Below, one piece after another: positions 1-64,000 of a DNA stretch of 64,000 nt. A program made the position numbers and the translations under genes. How positions within the stretch are numbered: the stretch's first letter is position 1; each line of letters starts with the position of its first letter. The notes beneath the pieces are model-generated. The model had not been told where the DNA came from, ran no database searches, and worked only from the letters and a program-made list of their open reading frames with translations. This stretch comes from Acrasis kona (Eukaryota; Heterolobosea; Eutetramitea; Acrasida; Acrasidae), in the NCBI GenBank assembly GCA_026419775.2, contig JAOPGA020001336.1:19862-83861 (forward strand), in the 5' to 3' direction.

Positions 1-1722
1 AAACCACTCCTTAAACTCGGAATGAGATTGGAAAATGGAAGGCATCAAGAAATGCATCAAGGACCACAATTCCATCACATTGTTCTGTAGAGGTGTCCCC
101 GTTAAAAGTAATCGACATTTCGTGTTAAAGTGAAGTAAACTCTGCCAGCACTGACTCTTAAAGTTTTTAATGTGATGGGCTTCGTCCAGGATCATGTAAT
201 GCCATTGCTTCCGCCTGAAGGCTTTGTAATCCTGTACGACTAAATTGTATGATGTGATGCAAACGTGAAATGAATCCTTCTTGTCCCATCCCTTCCTCTT
301 GTCTTTTCTCTCTTTTAACGTTCCGTGGTAACTAAGCACTTTGAAAGATGGACACCATCTCTTGAGTTCAATCTCCCAGTTGAGCAGGACGCTGGCCGGT
401 GCCACGATCAAATGAGGTCCCCATATTGGGTTCTCACTGCGTGTCGCCAAGTGTGCGAGCAGTGATATGGTCTGTATCGTTTTTCCTAAACCCATCTCAT
501 CGGCTAATATACCGTTGAGTCCACGATCGTACATTGTGCGAAGCCAATCCAAACCAATGTGTTGATATTCTCTTAGTTTTAGATTCGGAGACAGAATGAA
601 GGGAACTTGTGTTCTGACGGTGCTTGTCTCTAAAGTGTAACCTGTTGGCATGAACTCTTTTGCGCGTTCCGAAGCAGCAGATATTCTTTGTTGTTCCGTT
701 TGTTCGTCTTCGTTGATTGATCTGTTCATCCAGTCGGCGTCTTGTTCGACGTGATGATCGTCGTCGTCCATGTCATCATCGGCTTGACTAAAAGTAGAAG
801 ATAAATTCTTGACGACAGTTTTTGTCGGCGTTGCCATCTCTTGTGATAGCATTTCTGAGAACTTTTCTGTTTGTTCGACCAAATAATCTCTCTTCTCTGC
901 CATGAATTTTTGTTTAGTCTCATCGATTTTACTTTGTTGCCTCAACTGTACAATCTTTTCAATCTTGTCCCAAAAATCCTTCTTTACAATTTTAGCGATC
1001 CTGTTGGCTAGCTTGCGCACTTGGTGCTCTTCGTCCTTCTTTTGCTTCTTTTCTTTTGTGGCTAGAGTGCTATGGTGACGCAGAACGGCTCTGGCATTCT
1101 TTTTTGCAAGAGTCATTTTATATCTTGTCTCGCCCTTGAAATCCTTCGAGAGCCACTCCATTTCTTCTAAAAGAAAGTCCCAGTGTGTTTTATTTCTTTC
1201 GGGCTCGACAGTTTTTTTGCTCTTACGAGGTTCTGTTGCGGAGAGATTTCCCCAAGTATTTTGTTGTTTCATCTCTGCGATCTGGTCTCTAATGTTTTGT
1301 TCTTGTTGCAGTAGTTCATCTTCTCTCTCGCGCTCACTTTTAACATAAATCTCTTCGACAACTACTTCTTCCTTCGACTCGTCTTCTGTGGTCTCGGGTA
1401 CTGTTATGCTCAATTTCGATGCATCCAATACCCTAGGCTCAGGCTTCTCTAATACACTCATGGGGGTTATAGTGATACAAGACGCCTCTACGTCGATAAG
1501 TGGTTTGTTATCGCGCAAGTAGCATAGTTCGGACATTATTCTCTCAGCTACGTACGTAAGCTGCCTATTAAAAGTAAGTCAGACGTTCATTTTTCGAGGT
1601 GTTACGTACGCTATCGGCGCCTCTGCATTATTAAAATTCGAATGTTGGCTGTCTACATCCATGACATTATCGGTACAGGGCGGCCGTTCAGTATCTCTAT
1701 CTTCCGTGGATGTTGCATCCAT
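1..1722 (-). CDS. SWR1/SRCAP-type SNF2 chromatin-remodelling ATPase, N-terminal part (runs off the window)
   Basis: Partial gene read leftward from an ATG at 1722; its 3' part lies beyond base 1. One 45-nt intron (1565-1609, GTACGT...AATAG) joins a short acidic first exon to the main exon. The protein shows an HSA domain (WDFLLEEMEWLSKDFKGE, around 1200-1080), an acidic linker, then the SNF2 helicase N-lobe: ADEMGLGKTIQT (motif I, near 500), DEAHHIKN (motif II, near 190) and LLLTGTPLQNN (motif III). The order HSA then ATPase and the wording of motif II/III match SWR1/SRCAP/Domino, which exchanges H2A for H2A.Z, better than INO80 or BRM. Family match is established knowledge; the H2A.Z role is inferred. 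The split-ATPase insert typical of SWR1 would lie outside the window. Confidence 0.9.
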
Positions 1723-2103
1723 TAATTATTTTTCTTGGTCACTCTATCACAGAAGAAGTCTGGTTGATCAAATGAAAAATGCACACTAATGAACATCATT
1801 ACCAGAACAATGTCATGAACAAAATATAGCAAACAAAAAACCCAAATATATGAATATGATTAATCCTTTCTGAAAGAAACCAACATATTTCCGTATACGG
1901 AACGTGAGACATCGAAATCTAGAAAACAGAAAGTCGGGCCGTTGAAGTTTTAAAATAAACATGCAATCATACTCAGTGCATGTCATGGATTCTTTATGAA
2001 TATAATTTTGTGAAGTTTTGAGCTTAGTCAGTTGATCTCTCGCAAGTTGACCGAACAATAATAGGAAACAGAATACGTGTTCAATTACATACAGTCAAAT
2101 AAA
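1723..2103. other. Intergenic, divergent promoter region (about 380 nt)
   Basis: Space between the divergent starts of the SWR1-like gene and the UBE2J gene. AT-rich, no supported gene, no repeat recognised. A minus-strand open stretch at 1813-2058 lacks family features and is not called. Confidence 0.5.
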
Positions 2104-2931
2104 ATGAGCAAAGAGAAGAAGTATAACTCGTCCCACTCGGGAATCAAGCGTATCATGAGTGAATTGCAGGATTTGCAAAAGAATCCATCAAGTGATTATG
2201 AAGCACATCCCCTTGAAGACAACTTGTTTGAGTGGCACTTTACAGTTCGAGGACCAAAGGATTCCGAGTTTGAGGGGGGAATATATCATGGGAGAATAAT
2301 CCTACCTTCAGACTACCCCTACAAGGCGCCAGACATTATGCTCCTAACTCCTAATGGTCGCTTCCAAACAAACGAAAAAATCTGTTTGTCAATTACAAGC
2401 CATCATCAAGAAACCTGGACTCCTGCTTGGGAGATTAGAAACATCCTAATTGCACTAATAGGATTCATGCCAACCGAAGCAAAAGGAATTGGTGCACTAG
2501 AATACCCTGCAGAGATGAGGAAGAAAATGGCAAAGCAATCCCAATCATGGCATTGCGACGTTTGTAAATATCATAACTCCACCGCGCTTCCAGATGAAAT
2601 AGACGTGAAGAAAGAAAATGAAGCCAAAGATGAAGCTCAACCACCTGCAGCAGAACCTGAATCGTCGACATCAACAGCTCCTCAACCCATTTTACCTGAA
2701 CCTGAGATTACAAATGTTCCACAAGAACCAATTCAAGTACAAGTTCAACCACAACCTCCACAACGCCTTCCACAAAGAGCGGGACAAGAGCTTCCAAACA
2801 TTATAATTGAAGACATTAATCCTGAAAAGCCATCATATGGTTCAGAGCTACTTTTAAATGCATTTATCCTTGCAGTTCTACTCGCTATTTGTGGAATTAT
2901 GTATAGCAAGTTCACAAGGGTGTCTATTTGA
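2104..2931 (+). CDS. Ubiquitin-conjugating enzyme E2, UBE2J/Ubc6 type, tail-anchored
   Basis: 275 residues, single exon. The first in-frame ATG is 2104; the frame is open upstream to a GTG at 2077, which is unlikely to be used. The UBC fold is clear: YPYKAPDIMLLTPNGRF, catalytic Cys about residue 94 in KICLSITSHH, then ETWTPAWEIRNILIALIGFM, the wording typical of UBE2J rather than other E2s. A Pro/Gln-rich linker follows and a single hydrophobic helix lies near residues 250-270 (LLLNAFILAVLLAICGIMY), giving the tail anchor. Members of this family work at the ER membrane in ER-associated degradation with HRD1/Doa10-type ligases; that role is inferred from family. A Cys-pair motif (CDVCKYHN) after the UBC domain is unremarkable. 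Confidence 0.93.
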   Translation: MSKEKKYNSSHSGIKRIMSELQDLQKNPSSDYEAHPLEDNLFEWHFTVRGPKDSEFEGGIYHGRIILPSDYPYKAPDIMLLTPNGRFQTNEKICLSITSHHQETWTPAWEIRNILIALIGFMPTEAKGIGALEYPAEMRKKMAKQSQSWHCDVCKYHNSTALPDEIDVKKENEAKDEAQPPAAEPESSTSTAPQPILPEPEITNVPQEPIQVQVQPQPPQRLPQRAGQELPNIIIEDINPEKPSYGSELLLNAFILAVLLAICGIMYSKFTRVSI

Positions 2932-3286
2932 AGCTGTTTGTAATATAAACTGTAATTACAATTAATATTTTGAAAACATGAGTGAGCAGTTCGTTTTGTT
3001 GTCGCTTTGAGTACTTGAAATATTATTAAAACGAACATCATCAGAGTTCTAAATTGTACCTAGACTTAGGTTCACAAAAACAGAAGCAAACTATTTGATT
3101 CCCGTGCTCTTTTCATTATGTACTTATCTATTAGTAGTGAGGCTGAGGTTCAAATTAGACAATCACTTTCTTAATAAGGCTTACAATAATGACATTGACA
3201 TTCTAATATTAGATCCGCTATCAATAATAGAACTCACTTTAATTAAAGAAAATCCATCCAACACAAAATACTAACAATAAAATAAC
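2932..3286. other. Intergenic (about 355 nt)
   Basis: 3' flank of the E2 gene and 5' flank of the coiled-coil gene. AT-rich; no gene, repeat or structured RNA recognised. Confidence 0.4.
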
Positions 3287-4057
3287 ATGCCCATTACCGG
3301 AACAGATACAAGCTCCCTATACCGTGCTGCCTCCCTGCCAACAATAAACAACAACACTGCCATTGGTATGACACGCCAAGAATCAGTCGATGACTTCTCA
3401 CTGGATTTATCAGCTGTAAAAATTAAACATGCCATCCACAACAACTCTGATGTAGTACAAATACCTAGAGATAGTTTGGAACAAATAAAAGAAAGAGTTA
3501 GAGGCATGGGTGATTCCATAGAGGCACTAAAGGAAGAGAACGATGAGTTATATAACATGCTTGACGTATTATCCTTAAACAATTCGTCGACCACAGAGGT
3601 CATCGAAGATGCCATTTCCGAAGAACAAGAACAAAAGTTAATCAAGACCATCATGCGTCTTCGTAGCGAAAGAAATCACTACAGACAAATGTGGGAACAA
3701 ATGAACATTCGTGAGAGTCTGTCCTCGCCAAACTACGTTCATAATGCAGGCACCACGCCAAACAGAGGACCCAGAAAGGTAAACCTTATCAGAAGAGTCA
3801 GGGACTACATCAAGAGCAATACACCAGTCAATGACAGAAATCATGGAAACACAATGGACATGATGAATTATGGATGGAGTCACCCAAAGAGCGGCGTTGA
3901 CAATGCTCCAGTACAAAGTGAACACGTATTTTTTGACAGTAACGCAGGTGAATACCAAACCCATCTTAACTTGAAGCCAGGCCAACAAAATTTTGATGAT
4001 ATGAGCTCAGTAGACGAGCACAGAACTTGCGCTGGAGAGAGAATTATTGTTCAATGA
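3287..4057 (+). CDS. Hypothetical coiled-coil protein
   Basis: 256 residues, single exon, ATG at 3287 preceded by an A-rich leader. I do not recognise a family. Residues about 60-145 are heptad-rich (SLEQIKERVRGMGDSIEAL, LIKTIMRLRSERNHYRQMW) and predict a two-part coiled coil; the N-terminus is Ser/Thr-rich and the C-terminus is polar without a membrane segment. The gene is convergent with the LIM gene; the stop codons lie 49 nt apart, and an AATAAA follows the stop at about 4081. A cytoskeletal or scaffold role would be a guess. Confidence 0.7.
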   Translation: MPITGTDTSSLYRAASLPTINNNTAIGMTRQESVDDFSLDLSAVKIKHAIHNNSDVVQIPRDSLEQIKERVRGMGDSIEALKEENDELYNMLDVLSLNNSSTTEVIEDAISEEQEQKLIKTIMRLRSERNHYRQMWEQMNIRESLSSPNYVHNAGTTPNRGPRKVNLIRRVRDYIKSNTPVNDRNHGNTMDMMNYGWSHPKSGVDNAPVQSEHVFFDSNAGEYQTHLNLKPGQQNFDDMSSVDEHRTCAGERIIVQ

Positions 4058-4106
4058 AACTGTACAGCTTATGTAAATTACAATAAACATTTTATTTGCA
4101 CACATT

Positions 4107-5453
4107 TTAATTGATTGCCTCAAGTTCTATTTGGAGTTGTTGGACAACTTGGGACTGCTTGTCGTGTTCTTGAGTTAATGTTTCAATTTCTCTCCTCTTT
4201 TGTTCTATTTTTGCAGCGATGGAATCAAGGTGTGATGTCTCTTGCTGGACTCTGTTTGTTAGGTCCTTTCTGCGTTCTTCGTCGACTTGAGATTGTTCAA
4301 TTCCAGGGTTTGGTGTGGTTGCGTTTACAATTTTGTTGTATTCGTCAACAGTAATAATTCCCTTGTCTAAAAGTGCTTTTGCTTTTGCATCGTCAGTTTG
4401 GAGTTGTGGAACTTCAGTTTCATTTTGTTGATTTGAAGTGGCAACGTTTGTTGAACCATTGACTGCTAAATCATGTTCCTCTTGGGTAATGATGTTCCTT
4501 TGTAACAGTGCTTGTGGAGTCAACTGTTAATGTTAGTAGCTAAAGTACGGATGTTCTTACAAGTGCGTCAAACTCAACTTGACTTATGATTCCTCTTGCT
4601 AACAAACCACTCAACTTCGATTTCTCTTCCTCCACATTCTTGTTATAGTTGGAGTTGTCTAAACTCAAAGAAGAGATACCAGATTGCAGTGATTGAACTG
4701 GTTCTGTTTGTTCGGTTTGTTCTGGTTCATTGCTTCCATGAAGATCCATCAACCTCCTCATTGAAGGGGACAATGACTGCACTTCGCTCTTAACTGGAGA
4801 GCCTGCTAACATACTTGGCCTAGAGTTTGTTCTTTGGCGAGGTGTTATCTCTATGGACACAGTTGGAGCGGTAGGCCTCGATAATGTATCGCCCGATTGT
4901 CTTCTCTCAAGTTCACCTCTCTTTTGATCATACTGTTCCTTTGAAATTATGTTTTTATCTAGTTGTCTCTTTAACCTTGCTAATTGATCCTCAACAGACA
5001 TCATGTCATCTGTCGATACCATCTGTTGGGTTATGGCACCCTTGTTGTACAAAGTGTCTTCGTTTGAAGAATAAATTGGGCTGGACGAATCGGTATAAGG
5101 GCTTTTGGTTGCATTCTCTCCTTCTCTTACGCTATTAATGATGTCCTCCTGTGATTTGTAAGTCTAGAATTCAGATTAAACCATACAATTTTAGGAGTTG
5201 AAGCATGGAATTCCTTCTCTTTTTCTTTATCCGTGAATGAGTAACTTCCAGCAAGTCTAAAGGCCTCTTGCATGTGTGGTTTGCAATAATAAGTACCTCC
5301 TAACTCTGCATATGTGCCCAAGTTAAGCTTAGTCTTACATTTTGCGCAGCGGAAGCAAGTCTCATGCCAAACTTTCTGATCCACAACTACTCTATCATCT
5401 GGATAGACAACCTTCTCGCACTTGATGCACTTCTCCTTGGTACGGTTAAACAT
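4107..5453 (-). CDS. LIM-domain protein with repeated SHOCT-like helical motifs
   Basis: Three exons read leftward: 5453-5187, 5148-4561, 4523-4107; introns 5149-5186 (38 nt) and 4524-4560 (37 nt, with the exact branch site TACTAAC). Product about 423 residues. The N-terminus is one LIM zinc finger (CIKCEKVVYPDDRVV, HETCFRCAKC, YYCKPH). The rest has at least four copies of a short two-helix motif of the form L-L-x-x-G-I-I-[ST]-x-x-[EQ]-[FY]: KRQLDKNIISKEQYDQKR, LLARGIISQVEFDAL, LLQRNIITQEEHDLAV and LLDKGIITVDEYNKIV, then a C-terminal coiled coil. These resemble SHOCT/short C-terminal oligomerisation motifs. A 23-nt alternative for the first intron is also in frame but shorter than any other intron here. 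LIM family role (protein docking, often actin) is known; function here is not. Confidence 0.85.
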
Positions 5454-5761
5454 TTTTGAGATCTATATAATTCAAACGTCAACATCAATCACTTAAATTG
5501 ATTCGAACTGGTTGGCGAGTAATAAATATAATCTCCTGATTGACGAATAGACGTTTCCTCATAGCAAGATCTGGAAGAAGATTGAATACACAAGCCATCA
5601 TCAACAAAGTTCCCTGTATTTTCCAGATGCACCCTACTATACCGTAATAATACCAGTTCATTACAAAGAAATGCCCAAATATGTTCTCATCATCACAAGG
5701 TAAGTTTAATAAAGAACACAAGTTTGATAAATTAATTTTTTTATATATTATACATTTCGTT

Positions 5762-7231
5762 TTATTCCACATAGTAACCTCCCTGACCAAATGTCTGATG
5801 TTTGAGTTTGTAATCAACTCCTCTCTGTGACACAATGAGACGGTCGGATCCAACAGCCAACAAAGTACCAATGACTGGTCCGCAAATAAATGCCCAAATA
5901 GGTCTCCATTGAGGCCCACCACCAGACATGATAGCAGGAGCCAAAGTACGAGTGGGATTCAAAGAAATGGTTCCGACGTACGAAGACAAAATGGCAATAC
6001 CGCAGTAGCACACTCCCACGGCCAAGGCAGCACTAGCACCAGCAATCTTTGAAGCTCTGGCTGTCGACAACACAACAGTCAAGAACAAGTAAGTACCTAT
6101 AATTTCGAGTCCGAAAGCAGTAGAAGCAGACGAGTAGGGAGGAGGTATATTACTTCCGCAATATGCCGCATTCAAACCAAAAATTGCTCGAATCAATGCT
6201 GCACCAACGATGGCACCTGCAAACTGGAAGAACCAATAAATGGGAACACGCCACCACGTAAACACACCACGTAGTGCAAAAGCAAGAGTGACGACTGGAT
6301 TAAAGTGAGCACCGGATACGGAACCCAAGGCAAAAATGAGTGCTAGAATGATGAATCCATAAAGGACACCAAACTCGATCGGATTGACAAGGTTGGGCAG
6401 ACCTCTATCCGTTAACCATTGGTTAGCTGCGCCTATGCCGGCGTGGAAAAAGACCAAGAAGAAGGTTCCTTGGAATTCTGCCAAGAATCTTCTTGCATCA
6501 ATTTTCAATTTTGTTATTTTTTTCGTTCCATCCTCTGGTGCTCCTTGTCCGAAGAATATTTGTCTTGCAATGCTTGTGGTGCGACCGCGCCTGAATTTTG
6601 CACCCTTGGGTACAATGTCATTGTTGTAGGCAGTGTTGGTGGCGTTGACATTGGTGCTCTCTACAATCACGTCAGGATTGACCGCCACTGCGTAGCTTTC
6701 TCCCTTTTCTACGACTGCACTTGGAGTAGGTTGGCTCTGCACTAACACTTGGTCTCCGTTACTGGCGGTGATGATGGTTGCACTCTTAGTCCTATCTAGT
6801 GCTACACCTGGTGATTTTGGTGTTTGGCCGGGTGCTCCAGTGTCCAATTGAGACACGGGGACAATCGATGCAGTGCGAACAATCGCGGGAACGACTTGAG
6901 TGGAGGGCATTCGGCTGTGTTGTCTGGGGTGTATATTGTTGGAGAATGTGACCGTACGTTCATTCTTTGGTGGTTGTGCAACGGGTTCTGGTGCGAGAGT
7001 TGGATGGGGGATTATACTAGCAGTTCTTTGAATGGATCCATTTCTTGTTATGGACCTACTATGATGATGTGGGTGCCTTGCAACGCTAGGTGTAGAGTCA
7101 ACGTCTATAACTACATCTTGACCTGTCGTTTCAGGCATTACGACAATTGTCGGGTTTCCATATTGATTCGACGGGTCAGCACTTGAAAAATCTGTACCGT
7201 TTATCTGAGAATCTATTGAGTTGTTGTTCAT
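5762..7231 (-). CDS. Aquaporin-like MIP channel with altered NPA boxes and long N-terminal tail
   Basis: 489 residues, single exon, ATG at 7231. Residues about 1-240 form a polar Ser/Thr/Pro-rich cytosolic tail with several RxxS-type sites (RSITRNGSIQRTASI). The channel follows with six hydrophobic segments and the usual internal duplication. Both pore boxes deviate from Asn-Pro-Ala: loop B reads SGAHFNPVVTLAFALRG (NPV) and loop E reads SLNPTRTLAPAIMSG (NPT), the latter keeping the Arg that follows. The family moves water or small solutes through the plasma or vacuolar membrane; the changed third residue of each box could change selectivity, but this cannot be told from sequence alone. AATAAA overlaps the stop codon. 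Confidence 0.88.
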   Translation of the reverse strand: MNNNSIDSQINGTDFSSADPSNQYGNPTIVVMPETTGQDVVIDVDSTPSVARHPHHHSRSITRNGSIQRTASIIPHPTLAPEPVAQPPKNERTVTFSNNIHPRQHSRMPSTQVVPAIVRTASIVPVSQLDTGAPGQTPKSPGVALDRTKSATIITASNGDQVLVQSQPTPSAVVEKGESYAVAVNPDVIVESTNVNATNTAYNNDIVPKGAKFRRGRTTSIARQIFFGQGAPEDGTKKITKLKIDARRFLAEFQGTFFLVFFHAGIGAANQWLTDRGLPNLVNPIEFGVLYGFIILALIFALGSVSGAHFNPVVTLAFALRGVFTWWRVPIYWFFQFAGAIVGAALIRAIFGLNAAYCGSNIPPPYSSASTAFGLEIIGTYLFLTVVLSTARASKIAGASAALAVGVCYCGIAILSSYVGTISLNPTRTLAPAIMSGGGPQWRPIWAFICGPVIGTLLAVGSDRLIVSQRGVDYKLKHQTFGQGGYYVE

Positions 7232-7792
7232 TTTTTAATTTTTGGAACTCTTTCTATTGTTGGGTTTTATTTATAGATAATAAAACCGGATATTAAATAG
7301 TGGTTTATAAATAATAACATAGCTTTATTTAATAATTATTTTAAGCAGTCCACCAATGGGGAGCATGCGCTTTCTTTACCCGTCTATCTTTACGCCTTAT
7401 CCCACCTAATAATAGTTAGCTCCGACAATAGTCGTCTAATTAAGAACGCTAGGCTTTGTGTCACGATTTGAATGAAATTACCGGGACAGCCTATTAAAAT
7501 AACCGGTTTTAGCAACGCTATATACTGAGCTGCTGGGTTATTTTTGGATGATGGTAGCATAGCTCCTATACCTATTGGCAGGTTTATGGCCTTTTTGGTT
7601 GGAGATACTTGCTGGTATATCAAGAATCGAGTGGAACGAACTAATTAGGTGGTACATACGCCGCAGGCATGTGTAATAAATTTTTTTATTCATGGTTGCT
7701 AAATAAATATTTGAAACCAAAAAGTGATTAACTTGGTTGTTGAAAAAAGTGATTGAGTTGAGCGTCACCAATACAAACCAACAAAAACAAAC
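7232..7792. other. Intergenic, divergent promoter region (about 560 nt)
   Basis: Between the divergent aquaporin and SDR starts. Open stretches here (7390-7623 and 7538-7771, minus) lack ATG starts and family features. No RNA gene recognised. Confidence 0.4.
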
Positions 7793-8503
7793 ATGACGAC
7801 CAAGATTGCAGCAATTTTAGGAGTAGGACCGGGACTAGGATCTTCAATCGCAAAGAAATTTGCAAAAGAGGGTTATAGCGTAGCCATCATGAGCAGAAGT
7901 CTCAGCAAACTAACACCCGTTGAGCAGGAAATCAAGCGCAACAATGGATCTGTGATTTCTATACCAACAGATGCTGGATCTACTGACAGCGTCAAGAGTG
8001 CATACGAAGCTATTAGAAACGAATTTGGTGCTTCCCCTTCAGTATTCGTATACAATGCAGGGGCATTCTCTCCTGGAGGAATTCTTGACACAACCGTCGA
8101 GCAATTTGAAAATAACTTTAAAATACTTTGCACTGGGTGTTTCATTGCAGCAAAACAATTTGTTCCAGACATGTTATCTCAAAAATCCGGTTCGTTCTTG
8201 ATCACTGGGGCAACTGCTTCATTAAGGGGCGGTAAAGGCTTCATGAATTTGGCTGTTGGAAAATTCGGTCTTCGGGCATTATCCCAATCAATGGCAAGAG
8301 AATTTGGACCCCAAGGCATTCACGTCGCGCATGTAATTGTTGATGGTATGATTGATACTGGTTCCGAATACACACGTAATAAAGACAAGAAGGAGCTTCT
8401 TAATCCCGATGCACTTGCAAAAGTATATTGGGACTTGCATACTCAAGATCCTACCGTATGGACACATGAACTTGATGTTAGACCTAATGTTGAGAAGTGG
8501 TAA
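7793..8503 (+). CDS. Short-chain dehydrogenase/reductase, atypical active site
   Basis: 236 residues, single exon, ATG at 7793. Rossmann fold at the N-terminus with a GxGxGLG nucleotide loop (GVGPGLGSSIAKKF, residues about 10-23), then a NAG motif (YNAGAF) and the helix MNLAVGKFGLRALSQSMARE. In classical SDRs the catalytic Tyr sits four residues before the Lys; here that position is Leu, although Lys is kept. The segment GIHVAHVIVDGMIDT is the sort seen in a subfamily of bacterial and fungal SDRs with the same Tyr loss. It is therefore either a dehydrogenase using a different acid or a non-catalytic NAD(P)-binding protein. Convergent with the RGS-START gene; the stops are 62 nt apart. Confidence 0.88.
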   Translation: MTTKIAAILGVGPGLGSSIAKKFAKEGYSVAIMSRSLSKLTPVEQEIKRNNGSVISIPTDAGSTDSVKSAYEAIRNEFGASPSVFVYNAGAFSPGGILDTTVEQFENNFKILCTGCFIAAKQFVPDMLSQKSGSFLITGATASLRGGKGFMNLAVGKFGLRALSQSMAREFGPQGIHVAHVIVDGMIDTGSEYTRNKDKKELLNPDALAKVYWDLHTQDPTVWTHELDVRPNVEKW

Positions 8504-8565
8504 TGTATAATAAATCTTTTCAATAAAACGATTTTATTGGTTATATTGTACAACTGCATTTTTTA

Positions 8566-9942
8566 CTACCATGTCTTGACACCTGGTCCAAACACACGTG
8601 GATCTTTGATTATAGATGATTGAGGTTCTTTGTTCGGTATGTACTTATCAATAAAACAATTCAATGATCGCATCAACATAAGCAAGGAATCAGATTCAAC
8701 ATAATCTCTCTTTAACATTTTTTTAATACCGTCCCTGTAATTTCTTGCTCTAATTTTATTTATATAACCAACATTATTTGCTACTATTGATTTCAGATCA
8801 TAATAATACACTTGTGTGAATCTACATCTATCCTCAGAGATGTGATCAATGATCCAACCAGTGATCATTACAATTTCTTTATTTTTACTACTTTTCTTGA
8901 ATTTTTCTGTATTTTGACCTCTACTACCTTGCTTAGCGTCAGGCCATGTCTGTTGAAGATTACAAAAAAACTTATCTGGAACTTGATCGGCTATTTCTTG
9001 TTTAATACTTTTACAAACCATTATATAACATTGACGCTCTGTATCATAAACCGCATTCATAATAAAATTGCAAAGACGCATAGAAAAAAGTTTACTAAAA
9101 TTAAAAAGTGAACTCAAATATACTCCTGGGTACGCGGCGTCAGGGTCCGAAAACCCTTGTATTACAGACGAGTGTAGTTGACCTTCGATCTCGTTGTCCA
9201 TTGACATGCACACCTGTAGTACTTTGTAGGCGCTGCTATTAAAGTATCCAGTGACCTTACCCAACCTGAGTTCTGTGGCATCTCCGATAGAATAATTTGA
9301 CCTGCTGGTGTAACAAAAGTAATTTGAGTCATCGTGATGTTTGTCGTCTAAGGCGGAACCTTCCCAATCTGGAGAATCCTCACAAAGTTTTAGAACAAAA
9401 GAAATGTCACGATCTGTAATGTGCAGGTTGTTGAAATCACTTGGCATGTATAATAGTGCCTTGTTTGGCATTTGTGAAATGTGAATGGAAATGCTCTTGA
9501 TGTATTGTTCTCCTTTTTGTTTTGCAAACTTTGAAAAGCATTCGCTACGTTGATAGCGAGCGAAACAGTCTTCTTTGACTTCAATCTTTAGACGTGTTTG
9601 CACTTGCTTGAAATGTACCACGCATAGGTCAAATTCTTTGTTGTTGTAGCACCTTGCAATGTTCTTGCGTACAGATTGGTCAATGTTTAATTCATACTCA
9701 CAGCCTCCAGTAAAGAATTGGTTGTAAATCTCTGAAACTTGTTGTTCACAAGTCGAATCTTTAAGCTCTTCTAATTTTTCAATATACAAAAAGCCCTCCT
9801 CACTTTATTTTAACATGTATGCAAGACATAATACTTACGAGAACGTTTGCTTTAAAAATATCTTGAAGTTTGACTTTAGTTCAGGGTCTGTAAACAAAAA
9901 ATTGAAGGCCACTTCGTAGTCGTGAAGTTTGAAATGCGACAT
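8566..9942 (-). CDS. RGS-domain protein with START-like lipid-binding domain
   Basis: Two exons: 9942-9839 and 9802-8566, intron 9803-9838 (36 nt, GTAAGT...AAAG); product 446 residues. Residues 1 to about 125 match the RGS fold: FKIFLKQTFSEEGFLYIEKL, then IYNQFFTGG, a FD..V helix and DCFARYQRSECFSKF. Residues about 150-400 resemble a START domain: DWEGSALDDKH (like the opening of START), TGYFNSSAYKVLQV, then the C-terminal GWIIDHISEDRCRFTQVYY and DLKSIVANNV. RGS domains speed GTP hydrolysis by G-alpha subunits; START domains bind lipids or sterols. The pairing suggests lipid- or membrane-controlled G-protein shut-off, which is inference. Confidence 0.8.
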
Positions 9943-9995
9943 GTTCTTTTTTAAAACTATTTCAGCGCATGAACAAATATGGGCATTGTTTTATT

Positions 9996-11370
9996 TTACA
10001 ACGAGTTGAATTCAGTTACATCATCAAGTGTCGTGACGTTCAGTGACGCATCTTGAGAAGAAGTGTATTGATCTTCGAGTTCAGAAATTACGACAAAAGA
10101 AGTCTCCGCCGCAGCACCAATCTGTTGAATGTTGAAATTCTCTCCATGCAAGTGATCCAGTGATACTTTCCCCAACAAAGAAGCAGTCTTCTCTCTTCCA
10201 AGTTGTCCATGCGAATTGTCACCGAAAGAATATAAAGTTTGGTTTTTGGTAAGAATTAAACTGTGGCCTCTTCCGGCCGATATATCCACTACTTCAGAAT
10301 CAAATAACTCTTTGTGTAGGTAACATCCTCCCGGAAAATCTTTGGCATACTCTTGAATAATGTCGTCATCTAGTTTGATCCGATCTTCGGAATTAGCACA
10401 ATTAAAAGGATCGCCCAGAACAACAACTTGTTTATTGGAATTCAACAACAATGAATGATGTCTTCCCACGCTCATCTTTAGGAACCAATAATCGCCTACT
10501 CCGTGCTGTGCGTTCAATATTTCGTGTGGAAGATTTTTTCCATACAAATGAATTTTTCCAGCTTTGTTTAAAGTCATGGTTTCATTCATTGTGGCATCAA
10601 CGTCGACGACAGTGTCCGAAACATTATTGATGCGCGAGAAACCGCGATATTTGTTGTTTAATGTAAGGTCTGCAACGTAGACTTTACCTTGGCTTGTTAG
10701 GAAAACACTGTGTCTGTATCCACAAGTGATTTTGGAAATGTGTTCGCCGTGCTCAAGCACAGTGAATTGTAGCATCGATACCTTTAAAAGATTGCTCTCA
10801 ACGAGAGAGGTTGGTAGCTGTCCTTTGCTTTTGTTAGTTGAAATAATGCGATGACAAGCTCACCATTTTCGTTCCAACCACACCCGTATAGTTTGGATTC
10901 CTTCCTCAAAAATAAAGTATGCCCCTCTCCAGTTGCAATCTGTATTACATTCTCTGTTGAAGGAATTTTGGTCACAGTTGATATCTTTCTACTCTTCATT
11001 CCTAAACCGAGGTTGGCATGCTTAAAATTAAATACACAAGTAAATTAACAATTACCTGGTTCCAACCAAATCCATAACATCCGTCTTCAGTCAGGAGCAC
11101 AGTGTGCCAAGCTTTTGCGCTGACCTGTTTAACCTTTCTGGATTCAAACTGAAGAAAGTCTGGGTTCATCAAAAATGTCCTTTCATCGTTCTCTTCTTGC
11201 ACTCTACCGGTATTACCTTCCGAGTTTCTACCCCAGGTTATAATACACCCAGGCCCAAGAACAGGGTATGGTATAATCTCGTTGTATCTTCCTTCTGTGT
11301 TATCTGATTGTTCATCTACATCTTCTTGAATAATATCATCTTCTATGCTCTTGCTTGTGCTTGTTCCCAT
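9996..11370 (-). CDS. RCC1-repeat protein, possibly N-myristoylated
   Basis: Three exons: 11370-11056, 11020-10864, 10822-9996; introns 11021-11055 (35 nt) and 10823-10863 (41 nt, ACTAAC branch site). Product about 432 residues. RCC1/RLD blades are recognised by the repeated G-x-G-H/W-x-x-x-L pattern: ITWGRNSEGNTG, AKAWHTVLLTEDGCYGFGWN, GEGHTLFLRKESKLYGCGWN, GYRHSVFLTSQGKVY, GRGHSLILTKNQTLYSFGDN with SHGQLGRE. The N-terminus MGTSTSKS fits a myristoylation signal (Gly2, Ser6). RCC1-fold proteins act as Ran or other small-GTPase exchange factors or as scaffolds; nothing here fixes the partner. An AATAAA lies directly after the stop codon. Confidence 0.85.
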
Positions 11371-11993
11371 TACCTGTTACACCAAGAATATTGTAAACAG
11401 GAAACTCCTGCTACCCCGGTGTTATACCGTATATATTTCAGATTTAGTTAAAACTGTAAAAAGTACATCACATTTCTTATGCCTTGTTGCACTCCTAGTT
11501 ATAGTCTGCCTGCAGAGTACAGTTCAGGCAAGGAGGATTGTACTTTCAGACACAATAGTAAGCGGGAACCTTGAATACTGCATTAAAAGCCAGAGAGATA
11601 CAATCATTTATAATACACCACCTGCAAGGCGCTATAACTATTTATTAATAACAACTTGAGGAAAACAGTAGGACAGGAAGTTGAAAAGAAGCTTGTGGGA
11701 AAGCAGACCGTCTTTCGTTCAGAGTCATTATAGAAAATGAATAATCTATCTGACAATAAACACTTTTCAAAAATGCTCTACTTTTATTCTACAATACTCG
11801 CAATGTAATGGCAACTAGAAATACTCTTTGACCGTGGTCATTTAGCAGTAGTAAAAAAACTGCTCAGATGAAATTCGAAGCTTTATTGACTTGTTAAGAT
11901 ACTGTCTTGAATCAGTTCAAATTAATTCTACTGATTTTTGGGATGTGTACAAGGTTGACGGTTACATTTATTATTAAATTTTTGTAAGAAGAG
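11371..11993. other. Intergenic, divergent promoter region (about 620 nt)
   Basis: Between the RCC1 gene and the WDR20-like gene. An open plus-strand stretch (11345-11659) has a hydrophobic run but overlaps the RCC1 start antisense and has no suitable ATG before the hydrophobic part; it is not called. Nothing else seen. Confidence 0.4.
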
Positions 11994-13532
11994 ATGGGAA
12001 CGTTTTTAAAATCACCCGAGGGTCAATACAAACTCGCACATGAGTATAAGGCCAAAAGAACAGAGAAAGATACGAAGATCACGAGGAGAAGCGAATTGAT
12101 ATCTGCGAGTATTGATGTTATAGAACATGCTGATCAAAATGAAACAACATCTTACGTGACTTTAAACAGCCCTGGCAATATAACTTTCTATAACCTTACG
12201 AAACAAGTATGTTGTTACACTTTCAAATTTCTAACCTTTTAGGGGACTACTAAGATCTTAAGCTGCTCGGGTGCTGTGCCTATCTGTCATAAAATCAATA
12301 GAGTATCTTCTTTTACAAAAGAGCAGAATTTAGATATAATAGTCGGATTCAGTACCGGTGACATAGCAATAGTGACCCAAAAGTCCCCAAATCTAACTTT
12401 TAACGCAAATGTTTGTCAAATCCGTCAAGTACATCTCTAATTTATAAGAAAGTAGTTGATAAAACAGGAGTAAAATGCGTTTCTTGGGGTCCACCGTCGA
12501 ATCGCAGGAGAGAATCTGATTTGTTTCTTGCAGGTCATGAAAGTGGCAATGTTTATGTGTATAATAAAATGCTCCTACCCTCTGAGGAGGAGTCACTAAT
12601 ACCGCCTGACGGTAAATACAATGAAAAGTACTTGCACACTTCAGTTTTTTTTAATGTATTTTTACAGTCAGTTTTTTGCTATCCAAAGAGAAGTGAGAAG
12701 AGTGAATCCAATCTCAAGAATACGCACTTCAAACGCTCCAATAACAGGTACGTGCTTAAAACCAACAACCATTAATGCTTAGATATAAAATTCTCTCCTA
12801 ACGGCCAACTTTTAGCAGTTGCATCCATGGATGGACACTTGTATGTGATTGATTTTGTTAATTTGAAGTGAGTATAACAGGTTCAACAAGTACTAAACTT
12901 TTAGGCTACATTTGGTGTTTCAATCGTTTTATGGAGCAGTCCTGTGCTGCTGTTGGTCTCCTGATGCAAGATACATTGTGACTGGTGGCGAGGATGATCT
13001 AATCAGCGTATACAACGTTCAAGAGAGATGCATTCTAGCAAGAGGACGCGGACACTCATCATACGTATCGAAGGTCACTTTTGACACTGATCAGTGCGAC
13101 TCCGATCGTTACCGCATTGTGAGTGCAGGTCAAGACACACGCTTAATACTATGGGACATTGATAAACAAGAACAAATTGTGGATGGAGCTGTTGACATTA
13201 TAGATGGAAAAAAGAAGCAAACATCAACGGCACCTAAAAAGGACGAACCGATACTAGTAAGATCACGCCCCCAGAACGAAGTTCCCTACTTTGAACCAGT
13301 AGGAGTCAAAGCTCATGCTGACCCTTTGAGAGATGTCATTACTTTCAGCAAGGGAATCATTACGATTTGTAATCAAGGAGTTGTGAGGCTCTGGTCCAGG
13401 CCAAGTAAGGACTCATCACCAGTCGGAGCGGATTATGTGGACGAATCGGGTCAAGAGGAAGAACAACAAGAACTACACCATAATGATTTGGATCTAGAGT
13501 TGATGCAAGATGACACGAAAAATGATTTATAA
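11994..13532 (+). CDS. WD40-repeat protein of the WDR20/DMWD/CreC type
   Basis: Six exons: 11994-12206, 12243-12410, 12449-12627, 12668-12747, 12783-12867, 12905-13532; all five introns are 35-40 nt. Product about 450 residues. Family wording is strong: VVDKTGVKCVSWGP, LAGHESGNVYVYN, KFSPNGQLLAVASMDG, FYGAVLCCCWSPDARY, TGGEDDLISVYN and ARGRGHSSYVSKVTFD. In animals and fungi WDR20/CreC activates the deubiquitinases USP12/USP46/CreB; that role is inferred here. The C-terminus is an acidic Glu/Asp tail. The last codon and stop (TTA TAA) overlap the last codon and stop of the convergent eIF3f gene. Confidence 0.88.
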
Positions 13533-14408
13533 AGTGTTTGACAATTTCTGAGCAATGTTCAACTGTGCCTTCATCATGTTTGACAAATAGCAGACCATCA
13601 ATAAATCTTGAAGTTGACCGTTGAATTCTCTGTCAAATTGTTCGTGGTTAAGTTTTGGTAGGCTGTTCAATGTCTCAGACAAGAACCTTCCAATCTTTGC
13701 GTTTGGCGCCTTCTTCTTGTTGACCACATCATCCACATATGCTGAAACTTTGTTTAATAGGTCCAGTAACTTTTCTACGGATCCCTCTAGTTGTTTGATT
13801 TCATCTGATGAGTCTTGTTCATTTGTGGTTATTCTTCTTTGGTTATTAATGAGAGAATTGACTAGAAACATTAAAAAGGATTAGAGTTGCAGTTGCTTAC
13901 CTCCGATTTTTTCATTTTCGCTCACCTTGTAAAAGACTGGAACTTCTTCAAACTGTACTTCTGTATTTTGATCTCCGTTAACATCAGAGTGTCCAATGTA
14001 AGTTTTGAATGGCTGTTGGGTTTTGTTGTAGAGGTTGGTGTTGGTATCTACTACTAAAAGTACTGGGTATGGTCTCATTACTTGATACAGATCGTGGATT
14101 AGTTTATCACTTTCTGTATAAGTTTCGCCTGTTGCGTACCACCCAATAACAACGTCGCTTGGGTAAACAGTTTTGTGACAATCCAACATGTTTTTGTGAT
14201 ATTCCAAATCGATTTCGAGAGTGTCGTCAAGCTCCTTGTATGGCACGGGGAAGCTGCTCTTAATTTCAATCACACCCTCTTTGTGCTCTCCAACCAGGGT
14301 TCCCACAATACGTGTTGTGGTGCTATCTATTGATCTTCTTGCATAGTGGTCCAAGACGGATAATATAACAACTGGATGTATCTCGTATCTGTTCTGTTGC
14401 GATTCCAT
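13527..14408 (-). CDS. Eukaryotic translation initiation factor 3 subunit F (MPN domain)
   Basis: Two exons: 14408-13901 and 13861-13527; intron 13862-13900 (39 nt). Product about 280 residues; ATG at 14408 chosen because the longer frame upstream begins only with TTG. MPN domain: YEIHPVVILSVLDHYARR, TTTRIVGTLVGEHKEG, DVVIGWYATGETYTESD and PVLLVVDTN, typical of eIF3f. The JAMM metalloprotease signature (ExnHxHx10D) is absent, as expected for an MPN-minus structural subunit. The C-terminal part (LEGSVEKLLDLLNKVSAYVDDV) matches the eIF3f helical tail. The protein would sit in the eIF3 complex on the 40S ribosome. Confidence 0.88.
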
Positions 14409-15079
14409 GTTTTCACACTTCTTACAATCAAGGTTGACCAATAATCCATTCAAATCGATTCAAAATTTAACAAGAATTAATCACAGCAGAGAGAAGTCTT
14501 GGAATATCAATCATTTTATGTACGTCAAGTTTTAATTGGTTGAATGCATGTAATTTTTTATGAACAGAAGCCATTTGTTTAATCTAATATGTATATTACT
14601 ACATTATCGATGGATCGAAATTGAAACGATCAACATCGATGTACATTTTCAAATACTCGATGACTGAACAAAGAGGCTTTAAAACTAGTATTTGTCAATA
14701 CATAATAAACCACGCACCACAGCGACTCTGACAGCAATAAAGAATCGAAAGAGGTATTATTGGTGTATTATGCGAGCAACAAGGAAAGAATGGAGTGAAA
14801 AATTGGAGGAGAGTGACCAATCTCCCAAAACAACTACTTGAGAGGAGAGAACAATACTACTCCAATATATTACATTGCCTACTTCGTCACTGAAGACTTG
14901 TATCGTCTAGTGCGGGAGAGAAGTTGTATTCTCTTTTAAAGGAATTGACTGAACATTATGTTTTATTCAATTAACAATCAATAAACGAATCCATATTTCA
15001 TAAATGTTTGATCATTTGAACGTCATGGTCCAAGCTGCAATGTTTTTCTGTTTGGTTGATTATTATTTACAATTTTGCA
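14409..15079. other. Intergenic, divergent promoter region (about 670 nt)
   Basis: Between eIF3f and the CDF transporter gene. Contains several copies of the word ATCGAT (14600-14660) and CTCTCC-type purine/pyrimidine runs, but no supported gene or clear RNA. Confidence 0.4.
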
Positions 15080-16620
15080 ATGCTGACAAGAGAGCAAAAT
15101 CCATCCCTCACAGGAAGGTTGCTTGATAAACTTCAGGGATATATGAGAGATGTAAAGCAATACATTTTATTCAATTCGAAAAATATATGGAACCAGCATA
15201 TAACACTTCGGCCACTTATAATATATTCATCTGCACTTACCATTCTTGCTATATTAGAATGTTTTGTCGCATTCATGTTTTCTCATTCGTTGGTTATTAT
15301 ATTTTGTGCTTTCTATACATTACATCGAGCCCTCCACTACATTATAATGGTGACGGGCCACATTTTGGAGAAGAAAGTCGAACTCAACCGGTCATTATTT
15401 ACAGCATATTCTTATGGGTACAGAAGAGCAGAGGTGGTTCTACGATTTTCGAACTCTATATTCGCTGCCTTCATTTCATTTGCATTCATCACGGAAGGTA
15501 TTCAAAGATTGGCAGAACCACACCACTACCACATGTAAGCAGTTTTCATTCAGAATCTCACTTTAAAAGGGAGTATATCACCATGATTGCACTTGTGGGT
15601 GTACTAGTTAATTTTTTTGGTGTGTATCTGTTCTCTCCAACCAGTGGCGTCATCAACAGAAAAGGAACAGCATCAACCACTCCATACTCATACAAAAACT
15701 TTTCGCTACCATCAGTCTCGGGATCTAACAATACTTGGCAAGAATTAATTCTAAACATTCAAAACCATTTAAAGAAGCAAAGACAGTTTATTTACGAATG
15801 GATAGTAGAATCCCACGCACATATTGCAGCATTTGTAACCGCCTTGTTTATATCCACAATTGGAGACTACCTTGACGTCGTTATAGCATTCATAATGAGC
15901 ATATTAACTTTTACTTTAGCACTACCACCTATCGTAGAAGCTTCCTCCACTCTCCTACAGACTACACCTGACAGCGTCATGGTCCAGTTAAGTCGATGTG
16001 TAAACGAATCCAGCAAGTTGGAAGATGTTTTGGAGTGCTACGGAGAACATTTCTGGACGGTCGGGCCAGCCTCTTCAGCAAGTTCAAAAACACACGTCAT
16101 AGGAAGCATGCAAGTAAGAGTTGTGGAGGGAGCCAACGAACAAACAGTTCTAAGAAACGTACAGAGAGTCTTCGCAGATAAAAAGAGTTTCTCAATAGAT
16201 TTGACGATACAAATTGAAAAGAGAACCTTGAGAGAAAGTTCAAATTCTTCATTGTCATCTCCTAGTAATGTTCCCATTTCTCAATCTAACACTTCCACAT
16301 CACTGCAGGTCAACCGTTCCACACCTCCTCAACAACCATTAGCTGCCGCCGTCACCGACACAACAAAACCAGAACCCACAACAAACACAACTGCAACTCC
16401 AGTCATTATAAATCAACCAATAGATGCATCGCACGAAGGATTGGGTTTATACATTGAAGAACAGGAATCACAAAGTGACGACGAGGATGACATGTTTAGA
16501 AAACTAAAGAAGACTGGTAGTGCGACTAATTTAATGAACCGCAATATGAATAAAGTACCATCGACTCACACAATAATGGATTTGGATCGTGAACTGGATT
16601 TGCTTGATAAGAACGTCTAA
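15080..16620 (+). CDS. Cation diffusion facilitator (ZnT-like) membrane protein with degenerate metal sites
   Basis: Two exons: 15080-15534 and 15570-16620; intron 15535-15569 (35 nt). Product 501 residues. Six hydrophobic segments arranged as in CDF transporters, with the signature SYGYRRAEVVLRFSNSIFAAF and EGIQRLAEPHHYHM. The Zn-binding HxxxD pairs of TM2 and TM5 are not intact: TM5 reads ESHAHIAAFVTAL, keeping His but not Asp four residues on, and TM2 lacks the Asp. The C-terminal cytosolic domain (LEDVLECYGEHFWTVG) is followed by a disordered Thr/Pro-rich tail of over 150 residues. Degenerate CDFs in other organisms act as heterodimer partners; that is the likeliest role here. The stop overlaps TAATAAA. 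Confidence 0.8.
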
Positions 16621-16668
16621 TAAAATATTTGTTTACCCGAAGTTGTCTTACATTATTTTATTTACAAC

Positions 16669-17142
16669 ATGTCATCCATCTTGAACTCAAAGTCACCAGT
16701 GGTCATCAAGAGCCTTGCCAAGAAGTACGACTCTGATGGTAGCAACACAATTAACAGCTTTGAACTTGGAAACCTTATTTCTGACATGGGATTTACTGTT
16801 TCCAAAACTCAGGTAGATGCACTCCTAATGTTGATCGACAAAGATGCCTCAGGTTCGATAAATATTGACGAGTTTGTTCAATGGTGGACTCAAACCAAAA
16901 TTACTGATGTACTGAACAACCAAAATACCATGCATCTTATCACTGAAGCATCCAAGTTATTTAAAAAATACGACGTAGATGGATCGAGAAAGTTAAAACA
17001 AAACGAAGTGACCAATCTACTCCGCGACCTTGCTCAATGTGACTCAACTAACAGCGTAAAAGATATGATAGCATCCTTAGACCGCACAGGTGACCAAGAG
17101 ATTGATTTTCACGAATTCTGCGTTTGGTTACGCTGGTTTTAA
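16669..17142 (+). CDS. Calmodulin-like protein with four EF-hands
   Basis: 157 residues, single exon, ATG at 16669, 48 nt after the CDF stop. Four EF-hand loops: DSDGSNTINSFE, DKDASGSINIDE, DVDGSRKLKQNE and DRTGDQEIDFHE. The first, second and third keep the usual Ca-binding spacing; the third has Lys at position 8 but keeps Asp1, Asp3, Ser5 and Glu12; the fourth is plausible. Spacing and length fit the calmodulin/centrin superfamily but the sequence is too diverged to call calmodulin itself. It would sense Ca2+ in the cytosol. The stop codon forms TAATAAA. Confidence 0.9.
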   Translation: MSSILNSKSPVVIKSLAKKYDSDGSNTINSFELGNLISDMGFTVSKTQVDALLMLIDKDASGSINIDEFVQWWTQTKITDVLNNQNTMHLITEASKLFKKYDVDGSRKLKQNEVTNLLRDLAQCDSTNSVKDMIASLDRTGDQEIDFHEFCVWLRWF

Positions 17143-17339
17143 TAAATGACGTCCCCAGATAACTGCTTGGATTTGTTTGGTTTTGTCATTTTTGAATACT
17201 AGTCTTACACAGCGAAGTTACCCAGTAACGTAACCCAAACGATGTTACTCATAGATTTATCATACTTACATACCTTAAGGGGAACCTTTCATTGAAGAAC
17301 ACAACTTGAAAACTTTACAAAAATTGAACCAAATTGTAG

Positions 17340-17906
17340 ATGGAGGACCTACCACAATTGGGAGGCTCTAATCCAAGAACAAATGGGGTCCAATCATCAA
17401 TGGCAGCATTTAAGAGGAACAGTACTCAAATGAAGAGCATAACAGCAAAAGTTGACAAGGTCTTAGACCAGCTCACCGAAAAAGAACAAGTATTGAAGAG
17501 AGAAATGGAGCAGTTGGAATTTAAAAGACAGAAACAAGAAAAGAAACGTTTATGGATCAACGAACATCTACGTGACACTCCAGGTTTCTTTCGAACAGCA
17601 TCTAACAAGTATGTAGTCCATACATGCTCATGCGATAATAATTCTGCATCACAAAATGAACGATTTGGAGGACTTCACTACATTATTGATAAATTAGAGG
17701 AGGAGATCAAGCGACAAAAAGATAAGTGCTCTGAATTAAAGAAAGGTTTACGTGAGGAGCAAACAAAAAATTCATTATTGACAAAGCAATTACAAGATAA
17801 GAATGACAGCCTTGTAAAAGAGTTGACCCAGGAGCAATTGAAAAATGTAGACCTCAGAAGGAAAGTCAGAGAGTTAAAAAAGAAGAATCCCTACATAATA
17901 ACATAG
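17340..17906 (+). CDS. Hypothetical coiled-coil protein
   Basis: 188 residues, single exon. Two coiled-coil stretches, about residues 30-75 (VLKREMEQLEFKRQKQEK) and 115-185 (IIDKLEEEIKRQKDKCSELKK, then Lys/Glu/Leu heptads), flank a short segment with HTCSCDNN. No family recognised. The last codons read ITT-like and stop immediately, so a further exon is not needed. Confidence 0.7.
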   Translation: MEDLPQLGGSNPRTNGVQSSMAAFKRNSTQMKSITAKVDKVLDQLTEKEQVLKREMEQLEFKRQKQEKKRLWINEHLRDTPGFFRTASNKYVVHTCSCDNNSASQNERFGGLHYIIDKLEEEIKRQKDKCSELKKGLREEQTKNSLLTKQLQDKNDSLVKELTQEQLKNVDLRRKVRELKKKNPYIIT

Positions 17907-18084
17907 TAAGTAAGCAAAGTGCTTTGTGTATATTAGTTGAGCATAATATAAATGTAATAAATATATTTCCCAGATGCATCATCGTGCTTAGACTTATGGA
18001 GTTAAGTGGATTGTAAAACTTGACCTGTTATTTTCACTTCAAAAATGATCAATGAATTAACTATTATTTAACTAAACATCCGAA

Positions 18085-18378
18085 ATGGTGGAAGCAGTCG
18101 AAACATATGAGACCAAAAGTAGTAATGAATTTAATGGAGAGGCAGCCCATATTACTGAGACAGAGCCCATATTGGCAATTAAACCCGCTATCGTGACTGA
18201 ACCTGTTGTAAAATCCCTTGAACCAGTGGAAATAACAACAGATATTGATGCAATTCCCAATGCAGTGGTGGTAGAGCCAGTGGAAGAGGTCCAACCTAAA
18301 AAAAAAGAGAGTTTCCTTACTAAATTGAAAGAAAAGTTTACCAAGAAGAAGACGCCCACACCCACAACTACAAAATAA
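18085..18378 (+). CDS. Small acidic/basic hypothetical protein with PVE-type repeats
   Basis: 97 residues, single exon, ATG at 18085. The middle part repeats a motif of the form I/V-x-E/K-P-V/I (TEPVVKSLEPVEI, VVVEPVEEVQP); the C-terminus is Lys-rich with an amphipathic helix (SFLTKLKEKFTKK) that could bind membranes or acidic partners. No domain recognised and the composition suggests disorder. The AATAAA signal includes the stop codon. Convergent with the Abraxas-like gene; stops are 37 nt apart. Confidence 0.55.
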   Translation: MVEAVETYETKSSNEFNGEAAHITETEPILAIKPAIVTEPVVKSLEPVEITTDIDAIPNAVVVEPVEEVQPKKKESFLTKLKEKFTKKKTPTPTTTK

Positions 18379-18415
18379 ATACAACATTAACTCAATAATT
18401 CAAAATTTGTATTTA

Positions 18416-19624
18416 CTACACCGTTTGGTTCTTGTTACTATTTGACTCCTTCAAGTGTCGCTCAATACTCTCTATTTTTTCGATACAATGTGACAGTTCA
18501 AGCATCAGCATCAAATTGTCTTTATATTCTTTTTCATATTCTTCTAAATGTACTTCATTCTTTCTACGAAATGTTAATATTGTTGACATAAAACTTACTT
18601 TAGTTGTTCGTCGGTAAATGTTTCCATCTTTTCTGTTATGCTTCCATTATTAGAAATTTCCAACATACACTGCTTGAGATCAGACTCGAGTAACTTTTCA
18701 TCAAGTTCACAACAAAACTGGGAGTCATTTTGCCATGATAAATTTGTTTCGTATAGTTCCGACATTTGTCCTGTGTGTATGACTAAATTAATGTCTTGTC
18801 TCAACTCTAATACACTAAACCTTTCGGGTCTTATAAAGGATAGGTAGCTTTGGTCTGGAAGCAGTGGAGAGGGATCTTCATTTACATTATAAACTAAATG
18901 ATTTTTCTCCCCTGAACCGTTATTAGGCGTGAGCACCATTTTTTTTACGATGGGAGTCATGGGCAGAGAGAAATATGGCTGCTTATAAAAATTAGAATAG
19001 TACGAATTATAGGCACGATTAAATAAAGAATCTAGATAAGGGGTAGTTATTACTACAGAGTGTGCCTGAGTTGTGGTCTTGAGAATATCTAGTTGTTCGT
19101 TCTTCTCTTTGGTTTCGGCTAAAAATCAGATAATGTTATAAATTTTGAATTGGAACGTCTTACACTTTGTTATTGTGAGACCTATCTGTGATATAAATAA
19201 TTCGCGTAGATACCCACTGGTTTCCTTGTCTTCTAGTAGCATTATGTAAACACATCAGAAAAATTAAAAACAAACTCTCTTCAAGGTTTCTTCTCGTTAT
19301 CATATATTGCATATACTGAAACATATCTTTTATAGAGCTGTAATCCATGGGTTCTTTTGATACCTTTAAATAAAATAAAAAGGTTGGAAATAGACATACC
19401 CTAAACCACCCTACAACCACAGATTTTCCTTTGACCTTGTTTTTATGATCACATATAATTTGGTGGTATTGTGCCTCGCTGTAGCAGACCTCAAACGACT
19501 TTACCGTGATTTCTCTGCCTTTATTGTGGGTTCTAATAACTCCTAACAAGAGCCCCGAACGCACCATAAAATCATGCGTGCCACACATTCTTGTGAATAA
19601 ATCTTTATGTATGTTCACCAACAT
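18416..19624 (-). CDS. Abraxas/FAM175-like MPN-minus protein
   Basis: Five exons: 19624-19400, 19363-19276, 19232-19164, 19118-18599, 18563-18416; introns 36, 43, 45 and 35 nt. Product about 349 residues. The N-terminal MPN-like domain shows FMVRSGLLLGVIRTHN, VKGKSVVVGWFR and a SIKDMFQYM helix; there is no JAMM metal-binding motif. The C-terminal 50 residues are coiled coil (HLEEYEKEYKDNLMLMLELS). The order MPN-minus domain then C-terminal coiled coil is that of Abraxas/ABRO1, which scaffold the K63 deubiquitinase BRCC36 in BRCA1-A and BRISC complexes. The match is moderate and the second and third exons are small, so the model should be treated as probable. Confidence 0.68.
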
Positions 19625-19680
19625 GTCAAGGTGTTCGTGGAATAATTAATTTTGCTTGTCAACCTTACAAAAACGTTGCC

Positions 19681-20355
19681 ATGAGTACGAACGCTACGCT
19701 ATCGGATAAGGAGTCTGTTCTACAAAGAATGGAAGATGCCCAGGTATACTTAGCTCGACATCATATAAAGGAGCTATATGCAAAGCTTGTCTATGAAGTT
19801 ACTTTGCTTAGGGTCAACGATCCAGTAGCATACTTTGAAAAGAGGATTCGCGACATCATGAAGCATGGTCTCTCTCACGAACTGATAAACCCCAGGGTTA
19901 TTTTTGTAATTGGATGCACAAAACAGTTGCATTCCTACGTGTACAACAGAATTTGTTCTTTATTTAACTTCAAGTATATAAAGTAAGTTTGAAAATATTT
20001 TTATTCATTAGTTACACCAAATAGTACTGATGAAGAGATGCCAAAAAAGAATGAGGACGAACCAATGCACGTGACATTGTATAATGTCATAAATGATACG
20101 ATGTCAAAATCAGACAACAATGACTTTTTGATAGATTGTTTCCCGAAGAATTTAAAAGAAGCGTTGGAATTTGAGCAATCATGTGAATGCCACTGTGTTC
20201 TTTACATTGAAGATGAGAATGACGATGCGGGAGGTGACCAAGACCTACTGGTTCTAAAGGAGTATTTCAGGGCTCTGGATAAGCTAAAAGTGTTTAAACT
20301 TGTCAATAACAACGCAGATGCAGTGGTGGAGGAGATCTCTAAATTATTTTTGTAA
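19681..20355 (+). CDS. RIIa/DPY30-type domain fused to a degenerate adenylate-kinase-like domain
   Basis: Two exons: 19681-19982 and 20025-20355; intron 19983-20024 (42 nt). Product about 210 residues. Residues about 20-55 (YLARHHIKELYAKLVYEV, then NDPVAYFEKRI) match the RIIa/DPY30 docking helix pair. The rest follows adenylate kinase topology: PRVIFVIGC (beta-1), then FLIDCFPKNLKEALEFEQ in place of the AMP-lid motif FLIDGFPRxxxQ. The P-loop that should follow beta-1 (GGPGSGKGT) is replaced by GCTKQLHSYV, so ATP binding is probably lost. Such RIIa-AK fusions are common in flagellar radial spokes and the axoneme; a structural role there is inferred. Confidence 0.72.
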
Positions 20356-20366
20356 ATTTACATCTT

Positions 20367-20701
20367 TTATAGACTTTTATGTTCTTTATGGTGCTCACAG
20401 TCGTGATGATGCTCCTCGTCTTCACTATCTGATTCATCTGAGTCGCTCTCGTCAAACCTCCTCTTTTTGTGAAATATGCAGCACTCTGTTAATGTTATAC
20501 ATTGTCCATATTACGCGTGTCGTTACTTTTTGATGTTCTCATCTTTTTAAATTCATTGTCTTCTGTATCTTCTGTCCATTTAACACCCTTCGATGGGCTT
20601 TCTTCTGCTTTTTTCGCTTTTAGTTTTATAACTGCACTTCGCTCTTGTGGTGTGATTGTTTGAACCTCCGACGTTGTGTTCACGGTTGATATGTTGGACA
20701 T
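20367..20701 (-). CDS. Protein phosphatase 1 regulatory inhibitor, PPP1R11/YPI1 family
   Basis: Two exons: 20701-20527 and 20485-20367; intron 20486-20526 (41 nt). Product 97 residues. The family core is clear: GVKWTEDTEDNEFKKMRTSK, then KCCIFHKKRRFDESDSDESD and a His-rich tail (EEHHHDCEHHKEH). V-K-W is the RVxF-like PP1 docking site. PPP1R11 in animals is a PP1 inhibitor and an E3 ligase; YPI1 in yeast is nuclear. An in-frame ATG also exists at 20746 but would overlap the divergent neighbour that starts at 20732, so 20701 is preferred. Confidence 0.88.
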
Positions 20702-20731
20702 TTTGGATTCTAAAAATATGCTGTTATCACG

Positions 20732-23269
20732 ATGAGCGCCAATCATTCAGGCCTTTCGATTGACCTGTCCAGTATCACAAGAAGTTTGAATAGACCAAGA
20801 ACAGTAAGGCATGCAAATGAATTATCGCAAACAGCGCGTCAAGATGGAATCAAAAAAGCACAAATGATTAAAATCACCCCCGATGTTAGGCCATCAACAA
20901 CCAGGAAAAGTCAAAGAGGAGAGAATCCAGCAACTAGCGTTGTTGAATCAAAAATTAAAAATCTCTCTGAAGCATTAACAGCAAAGTTCAAGGTGTTTGA
21001 AAACATACTGTCTTCTCAAGAATTAATTCTAAATGTCGATCTGATAGTTTCAAGTTTTAATGCGCTGGGTAATCAAACAAATTTAGAAAAGAATAACGTT
21101 CTAGATGAGATAGCAGCAGTACTTCCCGACCTCAAAACTTCAGTAAAAATTATTAGTGATGTTTTTAAGAGCGCAATCTTTTCAAATAAGCTAACTAGTG
21201 CTCAAAATTCATCAACCCTTGTCCAAAACTTTTTTGACATTAATCAAAATGTTGTTAAAAGTACGTGGTACCAGCAGTGTTCTGGTCTCCAAAAAGAACT
21301 GTAAGTGAATTCTTTTGTCAATCAAGTATTAAAAATTTAAGAGAAACCCTTCAAACCCTAAGAAGAAAATACGACGAATTTGAGTTTTTATCAAAGACAA
21401 AGAACACCATCAAACAACTAACGTAAGTATAAAATCATGTACCTTTCACTAACTTTTAAAGAAAACTAAATGATGACACTAGGTACAAGACATACACCCT
21501 TCAGGACGAAATTGACAGATTGAACAAAAAGATTGAACTAGTTCACCAAGACTATGAAGAAGAGATTAAAACCAACAAGACACAAATCCAACAGCTCCAG
21601 GGAGATTATGACTCCAACAAACAGTACAGCAGAAGACTAAAATCACAAATAAAGAAATTAAAAACATACAAGACACAAACAGAACGCGTCACCAGAGAAT
21701 TAGTCATGACCAGGCAGTCCAAACTCAAGACTACAACAGAAATGTTCTCCAGACACAATGAGCTAATTATAGTTGAGGACCTACACAAGCAATTAGAGTT
21801 GGCTGAGAATTTTAGGCTAAACAAATTCACGAACGATCTAATCCAAGTCAAGAGCAACACACAACAATTACAACATGAATTCAACAATGATTTATCACTA
21901 CTACAAAATGAAATGGTTTCCTTGAACATTAAAGCAAAATCAGTCATCGAGTGCAATAAATGGAGAAACGACATTCCGGGTCATTTGCGTGCCATAGATA
22001 ATACATTTTATACGGCCATGAAGGACTTGAACAGTGCAAAGTTTAAATCCTACGTCGAAGTGTTTTATTCAAGGGACCATGGAAAGGAATATCACTTGTT
22101 GGACAGAGCGCCCGTCACTTTCTTGACTCAACCAAAAGTATGTTTTTTAACACATTTTCATGTTTTGACAGTTTTTAGATCATGACACCACCCGACGGAC
22201 ATTTAATCACAAACATTAAAATCATACATGCGAAATATGGATACGCTCAGCCACATCCTAACATTCAATACACAATTGACTATTGTACTCAAGAACAGTC
22301 CGAATCAGGTCATGTCGGTAAAGAAGAGGTTGAACAGCCAGAGTAAGTTTTTCGACTGCTTGTGAGTGATTAATGATTTTGTAGTGATTTGATATGGCAT
22401 GAATTTAGACAGCGTTACAAGAATAGAGTGCCTTCCATACCAAGAGAGTTGACTTTATCACAAACCAGGGACATTATTTACATTGTGTATTGTCATTACC
22501 AAAACATTCATGGCCGATCAATAGGTGCGATTACTGAGAGCAAGCAACAAGTCATGTTTAAGGCACTGGAACAATTCTTCGTGATGCCGGAGATTGTCAT
22601 GAAGACCTGCTACGAGTTCTTGAGTGCTGTTTGTATTTACAAAAATAAACACTTTGATGTTCTTGAGTTTACAAAATGGTTAGAAGGGAAGAGTGACACT
22701 GCATTGGGTAAGATGTTATCTTTTGCTTTGACCACTGTGCGTAGGCTGTGGACACAACACGTTCATGATCCGAAAGCTCCAATTACCAAAGCGAACATTG
22801 AAAGTATCATAAGGTTCATTTATAACAAGTCAAGCGAAGAGAGGATTACAAAGTTCGTTCAATCCTTCGTAGAATCAGATTTGACTGCGAAAGCCAACGA
22901 CGCATATTACATTACCGTCATCAATAAACACTTTATCATCATGTTTAGGGACAAGTCTGAATTATGGTGTAGAGAATACGAAAATACCATTGTGTCCAAT
23001 TTTAGATCGGAGCGGTTACACCTTCATCAATTCGTCAGCATAGGCAACAAGATTATACCGGACATTAGTGACCACGACCTCACTGTGAGATTTAAAGAGT
23101 GCTGCTTGCTAAGAGTCAATTCAAGCGTACAACAATTACATTGCAAAAGACTGGCACGTAAGTTTTCTCTATTCATTTGTTTCACACACACACAGAAATC
23201 TTGGCGGAATTCATGTGGTCACGTGTAGATAAGAGGGTACAAGAATACTTAAAACAACTTTATGAATAA
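20732..23269 (+). CDS. Large coiled-coil protein with helical C-terminal domain, unknown family
   Basis: Six exons: 20732-21300, 21342-21422, 21462-22137, 22179-22342, 22385-23157, 23196-23269; introns 38-42 nt. Product 778 residues. Residues 1-190 are Ser-rich then helical; about 190-430 is a long coiled coil (KNTIKQL, IDRLNKKIELVHQDYEEEI, TERVTRELVMTRQSK). The C-terminal 330 residues look globular and all-helical (WHEFRQRYKNRVPSIPREL, CYEFLSAVCIYKNKHFDVLEF, RLWTQHVHDPKAP). No family recognised. Length, coiled coil and globular cap are what one sees in basal-body or axonemal proteins, but that is a guess. The stop lies 8 nt from the stop of LUC7 on the other strand. Confidence 0.75.
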
Positions 23270-23277
23270 AACATTTT

Positions 23278-24435
23278 TTATAATTTTCGGTGTGGGCTTG
23301 GTGACCTTTCTGATGGATCTTCTGATCTCTCTCTTCTTCTTTTTCTTGACGAAGAATCTTCATATCTACTGCTTCCTCTGTCACGATCGTCATATCGACT
23401 GTATGAGTCTCTGTATCTGCTGCTACTTCCGTCTCGTTCCCTGTCCCGTTCTCTTCTTGAATCGGAGTACCTTCCAGAGTCTCTGCTTGACTGTCTTCTA
23501 TTGTCATAACTAGAATCTCTACTGGAGCGATCCGAATATGAAAAGTCACGCCGGCTAGAATCTCTATAATCTGATCGTGTGCTGCTACTGCTGCTGTTTC
23601 CAGATGGAGGTGGAATGGTAGAGGATCCATCTCTTCTCTTGTCTGCGTCTTGGCTTGGAGTTGACCACAATGCTAAATCACGTTCACGTGCCGCCGGTAT
23701 ATCTCCACGCTCACGTCCTGTTGTATCTCGTTGTCTGCGTGCTTCGAAAGTGCGTAAGTCTTTTAATTCTTTAAGTTTGTCGCGTACTCTTTGGAATCCT
23801 AAATGCATTTTTCCTGCAAAGTGATCTGCCAGACGTTGGTCGCTCTCGTTGACGCTGAGTAATGCTGCGCAAATCTCACAAACGATGAGCTGTTGTTCCT
23901 TTGTTTGTGGCATCTTTTGTTCTATGGCATCTTTTTCTGCATTAAGTGCTTCTATCCTCTCCAAAAGCTTTTGTGACTCCTCGACTTGTCCACTGTTGAA
24001 TAATTCTTCCACTTGCTTTGTGACGGCTTCCATCTCCGTCCTAACATTTCTCAATTCTATTGGTTCGTTTGTGATCGCATTCTTCTTTTGTGCTTCTAAT
24101 CTACGTTGCGCTCTCGAGATACGGTCGTCGCAGTCTTCGACTAGTCTGGTCAGAAGATCCTCCAACTCTTTTTCGAACCCTCTGCTAATGTTCCTATTTT
24201 GTTTTTCATCTTCGTATTCTTTTTTGAATTTTTCTGGGACAGGACAGCATTCGTAAGGGCACTTGCCTAAATCTTGTTTTGTATTAGGGAAAAGTTTATA
24301 GGGACATAGACCAGCGAGTTCGTACTTGCATACTCTTTTATCGTCGAATGATTGAATGATAAGATTCATACGATCGCCGTTGCGATTTACACCCATCAAC
24401 TCATCTAACTCTTTTGACCTCAACTTTGTCGCCAT
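23278..24435 (-). CDS. LUC7-like U1 snRNP splicing factor
   Basis: 385 residues, single exon, first ATG at 24435. The start ELDELMGVNR resembles the LUC7 N-terminus. Zinc finger 1 is CCCH (VCKYELAGLCPYKLFPNT then LGKCPYECC), and zinc finger 2 is C2H2 (VCEICAALLSVNESDQRLADH then FAGKMHLGFQRVRDK). A coiled coil lies between them. The C-terminus is an RS/RE domain of about 130 residues. LUC7 proteins stabilise U1 snRNA pairing with 5' splice sites; in this genome that is the GTAAGT-type donor. The stop is 8 nt from the convergent coiled-coil gene. Confidence 0.93.
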   Translation of the reverse strand: MATKLRSKELDELMGVNRNGDRMNLIIQSFDDKRVCKYELAGLCPYKLFPNTKQDLGKCPYECCPVPEKFKKEYEDEKQNRNISRGFEKELEDLLTRLVEDCDDRISRAQRRLEAQKKNAITNEPIELRNVRTEMEAVTKQVEELFNSGQVEESQKLLERIEALNAEKDAIEQKMPQTKEQQLIVCEICAALLSVNESDQRLADHFAGKMHLGFQRVRDKLKELKDLRTFEARRQRDTTGRERGDIPAARERDLALWSTPSQDADKRRDGSSTIPPPSGNSSSSSTRSDYRDSSRRDFSYSDRSSRDSSYDNRRQSSRDSGRYSDSRRERDRERDGSSSRYRDSYSRYDDRDRGSSRYEDSSSRKRRRERSEDPSERSPSPHRKL

Positions 24436-24682
24436 TTTGAATGAGTTGGTAAAAAAATTGTAAACAATCAAACAAATTCATGTTGTTCGTTGAACCAGCT
24501 TGAGCACGTGGATTAGAAGTTTACTTCAGTACTACAAGGCGACGGCAGTATGAAGAAGAAATTTGCGTTGTGATAATTACAAGCGCAACCGCATTCTAAA
24601 TTTTTTGGGTTCCAATTATTCATTGTTTCGCGGAGCGTGGACGCGTAGACAGTCGGGCGTATTTGTGTACAATCAACAACAA
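24436..24682. other. Intergenic (247 nt)
   Basis: Upstream of LUC7 and downstream of the receptor kinase. Contains a short GC-rich stretch near 24630-24660 (GCGGAGCGTGGACGCGTAG) unlike the surroundings, with no assigned function. Confidence 0.35.
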
Positions 24683-27600
24683 TTAAACAGTTAATAAATC
24701 TTTAATAATGGTAAGTCTTTTCGTCACCTGATCAAATGTCGGTCTCTCATACTTATTATTCTGCCAGCAATCATTCATAAGCGCGACATACTCAGCATGT
24801 GGCCTACCAACAACCAATTCCTCATCAAGAATGGGTCTCTCTCCACTCTTCACTTTTTCCGCAATTAAAAATATGGATACAAACTCGTCAGAGTACGCCA
24901 TCTTTTCGGATAAAAATTCATACATGATGATTCCAAAACTATACACATCGCAACTTGTGTCATATGGTTCATTTCTTATAATTTCGGGAGCTATGTAACC
25001 AGCTGTTCCAACACTCCCAGTCATGTTATAATCGTTTTGAAAAAATTTACTAATTCCAAAATCACACACTTTTGCTCTTTTAATGCTCTTGTCAACCAAA
25101 ACGTTACCCAGCTTCAAGTCTCTGTGTACGAGTGGTGGGTCAATAGAATGTAAATAAGTCATTCCCAATGCAATGTCCGTAAGAAGAGATAGTTTTCTTT
25201 GTAAACTCAAGCTCACATAAGTGCTTCTGTTCTTTAATAAAATATTCTCCAAAGAGCTGCCCTCCATCAGCTCAGTTACAATAATCTTTTTGTTTTGGTT
25301 AACACAAACTCCCATAAACTGTACAATGTTGAGGTGGCGAAGTGACTTCATAATTTTGACTTCACTTTCGAATGCATCAAAATCACCTTCTTCTTGATGC
25401 ATTTTGGATTCCAAGACCTTTATAGCTACTGGAGAGTTTAAGTAAGAGCCGCGGAACACAACTCCAAATGCGCCCTTTGCCATGACCTGGTCAAATGATA
25501 GTTTATCAAAATCTATCAGATAAGAACGATTAATGGACTCGAGCTCATCATTTTTAACTAACAATTCTTCTTCGAGAAGAGTTACCATCTTTTTGTTTAA
25601 TTTGTGTTGCTTGTAAATCCTCTTTGTCAGTTTCAATATTGGAGGAGTAGCAATTACTAGAGCCAATACCAATAGAGTAATTAATGGAGGATATAGTAGA
25701 TGAATAAAATGAACACTGCAATCTGATCCTATATATTTTCGATCACAAAAGCACTCATAGTCAATGCATTGACCATGTGCGTTGCATACATTTGGATCCT
25801 TAGATAAAATCCCATAGCACATTGTTTGGTCACATTCACTTCCAAACGTACTCTCCCTGCATTTACATTGGTCCAAATTAACACATACGCCTCTAGAAGA
25901 GCAAACTCGATTGTCGAATTCATTGAGACCAAAGCATGTAGTTGTGCATGTTCCATGAGAACTAGTATAGTTTTCATTTTTACAAATGCAATTGTCATAT
26001 GAAATACAAGCGCCGTTTCCGCTGCATACAGATGTGTTTGAGTAGTCTATACCAGCGCATGTGTATCTCTCGCATTCATCGCCATAATGACCAGCGTTAC
26101 AAGTCATTGATAGATATGTCCAATGTACACCTGTAAATATTGATATAATCGATTTATTTACAGGCGTATCAAAGCTGCGCACAAGAATATCAGATCTAAT
26201 AGATTGTGTATTGCCAAATTGATTGAAAGCATTCTTGCCATGGAAGTACAAGTTGTTATCAATGTCCAACGCTGCCAAATGATCAAAACCGGCAGATATA
26301 GTCTTGAATTTGACTCCTTTTGGGTTTATACAGACTGGAATAAACCTCGCATCATTGTTATAAGAACTAGCGACTCCTCCAACCATCTTGCCCCAAAAAT
26401 AAACAAGTCCATCTGCAGATAACACATATGTGAGATGATTATGACAATTAATTGATGTGATGTTATTTATAGTAGATACATAAACAAGTCCATTTATAAC
26501 TGATATATTTCCGATTCCAAGTTGTCCATATACATTTGATCCCTGTGTATATACATCACCATCAGCTGTTAAATATACATTATGTTGTGAAGCTTTGCAA
26601 GCATTTATAATTACTTTATTTTGAATATTGATTATATTATAATTGTGGTCTAGAGCTGAACCATTTGGTAACACATACAAAGGTTCTAAATAAGAATAAT
26701 AACTTATCTCTGATACTTTTAAATTTAAAGGACTATCTAGTCTTTGTTTATAATAATTGTAAACATCACCATTTTGCAAAAGAATATATGGCGAATATAC
26801 TTTCTTAATATCACTAGGCATTACACATTTAGTGGTATTATCTTTAAAGATTATTTTGTTTTTTATAACAAATTCAATTTTTTCAAAATTGCTTCCTGGA
26901 ATTATTACATCTATCAAGTTTTCAAAATTATTGTTAAATGCAAACTCAGTAAGCTGATTACTGTAAAATTCTCCATCGCTTTTTTGGATTATAATTGGCC
27001 GAAAATTGATAGTATTAAAATTTGTGTACATCCCTCCTATTATGTTTGTAACATTTGTTTGTATTTCCAAACAATTATGTACAACTAAAGAAGTATAATT
27101 ATATTCAAGCATACATGCAATTAAAATACCATCATTTGATAACAGGTATAATGCATTCTCCAGGGATTGTATTGAGTTCACATTCGTTTTTAATAGTTTT
27201 AAATTCAAAGTCTTATTTAAAATAATATCTGTTACATCTTCAATTAAAAGCAAGTCGCTTTGGGCTGACTTTAGAACCAATACATCCGTGAAAGATTCTA
27301 TCAAGTAAACTGCAGTAATTGGCATATTAATTTCCAATCTCAAAATCCTCATATCATAGTATAAATAAATAGACCCATCATTCATAAGCAACAATAATAT
27401 ATATTTGTAGTTTGACTTATAGTAGGTTGTTAGCCATAATATATCAACAACTGTAATATCATTAAATTCATGTAATAGGCACAGTTTTGACGCATTACAT
27501 GTTGTGTTTTGGTAAAATCTGTTATTAAATTAATGTAAGTTCCTAATAAATTACTCACGCAATGTTGGGTCCCCATCCGTACAATTTTGTTTGGCTAGAA

Positions 27601-28126
27601 ACTGCAAACATTACTCCACGGTTAGTTGTTGCGACAGATGTGACATTGGCTAACTCAAATTTGATAGCTATTTCTGACGGCTCCTCAAACAAGCCTTTAG
27701 CACACTCACCCCAAATGTATAACTCCTGGTTTTGTGTTATTGTGGCAACCGTGCCAAATGCTCTGTTTACTAAAGATTTAAAGACAGGTGGATTGTCGTT
27801 GTTGGATGTAACTTTGAAAAAATCTCCGACGTTAGCTGAGTACATCCCAATCGCTCCATTACCCTAGAATTAGCTTATCAGTACAAAATCTTTCTTACCA
27901 ACTGTCCAGATTCATTAAGTATTCCTTCACTATAAACTGCGCCATCTTCTGTTAACATGTACCTATTATAGGTGCCTGTTGTAATTGATTTGAGTTTCTG
28001 TGAAGTCTTGAACTTGTAGCTAACAAATTTGCTCACATGAACTTTTCCTGCTATGTAGTTGAATGTTTTGCAATTCATGCATAATGCGAAAAAGAGGAGC
28101 AAGCAGCTGACCATATGCCGTGTCAT
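24683..28126 (-). CDS. Receptor-like TKL protein kinase with RCC1-type and EGF-like extracellular repeats
   Basis: Three exons: 28126-27899, 27863-27559, 27518-24683; introns 27864-27898 (35 nt) and 27519-27558 (40 nt). Product 1122 residues. Signal peptide (MVSCLLLFFALCMNC); an ectodomain of about 580 residues with RCC1-like blades (SGQLGNGAIG, KLYGWGPN, VYGQLGIGN); then three Cys-rich EGF-like modules (VCSGNGACISYDNCIC, VCSSRGVCVNLDQCKC, VCNAHGQCIDYECFC); one TM helix (LITLLVLALVIATPP); and a cytoplasmic kinase: G-loop KGAFGVVFRG, VAIKVLE lysine, HRDLKLGNVL and DFGISKF, GTAGYIAPE. All catalytic residues are intact. The kinase has TKL wording (RHLNIVQFMGVCV). It is a plausible cell-surface receptor; the ligand is unknown. 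Confidence 0.92.
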
Positions 28127-28983
28127 GAGCAATCGCAATCAATTTTGAAAAGACTGCCTGCTTGTTTGTTCGTATACGTATGTATATGTTCGTATGTTCT
28201 GAATGGATTGAAAGATTGTAAACGTCCTGCAACCCAAAGAGTGAAGATAGCGTATCACCAACGCTTGTATTAATATGAAATAATTACCAAAGCTTCTTCG
28301 TGTTTATTTCAGTTGCGGGGAGGAAGAAAGAAACAATGTTAAATTGCAAAAAAAACGATCTCCTTTATTTTTAAAAGATGAGTGCAGTTAAACCTTGCTT
28401 TGTGGAAGGATCTGCAAATACAATGGTAAAGTTTAGTTGAACCCATCTTTAGAAAGTCTTGGGTTGAACAGTAGTGCTTACAAACGTTTCTACCAGGCCA
28501 ACAACCCAGTATAATATTGCGTAGTTTTGCAAGCACCCATAATCGTGACCGATAATTAACACGATCAAGACAATTATATCAGTAAGCGACTGTCCACAAA
28601 ACGCACATCACTGGTCACCGATCAAATTGTCTAAACTAAATAAAGCACGTAATATGAGTGTTAAGAGGTTGGGGTCCGTTGGACACTTTTTGACAATGCG
28701 TTGTGCTGCCAAAGATCTTTTTCAGATAATGTTGGAGCTAAAAAGTCGTCTGTTAAGTGCAATCTGTCAGTTCTAATTTTCCAAGAGTTTTATAATTCTT
28801 GTAGAGTTTGAATCGAAGCAAGCGATAGCCTAAGCAGTTTTACAAAAGACCCACCCTTTACTACTAGATTACAAAAACACCTCTGTGAACTGGTACGAGT
28901 CCAGTCACATTTTAAAAGCCCACACACAGTGTATGAATGTATAAAATTAAAATCGTTGATCATGAAAGTATTTATTTACAAAT
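28127..28983. other. Intergenic (about 860 nt)
   Basis: The longest gene-free stretch of the left half, upstream of the receptor kinase and downstream of the macro/DSP gene. Short open stretches (28020-28232, 28339-28536) lack family features. I looked for a tRNA-type T-loop and a snRNA-like Sm site and saw none that folds convincingly. Confidence 0.4.
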
Positions 28984-30717
28984 TTAACGCTCCGTGTTGA
29001 ATGAATCAACTTCAATTTGTTTCGCAACAGCTGCCAACTGCTCTTTCGGTTCAATCAACTGTCTCGCTCTCTTGACATATGCCATGGCCTCATCCCAAGT
29101 CCACATCAATGTCTGCATCAAGTACACAATGGCCACACATGGTGACTTGTTCTCTCCTCTATTGCAGTACACCAACACCTTTTGGCTCTTGTTGATAAAG
29201 TCCGATCCATCGCTGAAAATCCTACGAATTTCTCTCTCGTCGGTTTCGTCGCAGTTCAATTGTAAGTATTCGAATCCAGGTAATGCGTCGCTGTTGCTCT
29301 TCTTCTCTCTGTCGCAGTTCAATAGATGAGTGATGCCCAACTGTTTCAACACCTTCTCGTTCGAGGCGACCAATTGCGATCCCAAGAACAAGTTGGGGAG
29401 CAGGTGAGATGGGTAAGTGTCGTTGCTCTCTTGACACAAGAATGAATAGTCCTTGGTGAAACTTTCGAAACGATCAGCCAACACATACACGGTCTTGACA
29501 CCTCTCTTGGTACTAAAGTAGTCCACGACCGTATTCAAATGCTTGCCCTCCTTTTCTTGACTAACGTCTCCGTGGTAGATTAGAACGGTGTGCGCCAATT
29601 CGACGCTGGGCCACTTGATGTGTTCCAAGTCTTGTCTGCTGGTAATGCTCTCGGGTGAGGTACGAACGGCATTGTTGAGTCCTGGGGTCTGATCGCTTTC
29701 GCTTCTTGCATCAACGATCAAAAAGTCGTTAAGGATGACCAAATTATAAAAGTCCATCTTTGAGATGTTAACCGCCTTGCTGTCCTCTTGTAGCTCCTCG
29801 GTGAATGTGGGGGCGGTGATGGGCGTGTAGGGTTCGATTTCTTGTTCTCTTTCCTTCTTGCGCTTCAAAATGTTGACACCGTTTTCTGGATTACCTCCCC
29901 ACACAACTCTCCTTTGGATTTCGTTGGCATAGCCCCAGTCGAGAGCTCTTGGACACAAGTAAAAGTTCTCGTAAGCCAAGCTCATTTGACGCGCAGCTTC
30001 CTCTAGCTCCATCTTGCCGGAGCTGGTGCCAAGACCTGGACACGCGACAGTTTCAATGAAGCGGTAATTTTCTGGATCCATCAAGGCTCTCTCATTGTGA
30101 TCGGCAACAGCACGCAACATACTCTTCATGGCAAGATAAACATAATCTGTTTGTTGGATGGAGTAGGGCACTCTCAAGGTAGGGGTGTGTGCGAGGTAGG
30201 GATGGGCTTGATGATGGGTGGGAATGATGAAGCTGGTGCCGACTGGCTGTTCTCCATCGTAATACCTCAAGATGTGTTGCTGCACTCTCATCTCAACCTG
30301 ATCACCAAAGTAATGGGTTATGGAGGCGTCGATGCCTCCGTCCATGAGACCGAAGCTGTTTGCAGCACTAACCATACAATCGAAATTGTTAAGATCCTCG
30401 AACCTGAGGCACTTGATCTGAACCTTGGGGAAGGCTTGTCCAGACTGAGCTTGTTGCTGTTGAAGGATATGGTGATTCCTTCTCATAAATTTACCAAAGT
30501 GCAGCTTGAACTGTTTACATAGTTCAAAGTTTATATCAACCAACACCAGGTTGAAGTCCTTTGGGTCGCGATACTCATAAGCCCCGGGGGTTAAGGGGGT
30601 AGTCGGTGTGACGTATAATGAAGCCTTTAGGTGGTCAGATAAAGGAATTGCAGGGGCCTGTACTTGGTCACCACCACTCGCCGTGTCGATATTGATTTTA
30701 ATCTTCTTGCTGCTCAT
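28984..30717 (-). CDS. Macro domain - rhodanese-like - dual-specificity phosphatase fusion (phosphatase probably inactive)
   Basis: 577 residues, single exon, first ATG at 30717. Residues about 90-280 form a macro domain (DCMVSAANSFGLMDGGIDASI; then the VACPGLGTSSGKM loop), an ADP-ribose-binding fold. Residues about 320-430 resemble the rhodanese/CH2 fold of MAP-kinase phosphatases (FLIVDARSESDQTPGLNNA) without an active Cys. The C-terminal 140 residues are a DSP domain: LLPNLFLGSQLVASNEKVL, LGITHLLNCDREKK and the signature loop VLVYCNRGENKSPCVAIVYLM. The catalytic Cys is present but the CX5R ar­ginine is Lys (C-N-R-G-E-N-K) and the preceding His is Tyr, so activity is doubtful. Convergent or divergent partner none; it stands alone. 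Confidence 0.85.
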   Translation of the reverse strand: MSSKKIKINIDTASGGDQVQAPAIPLSDHLKASLYVTPTTPLTPGAYEYRDPKDFNLVLVDINFELCKQFKLHFGKFMRRNHHILQQQQAQSGQAFPKVQIKCLRFEDLNNFDCMVSAANSFGLMDGGIDASITHYFGDQVEMRVQQHILRYYDGEQPVGTSFIIPTHHQAHPYLAHTPTLRVPYSIQQTDYVYLAMKSMLRAVADHNERALMDPENYRFIETVACPGLGTSSGKMELEEAARQMSLAYENFYLCPRALDWGYANEIQRRVVWGGNPENGVNILKRKKEREQEIEPYTPITAPTFTEELQEDSKAVNISKMDFYNLVILNDFLIVDARSESDQTPGLNNAVRTSPESITSRQDLEHIKWPSVELAHTVLIYHGDVSQEKEGKHLNTVVDYFSTKRGVKTVYVLADRFESFTKDYSFLCQESNDTYPSHLLPNLFLGSQLVASNEKVLKQLGITHLLNCDREKKSNSDALPGFEYLQLNCDETDEREIRRIFSDGSDFINKSQKVLVYCNRGENKSPCVAIVYLMQTLMWTWDEAMAYVKRARQLIEPKEQLAAVAKQIEVDSFNTER

Positions 30718-31079
30718 CTTGTCTTGAACGATGTATGGTGGTTTCAAATATGTTAATGAATGATTAAGAACAACACGGAAATCTTAATTGCGAATTCTGT
30801 TTCTCCAGTTAATTTGTTTTTTGATCCTAATCAACCAACCAAGAATCCATTTTTACTTTCTTGGTAAGGATTAATTTATCAGTCAAAACGATAAATAGCT
30901 GTCTGAAAATAAAGCGGATCACCTGTGGAATCTATGTACTATCCCTTTGGTTATAGATGCAATACAATCAAAAGAATTGCAATCGGCAGCGTACTATTAA
31001 TAGTAAAGCCGTTACATAGCGACAGTCCATTGGATCAGAACTTCCACATGGTCAACCTTTTCCCACAACCGGCTAGGAT
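30718..31079. other. Intergenic (about 360 nt)
   Basis: AT-rich 5' flank of the macro/DSP gene; nothing recognised. Confidence 0.35.
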
Positions 31080-32900
31080 TTGACTTATCAAAATAAAGAG
31101 GAATATGATTTCGTCGGTGTCGCACCAGAATCCCAATTGGTCCAAGCTGAACATAATCACGATAATGATGCTGTTTATATCATCTTTGTTTATCAAAATA
31201 ATGAAACCGAACGAATCGAACGATGTGGACTTTTGAGAGAAGGATTGATAACCTTTTGTGGAAGCGAAGACGTGACCTTTGATCACATAACACATTTTGT
31301 TCAACATGTAAATGATGAAATCAATTCAAGAAGGTTTTTTTTGAACACAAGAAAAAGAGGTAGATTATAACAATGTCAATCGTTTCTCTAGATTTCGTAA
31401 CCCACGTGGATCACAAAAACTATTATCTTTGGAAAAGAACGTCAGAGAATATTTTATAAAAACACCACTCGGACTTGCACTACACTAGCGATCAGATATT
31501 CTCAGCAATAAAGTATGTTATTATTTTACTATCACACTAAATAGTTAGGTTATATCGAAAAAAGTTAGCAAGCACCATAGTCGTTACTGAAGAACAAAGA
31601 AACATCTACCAAAGAAACATTTTAATTGGTATCGAAGACCAAAGTGAAGATAAATGGGAGTTGATGAGCGATGATGAATATGAACAAGATGATGAAGGGT
31701 GCGATGAAATAATCATATCTCTTAAGTTAGCTTCATTTATTGTATAAAAATATCAACGTCAATATTGGTCAAAGTAGTGAAAGTGGCCTTTGATAGCTCC
31801 TGTTCGTCCTAAGTAACTTTAGCTTTAAAATAGTCAAGTTCTTCTTCACAAACTTGATTGCAATGCAATGCTCACATACTCTGATGAGTGGTGAACGGCT
31901 TCTCTTAGCTACAGAGTTCGATGGAATGATGTTGATAACCATGTTCCTGATTGAAGGTTTCAACATGGAAAATAGTTTAATTAACAGTTTCTTTTTTGTA
32001 AATGTATTACTTTCGTTTAAAACAGGTTGATTCAAGAAAACTACCAGTTGTTTGTAATCAATGACATTGACATTCCAACACAAACATTGACAGGTACAAC
32101 CTTGCATTTTCTTTTAAAAACAAGGACAAGCCTGATAGTTTATTGATAGTTTTACAACCTCCTTCAATGGTTATTGATGAGTTACCTTACACTGAAATTA
32201 AATGTATACAAATCACAGAGAAGGTGATTGCTCATGTTCACAATTTGCCTTGCAAACACATAGTAGGTAACCTGGCAATTTATGAGCCTGATAATAGCGG
32301 CGGTTTCTCCAATAAAGGTCGACCCAAGATGTTTTATTACTTTAGGTATACCCGCTGTTTTTGAAGTGGAATATTCAATGGAGAAGGTCACAAGGTCTAT
32401 TCCATTAACGGATTGGACAAAAATTGGGAAATGCACTTTTCAAACATTCTGCAAATTAACCATGTAAGTACTTTATAGTGATGTTCATTTTAAACCTTCT
32501 AATTCAGATTCCATGATGCATATTGTGATGCTTACCCAGATTATGATACTGTCCAATCATTACAGTTACAATCTCTGACATTGTACAATCCAACAAAAAT
32601 AGAAGATCTCTGCTCCCTCGGCTCTAGTACCAGCAAAAAACCAACCGTACTAACACATCGTTCAAGACCTACATTGGCAGTACTCGAACAGATGGTAAAC
32701 TTTGCATTGAACTGTTCGCATCAGGAAAGGCATTTAGCTTACTGCCACCCAACTCGAACTCGCTGGGCCTTACTTGAGAAAACACAATGATTATCTTTAC
32801 TGTAAAACCCCAGGGTGGGAAACACTGAATGTTGCGGTGAAACCAAGGAGAAATGTCAATATCATCCGATCGGATAATAAAAATAATTTTGAATGATGTG
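31080..32900 (+). pseudogene. Region of broken plus-strand reading frames, possible relic gene(s)
   Basis: No intact gene fits here although protein-like segments occur in changing frames. Pieces: 31081-31367 (acidic, with GVAPESQLVQAEHNHDND); 31383-31500 in another frame (GSQKLLSLEKNVREYF); about 31537-31746 after an intron-like GTATGT...TTAG (RKKLASTIVVTEEQRNIY, then Asp/Glu-rich); 32145-32310 (PSMVIDELPYTEIKC); 32342-32462 (VFEVEYSMEKVTRSIPL); and 32661-32777 (ELFASGKAFSLLPPNS), continuing in yet another frame to about 32888. Several pieces join through plausible short introns, others only by frame shifts. The LPP motif after a hydrophobic strand faintly recalls archaeo-eukaryotic primases, but this is a weak lead. 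Either one or two decayed genes, or a gene with unusual splicing. Confidence 0.4.
31769..32107 (-). CDS. Small hypothetical ORF, doubtful
   Basis: 112 codons from an ATG at 32107 on the minus strand inside the relic region. It is the only open frame of that length there with a normal start. The sequence is basic and Leu-rich (KKKLLIKLFSMLKPSIRNM) without recognised domain or obvious coding bias. It could be a gene fragment or chance; recorded because nothing else explains 31.75-32.1 kb. Confidence 0.25.
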   Translation of the reverse strand: MQGCTCQCLCWNVNVIDYKQLVVFLNQPVLNESNTFTKKKLLIKLFSMLKPSIRNMVINIIPSNSVAKRSRSPLIRVCEHCIAIKFVKKNLTILKLKLLRTNRSYQRPLSLL

Positions 32901-33231
32901 CACCCTGATGATGTAAGCATGTATTGTGTTGGCAGTGGGTGCAATAGAGTAGGAGAATGATAATCTCTAATAAATAGTCGATGAGTTTAAGCATGCTGTA
33001 AAGCCCCTAAATAAATGACAGCTTTCCGCTTATGAAATATTGCATCCCTTGATTTTTCACTACTAAAGTGACATTGCTATGCTTGTATTCATGTACGCTC
33101 AAGACCAATCAAACCACAAAATGATTAATTAAACCTCCCAAGGTTCCAATATGTGCTGGTGGGACACAAAGCTGGCGTCTTGATTCCCATCAGATCAAGA
33201 TTGTAATTATAGTCAACGTCACAAACACGTC
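32901..33231. other. Intergenic (about 330 nt)
   Basis: 5' flank of the ER-type LRR gene. No feature recognised. Confidence 0.35.
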
Positions 33232-34629
33232 ATGCACAAAGCAGCATTCTTTTTTACACTGATCTTCTGTTTGACGTTATTTACAAGACAAGAAGGTTTG
33301 TTACTCTACTGTACAAATTGAGATCTAACCATTACAGAGGTACAAGTATCCTCTACCCCTGTGATTCATAACGAGTTGAATGTAATAAATGACCTAGAAC
33401 ACGAAAAGGTCACAATTGAACAAATAATTTCCACCTTTGTGGATAGAGCTCTTGAGAAAAGTGACCTCTTCATTCGCAACATACCAATATCCACAGTAGA
33501 AGATGCAAAGATTGTATCAAGTGCTGCAGCAAAAATCAAGGATATCACAAGGGTTGTATTTAGTAAGAATGGTGAGCAAACAGAGGAATCAGAGCAAGAT
33601 TCTCATGTTCTCAAGGATGATGTTGTCCAAGAGCTAGCCAAAGGTCTTTCGCAAAGCCCCAACTTACGCGTGCTGGCATTCACCAAGAATAGATTTGAAA
33701 GCGCAAAATCATGTGCTTCAATTGCTGATCTATTGAGCAGATCGGACAGCAAAATTGAAAAATTCTACTTGTATCGCAACAACATCACAGATTCCTCGTG
33801 CTTACAGAAGTTGGCCGAGCCATTTAAGGCCGAACAACCAGAGTCCGTCAATGTAACAAACAAGCTATTCAAAGTGGTCATTTTAGAGAATCAAATCAAA
33901 CAAGAGGAGATGAAACACCTAATTTCCCTAATAGAGTCTTCTAAGCTCAACATCACAGAGTTGGTTTTGCGTAACGCTGGATTAAACTCAGGAACCGCCG
34001 CACTCTTGAGCAAGTCATTATCCTCCGAAAAGAACAAGCTGACTAGACTTGACGTTGGAGAGAACGTAGACCTTGGACTTGAAGGATTCAAAACACTTTG
34101 CCAGGCCATATCTTCATCAAACAGAGTCACCCATCTCGACATTTCAAACGCCAACTTGGAGAGCGTCGACGCGGTCAAGACACTCAGCAGTTTAATCACC
34201 AACACAAAGACTTTGGTCAGAGTTGATTTGAGCGACAACAAGATTGGAGATCAAGGACTTTCTATACTTTTAGACACATTGAAGAACAAACCAAGCCTAA
34301 CCAAAATTGACATTAGCGGAGCGGGATTGACCGATCTTGGTGTGACCTCATTGGTCGATGCCGTTGAAAACAAAACCATTGCTTTGACCAAGATTAATTT
34401 GTACAGACAGGATGTGAGTGATGACAAATTACAAGTAAGAGTGGTGAACAATGACATGGTAATCAAGAGCGAATACTTTGAAGAGAATGACGATGATAAC
34501 TATGATGACGACGAGGACGATGATGAGTATGGAGACGATGACGAAGATGATGAAGATGATGAGGAAGAAGATGACGTGGATGAGGAACGACCCAAAAACA
34601 ATAAAGAAACTGTGAGAGATGAATTGTAA
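33232..34629 (+). CDS. Leucine-rich-repeat protein of the ER lumen (signal peptide, acidic tail, C-terminal RDEL)
   Basis: Two exons: 33232-33295 and 33338-34629; intron 33296-33337 (42 nt). Product 451 residues. Exon 1 encodes a signal peptide (AAFFFTLIFCLTLFT). Residues about 85-365 are LRRs of the ribonuclease-inhibitor/NLR type (LTRLDVGENVDLGLEGF, VTHLDISNANLESVD, LVRVDLSDNKIGDQGLSIL, LTKIDISGAGLTDLG). The C-terminal 60 residues are almost entirely Asp/Glu, like the low-affinity Ca-binding tail of calreticulin, and the last four residues are RDEL, an ER-retrieval signal of the KDEL type. The order signal peptide, ligand-binding repeats, Ca-buffer tail, retrieval signal points to an ER lumen protein. 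The stop forms TAATAAA (34627-34633). Confidence 0.87.
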
Positions 34630-34682
34630 TAAAAAAACCTTTAGTCAACTACTGTTGTTCGAAGCCAACGTCTACAAATCAA

Positions 34683-35731
34683 ATGGCAGTAACCGTGTCC
34701 AAGGCTACTATGCGTGACTGCATGAGGCGACTCGCCAAAACTTACGAGGAGTCAGCGGGGACTGCCTACGCTGGATTGAATGAGGAGGATTCGCTTCCTG
34801 ATGTAGCTGGGATGACAGCATTTGAGGCTCGTAAAATTATCATCACCAAAAAGATCGACCTTACAAGGAAGGTATGCGTCCATGATATTCATTTGTTGAT
34901 TTTTAGAAAATAGCCGAAAGAGACGAAATCGGAAGAACTAGGCAAGGAGGTCCTGATAGACTTGTTAGATTGAACAACAACATTAAAAAGATGATAAAAT
35001 CAATCTTTACAGATTTCGACGAAATGAAGCAGCTACAGGTTAGAAATCTCAACAAGAGGGTAAACATCTCAAAAATCTATTTCGCAAACTAATTCAAATA
35101 GTTGTTCTTCTCTACTGCTATTAAAATACAACAAAAAAAGGAACAAGATGCTAAAGAAGCAGAGGATATCATATTGCTAGCCGAACACGTTTTAGCTCTA
35201 GAAAATGAGGATAAAAAGAGATTTGGGAACAAAAACAAAGATGTGAGCAGCATGGCCTCCAAGGTTAAGAAGCAACTATTGCAAGGTCTGATGACAAGTA
35301 ATGAAGAGGCTAAGACCAGTGATGGTCAACCTATCAAAACCGAAGATGATTTAGATCAGCTGGGATTTAACGATTTACCTGAATTAGATATAAGTCAGTC
35401 GCTAGTAAGAGTAGAAAACAACAAAGCGGAGTTAAGTCAGGCCTTAGATGCGTTTAGTACAAAAGTTGAAAAATTGTCGGTAATAGCAAAGAGTATTAGT
35501 GTCGAATTGGACGAACAAGGTAATATGGTGGATGATTTGGACGAGAAGGCGAAAAAAGAAGTAGAGAGATTAGAAAATCTGAACCAAAAAGTCGAAAAAG
35601 CATTAGAGAAAAGTGGAGGAATTATGAAATATTTAGCCGTTTTGATATTTTTGATTATTGCCTGCATGGTCTTCGCCCTTTTGTATATACTAGTTGTCAA
35701 GTACATTTCGCCAATAACAAAAAACCTTTAA
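34683..35731 (+). CDS. Qc-SNARE-like tail-anchored protein (SYP7-like)
   Basis: Three exons: 34683-34871, 34907-35059, 35102-35731; introns 34872-34906 (35 nt) and 35060-35101 (42 nt). Product 323 residues. The N-terminal 130 residues are helical (FEARKIIITKKIDL, IKKMIKSIFTDFDEM). Near residues 225-285 is a SNARE-type heptad stretch with a central Gln layer, AKSISVELDEQGNMVDDLDEK, followed by VERLENLNQKVEKALEK and a C-terminal TM anchor (YLAVLIFLIIACMVFALLYI). The motif ELDEQxxxxDDLD is typical of Qc-SNAREs; overall layout is like plant SYP7. It would act in membrane fusion, organelle not determined. Confidence 0.75.
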
Positions 35732-35756
35732 TTTTGTAAACACAAGTTGGAGAACA

Positions 35757-36616
35757 ATGGGTGATCTAAGGGAGAGATGCACAAGCTTGATTAATTTAAT
35801 GTCTGAGCAAGTAAATTCAATATTTGTTTAAATTCTGAATACAAGATGACGCAACTACCTAATAATAACATAACTGACAATCAGGCCTCAAACAATGCAA
35901 CATATCTAAAGACGATTGATTTCCTACAAAAAGGTTTGTGCAAACCTCCCTTTATGATAACAATATTTAGAACTGCAGGATCGACTAGAACTGATCAACG
36001 ATTTGAAAGCAATGTTAGAGACTAGAGTGAATGGGCCCGGATCTACTATGATTGTTCAAATTGAAGACTTGCATTCTGTTCTGAGCACCTCACTATCAGT
36101 AAGTTTCCTCCAAGAACCTTCAATAAATATACAAGTGTGTCAACAACATAAGCCACAAATTTGAGTTTATTGTCCAAAACACCACAAATGAAATTAAAAA
36201 GTTCGTTTCCATGCTAACTATGGAAGTTGCTGTTATCGACCATCAAATATTCCAACAGTAAGTTCTTATACTTGTTCAGTCATTACATTGTATAAAGAAG
36301 AGAAACCCTCGAAAGGTTGATGCTAACATGTGATCAAGTAATTGGTGAGAGGGATCAGCTCAAAATTGAAGTTGCCATGATTAACAAGGATTTGAACGAA
36401 AAAATCTTCAAGCTGAACGAGAACCTTATTTCCACTCAACAAAAGAACGACCAACGACTTGCAGATCTGAGAAGAGAGGTAAGTGTGAAGATTATACTAT
36501 ATCTAAATTTCAAACAGTACGAAGAAAGACTAATCGACTCTAGAACTGATCATGAGGTCCAAAGACTGAGAGCTGAGGTGACAGAGTTGAGAAGAAGGTT
36601 GAATAATAAATTGTAA
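35757..36616 (+). CDS. Small coiled-coil protein in six exons
   Basis: Exons 35757-35810, 35846-35933, 35971-36098, 36136-36257, 36298-36478, 36518-36616; introns 35-40 nt. Product about 223 residues. The last intron (36479-36517, 39 nt) is a multiple of three without a stop, so it could be read through or retained; its GTAAGT donor and CTAAAT...ACAG end argue that it is spliced. Coiled coil at about residues 50-90 (LQDRLELINDLKAMLETR) and 130-220 (IEVAMINKDLNEKIFKLNENL, VQRLRAEVTELRRRLNNKL). Family not recognised. It begins 25 nt after the SNARE-like stop on the same strand. Confidence 0.68.
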
Positions 36617-36651
36617 TGTTAGTAAACCAAGTTTGTTAAATTGAATTTATC

Positions 36652-37124
36652 ATGTCTGGGAAGTACAACAATAACATCGAGCACGACTTTGTCCAAAAGC
36701 ATATTCCTGAATGTAACATAAAAGTACATACACCAATGAAATGGGTACCAAAAAATTCTGGAAATGCTAATGTTGATGCACCAAAAGAAGATTATTACAT
36801 TATGGAAGCGAACAAAAATCAAAAACCATTAACTGAAAAAGAGGAAAAAAGCATACAATACGGAAAACTTTTCAAATCTTTGATGGGAACACAATGTGGT
36901 AAGGCAGCGGCCACATCGGCGGGTGCGGCTAGCATTCTAGGCACCTTATACGTTAGAACCAGAGTACCCCAGAGTAAGTGGCATGACGTTTGTGTAACTT
37001 TTAAATCTTAGAACTTCGAACTGGTTCCAAATACTTTGATGGAGTTGTGTATCCGTTCGCAATAGCATTTATAGTTAGTTTCGTCGCGTGCAGGCAGTAT
37101 AATCTCAAACAAAATAAATTGTAA
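36652..37124 (+). CDS. Small membrane protein, unknown family
   Basis: Two exons: 36652-36973 and 37012-37124; intron 36974-37011 (38 nt). Product 144 residues. N-terminal 85 residues are polar (HTPMKWVPKNSGNA), then two hydrophobic segments, KAAATSAGAASILGTLYV and VVYPFAIAFIVSFVAC, followed by a short basic tail. Two TM helices close to the C-terminus with a loop RTRVPQKLRTGSKY suggest a mitochondrial or ER membrane protein. No family recognised; it starts 35 nt after the previous stop. Confidence 0.65.
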
Positions 37125-37198
37125 TTATGATGATATTTTTGGGTTTCTCCTAGTTGTTTAATTTGTACATTTCATAAAATCAATCAAAAACAAATCAT

Positions 37199-39046
37199 AT
37201 GACTACATCAAACGTCCTCGATCTCGCTAAACTTTGGTTAGAGACAGATGTATTCGCTCATACAAGATTAGAAATAGAACAATTGTTGGCTAACAATGAT
37301 GAGAAGGAGCTCACGATAAGGTTACAAGAAAGAATAGCATTTGGAACGGCTGGTCTAAGAGCGCGAATGGCGGCAGGGTTTTCATGTATGAATGAGTTAA
37401 TAATTATACAAACTACTCAGGGATTGGTCAAGTACCTCGCGTCTCAACAGTTGGAGAATGACAAACAGCGTGGAATTGTGATTGGCTATGATGGAAGGCA
37501 CAACTCAAAGAATTATGCACAACTCACCGCAATAGTATTTTTAAGCAGTGGATACACTGTGCACCTATTCCCACAACTAGCGTGCACCCCGATCGTTCCA
37601 TTCTCTGTTATTGAATTAAATTGTGTTGCAGGAATCATGATCACAGCCTCCCATAATCCCAAAATGGATAATGGATACAAGTTATACTGGCACAATGGAT
37701 GTCAAATTGTAGAACCACATGATGAAGGCATTTCAAAATGCATCTTGCAAAACTTGGCAGTGTGGCCTCAAGTCAAGTCCATGATTCCAACAAACTACAT
37801 TCCAGACAGTAATGACACATGGATCGCGCCCAACCATCTACTTAAGGACCCAAGCGCACAGATTGACAATTACTTTAACAAGATTAAACAATATTCCCAC
37901 AACCACTCCATCAATGCCTCCAGAAAAAATCCCATCACATATACGGCCATGCACGGCGTGGGAGCGCCTTGGGTCACTCGTGCCTTCCAAGTGTTCGACC
38001 TCCAACCATACATTCCAGTGTCACAACAAATCCTACCCGATCCAGACTTTTCAACCGTCGCTTATCCCAATCCAGAAGAAGGAAAAGGAGCGCTGTCGTT
38101 GGCCATACAAACTGCACAACAACACGATTCAAAACTAATACTTGCCAACGATCCCGATGCAGATCGGTTGGCGGTTGCAGAGAGACAGACTGATGGTGAG
38201 TGGCGCATCTTTAACGGAAATGAAATTGCCGTCCTGATGGCCCACTGGGTGTGGACGCGTCACAAGAAGCAATTCAACCCATCACCTCAACAAGCATCCA
38301 ATTGCGTCATGATCAACAGCACAGTAAGCAGCAAGATTTTAAGAGCCATGGCCCATCACGAAGGGTTTCGATACGAAGAGACATTGACTGGATTCAAATG
38401 GATCGGCAACAAGGCGCACGACGAAATCAAAAACGGTCGCACATTTTTATTTGGATACGAAGTGGAGATTGGATTCTTGGTGGGAGACATTAGTTTGGAT
38501 AAAGATGGGGTGAGATGTGCCGCCATCTTTGCGGAGATGGCCCTCGATTTATATCACGAAAATCAAATCACCCTCGCTCGTCACCTGGAAGATTTGTACG
38601 ATTTATACGGACACTATCTGATGCGCACTCGTTATTACTTTTGTGACAAGGCCGATAAATTGATCGCGGTCATGAATCAAATCAGAACCATGGGCGACGA
38701 CGGGAGCTATCCGAAGAGGATTCCTAATCTAGTGGACAACGCTCGACCTGATTTTGTGATTCGGAGCGTTCGTGATTTGACATGTGGAATCGACACCAGT
38801 CAACCAGATGGTAAACCTACGCTACCCACCACGCCTAATGCACAGATGATTACATTTACTTTTGAAGACTCGAGCACGTGTACGCTGCGTAATAGCGGAA
38901 CGGAACCGAAGCTCAAGTATTACGTTGAAGTCAACGACAAGAATAAAGAGGCGGCACAGGTCAAGTTGCAACAATTGACGTACAGCGTGCTGAATTACTT
39001 GTTGAGACCACAAGAAACTGGATTGGTGGCACCAAAAGATGAATAA
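37199..39046 (+). CDS. Phosphoglucomutase/phosphopentomutase, PGM2-type
   Basis: 615 residues, single exon, ATG at 37199. All alpha-D-phosphohexomutase signatures are present: FGTAGLRARM (substrate loop), the catalytic phospho-Ser at about residue 151 in ITASHNPKMDNGYK, the metal site NDPDADRLAVAE, the sugar loop GFKWIGNKAHDE followed by FLFGYEVEIGFL, and the C-terminal phosphate loop LRNSGTEPKLKYY. Length and the TASHNPxxDNGYK wording fit the eukaryotic/bacterial PGM2 group, acting in glycogen/trehalose or nucleoside-sugar metabolism in the cytosol. Convergent with the CFAP74-like gene; AATAAA overlaps the stop. Confidence 0.95.
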   Translation: MTTSNVLDLAKLWLETDVFAHTRLEIEQLLANNDEKELTIRLQERIAFGTAGLRARMAAGFSCMNELIIIQTTQGLVKYLASQQLENDKQRGIVIGYDGRHNSKNYAQLTAIVFLSSGYTVHLFPQLACTPIVPFSVIELNCVAGIMITASHNPKMDNGYKLYWHNGCQIVEPHDEGISKCILQNLAVWPQVKSMIPTNYIPDSNDTWIAPNHLLKDPSAQIDNYFNKIKQYSHNHSINASRKNPITYTAMHGVGAPWVTRAFQVFDLQPYIPVSQQILPDPDFSTVAYPNPEEGKGALSLAIQTAQQHDSKLILANDPDADRLAVAERQTDGEWRIFNGNEIAVLMAHWVWTRHKKQFNPSPQQASNCVMINSTVSSKILRAMAHHEGFRYEETLTGFKWIGNKAHDEIKNGRTFLFGYEVEIGFLVGDISLDKDGVRCAAIFAEMALDLYHENQITLARHLEDLYDLYGHYLMRTRYYFCDKADKLIAVMNQIRTMGDDGSYPKRIPNLVDNARPDFVIRSVRDLTCGIDTSQPDGKPTLPTTPNAQMITFTFEDSSTCTLRNSGTEPKLKYYVEVNDKNKEAAQVKLQQLTYSVLNYLLRPQETGLVAPKDE

Positions 39047-39081
39047 AGTATTTTTTAATTGTTACATTGTTTACATTTACT

Positions 39082-42000
39082 TCACTGTGTCAGTACCTGT
39101 CCTCTTAGGTAGATTACAAGTTCGTAGGGGTTGTTGGTGTATGGATCTTTTGCTGTACATTTCAACGTGGTCTCTATCCATGCATCGATACCTTCTATTT
39201 GGACCTGATCAATGGTGGCTTGAGTGGGACAGAATTTGATGTTGATGGACTTTTTGGATCCAGATTCTAACGTCCCTTTGGATGGATCGATGGAAAATCC
39301 GTTCGAAATGTCTTGATCGCTCAGCGAATCAAACACATAATCAGTTTTTACTGTGGTGCTGGATTGCTTTGATTTTGTCAGTCCAATCTCCAACACTATG
39401 GTGTGGGTTTCTCCCAGTTTTACATTACAAAAAGCATATTCTAATTCTTGTTTCGATTTGGTCTGAGCTTGTCGAATAGAAGCAAATGGATCCTCAAACA
39501 AAAAGGCCTCCTCGTCTTCATGGATGAAGAGAGGTGCCAACGGTTTATTAATTACATTCTCTTCGACAAAAGCTTCTTCCTCCTCTGCTTTGACCTGCTT
39601 AGTCCTTTGACCCTGCTTGATGGGTGACTTATTTCGATCCTGCGTCTTGTTCGATTCCAGTTTACTCGCTTCAACAACCGTCTTGCTGTTCACATCCAAT
39701 ATACAATAAATACCAACATCCCAAGCCCTACCAAGCAAATTAATCTTCTTCTTGTGTATGGCTCCACCGTAACTCAGTGTCATCAACGACTTGAATTCCT
39801 TATCACAGGTGTGGTCGGGTTTAAATGTTATTTTTACTTGCACCTTATCATCACAAGCAATACTTCCATTACAAGGTGTCACCGAGAAGGCATTGACACC
39901 ATTATGGTTGACTGGATGAGTAAACCTCTTATCGAACTCGATATGAAACGATATTGGCATTTCGCTTCCATGGTTTTGTAACGTCATCACCTCCTCCCTG
40001 ACATCACCAACGGTCACATCGCCCATGTTCAAACTATTACCCTCCATAGCATGAACATCATGATTAGAAGAGAATTGTACGCTCATTCGAGGCACCTGAC
40101 CAGATCCACACAACATCAACTGTGCGTTATTAGTGTTGGTGGATAAAATCTCCAATCGAGTGCTACTCTCTTGGCTCTGAGATGGTTTGAAACAAATCGT
40201 AACGGGCACACAAGCACCGTCACGAACAAGAATACTAGTATTAGGTAATGGATCAGAAACAGAAAAACAAGAATCAATCATATTACGGTCCTGCAGAACA
40301 ATTTTGGTTCGATTGCCGCTGTGGTTGGTTATATAAACAGTTTTCAAGTGAGCGTGATGTAACGCAACGGTACCAAAGTGAATAGAGTCCAAGTGCACTT
40401 GTTGCTCTTGATTAGCGGTCATGGCAGCGGTGGTATTGGCGTCGTCTAATGGTTTTGTTTCCGAAATGATCAAGCTGGCCATGACCAACGTGGCATGTAC
40501 TTGCAAGAAGATGCAACCCAATTCATAGTCACGTATCACACAAGGTATCACGAAGCTCTTGTGTCTGCTCCATGGTTCATTCTCTCCGCTGCACTCCCAA
40601 TCCTTGAATAGATCCAGCGACGAAGGAGTGACTACATTGGTCGTCGTATCCGCGCCCAACAAAGTATCCAATGAATGTTCATCGGGTACCTTTATTTCAA
40701 TCTCATCCTCTTCTTGCTTTGATTTCATTTTTTTTTACAGCAGAAGCCTTCTTTGGCGAAGTTGGTTTCTTCGTAGGTGATTTCGACTTGTTACCGCCGC
40801 CAACTACTGCTCCATCCACAAGATGATGATGATCGGATGGAACGGGTGAAGAATGACTCAACTCCTTATGAATCTACTACCAATGGTTTTGGCGCAGTGA
40901 ATTTCATGGTGGCGAACGTACTTGATTTGGGTGCGATGACTCCGCTGGGCACATCGAACACGATACCGCTGTCCATGGGCGGCACCAATCGATAATGACG
41001 TTCCTTCTTGGTCACGTTGATCAACTCCACCGCTCTCTCATGATAATCACCCACCGCAACGCTTGCCAACTTCAAGTGATTGACTGCGAATCGAACTGGC
41101 GGCTGTACGCCCGATGCAGTACAAGGTATGGTCAATATTTGATTTCTATCCGTTTTGATGGCCAATTTAAAGTGATAGTCGATGGCAGCCCTCGCAGACA
41201 TTTCTACGCGTAGGTCCAAGCACTCCTTTGCTAATATAACGCCGAATCCATCCTCCGGGTGCACCCTAATCTCTGGCGGAACGTTTACGAATCCAAACCT
41301 TTGACTCAAACAAGAATGATTGGTCATTTTAATGTTCACGCTGATGGATTCGTCGACGCTACATTCGCCAAAGTGTATGATGCCCGGTTCGATGGATATG
41401 CCCGACGTGGTGATGGTGGCCATGAAATCAAACACGACGGGCATCGCTTGATCAGGCACGCGAATCACGATGGGCCACTTTGATCCTGCCGTCGCCATCG
41501 GTAAAAATCTCCATCGCAATCGCTCAATATATCAGCGCCAGGTCTAAATTTCATTTGTACCACCAATGGTTTATCGGTCTGTACGAATCCAGTTTTGGGC
41601 ACGAAGCACAAGTGTTTTTTGAGTGATTTGGGTGCTTTGAACTGACACCTCATCGAATTGGTTCCTCTGTTGTGCACCAGAATGGTGTCCCTGTATAAAG
41701 TATCGACGTAGCACGTCTTCATGTCGAATGCATTCTTTTCCAAATAAACGCTCACGTCCCTCGCTTTGCCCACCAGTCGCAATTCGATGGGAGGCGTTTG
41801 TTGATCGTCGTCGAATAGAATGATCAATTGGCTGTGGAACGGACCAGGTGTCTTTGGAGAGAAGGTGACTTGTATCGAAGCGGAAGAAAACTTTGGTACG
41901 TAACCACTGGTACACGACACGTTCAACACTCGATCGTCTTGTTGCGAATTCTTGGTCATGACGGCATGTAATTGAATGGCATCGCCAGTCAATCGAAAGC

Positions 42001-44298
42001 ACGTATCCAACGCACCGCCGTTATGAATCTTGATGGTGCTGGTGTTGGATTCTGCCAATACGACCGTGCCCAAATCAAGCACCTGTTCGGGAACGGTTTC
42101 GATCCTTACCTTCTTGGTCAAACACTTGATGGGTATGCTAAAGTAACCGGTCTGCGCCACGAATGGCATCTCGTCTTCGATATCCACCAGCGTTCTCGGC
42201 GAGAATTTGATGCGAATCGTACAGGTGGTTCCTGCGCTCATTTGACCCGGCAATGTGTATTCGACGTCGAACAGGTCCTTTATTTCTGGCCTCAGATCCA
42301 ACACTTTGAAAGTATTAAAAGTATAGGACACGTTGGTGACGACGATTTTGCATTCGTAAGTACGACCCAATTCGAAATCCAAAAATGAAATGATTTTTGG
42401 ATCGGGCATGAATGCTTGTCCCTTGAATTCCTTCCCCCATACCACTTGTTTTTGGATGATGTTTTGTTTGGATTTGATTTTTGCATTTTCCAAAAAAGTC
42501 TTTTCTAATTTTGATAATTCTCTCGTTTTGATCTTTGCGGTTGATTTGTTTTTTTTAATGTTCTTTTCGTTCCATAGGCCCGATATTTCTGGTTGAGCCA
42601 ATTCTTGATCTGATTCTTGATCGTCGTCTCTTGCGATGATGCGATCGGGTGCGGTGCTCGCTCTCTTGGTGGAATCTTGTTGGTCGTCGTTATCGTAGTT
42701 GGGCAACAAGTTGGTGTCGTAGGAAACGTCCGGATATTGTTTTTTTTTCTTTTCGAGGAATAGAGGATTGGTTTGGTGGGTGTGACCTAGTCCGAATTTC
42801 CAATCCTTGTGCGGCAACATGACCGTGCTCGGATGGATTTGATCTTGCTTTCCTAACGGGTCGATGATTTCCACTCGGTCGAGCGTCTTGTCGCGAATGT
42901 ATTTTGTGTTTTGGTCGTTGCGTGCTGCTTGGCTGGTTGTTTTGAAGAAGGAACGAATCGTATTTTTATGAACGTCTTGTTTTTGTTTTTGACGATCTTC
43001 GAATTCCAACTCGTACTGAAGTTTGTTTGCGATTTGTTCGATTCTTGATTCTTGATTTTTTTTGAATGCGTCCTGCATGTTTTGTATTTTTTGTTTGATT
43101 TCGCGCTCGCGTATCACTCGTTCTGGATTTCCTCCTTGACTTGTGATTTTTGATAATTCTTCTTGCTCTGCTGCTTTTGTGAGTTGTTCTTGTTTTAATT
43201 TGCGTTCGTTGCGTGCTTTGATTTGAGCTTTGGCCTCCTCGGTGTGCTTGTTGAGTTCGATCATTGCGTTTTGTTTTCGTTCGGCTTCGCTTTTGGAATG
43301 TTCCTCTGATTGTTGCATTGCCACGAGGAAGGGCTTTGTTTGCTGCAGTCGCTGAAGCGCTAGTTTTCTTCCTCGCTTTGCTTCTTGGATGGCATCGTGT
43401 AGTTTTTGTATTTGTTCGGTCTGAGCCCTCGTGAGCGACTTCTCCATTTGTTTGTGCTTTCGATCTAGTGATTTTAGTTTCTCTGCACCCTTCTTTTGTC
43501 TATATTCCTCTATCAGACGTTTTTCCTCAATCTCCATTTGTTCTTGTCTGTGAATGTCCTTTTCGGCCGGTTCATTCTCTTCACATGTGAATTGAATTTC
43601 GTTATAATCGCTTTGAGCCCTGGCTAAATCGATTTGTACTTGTTTATAAGCATCCGAAAGTTTTTCTGTAAGTACTTTGCACTGTTAATGGTTAGATTGT
43701 AATATCTTCTTTGTAACAAACATCTTGTAATTTGATGGAAGCATCCATCTTTTGTTGGGAACTAACAAACTTGGTAGAACTGAACAGCATTTGATGATAA
43801 TTAAAAGCTTCTTCGTACAATTGATTCGCATTTTCTAATCTCTCATTTGTGACGGTGACCTTGATTGAATTTATAGTCGAATGTAAAAAATAATTGTACT
43901 TTTGTTTCCATTTCTTTTAGATACTTCGATTTTTGAAGCTTTAAAATTTTACATTCTTCAATGTCTACAACCATTAAAAACAATCAAATGTTTTGAATAC
44001 AATTTTTTAATCTCCTTCTATCTCTAGCTTGCTCCCGCGTTTCCTTATTTTTAAAACACGTTATAATACCGCCAGGCATAATGTACTTTTCAACACCATT
44101 CGCTTGGGTTGATAGCTCGCCTTGTTCGCTTTGCTCAACAGGATAATCTAAATCGTCCAAATCATCTTCATACTCATCAAACGAGTCGTCAGTTATATTC
44201 GATTCATCCTGTTCATGTGTCAGCACATCTATCATTACTGCTTTACAAAAACAGAATTCGCGCCAACTTGAAATCAAACAAGAACACCAGTTGTCCAT
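39082..44298 (-). CDS. CFAP74-like flagellar central-apparatus protein (ASH-domain repeats), with frame breaks
   Basis: Large gene read leftward. Exons: about 44235 (or 44298)-44001, 43964-43900, 43859-43722, then 43681 leftward to 39082; introns of 36, 40 and 40 nt. The N-terminus is acidic, followed by over 300 residues of coiled coil (KRLIEEYRQKKGAEKLKSL, QKIQNMQDAFKKNQES). At least six ASH/immunoglobulin-like strands repeat after that (ELGRTYECKIVVTNVSYTF, VLDLGTVVLAESNTSTIKIH, LRNHG-like turns, FGECSVDESISVNIKMTNHS). That layout is CFAP74, a C1a projection protein of the 9+2 axoneme. The frame breaks near 41490-41505 (two single-base shifts), at about 40850-40870 and at the nine-T run around 40728; each side is cleanly coding, so the gene is either mis-assembled or newly broken. 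Start choice uncertain. Confidence 0.75.
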
Positions 44299-44395
44299 GG
44301 TAGGACTTACCTCTTTTTCTGGATTTTGACGGCTCCTGTACTAGATCAAAACATACAAAAAGTAGTCATTTTATTGACAGACGTTTACATTTCAA

Positions 44396-44981
44396 TTAAT
44401 TTAGTTGCTGCTGATTTTGAACGAATTTAGTATCCAACTTTTGTAGTTTCTCGGAGATGGCAGCCATAAGTATTTTGTCTCTTTCGCTGAGGAACTTCTT
44501 TCTGTTGAGTAGCAAAAGTGTCTTTCTAAGCTCCAATATCTGTGACTTTGTTACATTGTTACGTTTTATTATACCATCACTCTGAGATATTTTGTTAGAC
44601 TCCCATCTCTCTTTCCATTTCTTTGCGGCACTCATAACGCCAAATACTCTGTCCCAGTTCTCCCTCGCAACCTGTTGGGTTGTTGGTGATAGAGGATCAC
44701 AAGCACCATCTGGCTTAGTGCTTGGTAACTCTGCAATAGCAATGTTTGGCAGTTTCAATTTTTTAGATCCCACTTGAGGAACAAATTCATTCAGTTTGAT
44801 GGACGACTCAAATTCCTTTGCCTCTAATACTCTCATATTTCCTAACTCAGCTTCGGCTTTACGAAGTTGAGCTAACATTGGCTATATTTGTTAGTTATCG
44901 TGAAACAAGGTGAGATCCTACTCTGATTTTGTCTCTAATCTGTTCGGGGGTGATGTTGCTCTTATCAAAACCGGGCTTCAT
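44396..44981 (-). CDS. Hypothetical helical protein
   Basis: Two exons: 44981-44922 and 44881-44396; intron 44882-44921 (40 nt, with the strong branch site ATAACTAAC). Product about 181 residues: an N-terminal coiled coil (LRKAEAELGNMRVLEAKEF), a proline-containing middle (KLKLPNIAIAELPS) and a C-terminal helix pair (QILELRKTLLLLNRKKFL). No recognised family. Its 3' end lies about 100 nt from the CFAP74-like start on the same strand. Confidence 0.7.
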
Positions 44982-45654
44982 ATATTTTGTGCTTTATATC
45001 GAACACTTCCTCCTGCTTACTTGTGATGTCATTGTACCTCGACGCAAAAACAAGTGTATGGGACATACGGTTTGATTGAAAGGACGGTTGTTACAAAAAA
45101 ACATGTCGATCCCCGTCGGAGAACATATCAAATGATGATGCATTTGTCTAAAAAGGAGTTTTTACTGACAAAAAATATACCAACACCCTAGCCAATCAAC
45201 CAATTGAAATAGAGGGAGGATGGTCAACGAAGAGCAGATTGTTGTGTCTTTCCTATGTTCATCTGATAAACATGAACCCGAATGTAATTATCCAGACACA
45301 TTTATTAGAGATAATACAGCGAGAAACGATTAAAGTATGCTGGACATGATTGATGAGGAATCTCATTCGTTAACTTTGTCAAGTATTGCATTTCTTGTTT
45401 CATTCGTCGAAGATTGAATTCTTTTTTAGTTTGCTTCTACAAATGAAAACATGATATCTTCTTCATTAGAACCAACTAAATATCTTGAGAACGAAAATTC
45501 ACACCTCACTATCTGTTTTTCATAGTTCCTGCAACCCTCCTTCTTATTCTACTTTTTCTACTCTTTGGTGTCTAAATTATCGTTAAAAAATTATACTGAC
45601 GAAGCACAAGCCAGACTTCTTCCTTTGATCCTTCTTTACAAAATTATTTAAAAC
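44982..45654. other. Intergenic, divergent promoter region (about 670 nt)
   Basis: Between the 181-residue gene and the 13-exon gene. No gene, repeat or RNA recognised. Confidence 0.4.
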
Positions 45655-48600
45655 ATGAACACCCAAGGTAACATGACCATGATCAACTCGATTCTTATCC
45701 TTAGAACAATGTCATCATTTTGAAAGAGTGGACAAATGCGTCATTTGCTTGATCGCTCACCTTCTTGAACCTTCAATACTTCCCCTCCGAAGAAGAAAGG
45801 TTCTTGATCTTCTCAAGAACGCACACATCCATGACTCCCATAAAACTAGCTTGTATAACACTTGCTTAAGAAGGATCGCGTTGCATGAGAAGGGTACCAT
45901 AGCAGAAGAAGTAACAGAAAAGTTAATAGAATTCTCAGTGGATCAAATATCTCAAGACATCAACTCAGTGATACCAATAACAATAAAAAGTGTAAGTGTC
46001 CCACATCTCTTTCAAATCTAATAAAAAAGGTCTTACAATTTCTTCAATGGGAAGATCCCAAGCACTGGATCCGTTTATTGTTTAAATTACTCTCACATTC
46101 CGACCAAAATATCATGTCCTTCTACAACACATCAGTGGTGGTCGAAGGTCAACTCACAAACCAACTTCACCACATGGCACAATATGTATCGAACGGTGCA
46201 TATCACATGGACGATAACATCAAGTCAGAATCCTTATACGTAAGTATCACTGTAGATCACTTTTTTCAATAAATCAATCAGATTATTTTACAATTTGCCA
46301 AATTATGCAGAAGCGACCAACAAAGTAAGTAAATCATCTCATTCAAATCGTTAATCATAAAAGTCAACCGAATGTTCTTTCAAGGAGATCCAAACTATTT
46401 ATTTTACATTTTATCAATTCTTGCAAAATCAGAACATGAAAATTTACAATTCTACATTCTAGGTAAGCCAATCGATAAAAAATATCGCTAATCATACGAT
46501 AGACATCCTTAACGAACTTTCTAGATTCAACATTTTTGAATCCATCTGCAATGACCAAAACATGTCATTTGCAGTAATTGAATCTCTAGTATCAGTCATT
46601 CTATCTCCATCGATTACAATCCAACTACAATGCATCCGGACCATTTATTCATTATGTAATCATAACAAGTCCATCCAACACATTTTCAAATCATCCGATC
46701 TGATTGATTTTTTATTCGAAGCAATCAAATCAAGCCATGTATGTATTCAACGCTCCATCATGAATGTGTTACAATTACTAATGACAAATGATGGAATTGA
46801 TAATTTTGATGAGTCAATATTAATAAAATATCATAACAATGGAACACAACAAATACATTTGAATAGCATCTCTGCCATTTTGAATCAATCATCTTGTTGT
46901 TTTGTAGATTTTGATTTGATTCAAAATTATTTAAATTTACAATCGTGTTATTTTGAACTAGATATCAAATTTGATTTAATTTCATTCCAAAAAATTATTT
47001 TTGATATTTTCAAAATCATAAAGAACAACATTTACAAATGCAATGAAAATTGGCATTTTGAACGAATCAACAAATTGATTCGAGATTTTATCCATTTAAT
47101 CATAAAATTTATACAAGGTATCTCTATTTAAAGGTTACATCATGTCAACATTGTTTAGAATTTGAATTATGGTCAGAAGAATATATATTCGAAATGATTT
47201 TTGAATTAAAGGATTTCATCACATTGTGTGATTCGGTTCCAGTAGAATCTAGTTATTATGACATGATTCGAATGATGATTACCAATCTGACCAATGATTT
47301 GTACATTTCAAAATTAATTGAATTGATCATCATTCCAATCGTAAATCACACATTGAACCAAATGGATCATTCCAAATTTACATTTCATTTCTTCATGGTC
47401 ATATCTTGTAGTATCATCTCATCTAATGATTACAATCTTCCATCCAAATTACATTCGCGTAAGTAACATTTTTCGATTCAATCATCAAATCCACAGTAAT
47501 CAAATCTCAATTAAGATTATTGTTATCAATCATCAATACCCATGATGAAGAACAAGTCATCGCCAGTTGTAAAATACTAATCTTGAGTTTGATTGCAAAA
47601 TCAATTCCATTCAATGACGAATCAATTCAAGCCATGTTGAACATTCCAAATCAATCATTTGAAATGATCGGTTCCTTCATTGATCACGATGAAATACAAC
47701 GTGATATATTACTCCACGTGATTGAATTATCACAAGAGTGCATGAACCAGTGAGTTTCATGATTTCAAAGTGATTTTTAAAAAATTAGATTTCATTCTGA
47801 TTCATTGTATGGTGCACTTGTGGAATATATATTACATGTAAAGAATAAGAATCATGATGGTGATCGGACCAAATTCAAAAAATGAATTACATTTATTCGA
47901 TCCTCATTCATGTAAATAATCACTCAACGATAATAATAATTCATAATCATAGATTCAGTTTATGGATCGTCGTCATGATGATGATTTATCAAAATCAATG
48001 ATTCAATTTTTAAATCAGAATCAATCCATCATGACCAATCATGACATTCATCATTTATTGAGTTATCACCTATCCAATAGCACTACAGCTACATGTTCAC
48101 AATTCGTTCGATTCATGATTCAAAATGAATCATCATCATCACCCACCCATATAAAATTAATCCTCGACAGATCTGATTGGGTCCAAATCATCAAGGTAGA
48201 TTCATAACTATTTTCAATATAATATCCATAGATTACTGATTTACATTTAATGAATCATGAATCCATCCATCACTACATTCGATTCATTCAATTCATCATT
48301 CAAAACGATCACACCAATCAATTATCAAATGAACATGATTTATTGGACATGTTCAGCATCATGACTCTACAATCACTTCCATTCGATTTGTTGATTCCAT
48401 TAATTAATTTAATTTCAAATTGGTTAGTTCGTTATTCAATCAATCAATGGAGATGTATACAATTAGGTAGAAGAATACAAAAAATATTACAAAAAATGTA
48501 AAATCATTAATTCATCGCTCAATGTTACTTACATTTATTTTTAGATTATTAATCAATCATGATTTGAATCACGAATCAATGTTGATTTTAAATACTTGTT

Positions 48601-49537
48601 TGAATGCCCTAGTGGTCATCTTGTCATTCATGCGATTCGATTCGAAAGTACTGGCAGGTATGAAGATGATGTTTGATGACATTTTGATTTTGTAGATTTC
48701 ATCTTTACTGAAAATTATTTACAAGAATTATCATTTTATAAAGTAATGATCGAATCATTCCAAGCGGTGATTATTGATCAAAAGGAATCGATGGCTCCTT
48801 TATTGTCCATTTGTCAAATTGCATTAATCATGAGTAAAGTAAAATCATCATCATTGAAATGTGATTTGAATTGGATCAAGAATTACATCCAACACTCTAA
48901 TTTATTAATAAGAACTTATTCCTTGTATTGTACTTGTAATTTGATTAGAAATGGGAATTTAATAATGTCAAGTCAAGAATTACATTCTTTTGTTTTTGCG
49001 TTATTGAATAATATCCTTGTAGAGGATGAAATTATAAAACTAGCGAGTGCTGAATGTTTAGATGCATTGGGTAGTGATGGCGCTATATACAATAAAAATG
49101 ATTTGTTGAGTGGGTGTTGGTTTCCGTTTGTGTTGACTAATTTGTTGAATGAATGTTTGGCGAATTGTGAATTTGAAATTTTGTCACCATTGCCAACATC
49201 AATCTTGTACTTGATGACCATTTATTTGGAATATGATCGAGAGTTGTTGAAGAGTTTATTATGTAAAGAGTCCATTCGTGATTTGTGCATGTCTTCTTTT
49301 GTAATGTGTTGTGATTTGTTATTTGAATGTAACTGTTATTTGAAATTATTCCAATTCATGAATGATTATTGTCATATTGATATGGATGTGTCCCTGTCGA
49401 GTGTAAAAGAAAAGATTGAAAAAATCATGAATCAAAAGAATGAATCGAATGATGGACGTGCGAAATGCGACCAGGCGGAGATCTCGGGTGTGAAAGTATA
49501 CATAGTGGATGATTTATTGCGTTTGAACCATGTGTAA
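45655..49537 (+). CDS. Large alpha-solenoid (HEAT/ARM-like) protein in 13 exons, one frame break
   Basis: Exons 45655-45667, 45705-45991, 46030-46239, 46282-46324, 46364-46462, 46503-47117, 47159-47458, 47497-47749, 47789-47911, 47953-48195, 48232-48497, 48545-48657, 48696-49537; introns 36-47 nt. About 1135 residues. Repeated helix pairs (VDKCVICLIAHLLEPSIL, FLFEAIKSSHVCIQRSIMNV, HSNLLIRTYSLYCTCNLI) mark a helical-repeat protein; it has no catalytic motif. Summed exon length is one short of a multiple of three: exon 47789-47911 needs one added base (near 47870) to read through into the next, so a sequence error or frameshift is likely. The gene is strongly AT-rich with many ATCAT/TCATT words. 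Proteins of the MEI1/PRD1 type have such a shape, but similarity here is too vague to claim. The stop forms TAATAAA. Confidence 0.72.
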
Positions 49538-49549
49538 TAAATTACATTT

Positions 49550-50554
49550 TTATTCCCAAATTTTTACAATGTTTAATCCTTTGTGGTCGGCCGCTGCTCT
49601 GAACATACCAGGACAATTGAATGGCATAGCAATTTCGTAATCGTGACTTACTGCGACCACTCCTCCATCGCCCGGATCTAATTTTTTCATAACGACAAGA
49701 TCTGCGGCATCTTGCAAAGTCATTTCCTTGTAGTCCATTAGACAGTGGATGTCATGTGCTACGAGAATGTTCATAAACTTTTCACCCCATCCTGTGCCAG
49801 AAACTGCGCATGTTTTATTGTTTGCATATGTACCTGCGCCAATGGTGGGTGTATCACCAACTCTTCCCGCCATCTTGTTTGTACGTCCACCAGTGGAAGT
49901 TGCTGCGGCGAGGTTGCCATCACTGTCGATTGCAACACATCCAACGGTTCCCATTTTATTCTTCTTAATCTCGAACATGTGTTTGAATAACTTGATCTCT
50001 TCTTGGTTGGATAATTCGTTGGGGGTCATCACTTTTGGGATGTAGGAGTGATCTTGACGAATGGTATTATCTTTCAATGCCTCTTGGAGTTGTTTAAATC
50101 TTGTTTCCGTGAAGTAGTAAGACTGATCTACAAATTCTAATTTTTTGCCTCTGGCAAACTCTTCTGCACCTTCTGAAGCTAACCAGCAGTGAGGACAGTC
50201 CTCTAAAATTTTTCTTGCAAGTATAACTGGATTTTTAATGTGCTTGAGGCCACTCGTAGCCCCGCACTTTAGATCGCTTCCATTCATGATCGAAGCCTCT
50301 AATTCATGGTGTCCATTATGGTTAAATACTGCTCCTTTTCCCGCATTGAAAAGTGGATCGTCTTCTAAAGCAACTACAACTGCCTGCACTGCGTCCAAAC
50401 TAGTCCCACCACTCTTAAGTATTTCTACTCCAATATTTAAGTAATTCGCGAGAGATTCTTCATATTGACGTATCAGTGTGGGGCTCTCATCTTTTGGTAT
50501 TGTACCTGCTCCGCCATGCAATGCGATTGCGAACTTGTGAGTATTTGATTCCAT
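49550..50554 (-). CDS. Isoaspartyl peptidase/L-asparaginase (plant-type Ntn-hydrolase)
   Basis: 334 residues, single exon, ATG at 50554. The N-terminal LHGGAG motif and DAVQAVVVALEDDPLFNAGKG are family wording. The autocleavage site is GTVGCVAID with the nucleophile Thr in KNKMGTVGC, followed by the ATSTGGRTNKMAGRVGDTP substrate loop and GAGTYANN. Length is usual. The enzyme self-cleaves to an alpha/beta dimer and removes isoaspartyl or asparagine residues. Convergent with the helical-repeat gene; stops are 12 nt apart. Interesting in context with the isoaspartyl methyltransferase at 56.8-57.8 kb, which acts on the same damaged residue. Confidence 0.95.
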   Translation of the reverse strand: MESNTHKFAIALHGGAGTIPKDESPTLIRQYEESLANYLNIGVEILKSGGTSLDAVQAVVVALEDDPLFNAGKGAVFNHNGHHELEASIMNGSDLKCGATSGLKHIKNPVILARKILEDCPHCWLASEGAEEFARGKKLEFVDQSYYFTETRFKQLQEALKDNTIRQDHSYIPKVMTPNELSNQEEIKLFKHMFEIKKNKMGTVGCVAIDSDGNLAAATSTGGRTNKMAGRVGDTPTIGAGTYANNKTCAVSGTGWGEKFMNILVAHDIHCLMDYKEMTLQDAADLVVMKKLDPGDGGVVAVSHDYEIAMPFNCPGMFRAAADHKGLNIVKIWE

Positions 50555-50588
50555 TTTTAGATTGCGTTGGTTGATAATAAAATTTTAA

Positions 50589-51017
50589 ATGAACTCAATC
50601 AACCAACTCTTGAGAAGGTCGGTATTCACTTTCAGAGCTACAAGGACATTCACACCATCAACGCTTTCGTTTTGTCAGAAAAGATTCTACGCAGAATCAT
50701 TCCAACAACAGATACAGAATCATCCAAAGATTATGGCAGCTGTAAATGAAATGCAACAAGTGTACCAAAAGAGAGTTAGTTAATTAATTTTATTGATATA
50801 TTAATAAACAAAAGGGAATCACGCCACAACTAACAAAGGAAAGTGCCCTCGATATGGCGTCAGATCCAGAAATCATGACAGCCTTCGCGAAGGTTATGAA
50901 AGAGATTAAAGCATCAGGTATCGAAATTAATTATAAAGAGTAAGTATAACATGAACATTGAGTTTCACAATCGAAAGGATAGCGAGCATGTTGGGCAAGC
51001 ATGGTTTTAAGCAATAA
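50589..51017 (+). CDS. Small mitochondrial-type protein, unknown family
   Basis: Three exons: 50589-50774, 50815-50939, 50978-51017; introns 40 and 38 nt. Product 116 residues. N-terminus is a classical mitochondrial presequence (LLRRSVFTFRATRTFTPST), then a helical body (ALDMASDPEIMTAFAKVM, IASMLGKHGFKQ). The mature part shows two helices ending in conserved-looking GKHGF; no family recognised. Its start is 34 nt from the divergent asparaginase start. AATAAA overlaps the stop. Confidence 0.68.
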
Positions 51018-51041
51018 ATTATTTTATATAATTCTATACAT

Positions 51042-52079
51042 TTATTGATCTAATATAGTCCACTCGTCCTCGGAATCAAAATCCAAATTTATGTTCTTCC
51101 ATATCACCCCATAGTTATCAATCTTCTTCAATTTGTTTTTCTGAAGACAATACTTTGTACACATACCATTACTGCTGACCACACTTATAATGTCATTCTT
51201 TTCAAAAATGCAAAGAGAGGGTGAGTTTATATTTTTTACTTCCGCGTGGGACCACTGCGATGTAGTGTACTCTATATTAACTACATGATTTACAAGAGCA
51301 AGGTTGGACGTCCTGTTCGCGTTTTCTGAGTGGAGATCCCAAACGTGCAGTGTACCAGTATCGGAAGTACAACATAACATGGTACAACAATAACTGAAAC
51401 AAACACACTGGATGGTGGCCATGTGACTGCCTCTTCTAAAGTCTTTTAATTTCTCTCCAGTTTTTGCATCAAATACACGTATCAGTGTACCTGTCATACT
51501 GCTAGTGGCAACTAGAGATCCATCTTTACTTAGTGCAATGTACGATATCTTTGATTGATGGGCCTGTATTGTAATTAATGGGTGGGAGGAATCCCTCCGT
51601 TCTATACATATTGCCCCTTCTTCTTTTGCAGGATAACACAAAACTAGCGTTGATTTATTATTTGAGAACAAGTCACAAGCACCAAAAAAGTTTTCAAATG
51701 TGGCCCTTTTATACATTTCACCCCTTGCGATGTCGTGAACAAATATCTCCTTGTTCGCGACGACCACCAACATATCTCTTGAGAGCATTACCCTCCTGAG
51801 TTGCTCTCGGAATTCTTGGTATGTGTACTCACCCTCTCTTTGAAAGCAATCCAAAAATTGATTCAGCGATTTTATTGAATAACTAAATTTTTCATCTAAA
51901 TTTCTTATGGGTTCTTTGGTGTTGTAGTCCCAAATTTTAACATTATTCGAAAGAAGAACTTCGCAGTTTCGTATTCCGTTTTCGTAAAGTTTTATAGAAG
52001 AGTTGAATAAAAATCCATTTCCAAAAGTTAAAACATCGGAGTCATCATTGTTGACGTCAACATAGTAGAGTTCAACCAT
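51042..52079 (-). CDS. PROPPIN beta-propeller (Atg18/WIPI family)
   Basis: At least 345 residues, single visible exon. The PI3P-binding signature FRRG is in GEKLKDFRRGSHMATIQC near residue 223 from the ATG at 52079, and the preceding blade reads VATSSMTGTLIRVFDAKTG, diagnostic for Atg18/WIPI. Role: binds PI3P/PI(3,5)P2 on autophagic and endolysosomal membranes. The coding-like frame stays open upstream to at least 52142 (SNAFIVRYCNMVELYY looks like blade 1) but without an ATG, so either the start is at 52079 with a short first blade or the true first exon is missed. The stop lies 24 nt from the convergent mitochondrial protein stop. Confidence 0.87.
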   Translation of the reverse strand: MVELYYVDVNNDDSDVLTFGNGFLFNSSIKLYENGIRNCEVLLSNNVKIWDYNTKEPIRNLDEKFSYSIKSLNQFLDCFQREGEYTYQEFREQLRRVMLSRDMLVVVANKEIFVHDIARGEMYKRATFENFFGACDLFSNNKSTLVLCYPAKEEGAICIERRDSSHPLITIQAHQSKISYIALSKDGSLVATSSMTGTLIRVFDAKTGEKLKDFRRGSHMATIQCVCFSYCCTMLCCTSDTGTLHVWDLHSENANRTSNLALVNHVVNIEYTTSQWSHAEVKNINSPSLCIFEKNDIISVVSSNGMCTKYCLQKNKLKKIDNYGVIWKNINLDFDSEDEWTILDQ

Positions 52080-52168
52080 ATTACAATATCTTACAATAAA
52101 TGCGTTAGAGTGCTTGGCAACAGTTTCAACGGACGAACACAATACATGAGTTTTTATAAAGTGGTATT

Positions 52169-52621
52169 TTACTGTGATTTTTGTTTGTTTTCCAAGTTAA
52201 AAGCCTTGCTTGGTGACTCCCAGAATGGAACATATCGTGTTATTTGCAGTAATACCACGAGAGAGTATACAACACCTGGTAACCAGAAGAACCAGCATAG
52301 AAGCACATCCAAGGCTACGGCTGACCCAACAATGTATACAGCGTGTTTCTTTTCCTTGTTGTAGATCCTAACTAGGTAGTATGAGGCGATTAATGTGACG
52401 AAAATTGGGGCTACGAAGCATAGTGAAACCATGAACAAAAGGATTGCTAACTGTAATAAGTATGCCACTCTTTCGCCTTTTGGGTTTGAGGCCCTCTTTG
52501 TTAATCTAACTCTGATTTCATCTTTGATGTCTGACGCAATGGACTTTGCTGTGGTGGTGATTGTCTTCAAGTCGATACTGCGGGCTTGTTGAAGTAGAGC
52601 TTGTGTGCGTGATTCTGTCAT
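52169..52621 (-). CDS. Small polytopic membrane protein
   Basis: 150 residues, single exon, ATG at 52621. An amphipathic N-terminal half (KTITTTAKSIASDIKDEI) is followed by three hydrophobic segments: VAYLLQLAILLFMVSLCFV, VTLIASYYLVRIY and VYIVGSAVALDVLLCWFFWL plus PGVVYSLVVLLQ. The FWLPGVVYSLVVLLQ part recalls the second helix of Pmp3-type membrane peptides, but the size is larger. No certain family. It ends 90 nt upstream of the PROPPIN ATG on the same strand. Confidence 0.6.
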   Translation of the reverse strand: MTESRTQALLQQARSIDLKTITTTAKSIASDIKDEIRVRLTKRASNPKGERVAYLLQLAILLFMVSLCFVAPIFVTLIASYYLVRIYNKEKKHAVYIVGSAVALDVLLCWFFWLPGVVYSLVVLLQITRYVPFWESPSKAFNLENKQKSQ

Positions 52622-52923
52622 CTAACTGTTTGTTTAATTAATAAAATTGACGAAAAATCTTTTTTTAACACTCTATTTTTTCCTAATTTTCCGCGAATTT
52701 TCCTAGTCATGGAGAATATTGGCTCGGATGTTCCAGTTGGCTGAAGAAGAGTTTTTGTGGCGATTTGTGTCACTGTAGTTGTGCGATGATGATACAAGTA
52801 GTGTAAACATATAATAAAATTTCAACATGTAGAACACGTTTTTCGAAATTATTGTGAAATTCCATTTTCGTAGAGCGTAAAACAATACGTGCATAAATGA
52901 TGAGACCTCCAACACTGTGTTAT

Positions 52924-53244
52924 TAATGCTACTCCAGCTGGTGTACGTAAACCAAAGAGGAAAATTGTCAGGTGGACACAAGAGGAGAATGAAAGGCTTC
53001 TAGCTGCGGTCGACACATTCCAAATGAGAAATTGGGAAATTGCGAAAATTGTTGGCACCGACTCAAGATCAATGTAACCAACACTGGTACCGAGTGTTGA
53101 ACCCAACCATATCAAAAGAAAAGTGGACAGAAGAGGAGGAGAAATTAATTGATCTTGTGAATAAGTGTGGAGAGAGTAGCTGGAAGGATATCTAAAGGTC
53201 TCCAAAATAGGACTGATTTGCAGTTCAATCACAAATGGATATAA
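52924..53244 (+). pseudogene. Myb/SANT DNA-binding repeat gene remnant
   Basis: Two Myb repeats are readable with breaks. First: RKPKRKIVRWTQEENERLLA (Trp at the usual place), then NWEIAKIVGTDSRS and a stop at 53075. Second starts in another frame at 53070 (QCNQHWYRVLNPTISKEKW, EEEEKLIDLVNKCGESSWKD), stopping at 53193, and continues in a third frame (GLQNRTDLQFNHKW) to 53242. Each break is a single-base shift. A dead Myb gene is more likely than a spliced one because no GT-AG pair bridges the breaks, but repeated sequencing error cannot be excluded. Confidence 0.62.
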
Positions 53245-53390
53245 GTGAAAAAGAAATGAAATAACACATCACGTACAACTACAACGGATACTGGACCCAT
53301 CCAAAAATTCATCCACGTCGTTCCTCATTTCTTTAACGTACCACAGTATGTACACACCCAAGTTCTTGCACATCGCCCATCTCACACTGA

Positions 53391-53642
53391 GCTCTCTATG
53401 ACAGTATTTGGTCATGCTGTGGTGCGTGCGTAGAGGATTCTTATTGCTCGGGGGAGGACAAGCACTACACGCATTGGAACAACGGCTGGATTACCAGAAA
53501 ATACTATGACGGTGTAAAAAGTCACAAAGAACTACCAGACATTAAATTTTCAAGAGATAATAAAATTCTGTATGGGATGATGTGTTTTATTGTTCTGATA
53601 ATTTTTTTGTTGTTACTAAATAATAATCTACGTTTAATTTAA
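53391..53642 (+). pseudogene. Fragment encoding a hydrophobic C-terminus, no start codon
   Basis: Open in one frame from 53391 to the stop at 53640 without an early ATG: SGEDKHYTHWNNGWITRKYY then a hydrophobic C-terminal helix (MMCFIVLIIFLLLLNNN). A tail-anchor-like end on a headless frame. Overlaps the 3' end of the F-box-like gene on the opposite strand. Perhaps the lost end of another gene of this dead region. Confidence 0.35.
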
Positions 53643-54565
53643 TACAAAAGCAGACACTGGCTTTCCCATGACCCAACCGTTCTTTATATTTTGGTCAGCA
53701 GACAGGAAAAATTTATAACGAATGTTGAACGGAACATCCACATGATTGTATCTAACGTTGTAGTAAGCTACATCGCGTCCATCTTCTTGTACTTTTATTA
53801 ATTTATCAGGATTTATTTTGAACATTCTCGTTGCGTTGTGGTCAATTACTTGCAGGAAATGTTGTAAACAAAACTTTTCAATAGGGAACAGTGCAGGGCA
53901 GGTTCCATTATTATCACTCGTCCGAGTGTCCAGCTCGTATATTTTTCCATCGTTGTAAATGTATTTACCACAGTTGCGATAACCGTAGTAATCGTCACCT
54001 AATAAAAATGAGACTGTGTTGCGTTGAATTTACCTTTGAGGGCAACTACATCCCCATCACTTGCGTAACGCTGTAGTTTTGTAGCAAGAGGTTGCAGGAG
54101 TCTGCTGGAACCAGGAAGATAAACTTCTTCAACTAAAAATGTTCCTTCTTCACAAGCGTCATCGTAATCGTCTCCATTTTCAACAAAGTTCCAGTTGTCT
54201 TTGTTGTCTAGTTCTTTTTCATTAAAGGTCCATTCACCACTGTCTTCATTTTGGAAATACAAGGATTTTTCCACTTCAATACATTGTGCTCTGGTGTTGG
54301 TAAATGTTTTGATTCCCTTTAATATTGGATCTGTTATTTGCTTCATTTGCTGACACACTTGTTGTAGAGCAGGGTAATCAACATGAGAGAGGAAATCAAT
54401 TACCGAATTCCAAATCTCTTTTGGCAGAGTAAGCTCAACCTTCTCATTTTTAAAGTGAGAGATTTTTTTCCTTTTATAAGGTTTTTTCAGGACTGGATTG
54501 TTTTCACTTTCGGGTTGTGCTCGGTGGCCGAGTTTCTTTCGAGTGGTTTGTTTGGTTCTCGCCAT
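53634..54565 (-). CDS. F-box-like protein with a histone H3 tail-like N-terminus
   Basis: Two exons: 54565-54034 and 53998-53634; intron 53999-54033 (35 nt). Product 298 residues. The first residues are MARTKQTTRKKLGHRAQP. The histone H3 tail is (M)ARTKQTARKSTGGKAP, so nine of the first nine post-Met positions match except Ala7 to Thr, keeping Arg2, Thr3, Lys4, Gln5, Thr6, Arg8 and Lys9. An F-box-like helix block follows (LTLPKEIWNSVIDFLSHVDYPALQ, then VCQQMKQITDPILKG). The remaining 200 residues have no recognised domain (EGTFLVEEVYLPGSSRLLQ, DDYYGYRNCGKYIYN). No histone fold is present. An F-box protein would link SKP1-type ubiquitin ligases; the tail could dock H3K4/K9 readers or modifiers. 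F-box call moderate; tail match is directly visible. Confidence 0.75.
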
Positions 54566-54701
54566 GTTCCTTTTGTTCTAGTAAAAGTAGGATTAATTTA
54601 TCGCACTCAACCAGAACATTTTTTGGTTGGTGTGATTTGGTTACAGTGTAGTATTCTAATGCATTTGTAGTTGATCACCACGTGACGCTTTGTCCCCAGC
54701 A

Positions 54702-55050
54702 ATGACATTTGTGATGGATACAAAAACCCATTTTTTGTTCTCCGTAGTAGATTCCTCAGTGACTCCTAAATACTTTCTTTTATTTGGTTTTGTAATGTGT
54801 GGCATTACAACTCCGAAAACAATACACAACATGACACAAGAACAACTTCAAATCGAACACGATGACACAAAGATGTCCAAAGTACTTTATGTCATCTACT
54901 GTAGAACCCCACTCTCACCCATTACAGCAGGTCAGGTTCGTGGATGAAAGCACAATACAACGCCTCAACTTGACCCATTCGACTTTTTAGTATGGACCAG
55001 GATTGTTTTGTTCAACATTTGAACAACTGTATTTCAATAAACATGAATGA
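54702..55050 (+). CDS. Small hypothetical protein in two exons
   Basis: Exons 54702-54935 and 54991-55050; intron 54936-54990 (55 nt, GTTCGT...TTTTTAG). Product about 97 residues: DTKTHFLFSVVDSSVTPKYF, a hydrophobic middle (FLLFGFVMCGITTP), then polar sequence and a C-terminus FCSTFEQLYFNKHE. No domain recognised. The frame is maintained across the intron, which is the main reason to believe it. Low confidence. Confidence 0.4.
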
Positions 55051-55277
55051 AACCAATTAATGTTATGTTTGATTCTTGATTAGCCCACGTGCTCAAAACA
55101 ATCCAAAGAAATTCAAACGTTCTGTATTTGATTAACTGATTGTGCCACCGATTTTAAACGTGATTCTCATGTTATATTAGACAGCGACAATAAGCCAATT
55201 TCAAATTCTGCCCTAGTCATTGTGTGATCTATTAATAATCCACTTGATTACAACAATAATACACAAATAACGATAAA

Positions 55278-56754
55278 ATGGTGTCGAATTCAGCAAGGTC
55301 ACTTTATAGAAGTATAAGATTCTTGAGAAAATATCTGGTTGCAGGGTCATGCTTAGCAGGTACAGTAGCAACCACGTATGGTTACATCAGCAAAAGCGAG
55401 AGTGTAAAGACAAATTTTATTCCTGCCATATACGCTGAGGAGCATTTTGATACATTGGGAAAACAAAACACAAATGCAGCGCCATTGTATAGAATAGTTC
55501 TAACTGGTGGTAAGTAAAATAGTTTCAATTTTTGTATTAATTTTCAAAAAGGCCCCTGCGCAGGCAAATCAAGTGCCCTAACACGGTTATCGTAAGTTTT
55601 CGAATAGAAGCTGAATAACACACAATAGTGAGAGACTTCAAGCTCTTGGATTCCAAGTCTTCACAGTGGCTGAAGTTGCAACTTTATTATTAACAGGTGG
55701 TGCAACTTTTAAGCCAGACATGACACTGGATGAAATTATCACTTGGGAGTCTGGACTTCTCAAGACTCAAATGAGCTTGGAGGATGCTTTTACTGCGATA
55801 GCAAAAGCTTCAGGGAAACCAACCGTGATACTCTGTGATAGGTAATATTGATTTGGTTTGTGAATGTTTACAAGATTGTCTAAAAGAGGTGTGATGGACG
55901 GCAGTGCGTATCTAGACAAACCCACTTGGGAAGCTTTGTTGGACCAGAATGGATGGAGCGAACCGAAACTCCGTGATGCACGTTATGATTGTGTGGTGCA
56001 TCTAGTGACCGCAGCTATTGGAGCGGAGAATTATTATACTTTGGCTAACAACCTTGCAAGGACAGAATCAAAGGAAGTCGCCGCCGAACTAGACGTTAAA
56101 TTGAGAGAAGCTTACTTGGGGCACAGTAACGTTTACATGATTGACAATAGCACGGGCTTTGAGGAGAAGATTGCAAGAGTGTTGGATGTTGTGAGCCACA
56201 AGGTGGGATTTCCAAGACCAGCAAATTATAGAAGAAGGTTTTTATTAAAGGGAGAACAATTGATCGATACCATATTATCCTCTAAATATGCAACGCAAGA
56301 GATTGCGATTGAACAAACATTTTTGAAAGTTGATGAAGATGATCCAAATGTTAGAAGGAAAATTGTAAAGAGAGGTCAAAGCGGAGTGAACAATTTCACG
56401 TTGACCACTACAATAAAAAGTGAGGATGGAAAGGAGGAAACTGAAGTTAGTCGTCCCATCAGTGCCAAAACATTTGTTTCTTTGATGGCGCAACGTGATC
56501 CGAACAGAGTACCTGTTTGCAAGACGATTCGTACATTTGTGCACAAGGAGAATTATCTTGAGGTACATACGTACACATCACCAAAGCATGGAAAGGGAGT
56601 CAGCGTATTACAAGTGGAAGTGGATCCGAAAGTCAAGTTTGACGTTAGAGGAGGTTCTTTACCAAAGTTTTTGGAAGATTTTGTAGATCATGAGGTCACA
56701 GACGACGAAAAATATCAAAGTTGTGGATTTTCGAAGAAATTAAGCGGAGAATAA
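55278..56754 (+). CDS. Ttd14-like P-loop NTPase with CYTH domain
   Basis: Four exons: 55278-55509, 55552-55591, 55629-55841, 55887-56754; introns 42, 37 and 45 nt. Product 450 residues. N-terminal hydrophobic segment (KYLVAGSCLAGTVATTYG) that could be a mitochondrial or membrane anchor; then the nucleotide-binding loop TGGPCAGKSSAL, VILCDRGVMDGSAYLDK and DARYDCVVHLVTAAIGAEN, the wording of Drosophila Ttd14 (AAA_28/NadR-like kinase fold). C-terminal CYTH-type tunnel: PANYRRRFLLKGEQL, RRKIVKRGQSG, KTIRTFVHKENYLEVHTY and GVSVLQVEVD. Ttd14 is needed for membrane trafficking of TRPL in flies and binds GTP and PI(3)P; that role in this organism is unknown. Convergent with PCMT; stops are 11 nt apart. 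Confidence 0.85.
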
Positions 56755-56765
56755 AAAATTTATAT

Positions 56766-57832
56766 TTATTCCCACCTTATCTTTTCTACACTTGAAAAAT
56801 TCCGACCAACATTCGGTGCATTGATAATGAAAGGTGTCACAACCATTTTCCTTCCTTTGTAGTTGAATACTTTTGGTGCTCTGCTTATGTGAGTGCGAAC
56901 TAATTGGCTCTCGCGGTCTGTTAGTGGTGCACATCTACACTTGATGCCGAGGGGCTGTACCAACATCTCATGTTGTCTATTTTTAGACACAACAACCAGT
57001 TGTTGATAAAAGTTGGTGTCACCAAGTGGCAGGATCATGATTCCATCAACGCTAAGCTGGTCAAAAAGATTTCGCGGAACATGTGTGCATGCTGCCCCAA
57101 CATGTATGATGTGAAATGGTGATTGGTCTGGAACTCCTTCGAACCCATCACCACAAATCACGTGGATGGTATCTTGATTGAAGATCTTGACAGTTTTATC
57201 ATCCTTGATTATGTTTTGTTTGGTTATCTCAACAAGGCTGGGAATGTGCTCAATTCCAACAATGTATGACTTGGTTTTGTTGTAATATGACGTCATATGT
57301 GCGAAACAAGAAAGAGAGTATCCACTTCCTGACCCCACATCTAGTATTTTAATACTAACCTGCTCAGTTATTAGGGCATCGATGCGAGGGCATATTGCTT
57401 CTAAACAAACTGCTTGCTATAAACGTTATTAACAATGTCCAAACATGTTCATACTAATTGTGGGGCACTGAGGGTTGAGTTATAAGGAAGCGGTGCTGCT
57501 AAATCCTTGTATGGGTTTACAAATACAATCTTCTTATCTTGTTTGAAATTGTGGCAATAGAAGGACCGATCCACCATCCGCATTGCAAATTCGACCCTCT
57601 GGGACCGAATTATACCTTTCGCTAAATGTGTAATTACTCACATAAGATCTTGATAAATACCGACAAGGCTGTCAATCAACTCATCATTTGAAATGAAATT
57701 TTCGTCAGTGTGAGTAGTATTGCTTTCCCTTTCGAAAAGTTCATCACCTGTGTTATAGTAGAAAATGAACCAAGATACCTGAGCTAAAAAGAAGCCAGTG
57801 AGACCTGTAAGTATAACTACACTCTTGTTCAT
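56766..57832 (-). CDS. Protein-L-isoaspartate O-methyltransferase (PCMT), membrane-anchored form
   Basis: Three exons: 57832-57661, 57621-57455, 57416-56766; introns 57622-57660 (39 nt) and 57417-57454 (38 nt). Product 329 residues. SAM-binding motif I ILDVGSGSGYSLSCFAH; upstream DSLVAKGIIRSQRVEFAM and LSAPQLQAVCLEAI; downstream FHIIHVGAACTHVPRNLFDQL and GIMILPLGD. All are PCMT wording. An N-terminal hydrophobic segment (VVILTGLTGFFLAQVSWFIFYY) absent from cytosolic PCMT suggests a membrane-anchored, perhaps secretory or organellar form. The C-terminus extends about 60 residues beyond the usual end. The ATG overlaps the ATG of the divergent MEA1-like gene (CATG). Confidence 0.9.
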
Positions 57833-58487
57833 GAATTTTCAAGAGTTTTTGATTGTTGTAATACTAATGAACGGGGAATTTGTACGAGCCGATGAGGAGG
57901 ACGAAGCAGGATGTGAACATGATGTACCCGATGGTTATCAGTTTATTGATTATGATGAAGTAAANGAGGATGTTGATGAAAGCGAGGATGGCAATGAGAA
58001 TGATGACGGGTATCAACTAGCATCCGAGGATGACCCTGAAGATGATTCTTCATTCGAAGCAACGCATAATAGTGCGCACCAAGACGACGACGATTCTGTG
58101 GATGAAGAACTTGAAAGAGCGCAAAGAATAGCGGAGAGTAGAATAGACGCAATGTTGCGCAGGCAGTTTGGAGATGGTGATCTTTTTACTGCAATTGAAC
58201 AAACAACTAGCAATGAAGTCCCTCAAACCAAAACAAACGTAACAACGAACAATGTAGAGGACGAGGACGAGGAAGAGGATTATGATGAGGATTACAACAA
58301 CTTTGAAGCCAATTTCGAACAACTCTCCCAACAAGAAGTAAATAGTGATAACACTCTATCTAGCCAGCAGACTGAACTCATTCAACAAACTCTAAGTTCA
58401 TTATCTCTAACAGCACCAGAATGGGCCAAGAACAACAAAGAATGGCTATCCGCCGTACAACGAGTTGCACATAACCTTGATAAATAG
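57831..58487 (+). CDS. Acidic MEA1-like protein
   Basis: Start at 57831 (or 57866, the second in-frame ATG). About 218 residues from 57831. The first 20 residues (MNFQEFLIVVILMNGEFVRA) are hydrophobic and could be a signal peptide, but starting at the second ATG (MNGEFVRADEED) gives a soluble protein; the second fits the MEA1-like reading better. Middle very acidic (DESEDGNEND, EEDYDEDYNNFEANFEQL). The C-terminal IQQTLSSLSLTAPEWAKNN matches the shape of male-enhanced antigen 1 (MEA1), whose conserved end is a V-K-x-x-M-x-x-x-x-L-P-x-x-x-P-x-W-A block. Base 57965 is N. Family match tentative. Confidence 0.6.
   Translation: MNFQEFLIVVILMNGEFVRADEEDEAGCEHDVPDGYQFIDYDEVXEDVDESEDGNENDDGYQLASEDDPEDDSSFEATHNSAHQDDDDSVDEELERAQRIAESRIDAMLRRQFGDGDLFTAIEQTTSNEVPQTKTNVTTNNVEDEDEEEDYDEDYNNFEANFEQLSQQEVNSDNTLSSQQTELIQQTLSSLSLTAPEWAKNNKEWLSAVQRVAHNLDK
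57965..57965. other. Ambiguous base N
   Basis: The single N in the window lies in codon TAAAN/GAG of the acidic protein. It shows that the assembly keeps unresolved bases. Confidence 1.
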
Positions 58488-58622
58488 TGTCGACCACATA
58501 CCGAACAAGAGGAACACGTACAAAAGACTAATCTTCACTGAGGACAGCAATAAATATATTTATTTGTAATACACGTTTTCACACATTCAAAACAACAATT
58601 AGGTCCAACCTTTTGTTGACTG

Positions 58623-61600
58623 TTAGTGATGGTTAATAAACATCTTGTGCTTCTCCTCTACCAGACTCAAAATTTGGAACTTCATAGCACTCATGTCAAG
58701 TAAACTTTGAGCATTTTGTTTTAACAATGAGCTCAAGGTCATAACAATAGGATGGTCGCATCGTCCGCAATCGGCTTCCGAAATGATTTCATCAATCGTG
58801 GCATCGCTGGATTCAAAAAGTTCCCTCCAGTTCGCTCCCTTTTTTTCCTTCTCATCGTGATAAGCTTTGTCTAATCTTTCTTTCAATCTTTGCACCTCCT
58901 CGTAATGAGCGTTTAAAATCTTCTCCCGTTCCAACGAGTCAAAGTATTGTGTGGTCAACGATTCTAGTTCCAACGACTGCGAAGTGTGCATTTCTTTGAG
59001 TTGGTTACATTGCTTGATGGCATTGTCCAGTTTTGATGATTGTGTTATTAATTTACGATCCAAAGTATCCCTCTCTGCCAAAAGCGAATCAAAGGTGGCT
59101 AGTTCGTTTTGTAAACGGAATTGTAGAATGTCCTTCTCCATGGTTGCACTTTCCGCTTCTGATTTGTATTGTTGAATCAAAAGGTTTGACTCTTCTTGAG
59201 AGATTTGTAACTTGTCTTCCCATTGCCTCACATCTCTTGCTTGTTTTTGTTCAAACTCAATCTTCAAGTTCTTGATGTTGCACAAATGTACAGATACTTC
59301 TTCTTGGAGTTGCTTCACGTGGAATTCAAAGTGTTGTGTTTTTTCTTCTGCAATCGTTTGGTTCTGCTTGATCTGTTCCTGCAGTTCTTGAATGTAGTGA
59401 TGTTGATCTTGTTTCTCTGTGGAGAGGGATTGAACCAATTGTTCATAGTCTGATTCTTGTGCTTGTAAAAGTACGATGCGATCATGCAAATCATTGTTGG
59501 ACTGTTCTGACTCTAATTGAATGGCCATTATTCTAGACTCCACTTCCTGATGGACTTGATTGATGGTGTTGGAGCACTCATCTCTAATCTCAAGAATATC
59601 TGCCACGCTCCTCTTCTTCTCTTCTTTGAGGCTTTGTTTGGAACTGGTCAACTGGTCCGATAATTGTTGGTTGTGTTGAGTTAACGTGACAACTTTGGAA
59701 TCAGACTTCTGAAGTTTTGCATTCAACTCAGACTGTTGGGATGCTAGCTCTGTTTCAAGTGCATTGATTTGGTCGTGACATGAATCAACATCTTTTGATA
59801 ATTCTTGTATGACTAGATCCTTTTGATGGATTGATGATACAAGAGACTCAACCTCCCGGGTCAACTCTTGATTGTTTTGTTTTTCAACAAGAATGTCACT
59901 CGCGAATAACCCAGATTGACTCTTGTAAGCCTCGCTCTCCTCAGTCAAACTCTGAATGGCAGCTTGCAAGTCGCCGCAGTCTGATTGAAGTAAGTGGACG
60001 TGATCTTGAAGTTCCACATTCTCCTCATACATTTTTGTGCTCTGTGTGGTCAAATTGTCAATATGAGTTTTTAGTTCAGAAACTTCCTGGTCACGGTGAA
60101 GTTTTTCATTCTCCAGATTGGTGAGGGACAATGTGAGCTCTTGAATGGACGATCGTAGGTCGCTGCGCTCCTTCTTGAGTGTTTGCATCTTGGCCGTTAG
60201 TTGTTGCACTTGAGCTGTTGAAGCGTTAGATTGTTCTTGTGCTCTTTCAATTTGTCCACTCAAAATGTTTATGCGCGCTTCATGTGAGTTTTTGGAGATG
60301 ACCTTTTCTTCCTCGTGTTGCTGCAAGACCTTGGATAATTGCGCCTCGGATTCTAAAGTGGTTTGTTCTACTTTCGATTGTAATGATTTGTAGTTGACTT
60401 CACTTCGATAACTATTTTCCTTTTCTCTTTCCAAATCCTTCTTGAGAGAATCCCTTTCCAAACTAATTTCCTTGAAGCGGTCTTGTTCCTTTGTTAATTC
60501 CACTGTAAAGGTATCCATACTCTTGTTTAAATCAAGAACCAACGATTCAGCCCTTCTTTGTAATTCTTGATGTTGAGATTCTTGTTGCATTTGTTGTTTG
60601 TTCAACTGCTCAATGGTACGCTGCTGTTCGCGTATGCGATCCTTGTACTTTTGTTTGTTGCTCGCCACTAGCGTTCTGAGCTGTTGCTTCTCAGCCATTT
60701 GTGCATCCATTTCGACGGAATGCTGTTTTTTTAACTGCACTTGTTGCGCTCTTGCATTCTCACGCTCTACAATAAGAGTCATGATGCGCTGTTGCTGTTC
60801 ATGTGCTGCCACCTCTGATTGTTTAACTTGTGCCTCAAGCTCATTCAAATTTTGTTTGTACTTGGCTGTTAGATGCTCTTGTTCGCTCTTGACGCTATCA
60901 ATGTCTTGAACAGCGTGAGCAAGTTTCTGTTTGGTTCTGTTGTGTTCCTGCAGCTCGCAAGAAAGCTTTTCTTTCAAATCATTTCGCACGACCGTGGTCT
61001 TTTCAAGTTCTGTGTCCTTATTCTTCAACTTCAATGAAGCTTCTTCAGCCACTGCAAGCGCGCGAGCGATGCGGGATTGATTATCTTCGGTGGTTCTCTC
61101 GTGTTGAATAAGTGCATCTTTTAGCTTTTGGTCGCTTTCTTGTAATTGAGCTTTATGGTGATCTACTTGGGTTTCATGCAGTTCTTTAAGCTTTCTGCGT
61201 TCCTGTGCATTAAGATCTGCCTCTGTCTGCATGTCTTGTTGCACTTTTTCGTTCTTTGCACGTAATTCGTCGTAGTTCTTTTGGAGGTCCTTAAAGATAG
61301 TTTTATACTTTTGGTAACCCACTTTGTATTTATCACCACCGTTCTTTTGTTCTTTCTTTACCTTATTGGCAAGTTCCCGTTTAAGAGCAGCCACTTCTAT
61401 TTTCAAGGCTTTTGTCTCTTCGTTGACTCCGCTGATGTCGTTGTTTTCTTTGTTTTGTCCGCTCAACTGAAATGATACACCTGATGATGTTAGATGAAAT
61501 GTGATGCAGATAAATCTTACTTCTTCTATCAATGGTAGAAATCTTTTTCACCCTTGGACTTGAAGGGGAATCCATAGTCGGCTTCGTCGGTGATGCAGGT

Positions 61601-61726
61601 GCTACTTGCTTCAACTTTGTTTGTTAGTACTAGAATACTATTTACTCATACCTGATTGAGCATAGAAGAAAGTGAAGGGGCAGAATTGTCTGCAGGAGTC
61701 GATGGTCCGGCAGTGCAATCACCCAT
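58623..61726 (-). CDS. Long coiled-coil protein (golgin/myosin-tail-like layout), unknown family
   Basis: Three exons: 61726-61652, 61608-61521, 61480-58623; introns 43 nt (with TACTAAC) and 40 nt. Product 1006 residues. After about 60 disordered Ser/Pro/Lys-rich residues (STPADNSAPSLSSMLNQ, KPTMDSPSSPRVKK) nearly all of it is an unbroken Gln/Glu/Leu heptad coiled coil, with a GRIP-like or other recognisable C-terminal domain not seen; the last 90 residues (ANWRELFESSDATIDEIISEA, CDHPIVMTLSSLLKQ) are less coiled. Likely a tether or scaffold at Golgi, centrosome or cytoskeleton. Only composition and length support this. Confidence 0.82.
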
Positions 61727-61876
61727 TGTATTTTTAAAAGAATGTTAACGGATCCAACGGAGCGCCAAAATGATTATGTTGACCTTGTTACAAACAACCA
61801 TTCGTAATTGAAGGTGGTTGACATGGAGAAACAAACGAGTGAAATAATGTTGCATCAAGTAATAATAATTTAATGT

Positions 61877-63589
61877 TTACTTTGCTCTCTTCTTGAACTC
61901 GATCTTCAAATTACAGGGCCTGCTTGTAATTCTACTTTCTGTGCTAATGCGTCCTTTAAGCACTTCCTTTGTGTTCATATATGCGTCATCTTTTGGAATG
62001 CAAATCTCGTAGTGTAAAACAATGTAAGCAATTAAAATGCAAGTCTCGACCTCACTAAACTTACTACCGATACCTACACAGTTTTAGTTTTAAAAAGTAT
62101 ACACTTACACTTTCTAGCACCCAAACTAAAAGGAAGAAAGGCACAGGATTTCACTTTGTGATATTCGGACGACTCTGGATCAAATCTTTCTGGTTTAAAT
62201 GTATAAGCATCAGGCCAATACTTTTCATTCAATTGAATGTTAAAAACGTTCAAATTGATTTGAGTGTTTTTGGGTACAAAGTATTTTCCAATCATTGTGT
62301 CGCTTTTAGTCATCTTTGGAATCATTTTAACAGGTGGACGTTTCCTAAGAGTCTCAGTGACTGCATACTTGGTATACACTAATTTGTCATAGGTGCCCGC
62401 ATCCATATCGCTCACATCAAGTCCGGTTAGCACCTTATCGGCCTCATTGTACATTTTATCCTGCACTCTCTTGTTCAAAGCAAGTTCATATAACATCCAA
62501 GTCAACGTAGTGGCGCTAGTCTATGCAAAAATTAATGCTGTGAAGAAGGATTAACTATACTTCATGTCCAGCGATCAAGAAAACAAAAACATCAGAGACC
62601 AGTTCTTGATTAGTTAGTGATGTTTCTTTGATTTGTTCCGCATTGCTGCTCACCAGCAGGCTGAGTAGATCATGTTTATTAACGTCGTGTAAATGATTTA
62701 ATCTGTGGTTAATGAGTTCCATCATGTATGCCTCTGTTTCTTTCAGAGCGAGAGTGGTCTGTGGGAAGAAGCGCTTAGACCAAGATGGTAGCAGCCCTCC
62801 AACTAGAATTCCAAGTGTGGTTGTAGTCTTGAGAGCTTCCTCAAATGTAAGTTCATGGGGTGCTTTTGCTTTTCTAGGGTTGAATATTTCCAAATCATAT
62901 CCAAATGCAACTTTCCCAATAATGTCTAGAGTTACATCCTGACCACAGTTATTGATGAGAGCTTGTGCAATAATTTACCTGCATGTCTGCAACGGGGTCC
63001 ATCACCAGCTTTGAATTTGATCTTTTCATCTCCATGCGCTTTATACATAGTAATACAGATTTTGCACTCTCTTGGACCAGGTAGTTCATGTGGTTTTCTG
63101 CGAAGGCAGGATCGGCGACCATTCGATGCTTCTTCCAAACATCCCCGTTTGCACTAACAATGTTTGAGCCCCATATATCGAGCATCTTGTAGATTGGTGG
63201 TTTTGGAAACTGTTTCGCTCTTGTCAATGTAATGTCTTTGATCAAATCAGCATCTGAGATGTAGATTCTCGAAGCATTAAAAGCTGTGATTCTTAATACT
63301 CCATCTTTTACAAATCCATTCTCATATAATTGATCTAAAGCTCCACCTTCTTGATGTGGGACTGCAAAACTTGGAAACTTTTAAAATCAAATGACTGACT
63401 GTATTTATGAATAAAAGGGATTGAAAAAAGGCTCATAGCACCTAATTGTGTAACTCCAGGAATATGCGCGAAAGGTCTTCTCTCCCACCATATGTATACA
63501 AGAAGTAAAATCTAACATGTCAGGTTATCAATAGGTATATTCATTAGACTTACCACCAATGAGGACACGATGAGCAGTGCCATTAACAT
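61877..63589 (-). CDS. Cytochrome P450, microsomal type, frame question near 63380
   Basis: Exons: 63589-63554, 63511-62979, 62938-62561, 62520-62109, 62073-61877; introns 42, 40, 40 and 35 nt. About 500 residues. N-terminal anchor (MLMALLIVSSLVV, ILLLVYIWWE), I-helix AGHETSATTLTWML with the conserved Thr, K-helix ETLRKRPP, and heme-binding loop FLPFSLGARKC joined over the last intron to IGSKFSEVE (FxxGxRxCxG). Exon 63511-62979 changes frame at about 63380: either a 77-nt intron (63378-63454) or one missing A in a run restores it. Family established; substrate unknown. Five nt upstream of the ATG begins a 15-bp tandem repeat. Confidence 0.9.
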
Positions 63590-63594
63590 CCTTC

Positions 63595-63639
63595 TTGTTT
63601 TGTAAATTGTTGTTTTGTAAATTGTTGTTTTGTAAATTG
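63595..63639. repeat. 15-bp tandem repeat, three copies
   Basis: Three exact copies of TTGTTTTGTAAATTG (63595-63609, 63610-63624, 63625-63639). It lies in the 99-bp gap between the divergent P450 and SAM-domain starts, hence in their shared promoter. Confidence 0.95.
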
Positions 63640-63688
63640 TTTCAAGTCTTACAACAACGAAGTTATTTTCAACAAAAAACCAGAAAAA

Positions 63689-64000
63689 ATGTTATCAAGA
63701 CATTGGGACAAATATCAAGTTGGAACATATATCGCGGACAGGCTGTTTCCTGAACAAAATGCCCCTCAATATGAGCTATACAAAAAAGCATTCATTGATA
63801 ATGAGATTGACGGAGCCGTACTTCTTACCCTCACAAGTGATGAGGTCAAAAACGATCTATCTATATCCATATTAGGCCATAGAAAGAAAATACTAGAGGT
63901 TATTACAGAACTCAAGAACCAGTATCCCAAGGATGGACAAAATCATCAAGTTATAAATGTTGACGACGATTTGAACCAAGTACCAAAAGGAAGTCTAGTG
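63689..64000 (+). CDS. SAM-domain protein, N-terminal part (runs off the window)
   Basis: ATG at 63689; open to the window end, so partial. Residues about 8-80 match a sterile-alpha-motif domain: VGTYIADRLFPEQNAPQYEL, IDNEIDGAVLLTLTSDEV, ILGHRKKILEVITELK. SAM domains oligomerise or bind RNA/proteins. The partner domain would be beyond base 64000. Divergent from the P450 gene over 99 bp. Confidence 0.85.
   Translation, partial: MLSRHWDKYQVGTYIADRLFPEQNAPQYELYKKAFIDNEIDGAVLLTLTSDEVKNDLSISILGHRKKILEVITELKNQYPKDGQNHQVINVDDDLNQVPKGSLV

Follow-up and report, generated by a model that had tools for sequence, protein, structure and literature searches.

The 64,000-nucleotide window analysed here, part of contig C678 in the assembly (37.35 Mb in 1021 contigs, all searched) of the heterolobosean social amoeba Acrasis kona, encodes an F-box protein whose N-terminus reads almost exactly like that of histone H3. 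This H3-like start is no isolated case in the A. kona genome. A second, unrelated kind of protein, encoded by transposon-linked genes on other contigs, also has an H3-like N-terminus, and the presence of such starts on unrelated proteins of the same genome suggests that the resemblance of the F-box protein is probably meaningful. If so, an H3 mimic at the very start of a ubiquitin-ligase adaptor would represent a new link between chromatin readers or writers and protein turnover, and H3-tail proteins linked to transposons would constitute a novel type of accessory protein for these elements. The latter would also offer a testable system in which mobile DNA meets H3-based silencing in an early-branching eukaryote.

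The F-box gene and its product

The F-box gene lies on the minus strand, where an open reading frame beginning MARTKQTTRKKLGHRAQP extends from an ATG at 54565 to a stop codon that ends at 53634 (Table 1). The limits of the gene are as given in the initial annotation, although the span it described contains one intron of 35 nt and is thus not a single uninterrupted frame. The spliced product comprises 298 aa and has the same sequence from end to end as A0AAW2ZD97 (NCBI/UniProt), a deposited A. kona protein that bears the unhelpful name 'PCMP-E24'. In-frame stops sit directly 5' of the ATG, and the second in-frame methionine is residue 74, inside the F-box, so that 54565 is the sole start that leaves the F-box whole, barring an unseen upstream exon. 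As gene prediction in A. kona is described as having combined RNA-seq, protein evidence, and manual curation (PMC11589745), the annotated start is at least indirectly supported. One full-length copy of the gene was found in the assembly; this and all other genome-wide counts given below refer to the 37.35 Mb searched, the genome size being estimated at 44.02 Mb in the same paper (PMC11589745). None of the terms histone, F-box, or chromatin occurs in that paper's main text.

The F-box-like motif that had been noted behind the N-terminus was recovered by the Pfam model PF00646, which matched residues 46-79 of the 298-aa protein at 23.6 bits, a modest match that exceeds the curated cut-off of 20.5. 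Three Pfam families reached E ≤ 5, each of them an F-box model, two being weaker than PF00646, and none matched the C-terminal half of the protein at this threshold. In keeping with the initial annotation, which had seen no histone fold, there was no match to PF00125 in the protein at E ≤ 5, and the 18 places in the assembly that match this family do not include the F-box gene. The single match in a search of the PDB (E 1.9) was not meaningful.

Homologue searches returned little beyond the protein itself. At E ≤ 1, A0AAW2ZD97 was the only match in a database of 5.77 billion proteins (337 candidates scored), and with residues 1-40 as the query the protein was again the sole match (one candidate). 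No viral relative was confirmed among viral contigs; three stretches with a common peptide pattern failed tblastn. Within the assembly, a 43-aa stretch in a 79-aa open frame on C526 resembles the C-terminal part of the protein (51% identity, E 0.005), and no H3-like tail was detected near it. With no homologue found, there is no sign that the H3-like tail is conserved. The gene is real, apparently single copy and, at the reach of the search tools, lineage-specific.

Table 1. Features of the F-box gene in the window and of transposon-linked loci. Window positions are given as numbers; other loci are given by contig and locus.
Feature	Location	Strand	Basis or remark
F-box gene, exon 1, with start ATG at 54565	54034..54565	-	identity with A0AAW2ZD97
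F-box gene, intron, 35 nt, GT..AG	53999..54033	-	spliced product equals deposited protein
F-box gene, exon 2, to stop codon	53634..53998	-	open reading frame and deposited protein
H3-like N-terminus, codons 1-10, MARTKQTTRK	54536..54565	-	sequence, chance estimate, shuffles
Basic stretch LKKPYKRKK, NLS-like by eye	54464..54490	-	recalls H3 LKKPHRYK, but within shuffle noise (668/5000)
F-box, residues 46-79	54329..54430	-	PF00646, E 4.8e-5
Acceptor-like TTTTACTAG, 12 nt 5' of ATG; possible 5'-UTR intron, a caveat on the start	54578..54586	-	by eye
Recent duplicate, 159 bp, head-to-head with F-box gene	54709..54867	+	95% identical to DNA 5' of a GNAT acetyltransferase frame on C506
Open frame of 433 aa, beginning MARTKQVARKNNTAMAPRQHLESAAKKK	C596, L043:4665-5966		H3-like tail of about 28 residues
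DDE_Tnp_4 transposase frame	C596, L043:3648-4523		Pfam PF13359, E 1.2e-26
Transposon-like repeat, left edge TAGGCCGTGGCACA	C774, L045:5390-9927; C703, L044:3772-7777; C408, L058:1359-3075		

Extent of the resemblance to histone H3

The predicted protein begins MARTKQTTRKK. The earlier reading that eight of the nine residues after Met equal the start of H3 is confirmed by the sequence: residues 1-6, 8, and 9 are identical to H3, while Ala7 of H3 is Thr and Ser10 is Lys, two changes that may weaken the binding of some H3 readers. The F-box protein thus resembles the H3 tail in these residues and in their position at the very start of the protein, but differs from H3 in lacking the histone fold and in the shortness of the likeness. 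When residues 11-45 were compared with H3, 668 of 5000 shuffles reached the observed score, which indicates that the resemblance ends after residue 10 and that the mimicry does not reach Lys14, Lys27, and similar positions.

Seven H3 genes are present in the assembly, all on contigs other than that of the window, and no H3 gene was found in the 64-kb window itself. A search of the assembly with the 44-aa tail of the local H3 (E ≤ 10) returned ten places: besides the seven H3 genes, these were C703 and C774, both at E 2.5e-4, and, more weakly, C596 at E 0.037. The F-box gene was missed because its likeness is short. Searches with short patterns retrieved it. The pattern ATG-A-R-T-K-xxx-R-K occurs at nine places, which are the seven H3 genes, the F-box gene, and C596, and the reversed-pattern control occurs at none in either orientation. 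The pattern MARTKQ occurs at these nine places and on C703, C774, and C686 (12 in all; control, 0 forward and 1 reverse), of which C686 was dropped as it encodes MASTKQ. MARTKQT is found at ten places, comprising the seven H3 genes, the F-box gene, C703, and C774 (control, 0 forward and 1 reverse).

A transposon-linked protein family with H3-like tails

The second kind of protein with an H3-like start is encoded on C596, where a DDE_Tnp_4 transposase frame is followed, 141 bases downstream, by a 433-aa open frame (Table 1). This link to a DDE transposase comes from one locus, the copy on C891 stopping short of the transposase. On C703 and C774, MARTKQTTRRSVGGKAPRQNL heads a frame of 59 aa, and relatives of the C596 body are found alongside in other frames. 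The last part of the C596-like body on C703 is on the strand opposite to the tail, and this copy is thus rearranged; on C774, introns or decay may separate the pieces. In all three, the H3-like stretch runs as far as about residue 25-28; past residue 10, the score of the remainder was reached by 0 of 5000 shuffles for C703 and by 23 of 5000 for C596. The C596 and C774 proteins are 56% identical over their first 25 residues and about 43% identical in the body, from which it follows that the tail probably predates their split.

Matches to the C596-type family at E ≤ 10 numbered 20 and were spread over 11 contigs. Three of these contigs have the tail (C596 and the near-identical C703 and C774), the start is replaced on C891, and no H3-like tail was found on the other seven within the stretches examined. 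A loose match on C299, which agrees at six of ten residues and then runs into a stop, was not counted as a tail. By eye, the body of the family contains HG..(A/S)C motifs like those of caspase-type (clan CD) proteases, with HG and GAC in C596 itself, and H282-G283 and C328 are invariant in the three aligned rows. At E ≤ 1, the C596 protein matched no Pfam family, and nothing in the protein database among the best 8000 candidates by word sharing. A PDB profile search with three family frames (E ≤ 10) returned 15 rows with no clan CD protease among them; 14 were H3 or Cse4 over positions 1-29, weak matches (E 0.9 to 5.8) in an alignment whose tail is carried by the C596 row only.

Across the ten loci scanned, which were drawn from nine family contigs with a second set of stretches for C596 and C891, the sequence TAGGCCGTGGCACA stands at the edge of a repeat on five contigs (C703, C774, C160, C280, and C408), and C408 also has an inverted copy, the element measuring 1.7 kb end to end. 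On C774 and C703, the repeat carries the H3-tail gene and a divergent frame that we take by eye, without a convincing Pfam match, for a transposase. C408 and C527 resemble copies with internal deletions, in which the 3' parts of the H3-tail gene and of the divergent neighbouring frame are joined. This arrangement suggests that the repeat has the make-up of a DNA transposon. Against this, the right-hand end of the repeat was observed on C408 only, no target-site duplication was evident in the C408 flanks shown, and the putative transposase frame lacks a convincing Pfam match; we refer to the repeat as transposon-like.

The F-box protein has the MARTKQ start in common with the C596, C703, and C774 proteins, but the latter have an unrelated HG..(A/S)C body, no F-box, and the longer H3-like tail described above. 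Homology between the bodies was rejected, as the best alignment of the F-box protein with the C596 protein consists of the first ten residues (E 0.063). Nor does the F-box gene appear to be part of the same transposon: six transposon-linked frames found no match in the window at E ≤ 1, TAGGCCGTGGCACA is absent from the window with up to two changes allowed, and the gene has one full copy in the genome. The sole hint of a link is Thr7, which the F-box protein shares with the C703/C774 tail and which occurs in none of the seven H3 genes, and this could be a parallel change.

Origin of the H3-like N-terminus

Fusion with a fragment of an H3 gene had been raised as an alternative to mimicry, and we compared codons at the ten residues common to the F-box protein and H3 within residues 2-18. 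Two or three of the ten codons are identical in comparison with each of the seven H3 genes; unrelated codons drawn from local usage agree at a mean of 3.8 of ten, with three or fewer in 44% of draws, so that there is no excess over unrelated codons. The H3 genes, by the same measure, agree with each other at three to nine of these codons (six of the seven compared). Codon identity at chance level indicates that the F-box tail is no recent copy of H3, and together with the limit of the likeness at residue 10 it makes a recent fusion unlikely. What remain are a tail that is old, its residues preserved and its silent sites eroded, or one that is convergent. Agreement in residues but not in codons is what selection on the peptide, or convergence, would produce, and an old origin and convergence would both make the tail peptide matter; since the comparison covers ten codons and has no relatives to draw on, this pattern is suggestive only.

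The most probable of the alternatives is an older event, although we consider it unlikely. By this account, the F-box gene acquired its start long ago through fusion or exon capture, the source being either the tail of an H3 or the first exon, itself H3-like, of a transposon protein, and ten residues survive by constraint or luck, in which case mimicry may no longer matter. The common Thr7 is in its favour, as is the 159-bp duplicate next to the F-box gene (Table 1), which is a copy of DNA lying 5' of a different gene and indicates that such pieces move in the A. kona genome; the duplicate itself leaves the origin of the tail unexplained. The basic LKKP stretch also follows in an H3-like order, but this lies within the noise of the shuffles. 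Against an old fusion, codon agreement with the C703/C774 tail is two to three of ten, again the level of chance, no upstream likeness is seen by eye, and neither the six transposon frames (E ≤ 1) nor the terminal repeat have a counterpart in the window. Three divergent H3-like loci on C801, C853, and C893 were rejected as donors of the tail, as their tails read MPPKVGGTK.

Chance had been the other alternative to mimicry, in that a lysine/arginine-rich start might happen to read like H3 with no role at chromatin. Using the residue frequencies of stop-to-stop frames of at least 150 aa in the window and a proteome of 15,868 proteins (PMC11589745), we expected 1.5e-5 proteins per proteome to match H3 at eight or more of nine residues, rising to 3.8e-4 with frequencies multiplied by 1.5 and to 3.7e-3 with frequencies doubled, all for one motif that was picked post hoc. 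Allowing for the many other famous N-terminal motifs would raise the expectation in proportion, and the lack of an orthologue, the single gene, and the end of the likeness at residue 10 are each what a coincidence would produce. Even so, the match to H3 1-9 appears to exceed chance for this motif, the reversed form of the longer pattern is absent from the assembly, and the same genome has a second family with H3-like starts; we therefore regard coincidence as improbable.

Least probable of all is a wrong start, with an upstream exon joining at the acceptor-like sequence 12 nt before the ATG and placing ARTKQ inside the protein, where it would not be a free end. Introns, of 9-95 bp, are reported for roughly half of the genes in A. 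kona (PMC11589745), but the deposited model from the RNA-seq-using pipeline begins at the ATG (PMC11589745), a check by eye of the nearest upstream ATG revealed no short frame-keeping exon, and the acceptor-like sequence could just as well be that of an intron in the 5' UTR.

A proposed role for the H3-like F-box protein

An initiator Met that precedes Ala is normally removed, and free ends of the ARTKQ type are recognised by PHD and similar readers, by H3K4/K9 enzymes, and by LSD1-type demethylases. F-boxes bind SKP1, and F-box proteins direct other proteins to destruction. Against this background, we tentatively favour, as somewhat short of probable, the reading that the F-box protein is a short N-terminal H3 mimic that ties an SCF ligase to readers or enzymes of the H3 tail. 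As Ala follows Met, the initiator would most likely be removed, exposing an A-R-T-K-Q-T-T-R-K end that readers, writers, or erasers of the H3 tail might accept. The F-box would bind SKP1, and the protein would then bring chromatin factors to the SCF ubiquitin ligase or hold the ligase at chromatin. In its simplest form, the protein would be an adaptor through which H3-tail binders reach the SCF ligase, or would itself be kept on chromatin complexes by them. We infer these events, from Met removal and reader binding through modification and SKP1 binding to ubiquitination, from the predicted protein. Methylation of the F-box protein in the manner of H3 would be equally possible. The assembly contains two matches to the SKP1 family (best E 1.1e-27) and 33 PHD matches, which makes binding partners plausible.

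A broader account, which we offer as a long shot, is that H3-tail mimicry is recurrent in A. kona. The near-complete H3 tail at the start of the transposon protein would perhaps draw off or override silencing factors, while that of the F-box protein would bring such factors to SCF or be a domesticated copy, the whole reflecting a host-transposon conflict over recognition of the H3 tail.

Comparison with known mimics

The H3-like motifs of G9a, influenza NS1, EZHIP, and ADNP are internal or C-terminal. Like these, the F-box protein has an H3-like peptide on a non-histone protein; unlike them, it has the motif at the N-terminus, from Ala1 to Lys9. An H3-mimic role of the SNAG domain was reportedly set out by Baron in 2011. 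The SNAG domain of SNAIL1 is, as the F-box tail would be, an N-terminal peptide in an H3-tail binding site, but its sequence is not ARTKQ-like; it is described as binding the active site of LSD1/CoREST (PMC3715402). Histone mimic peptides of ADNP have been described as well (PMC3022755). For the transposon-linked family, a possible parallel, likened by description, is VANC of VANDAL transposons, a transposon-coded protein set against host silencing and characterised as a sequence-specific anti-silencing protein (PMC10398659). Among the matches listed from the open-licence literature, there was neither an F-box protein nor a transposon protein with an H3 mimic at its N-terminus.

Other loci and the neighbourhood of the F-box gene

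The H3-like loci on C801, C853, and C893 (L011, L012, and L014) are possibly centromeric, with a tail that begins MPPKVGGTKTRA, and in-frame stops at these loci may mark an intron. Rfam and tRNA scans of the 64-kb window returned nothing. The F-box gene has ordinary neighbours between 49550 and 57296, which encode an asparaginase, a PROPPIN-type WD protein, an AAA_28 protein, and an isoaspartate methyltransferase.
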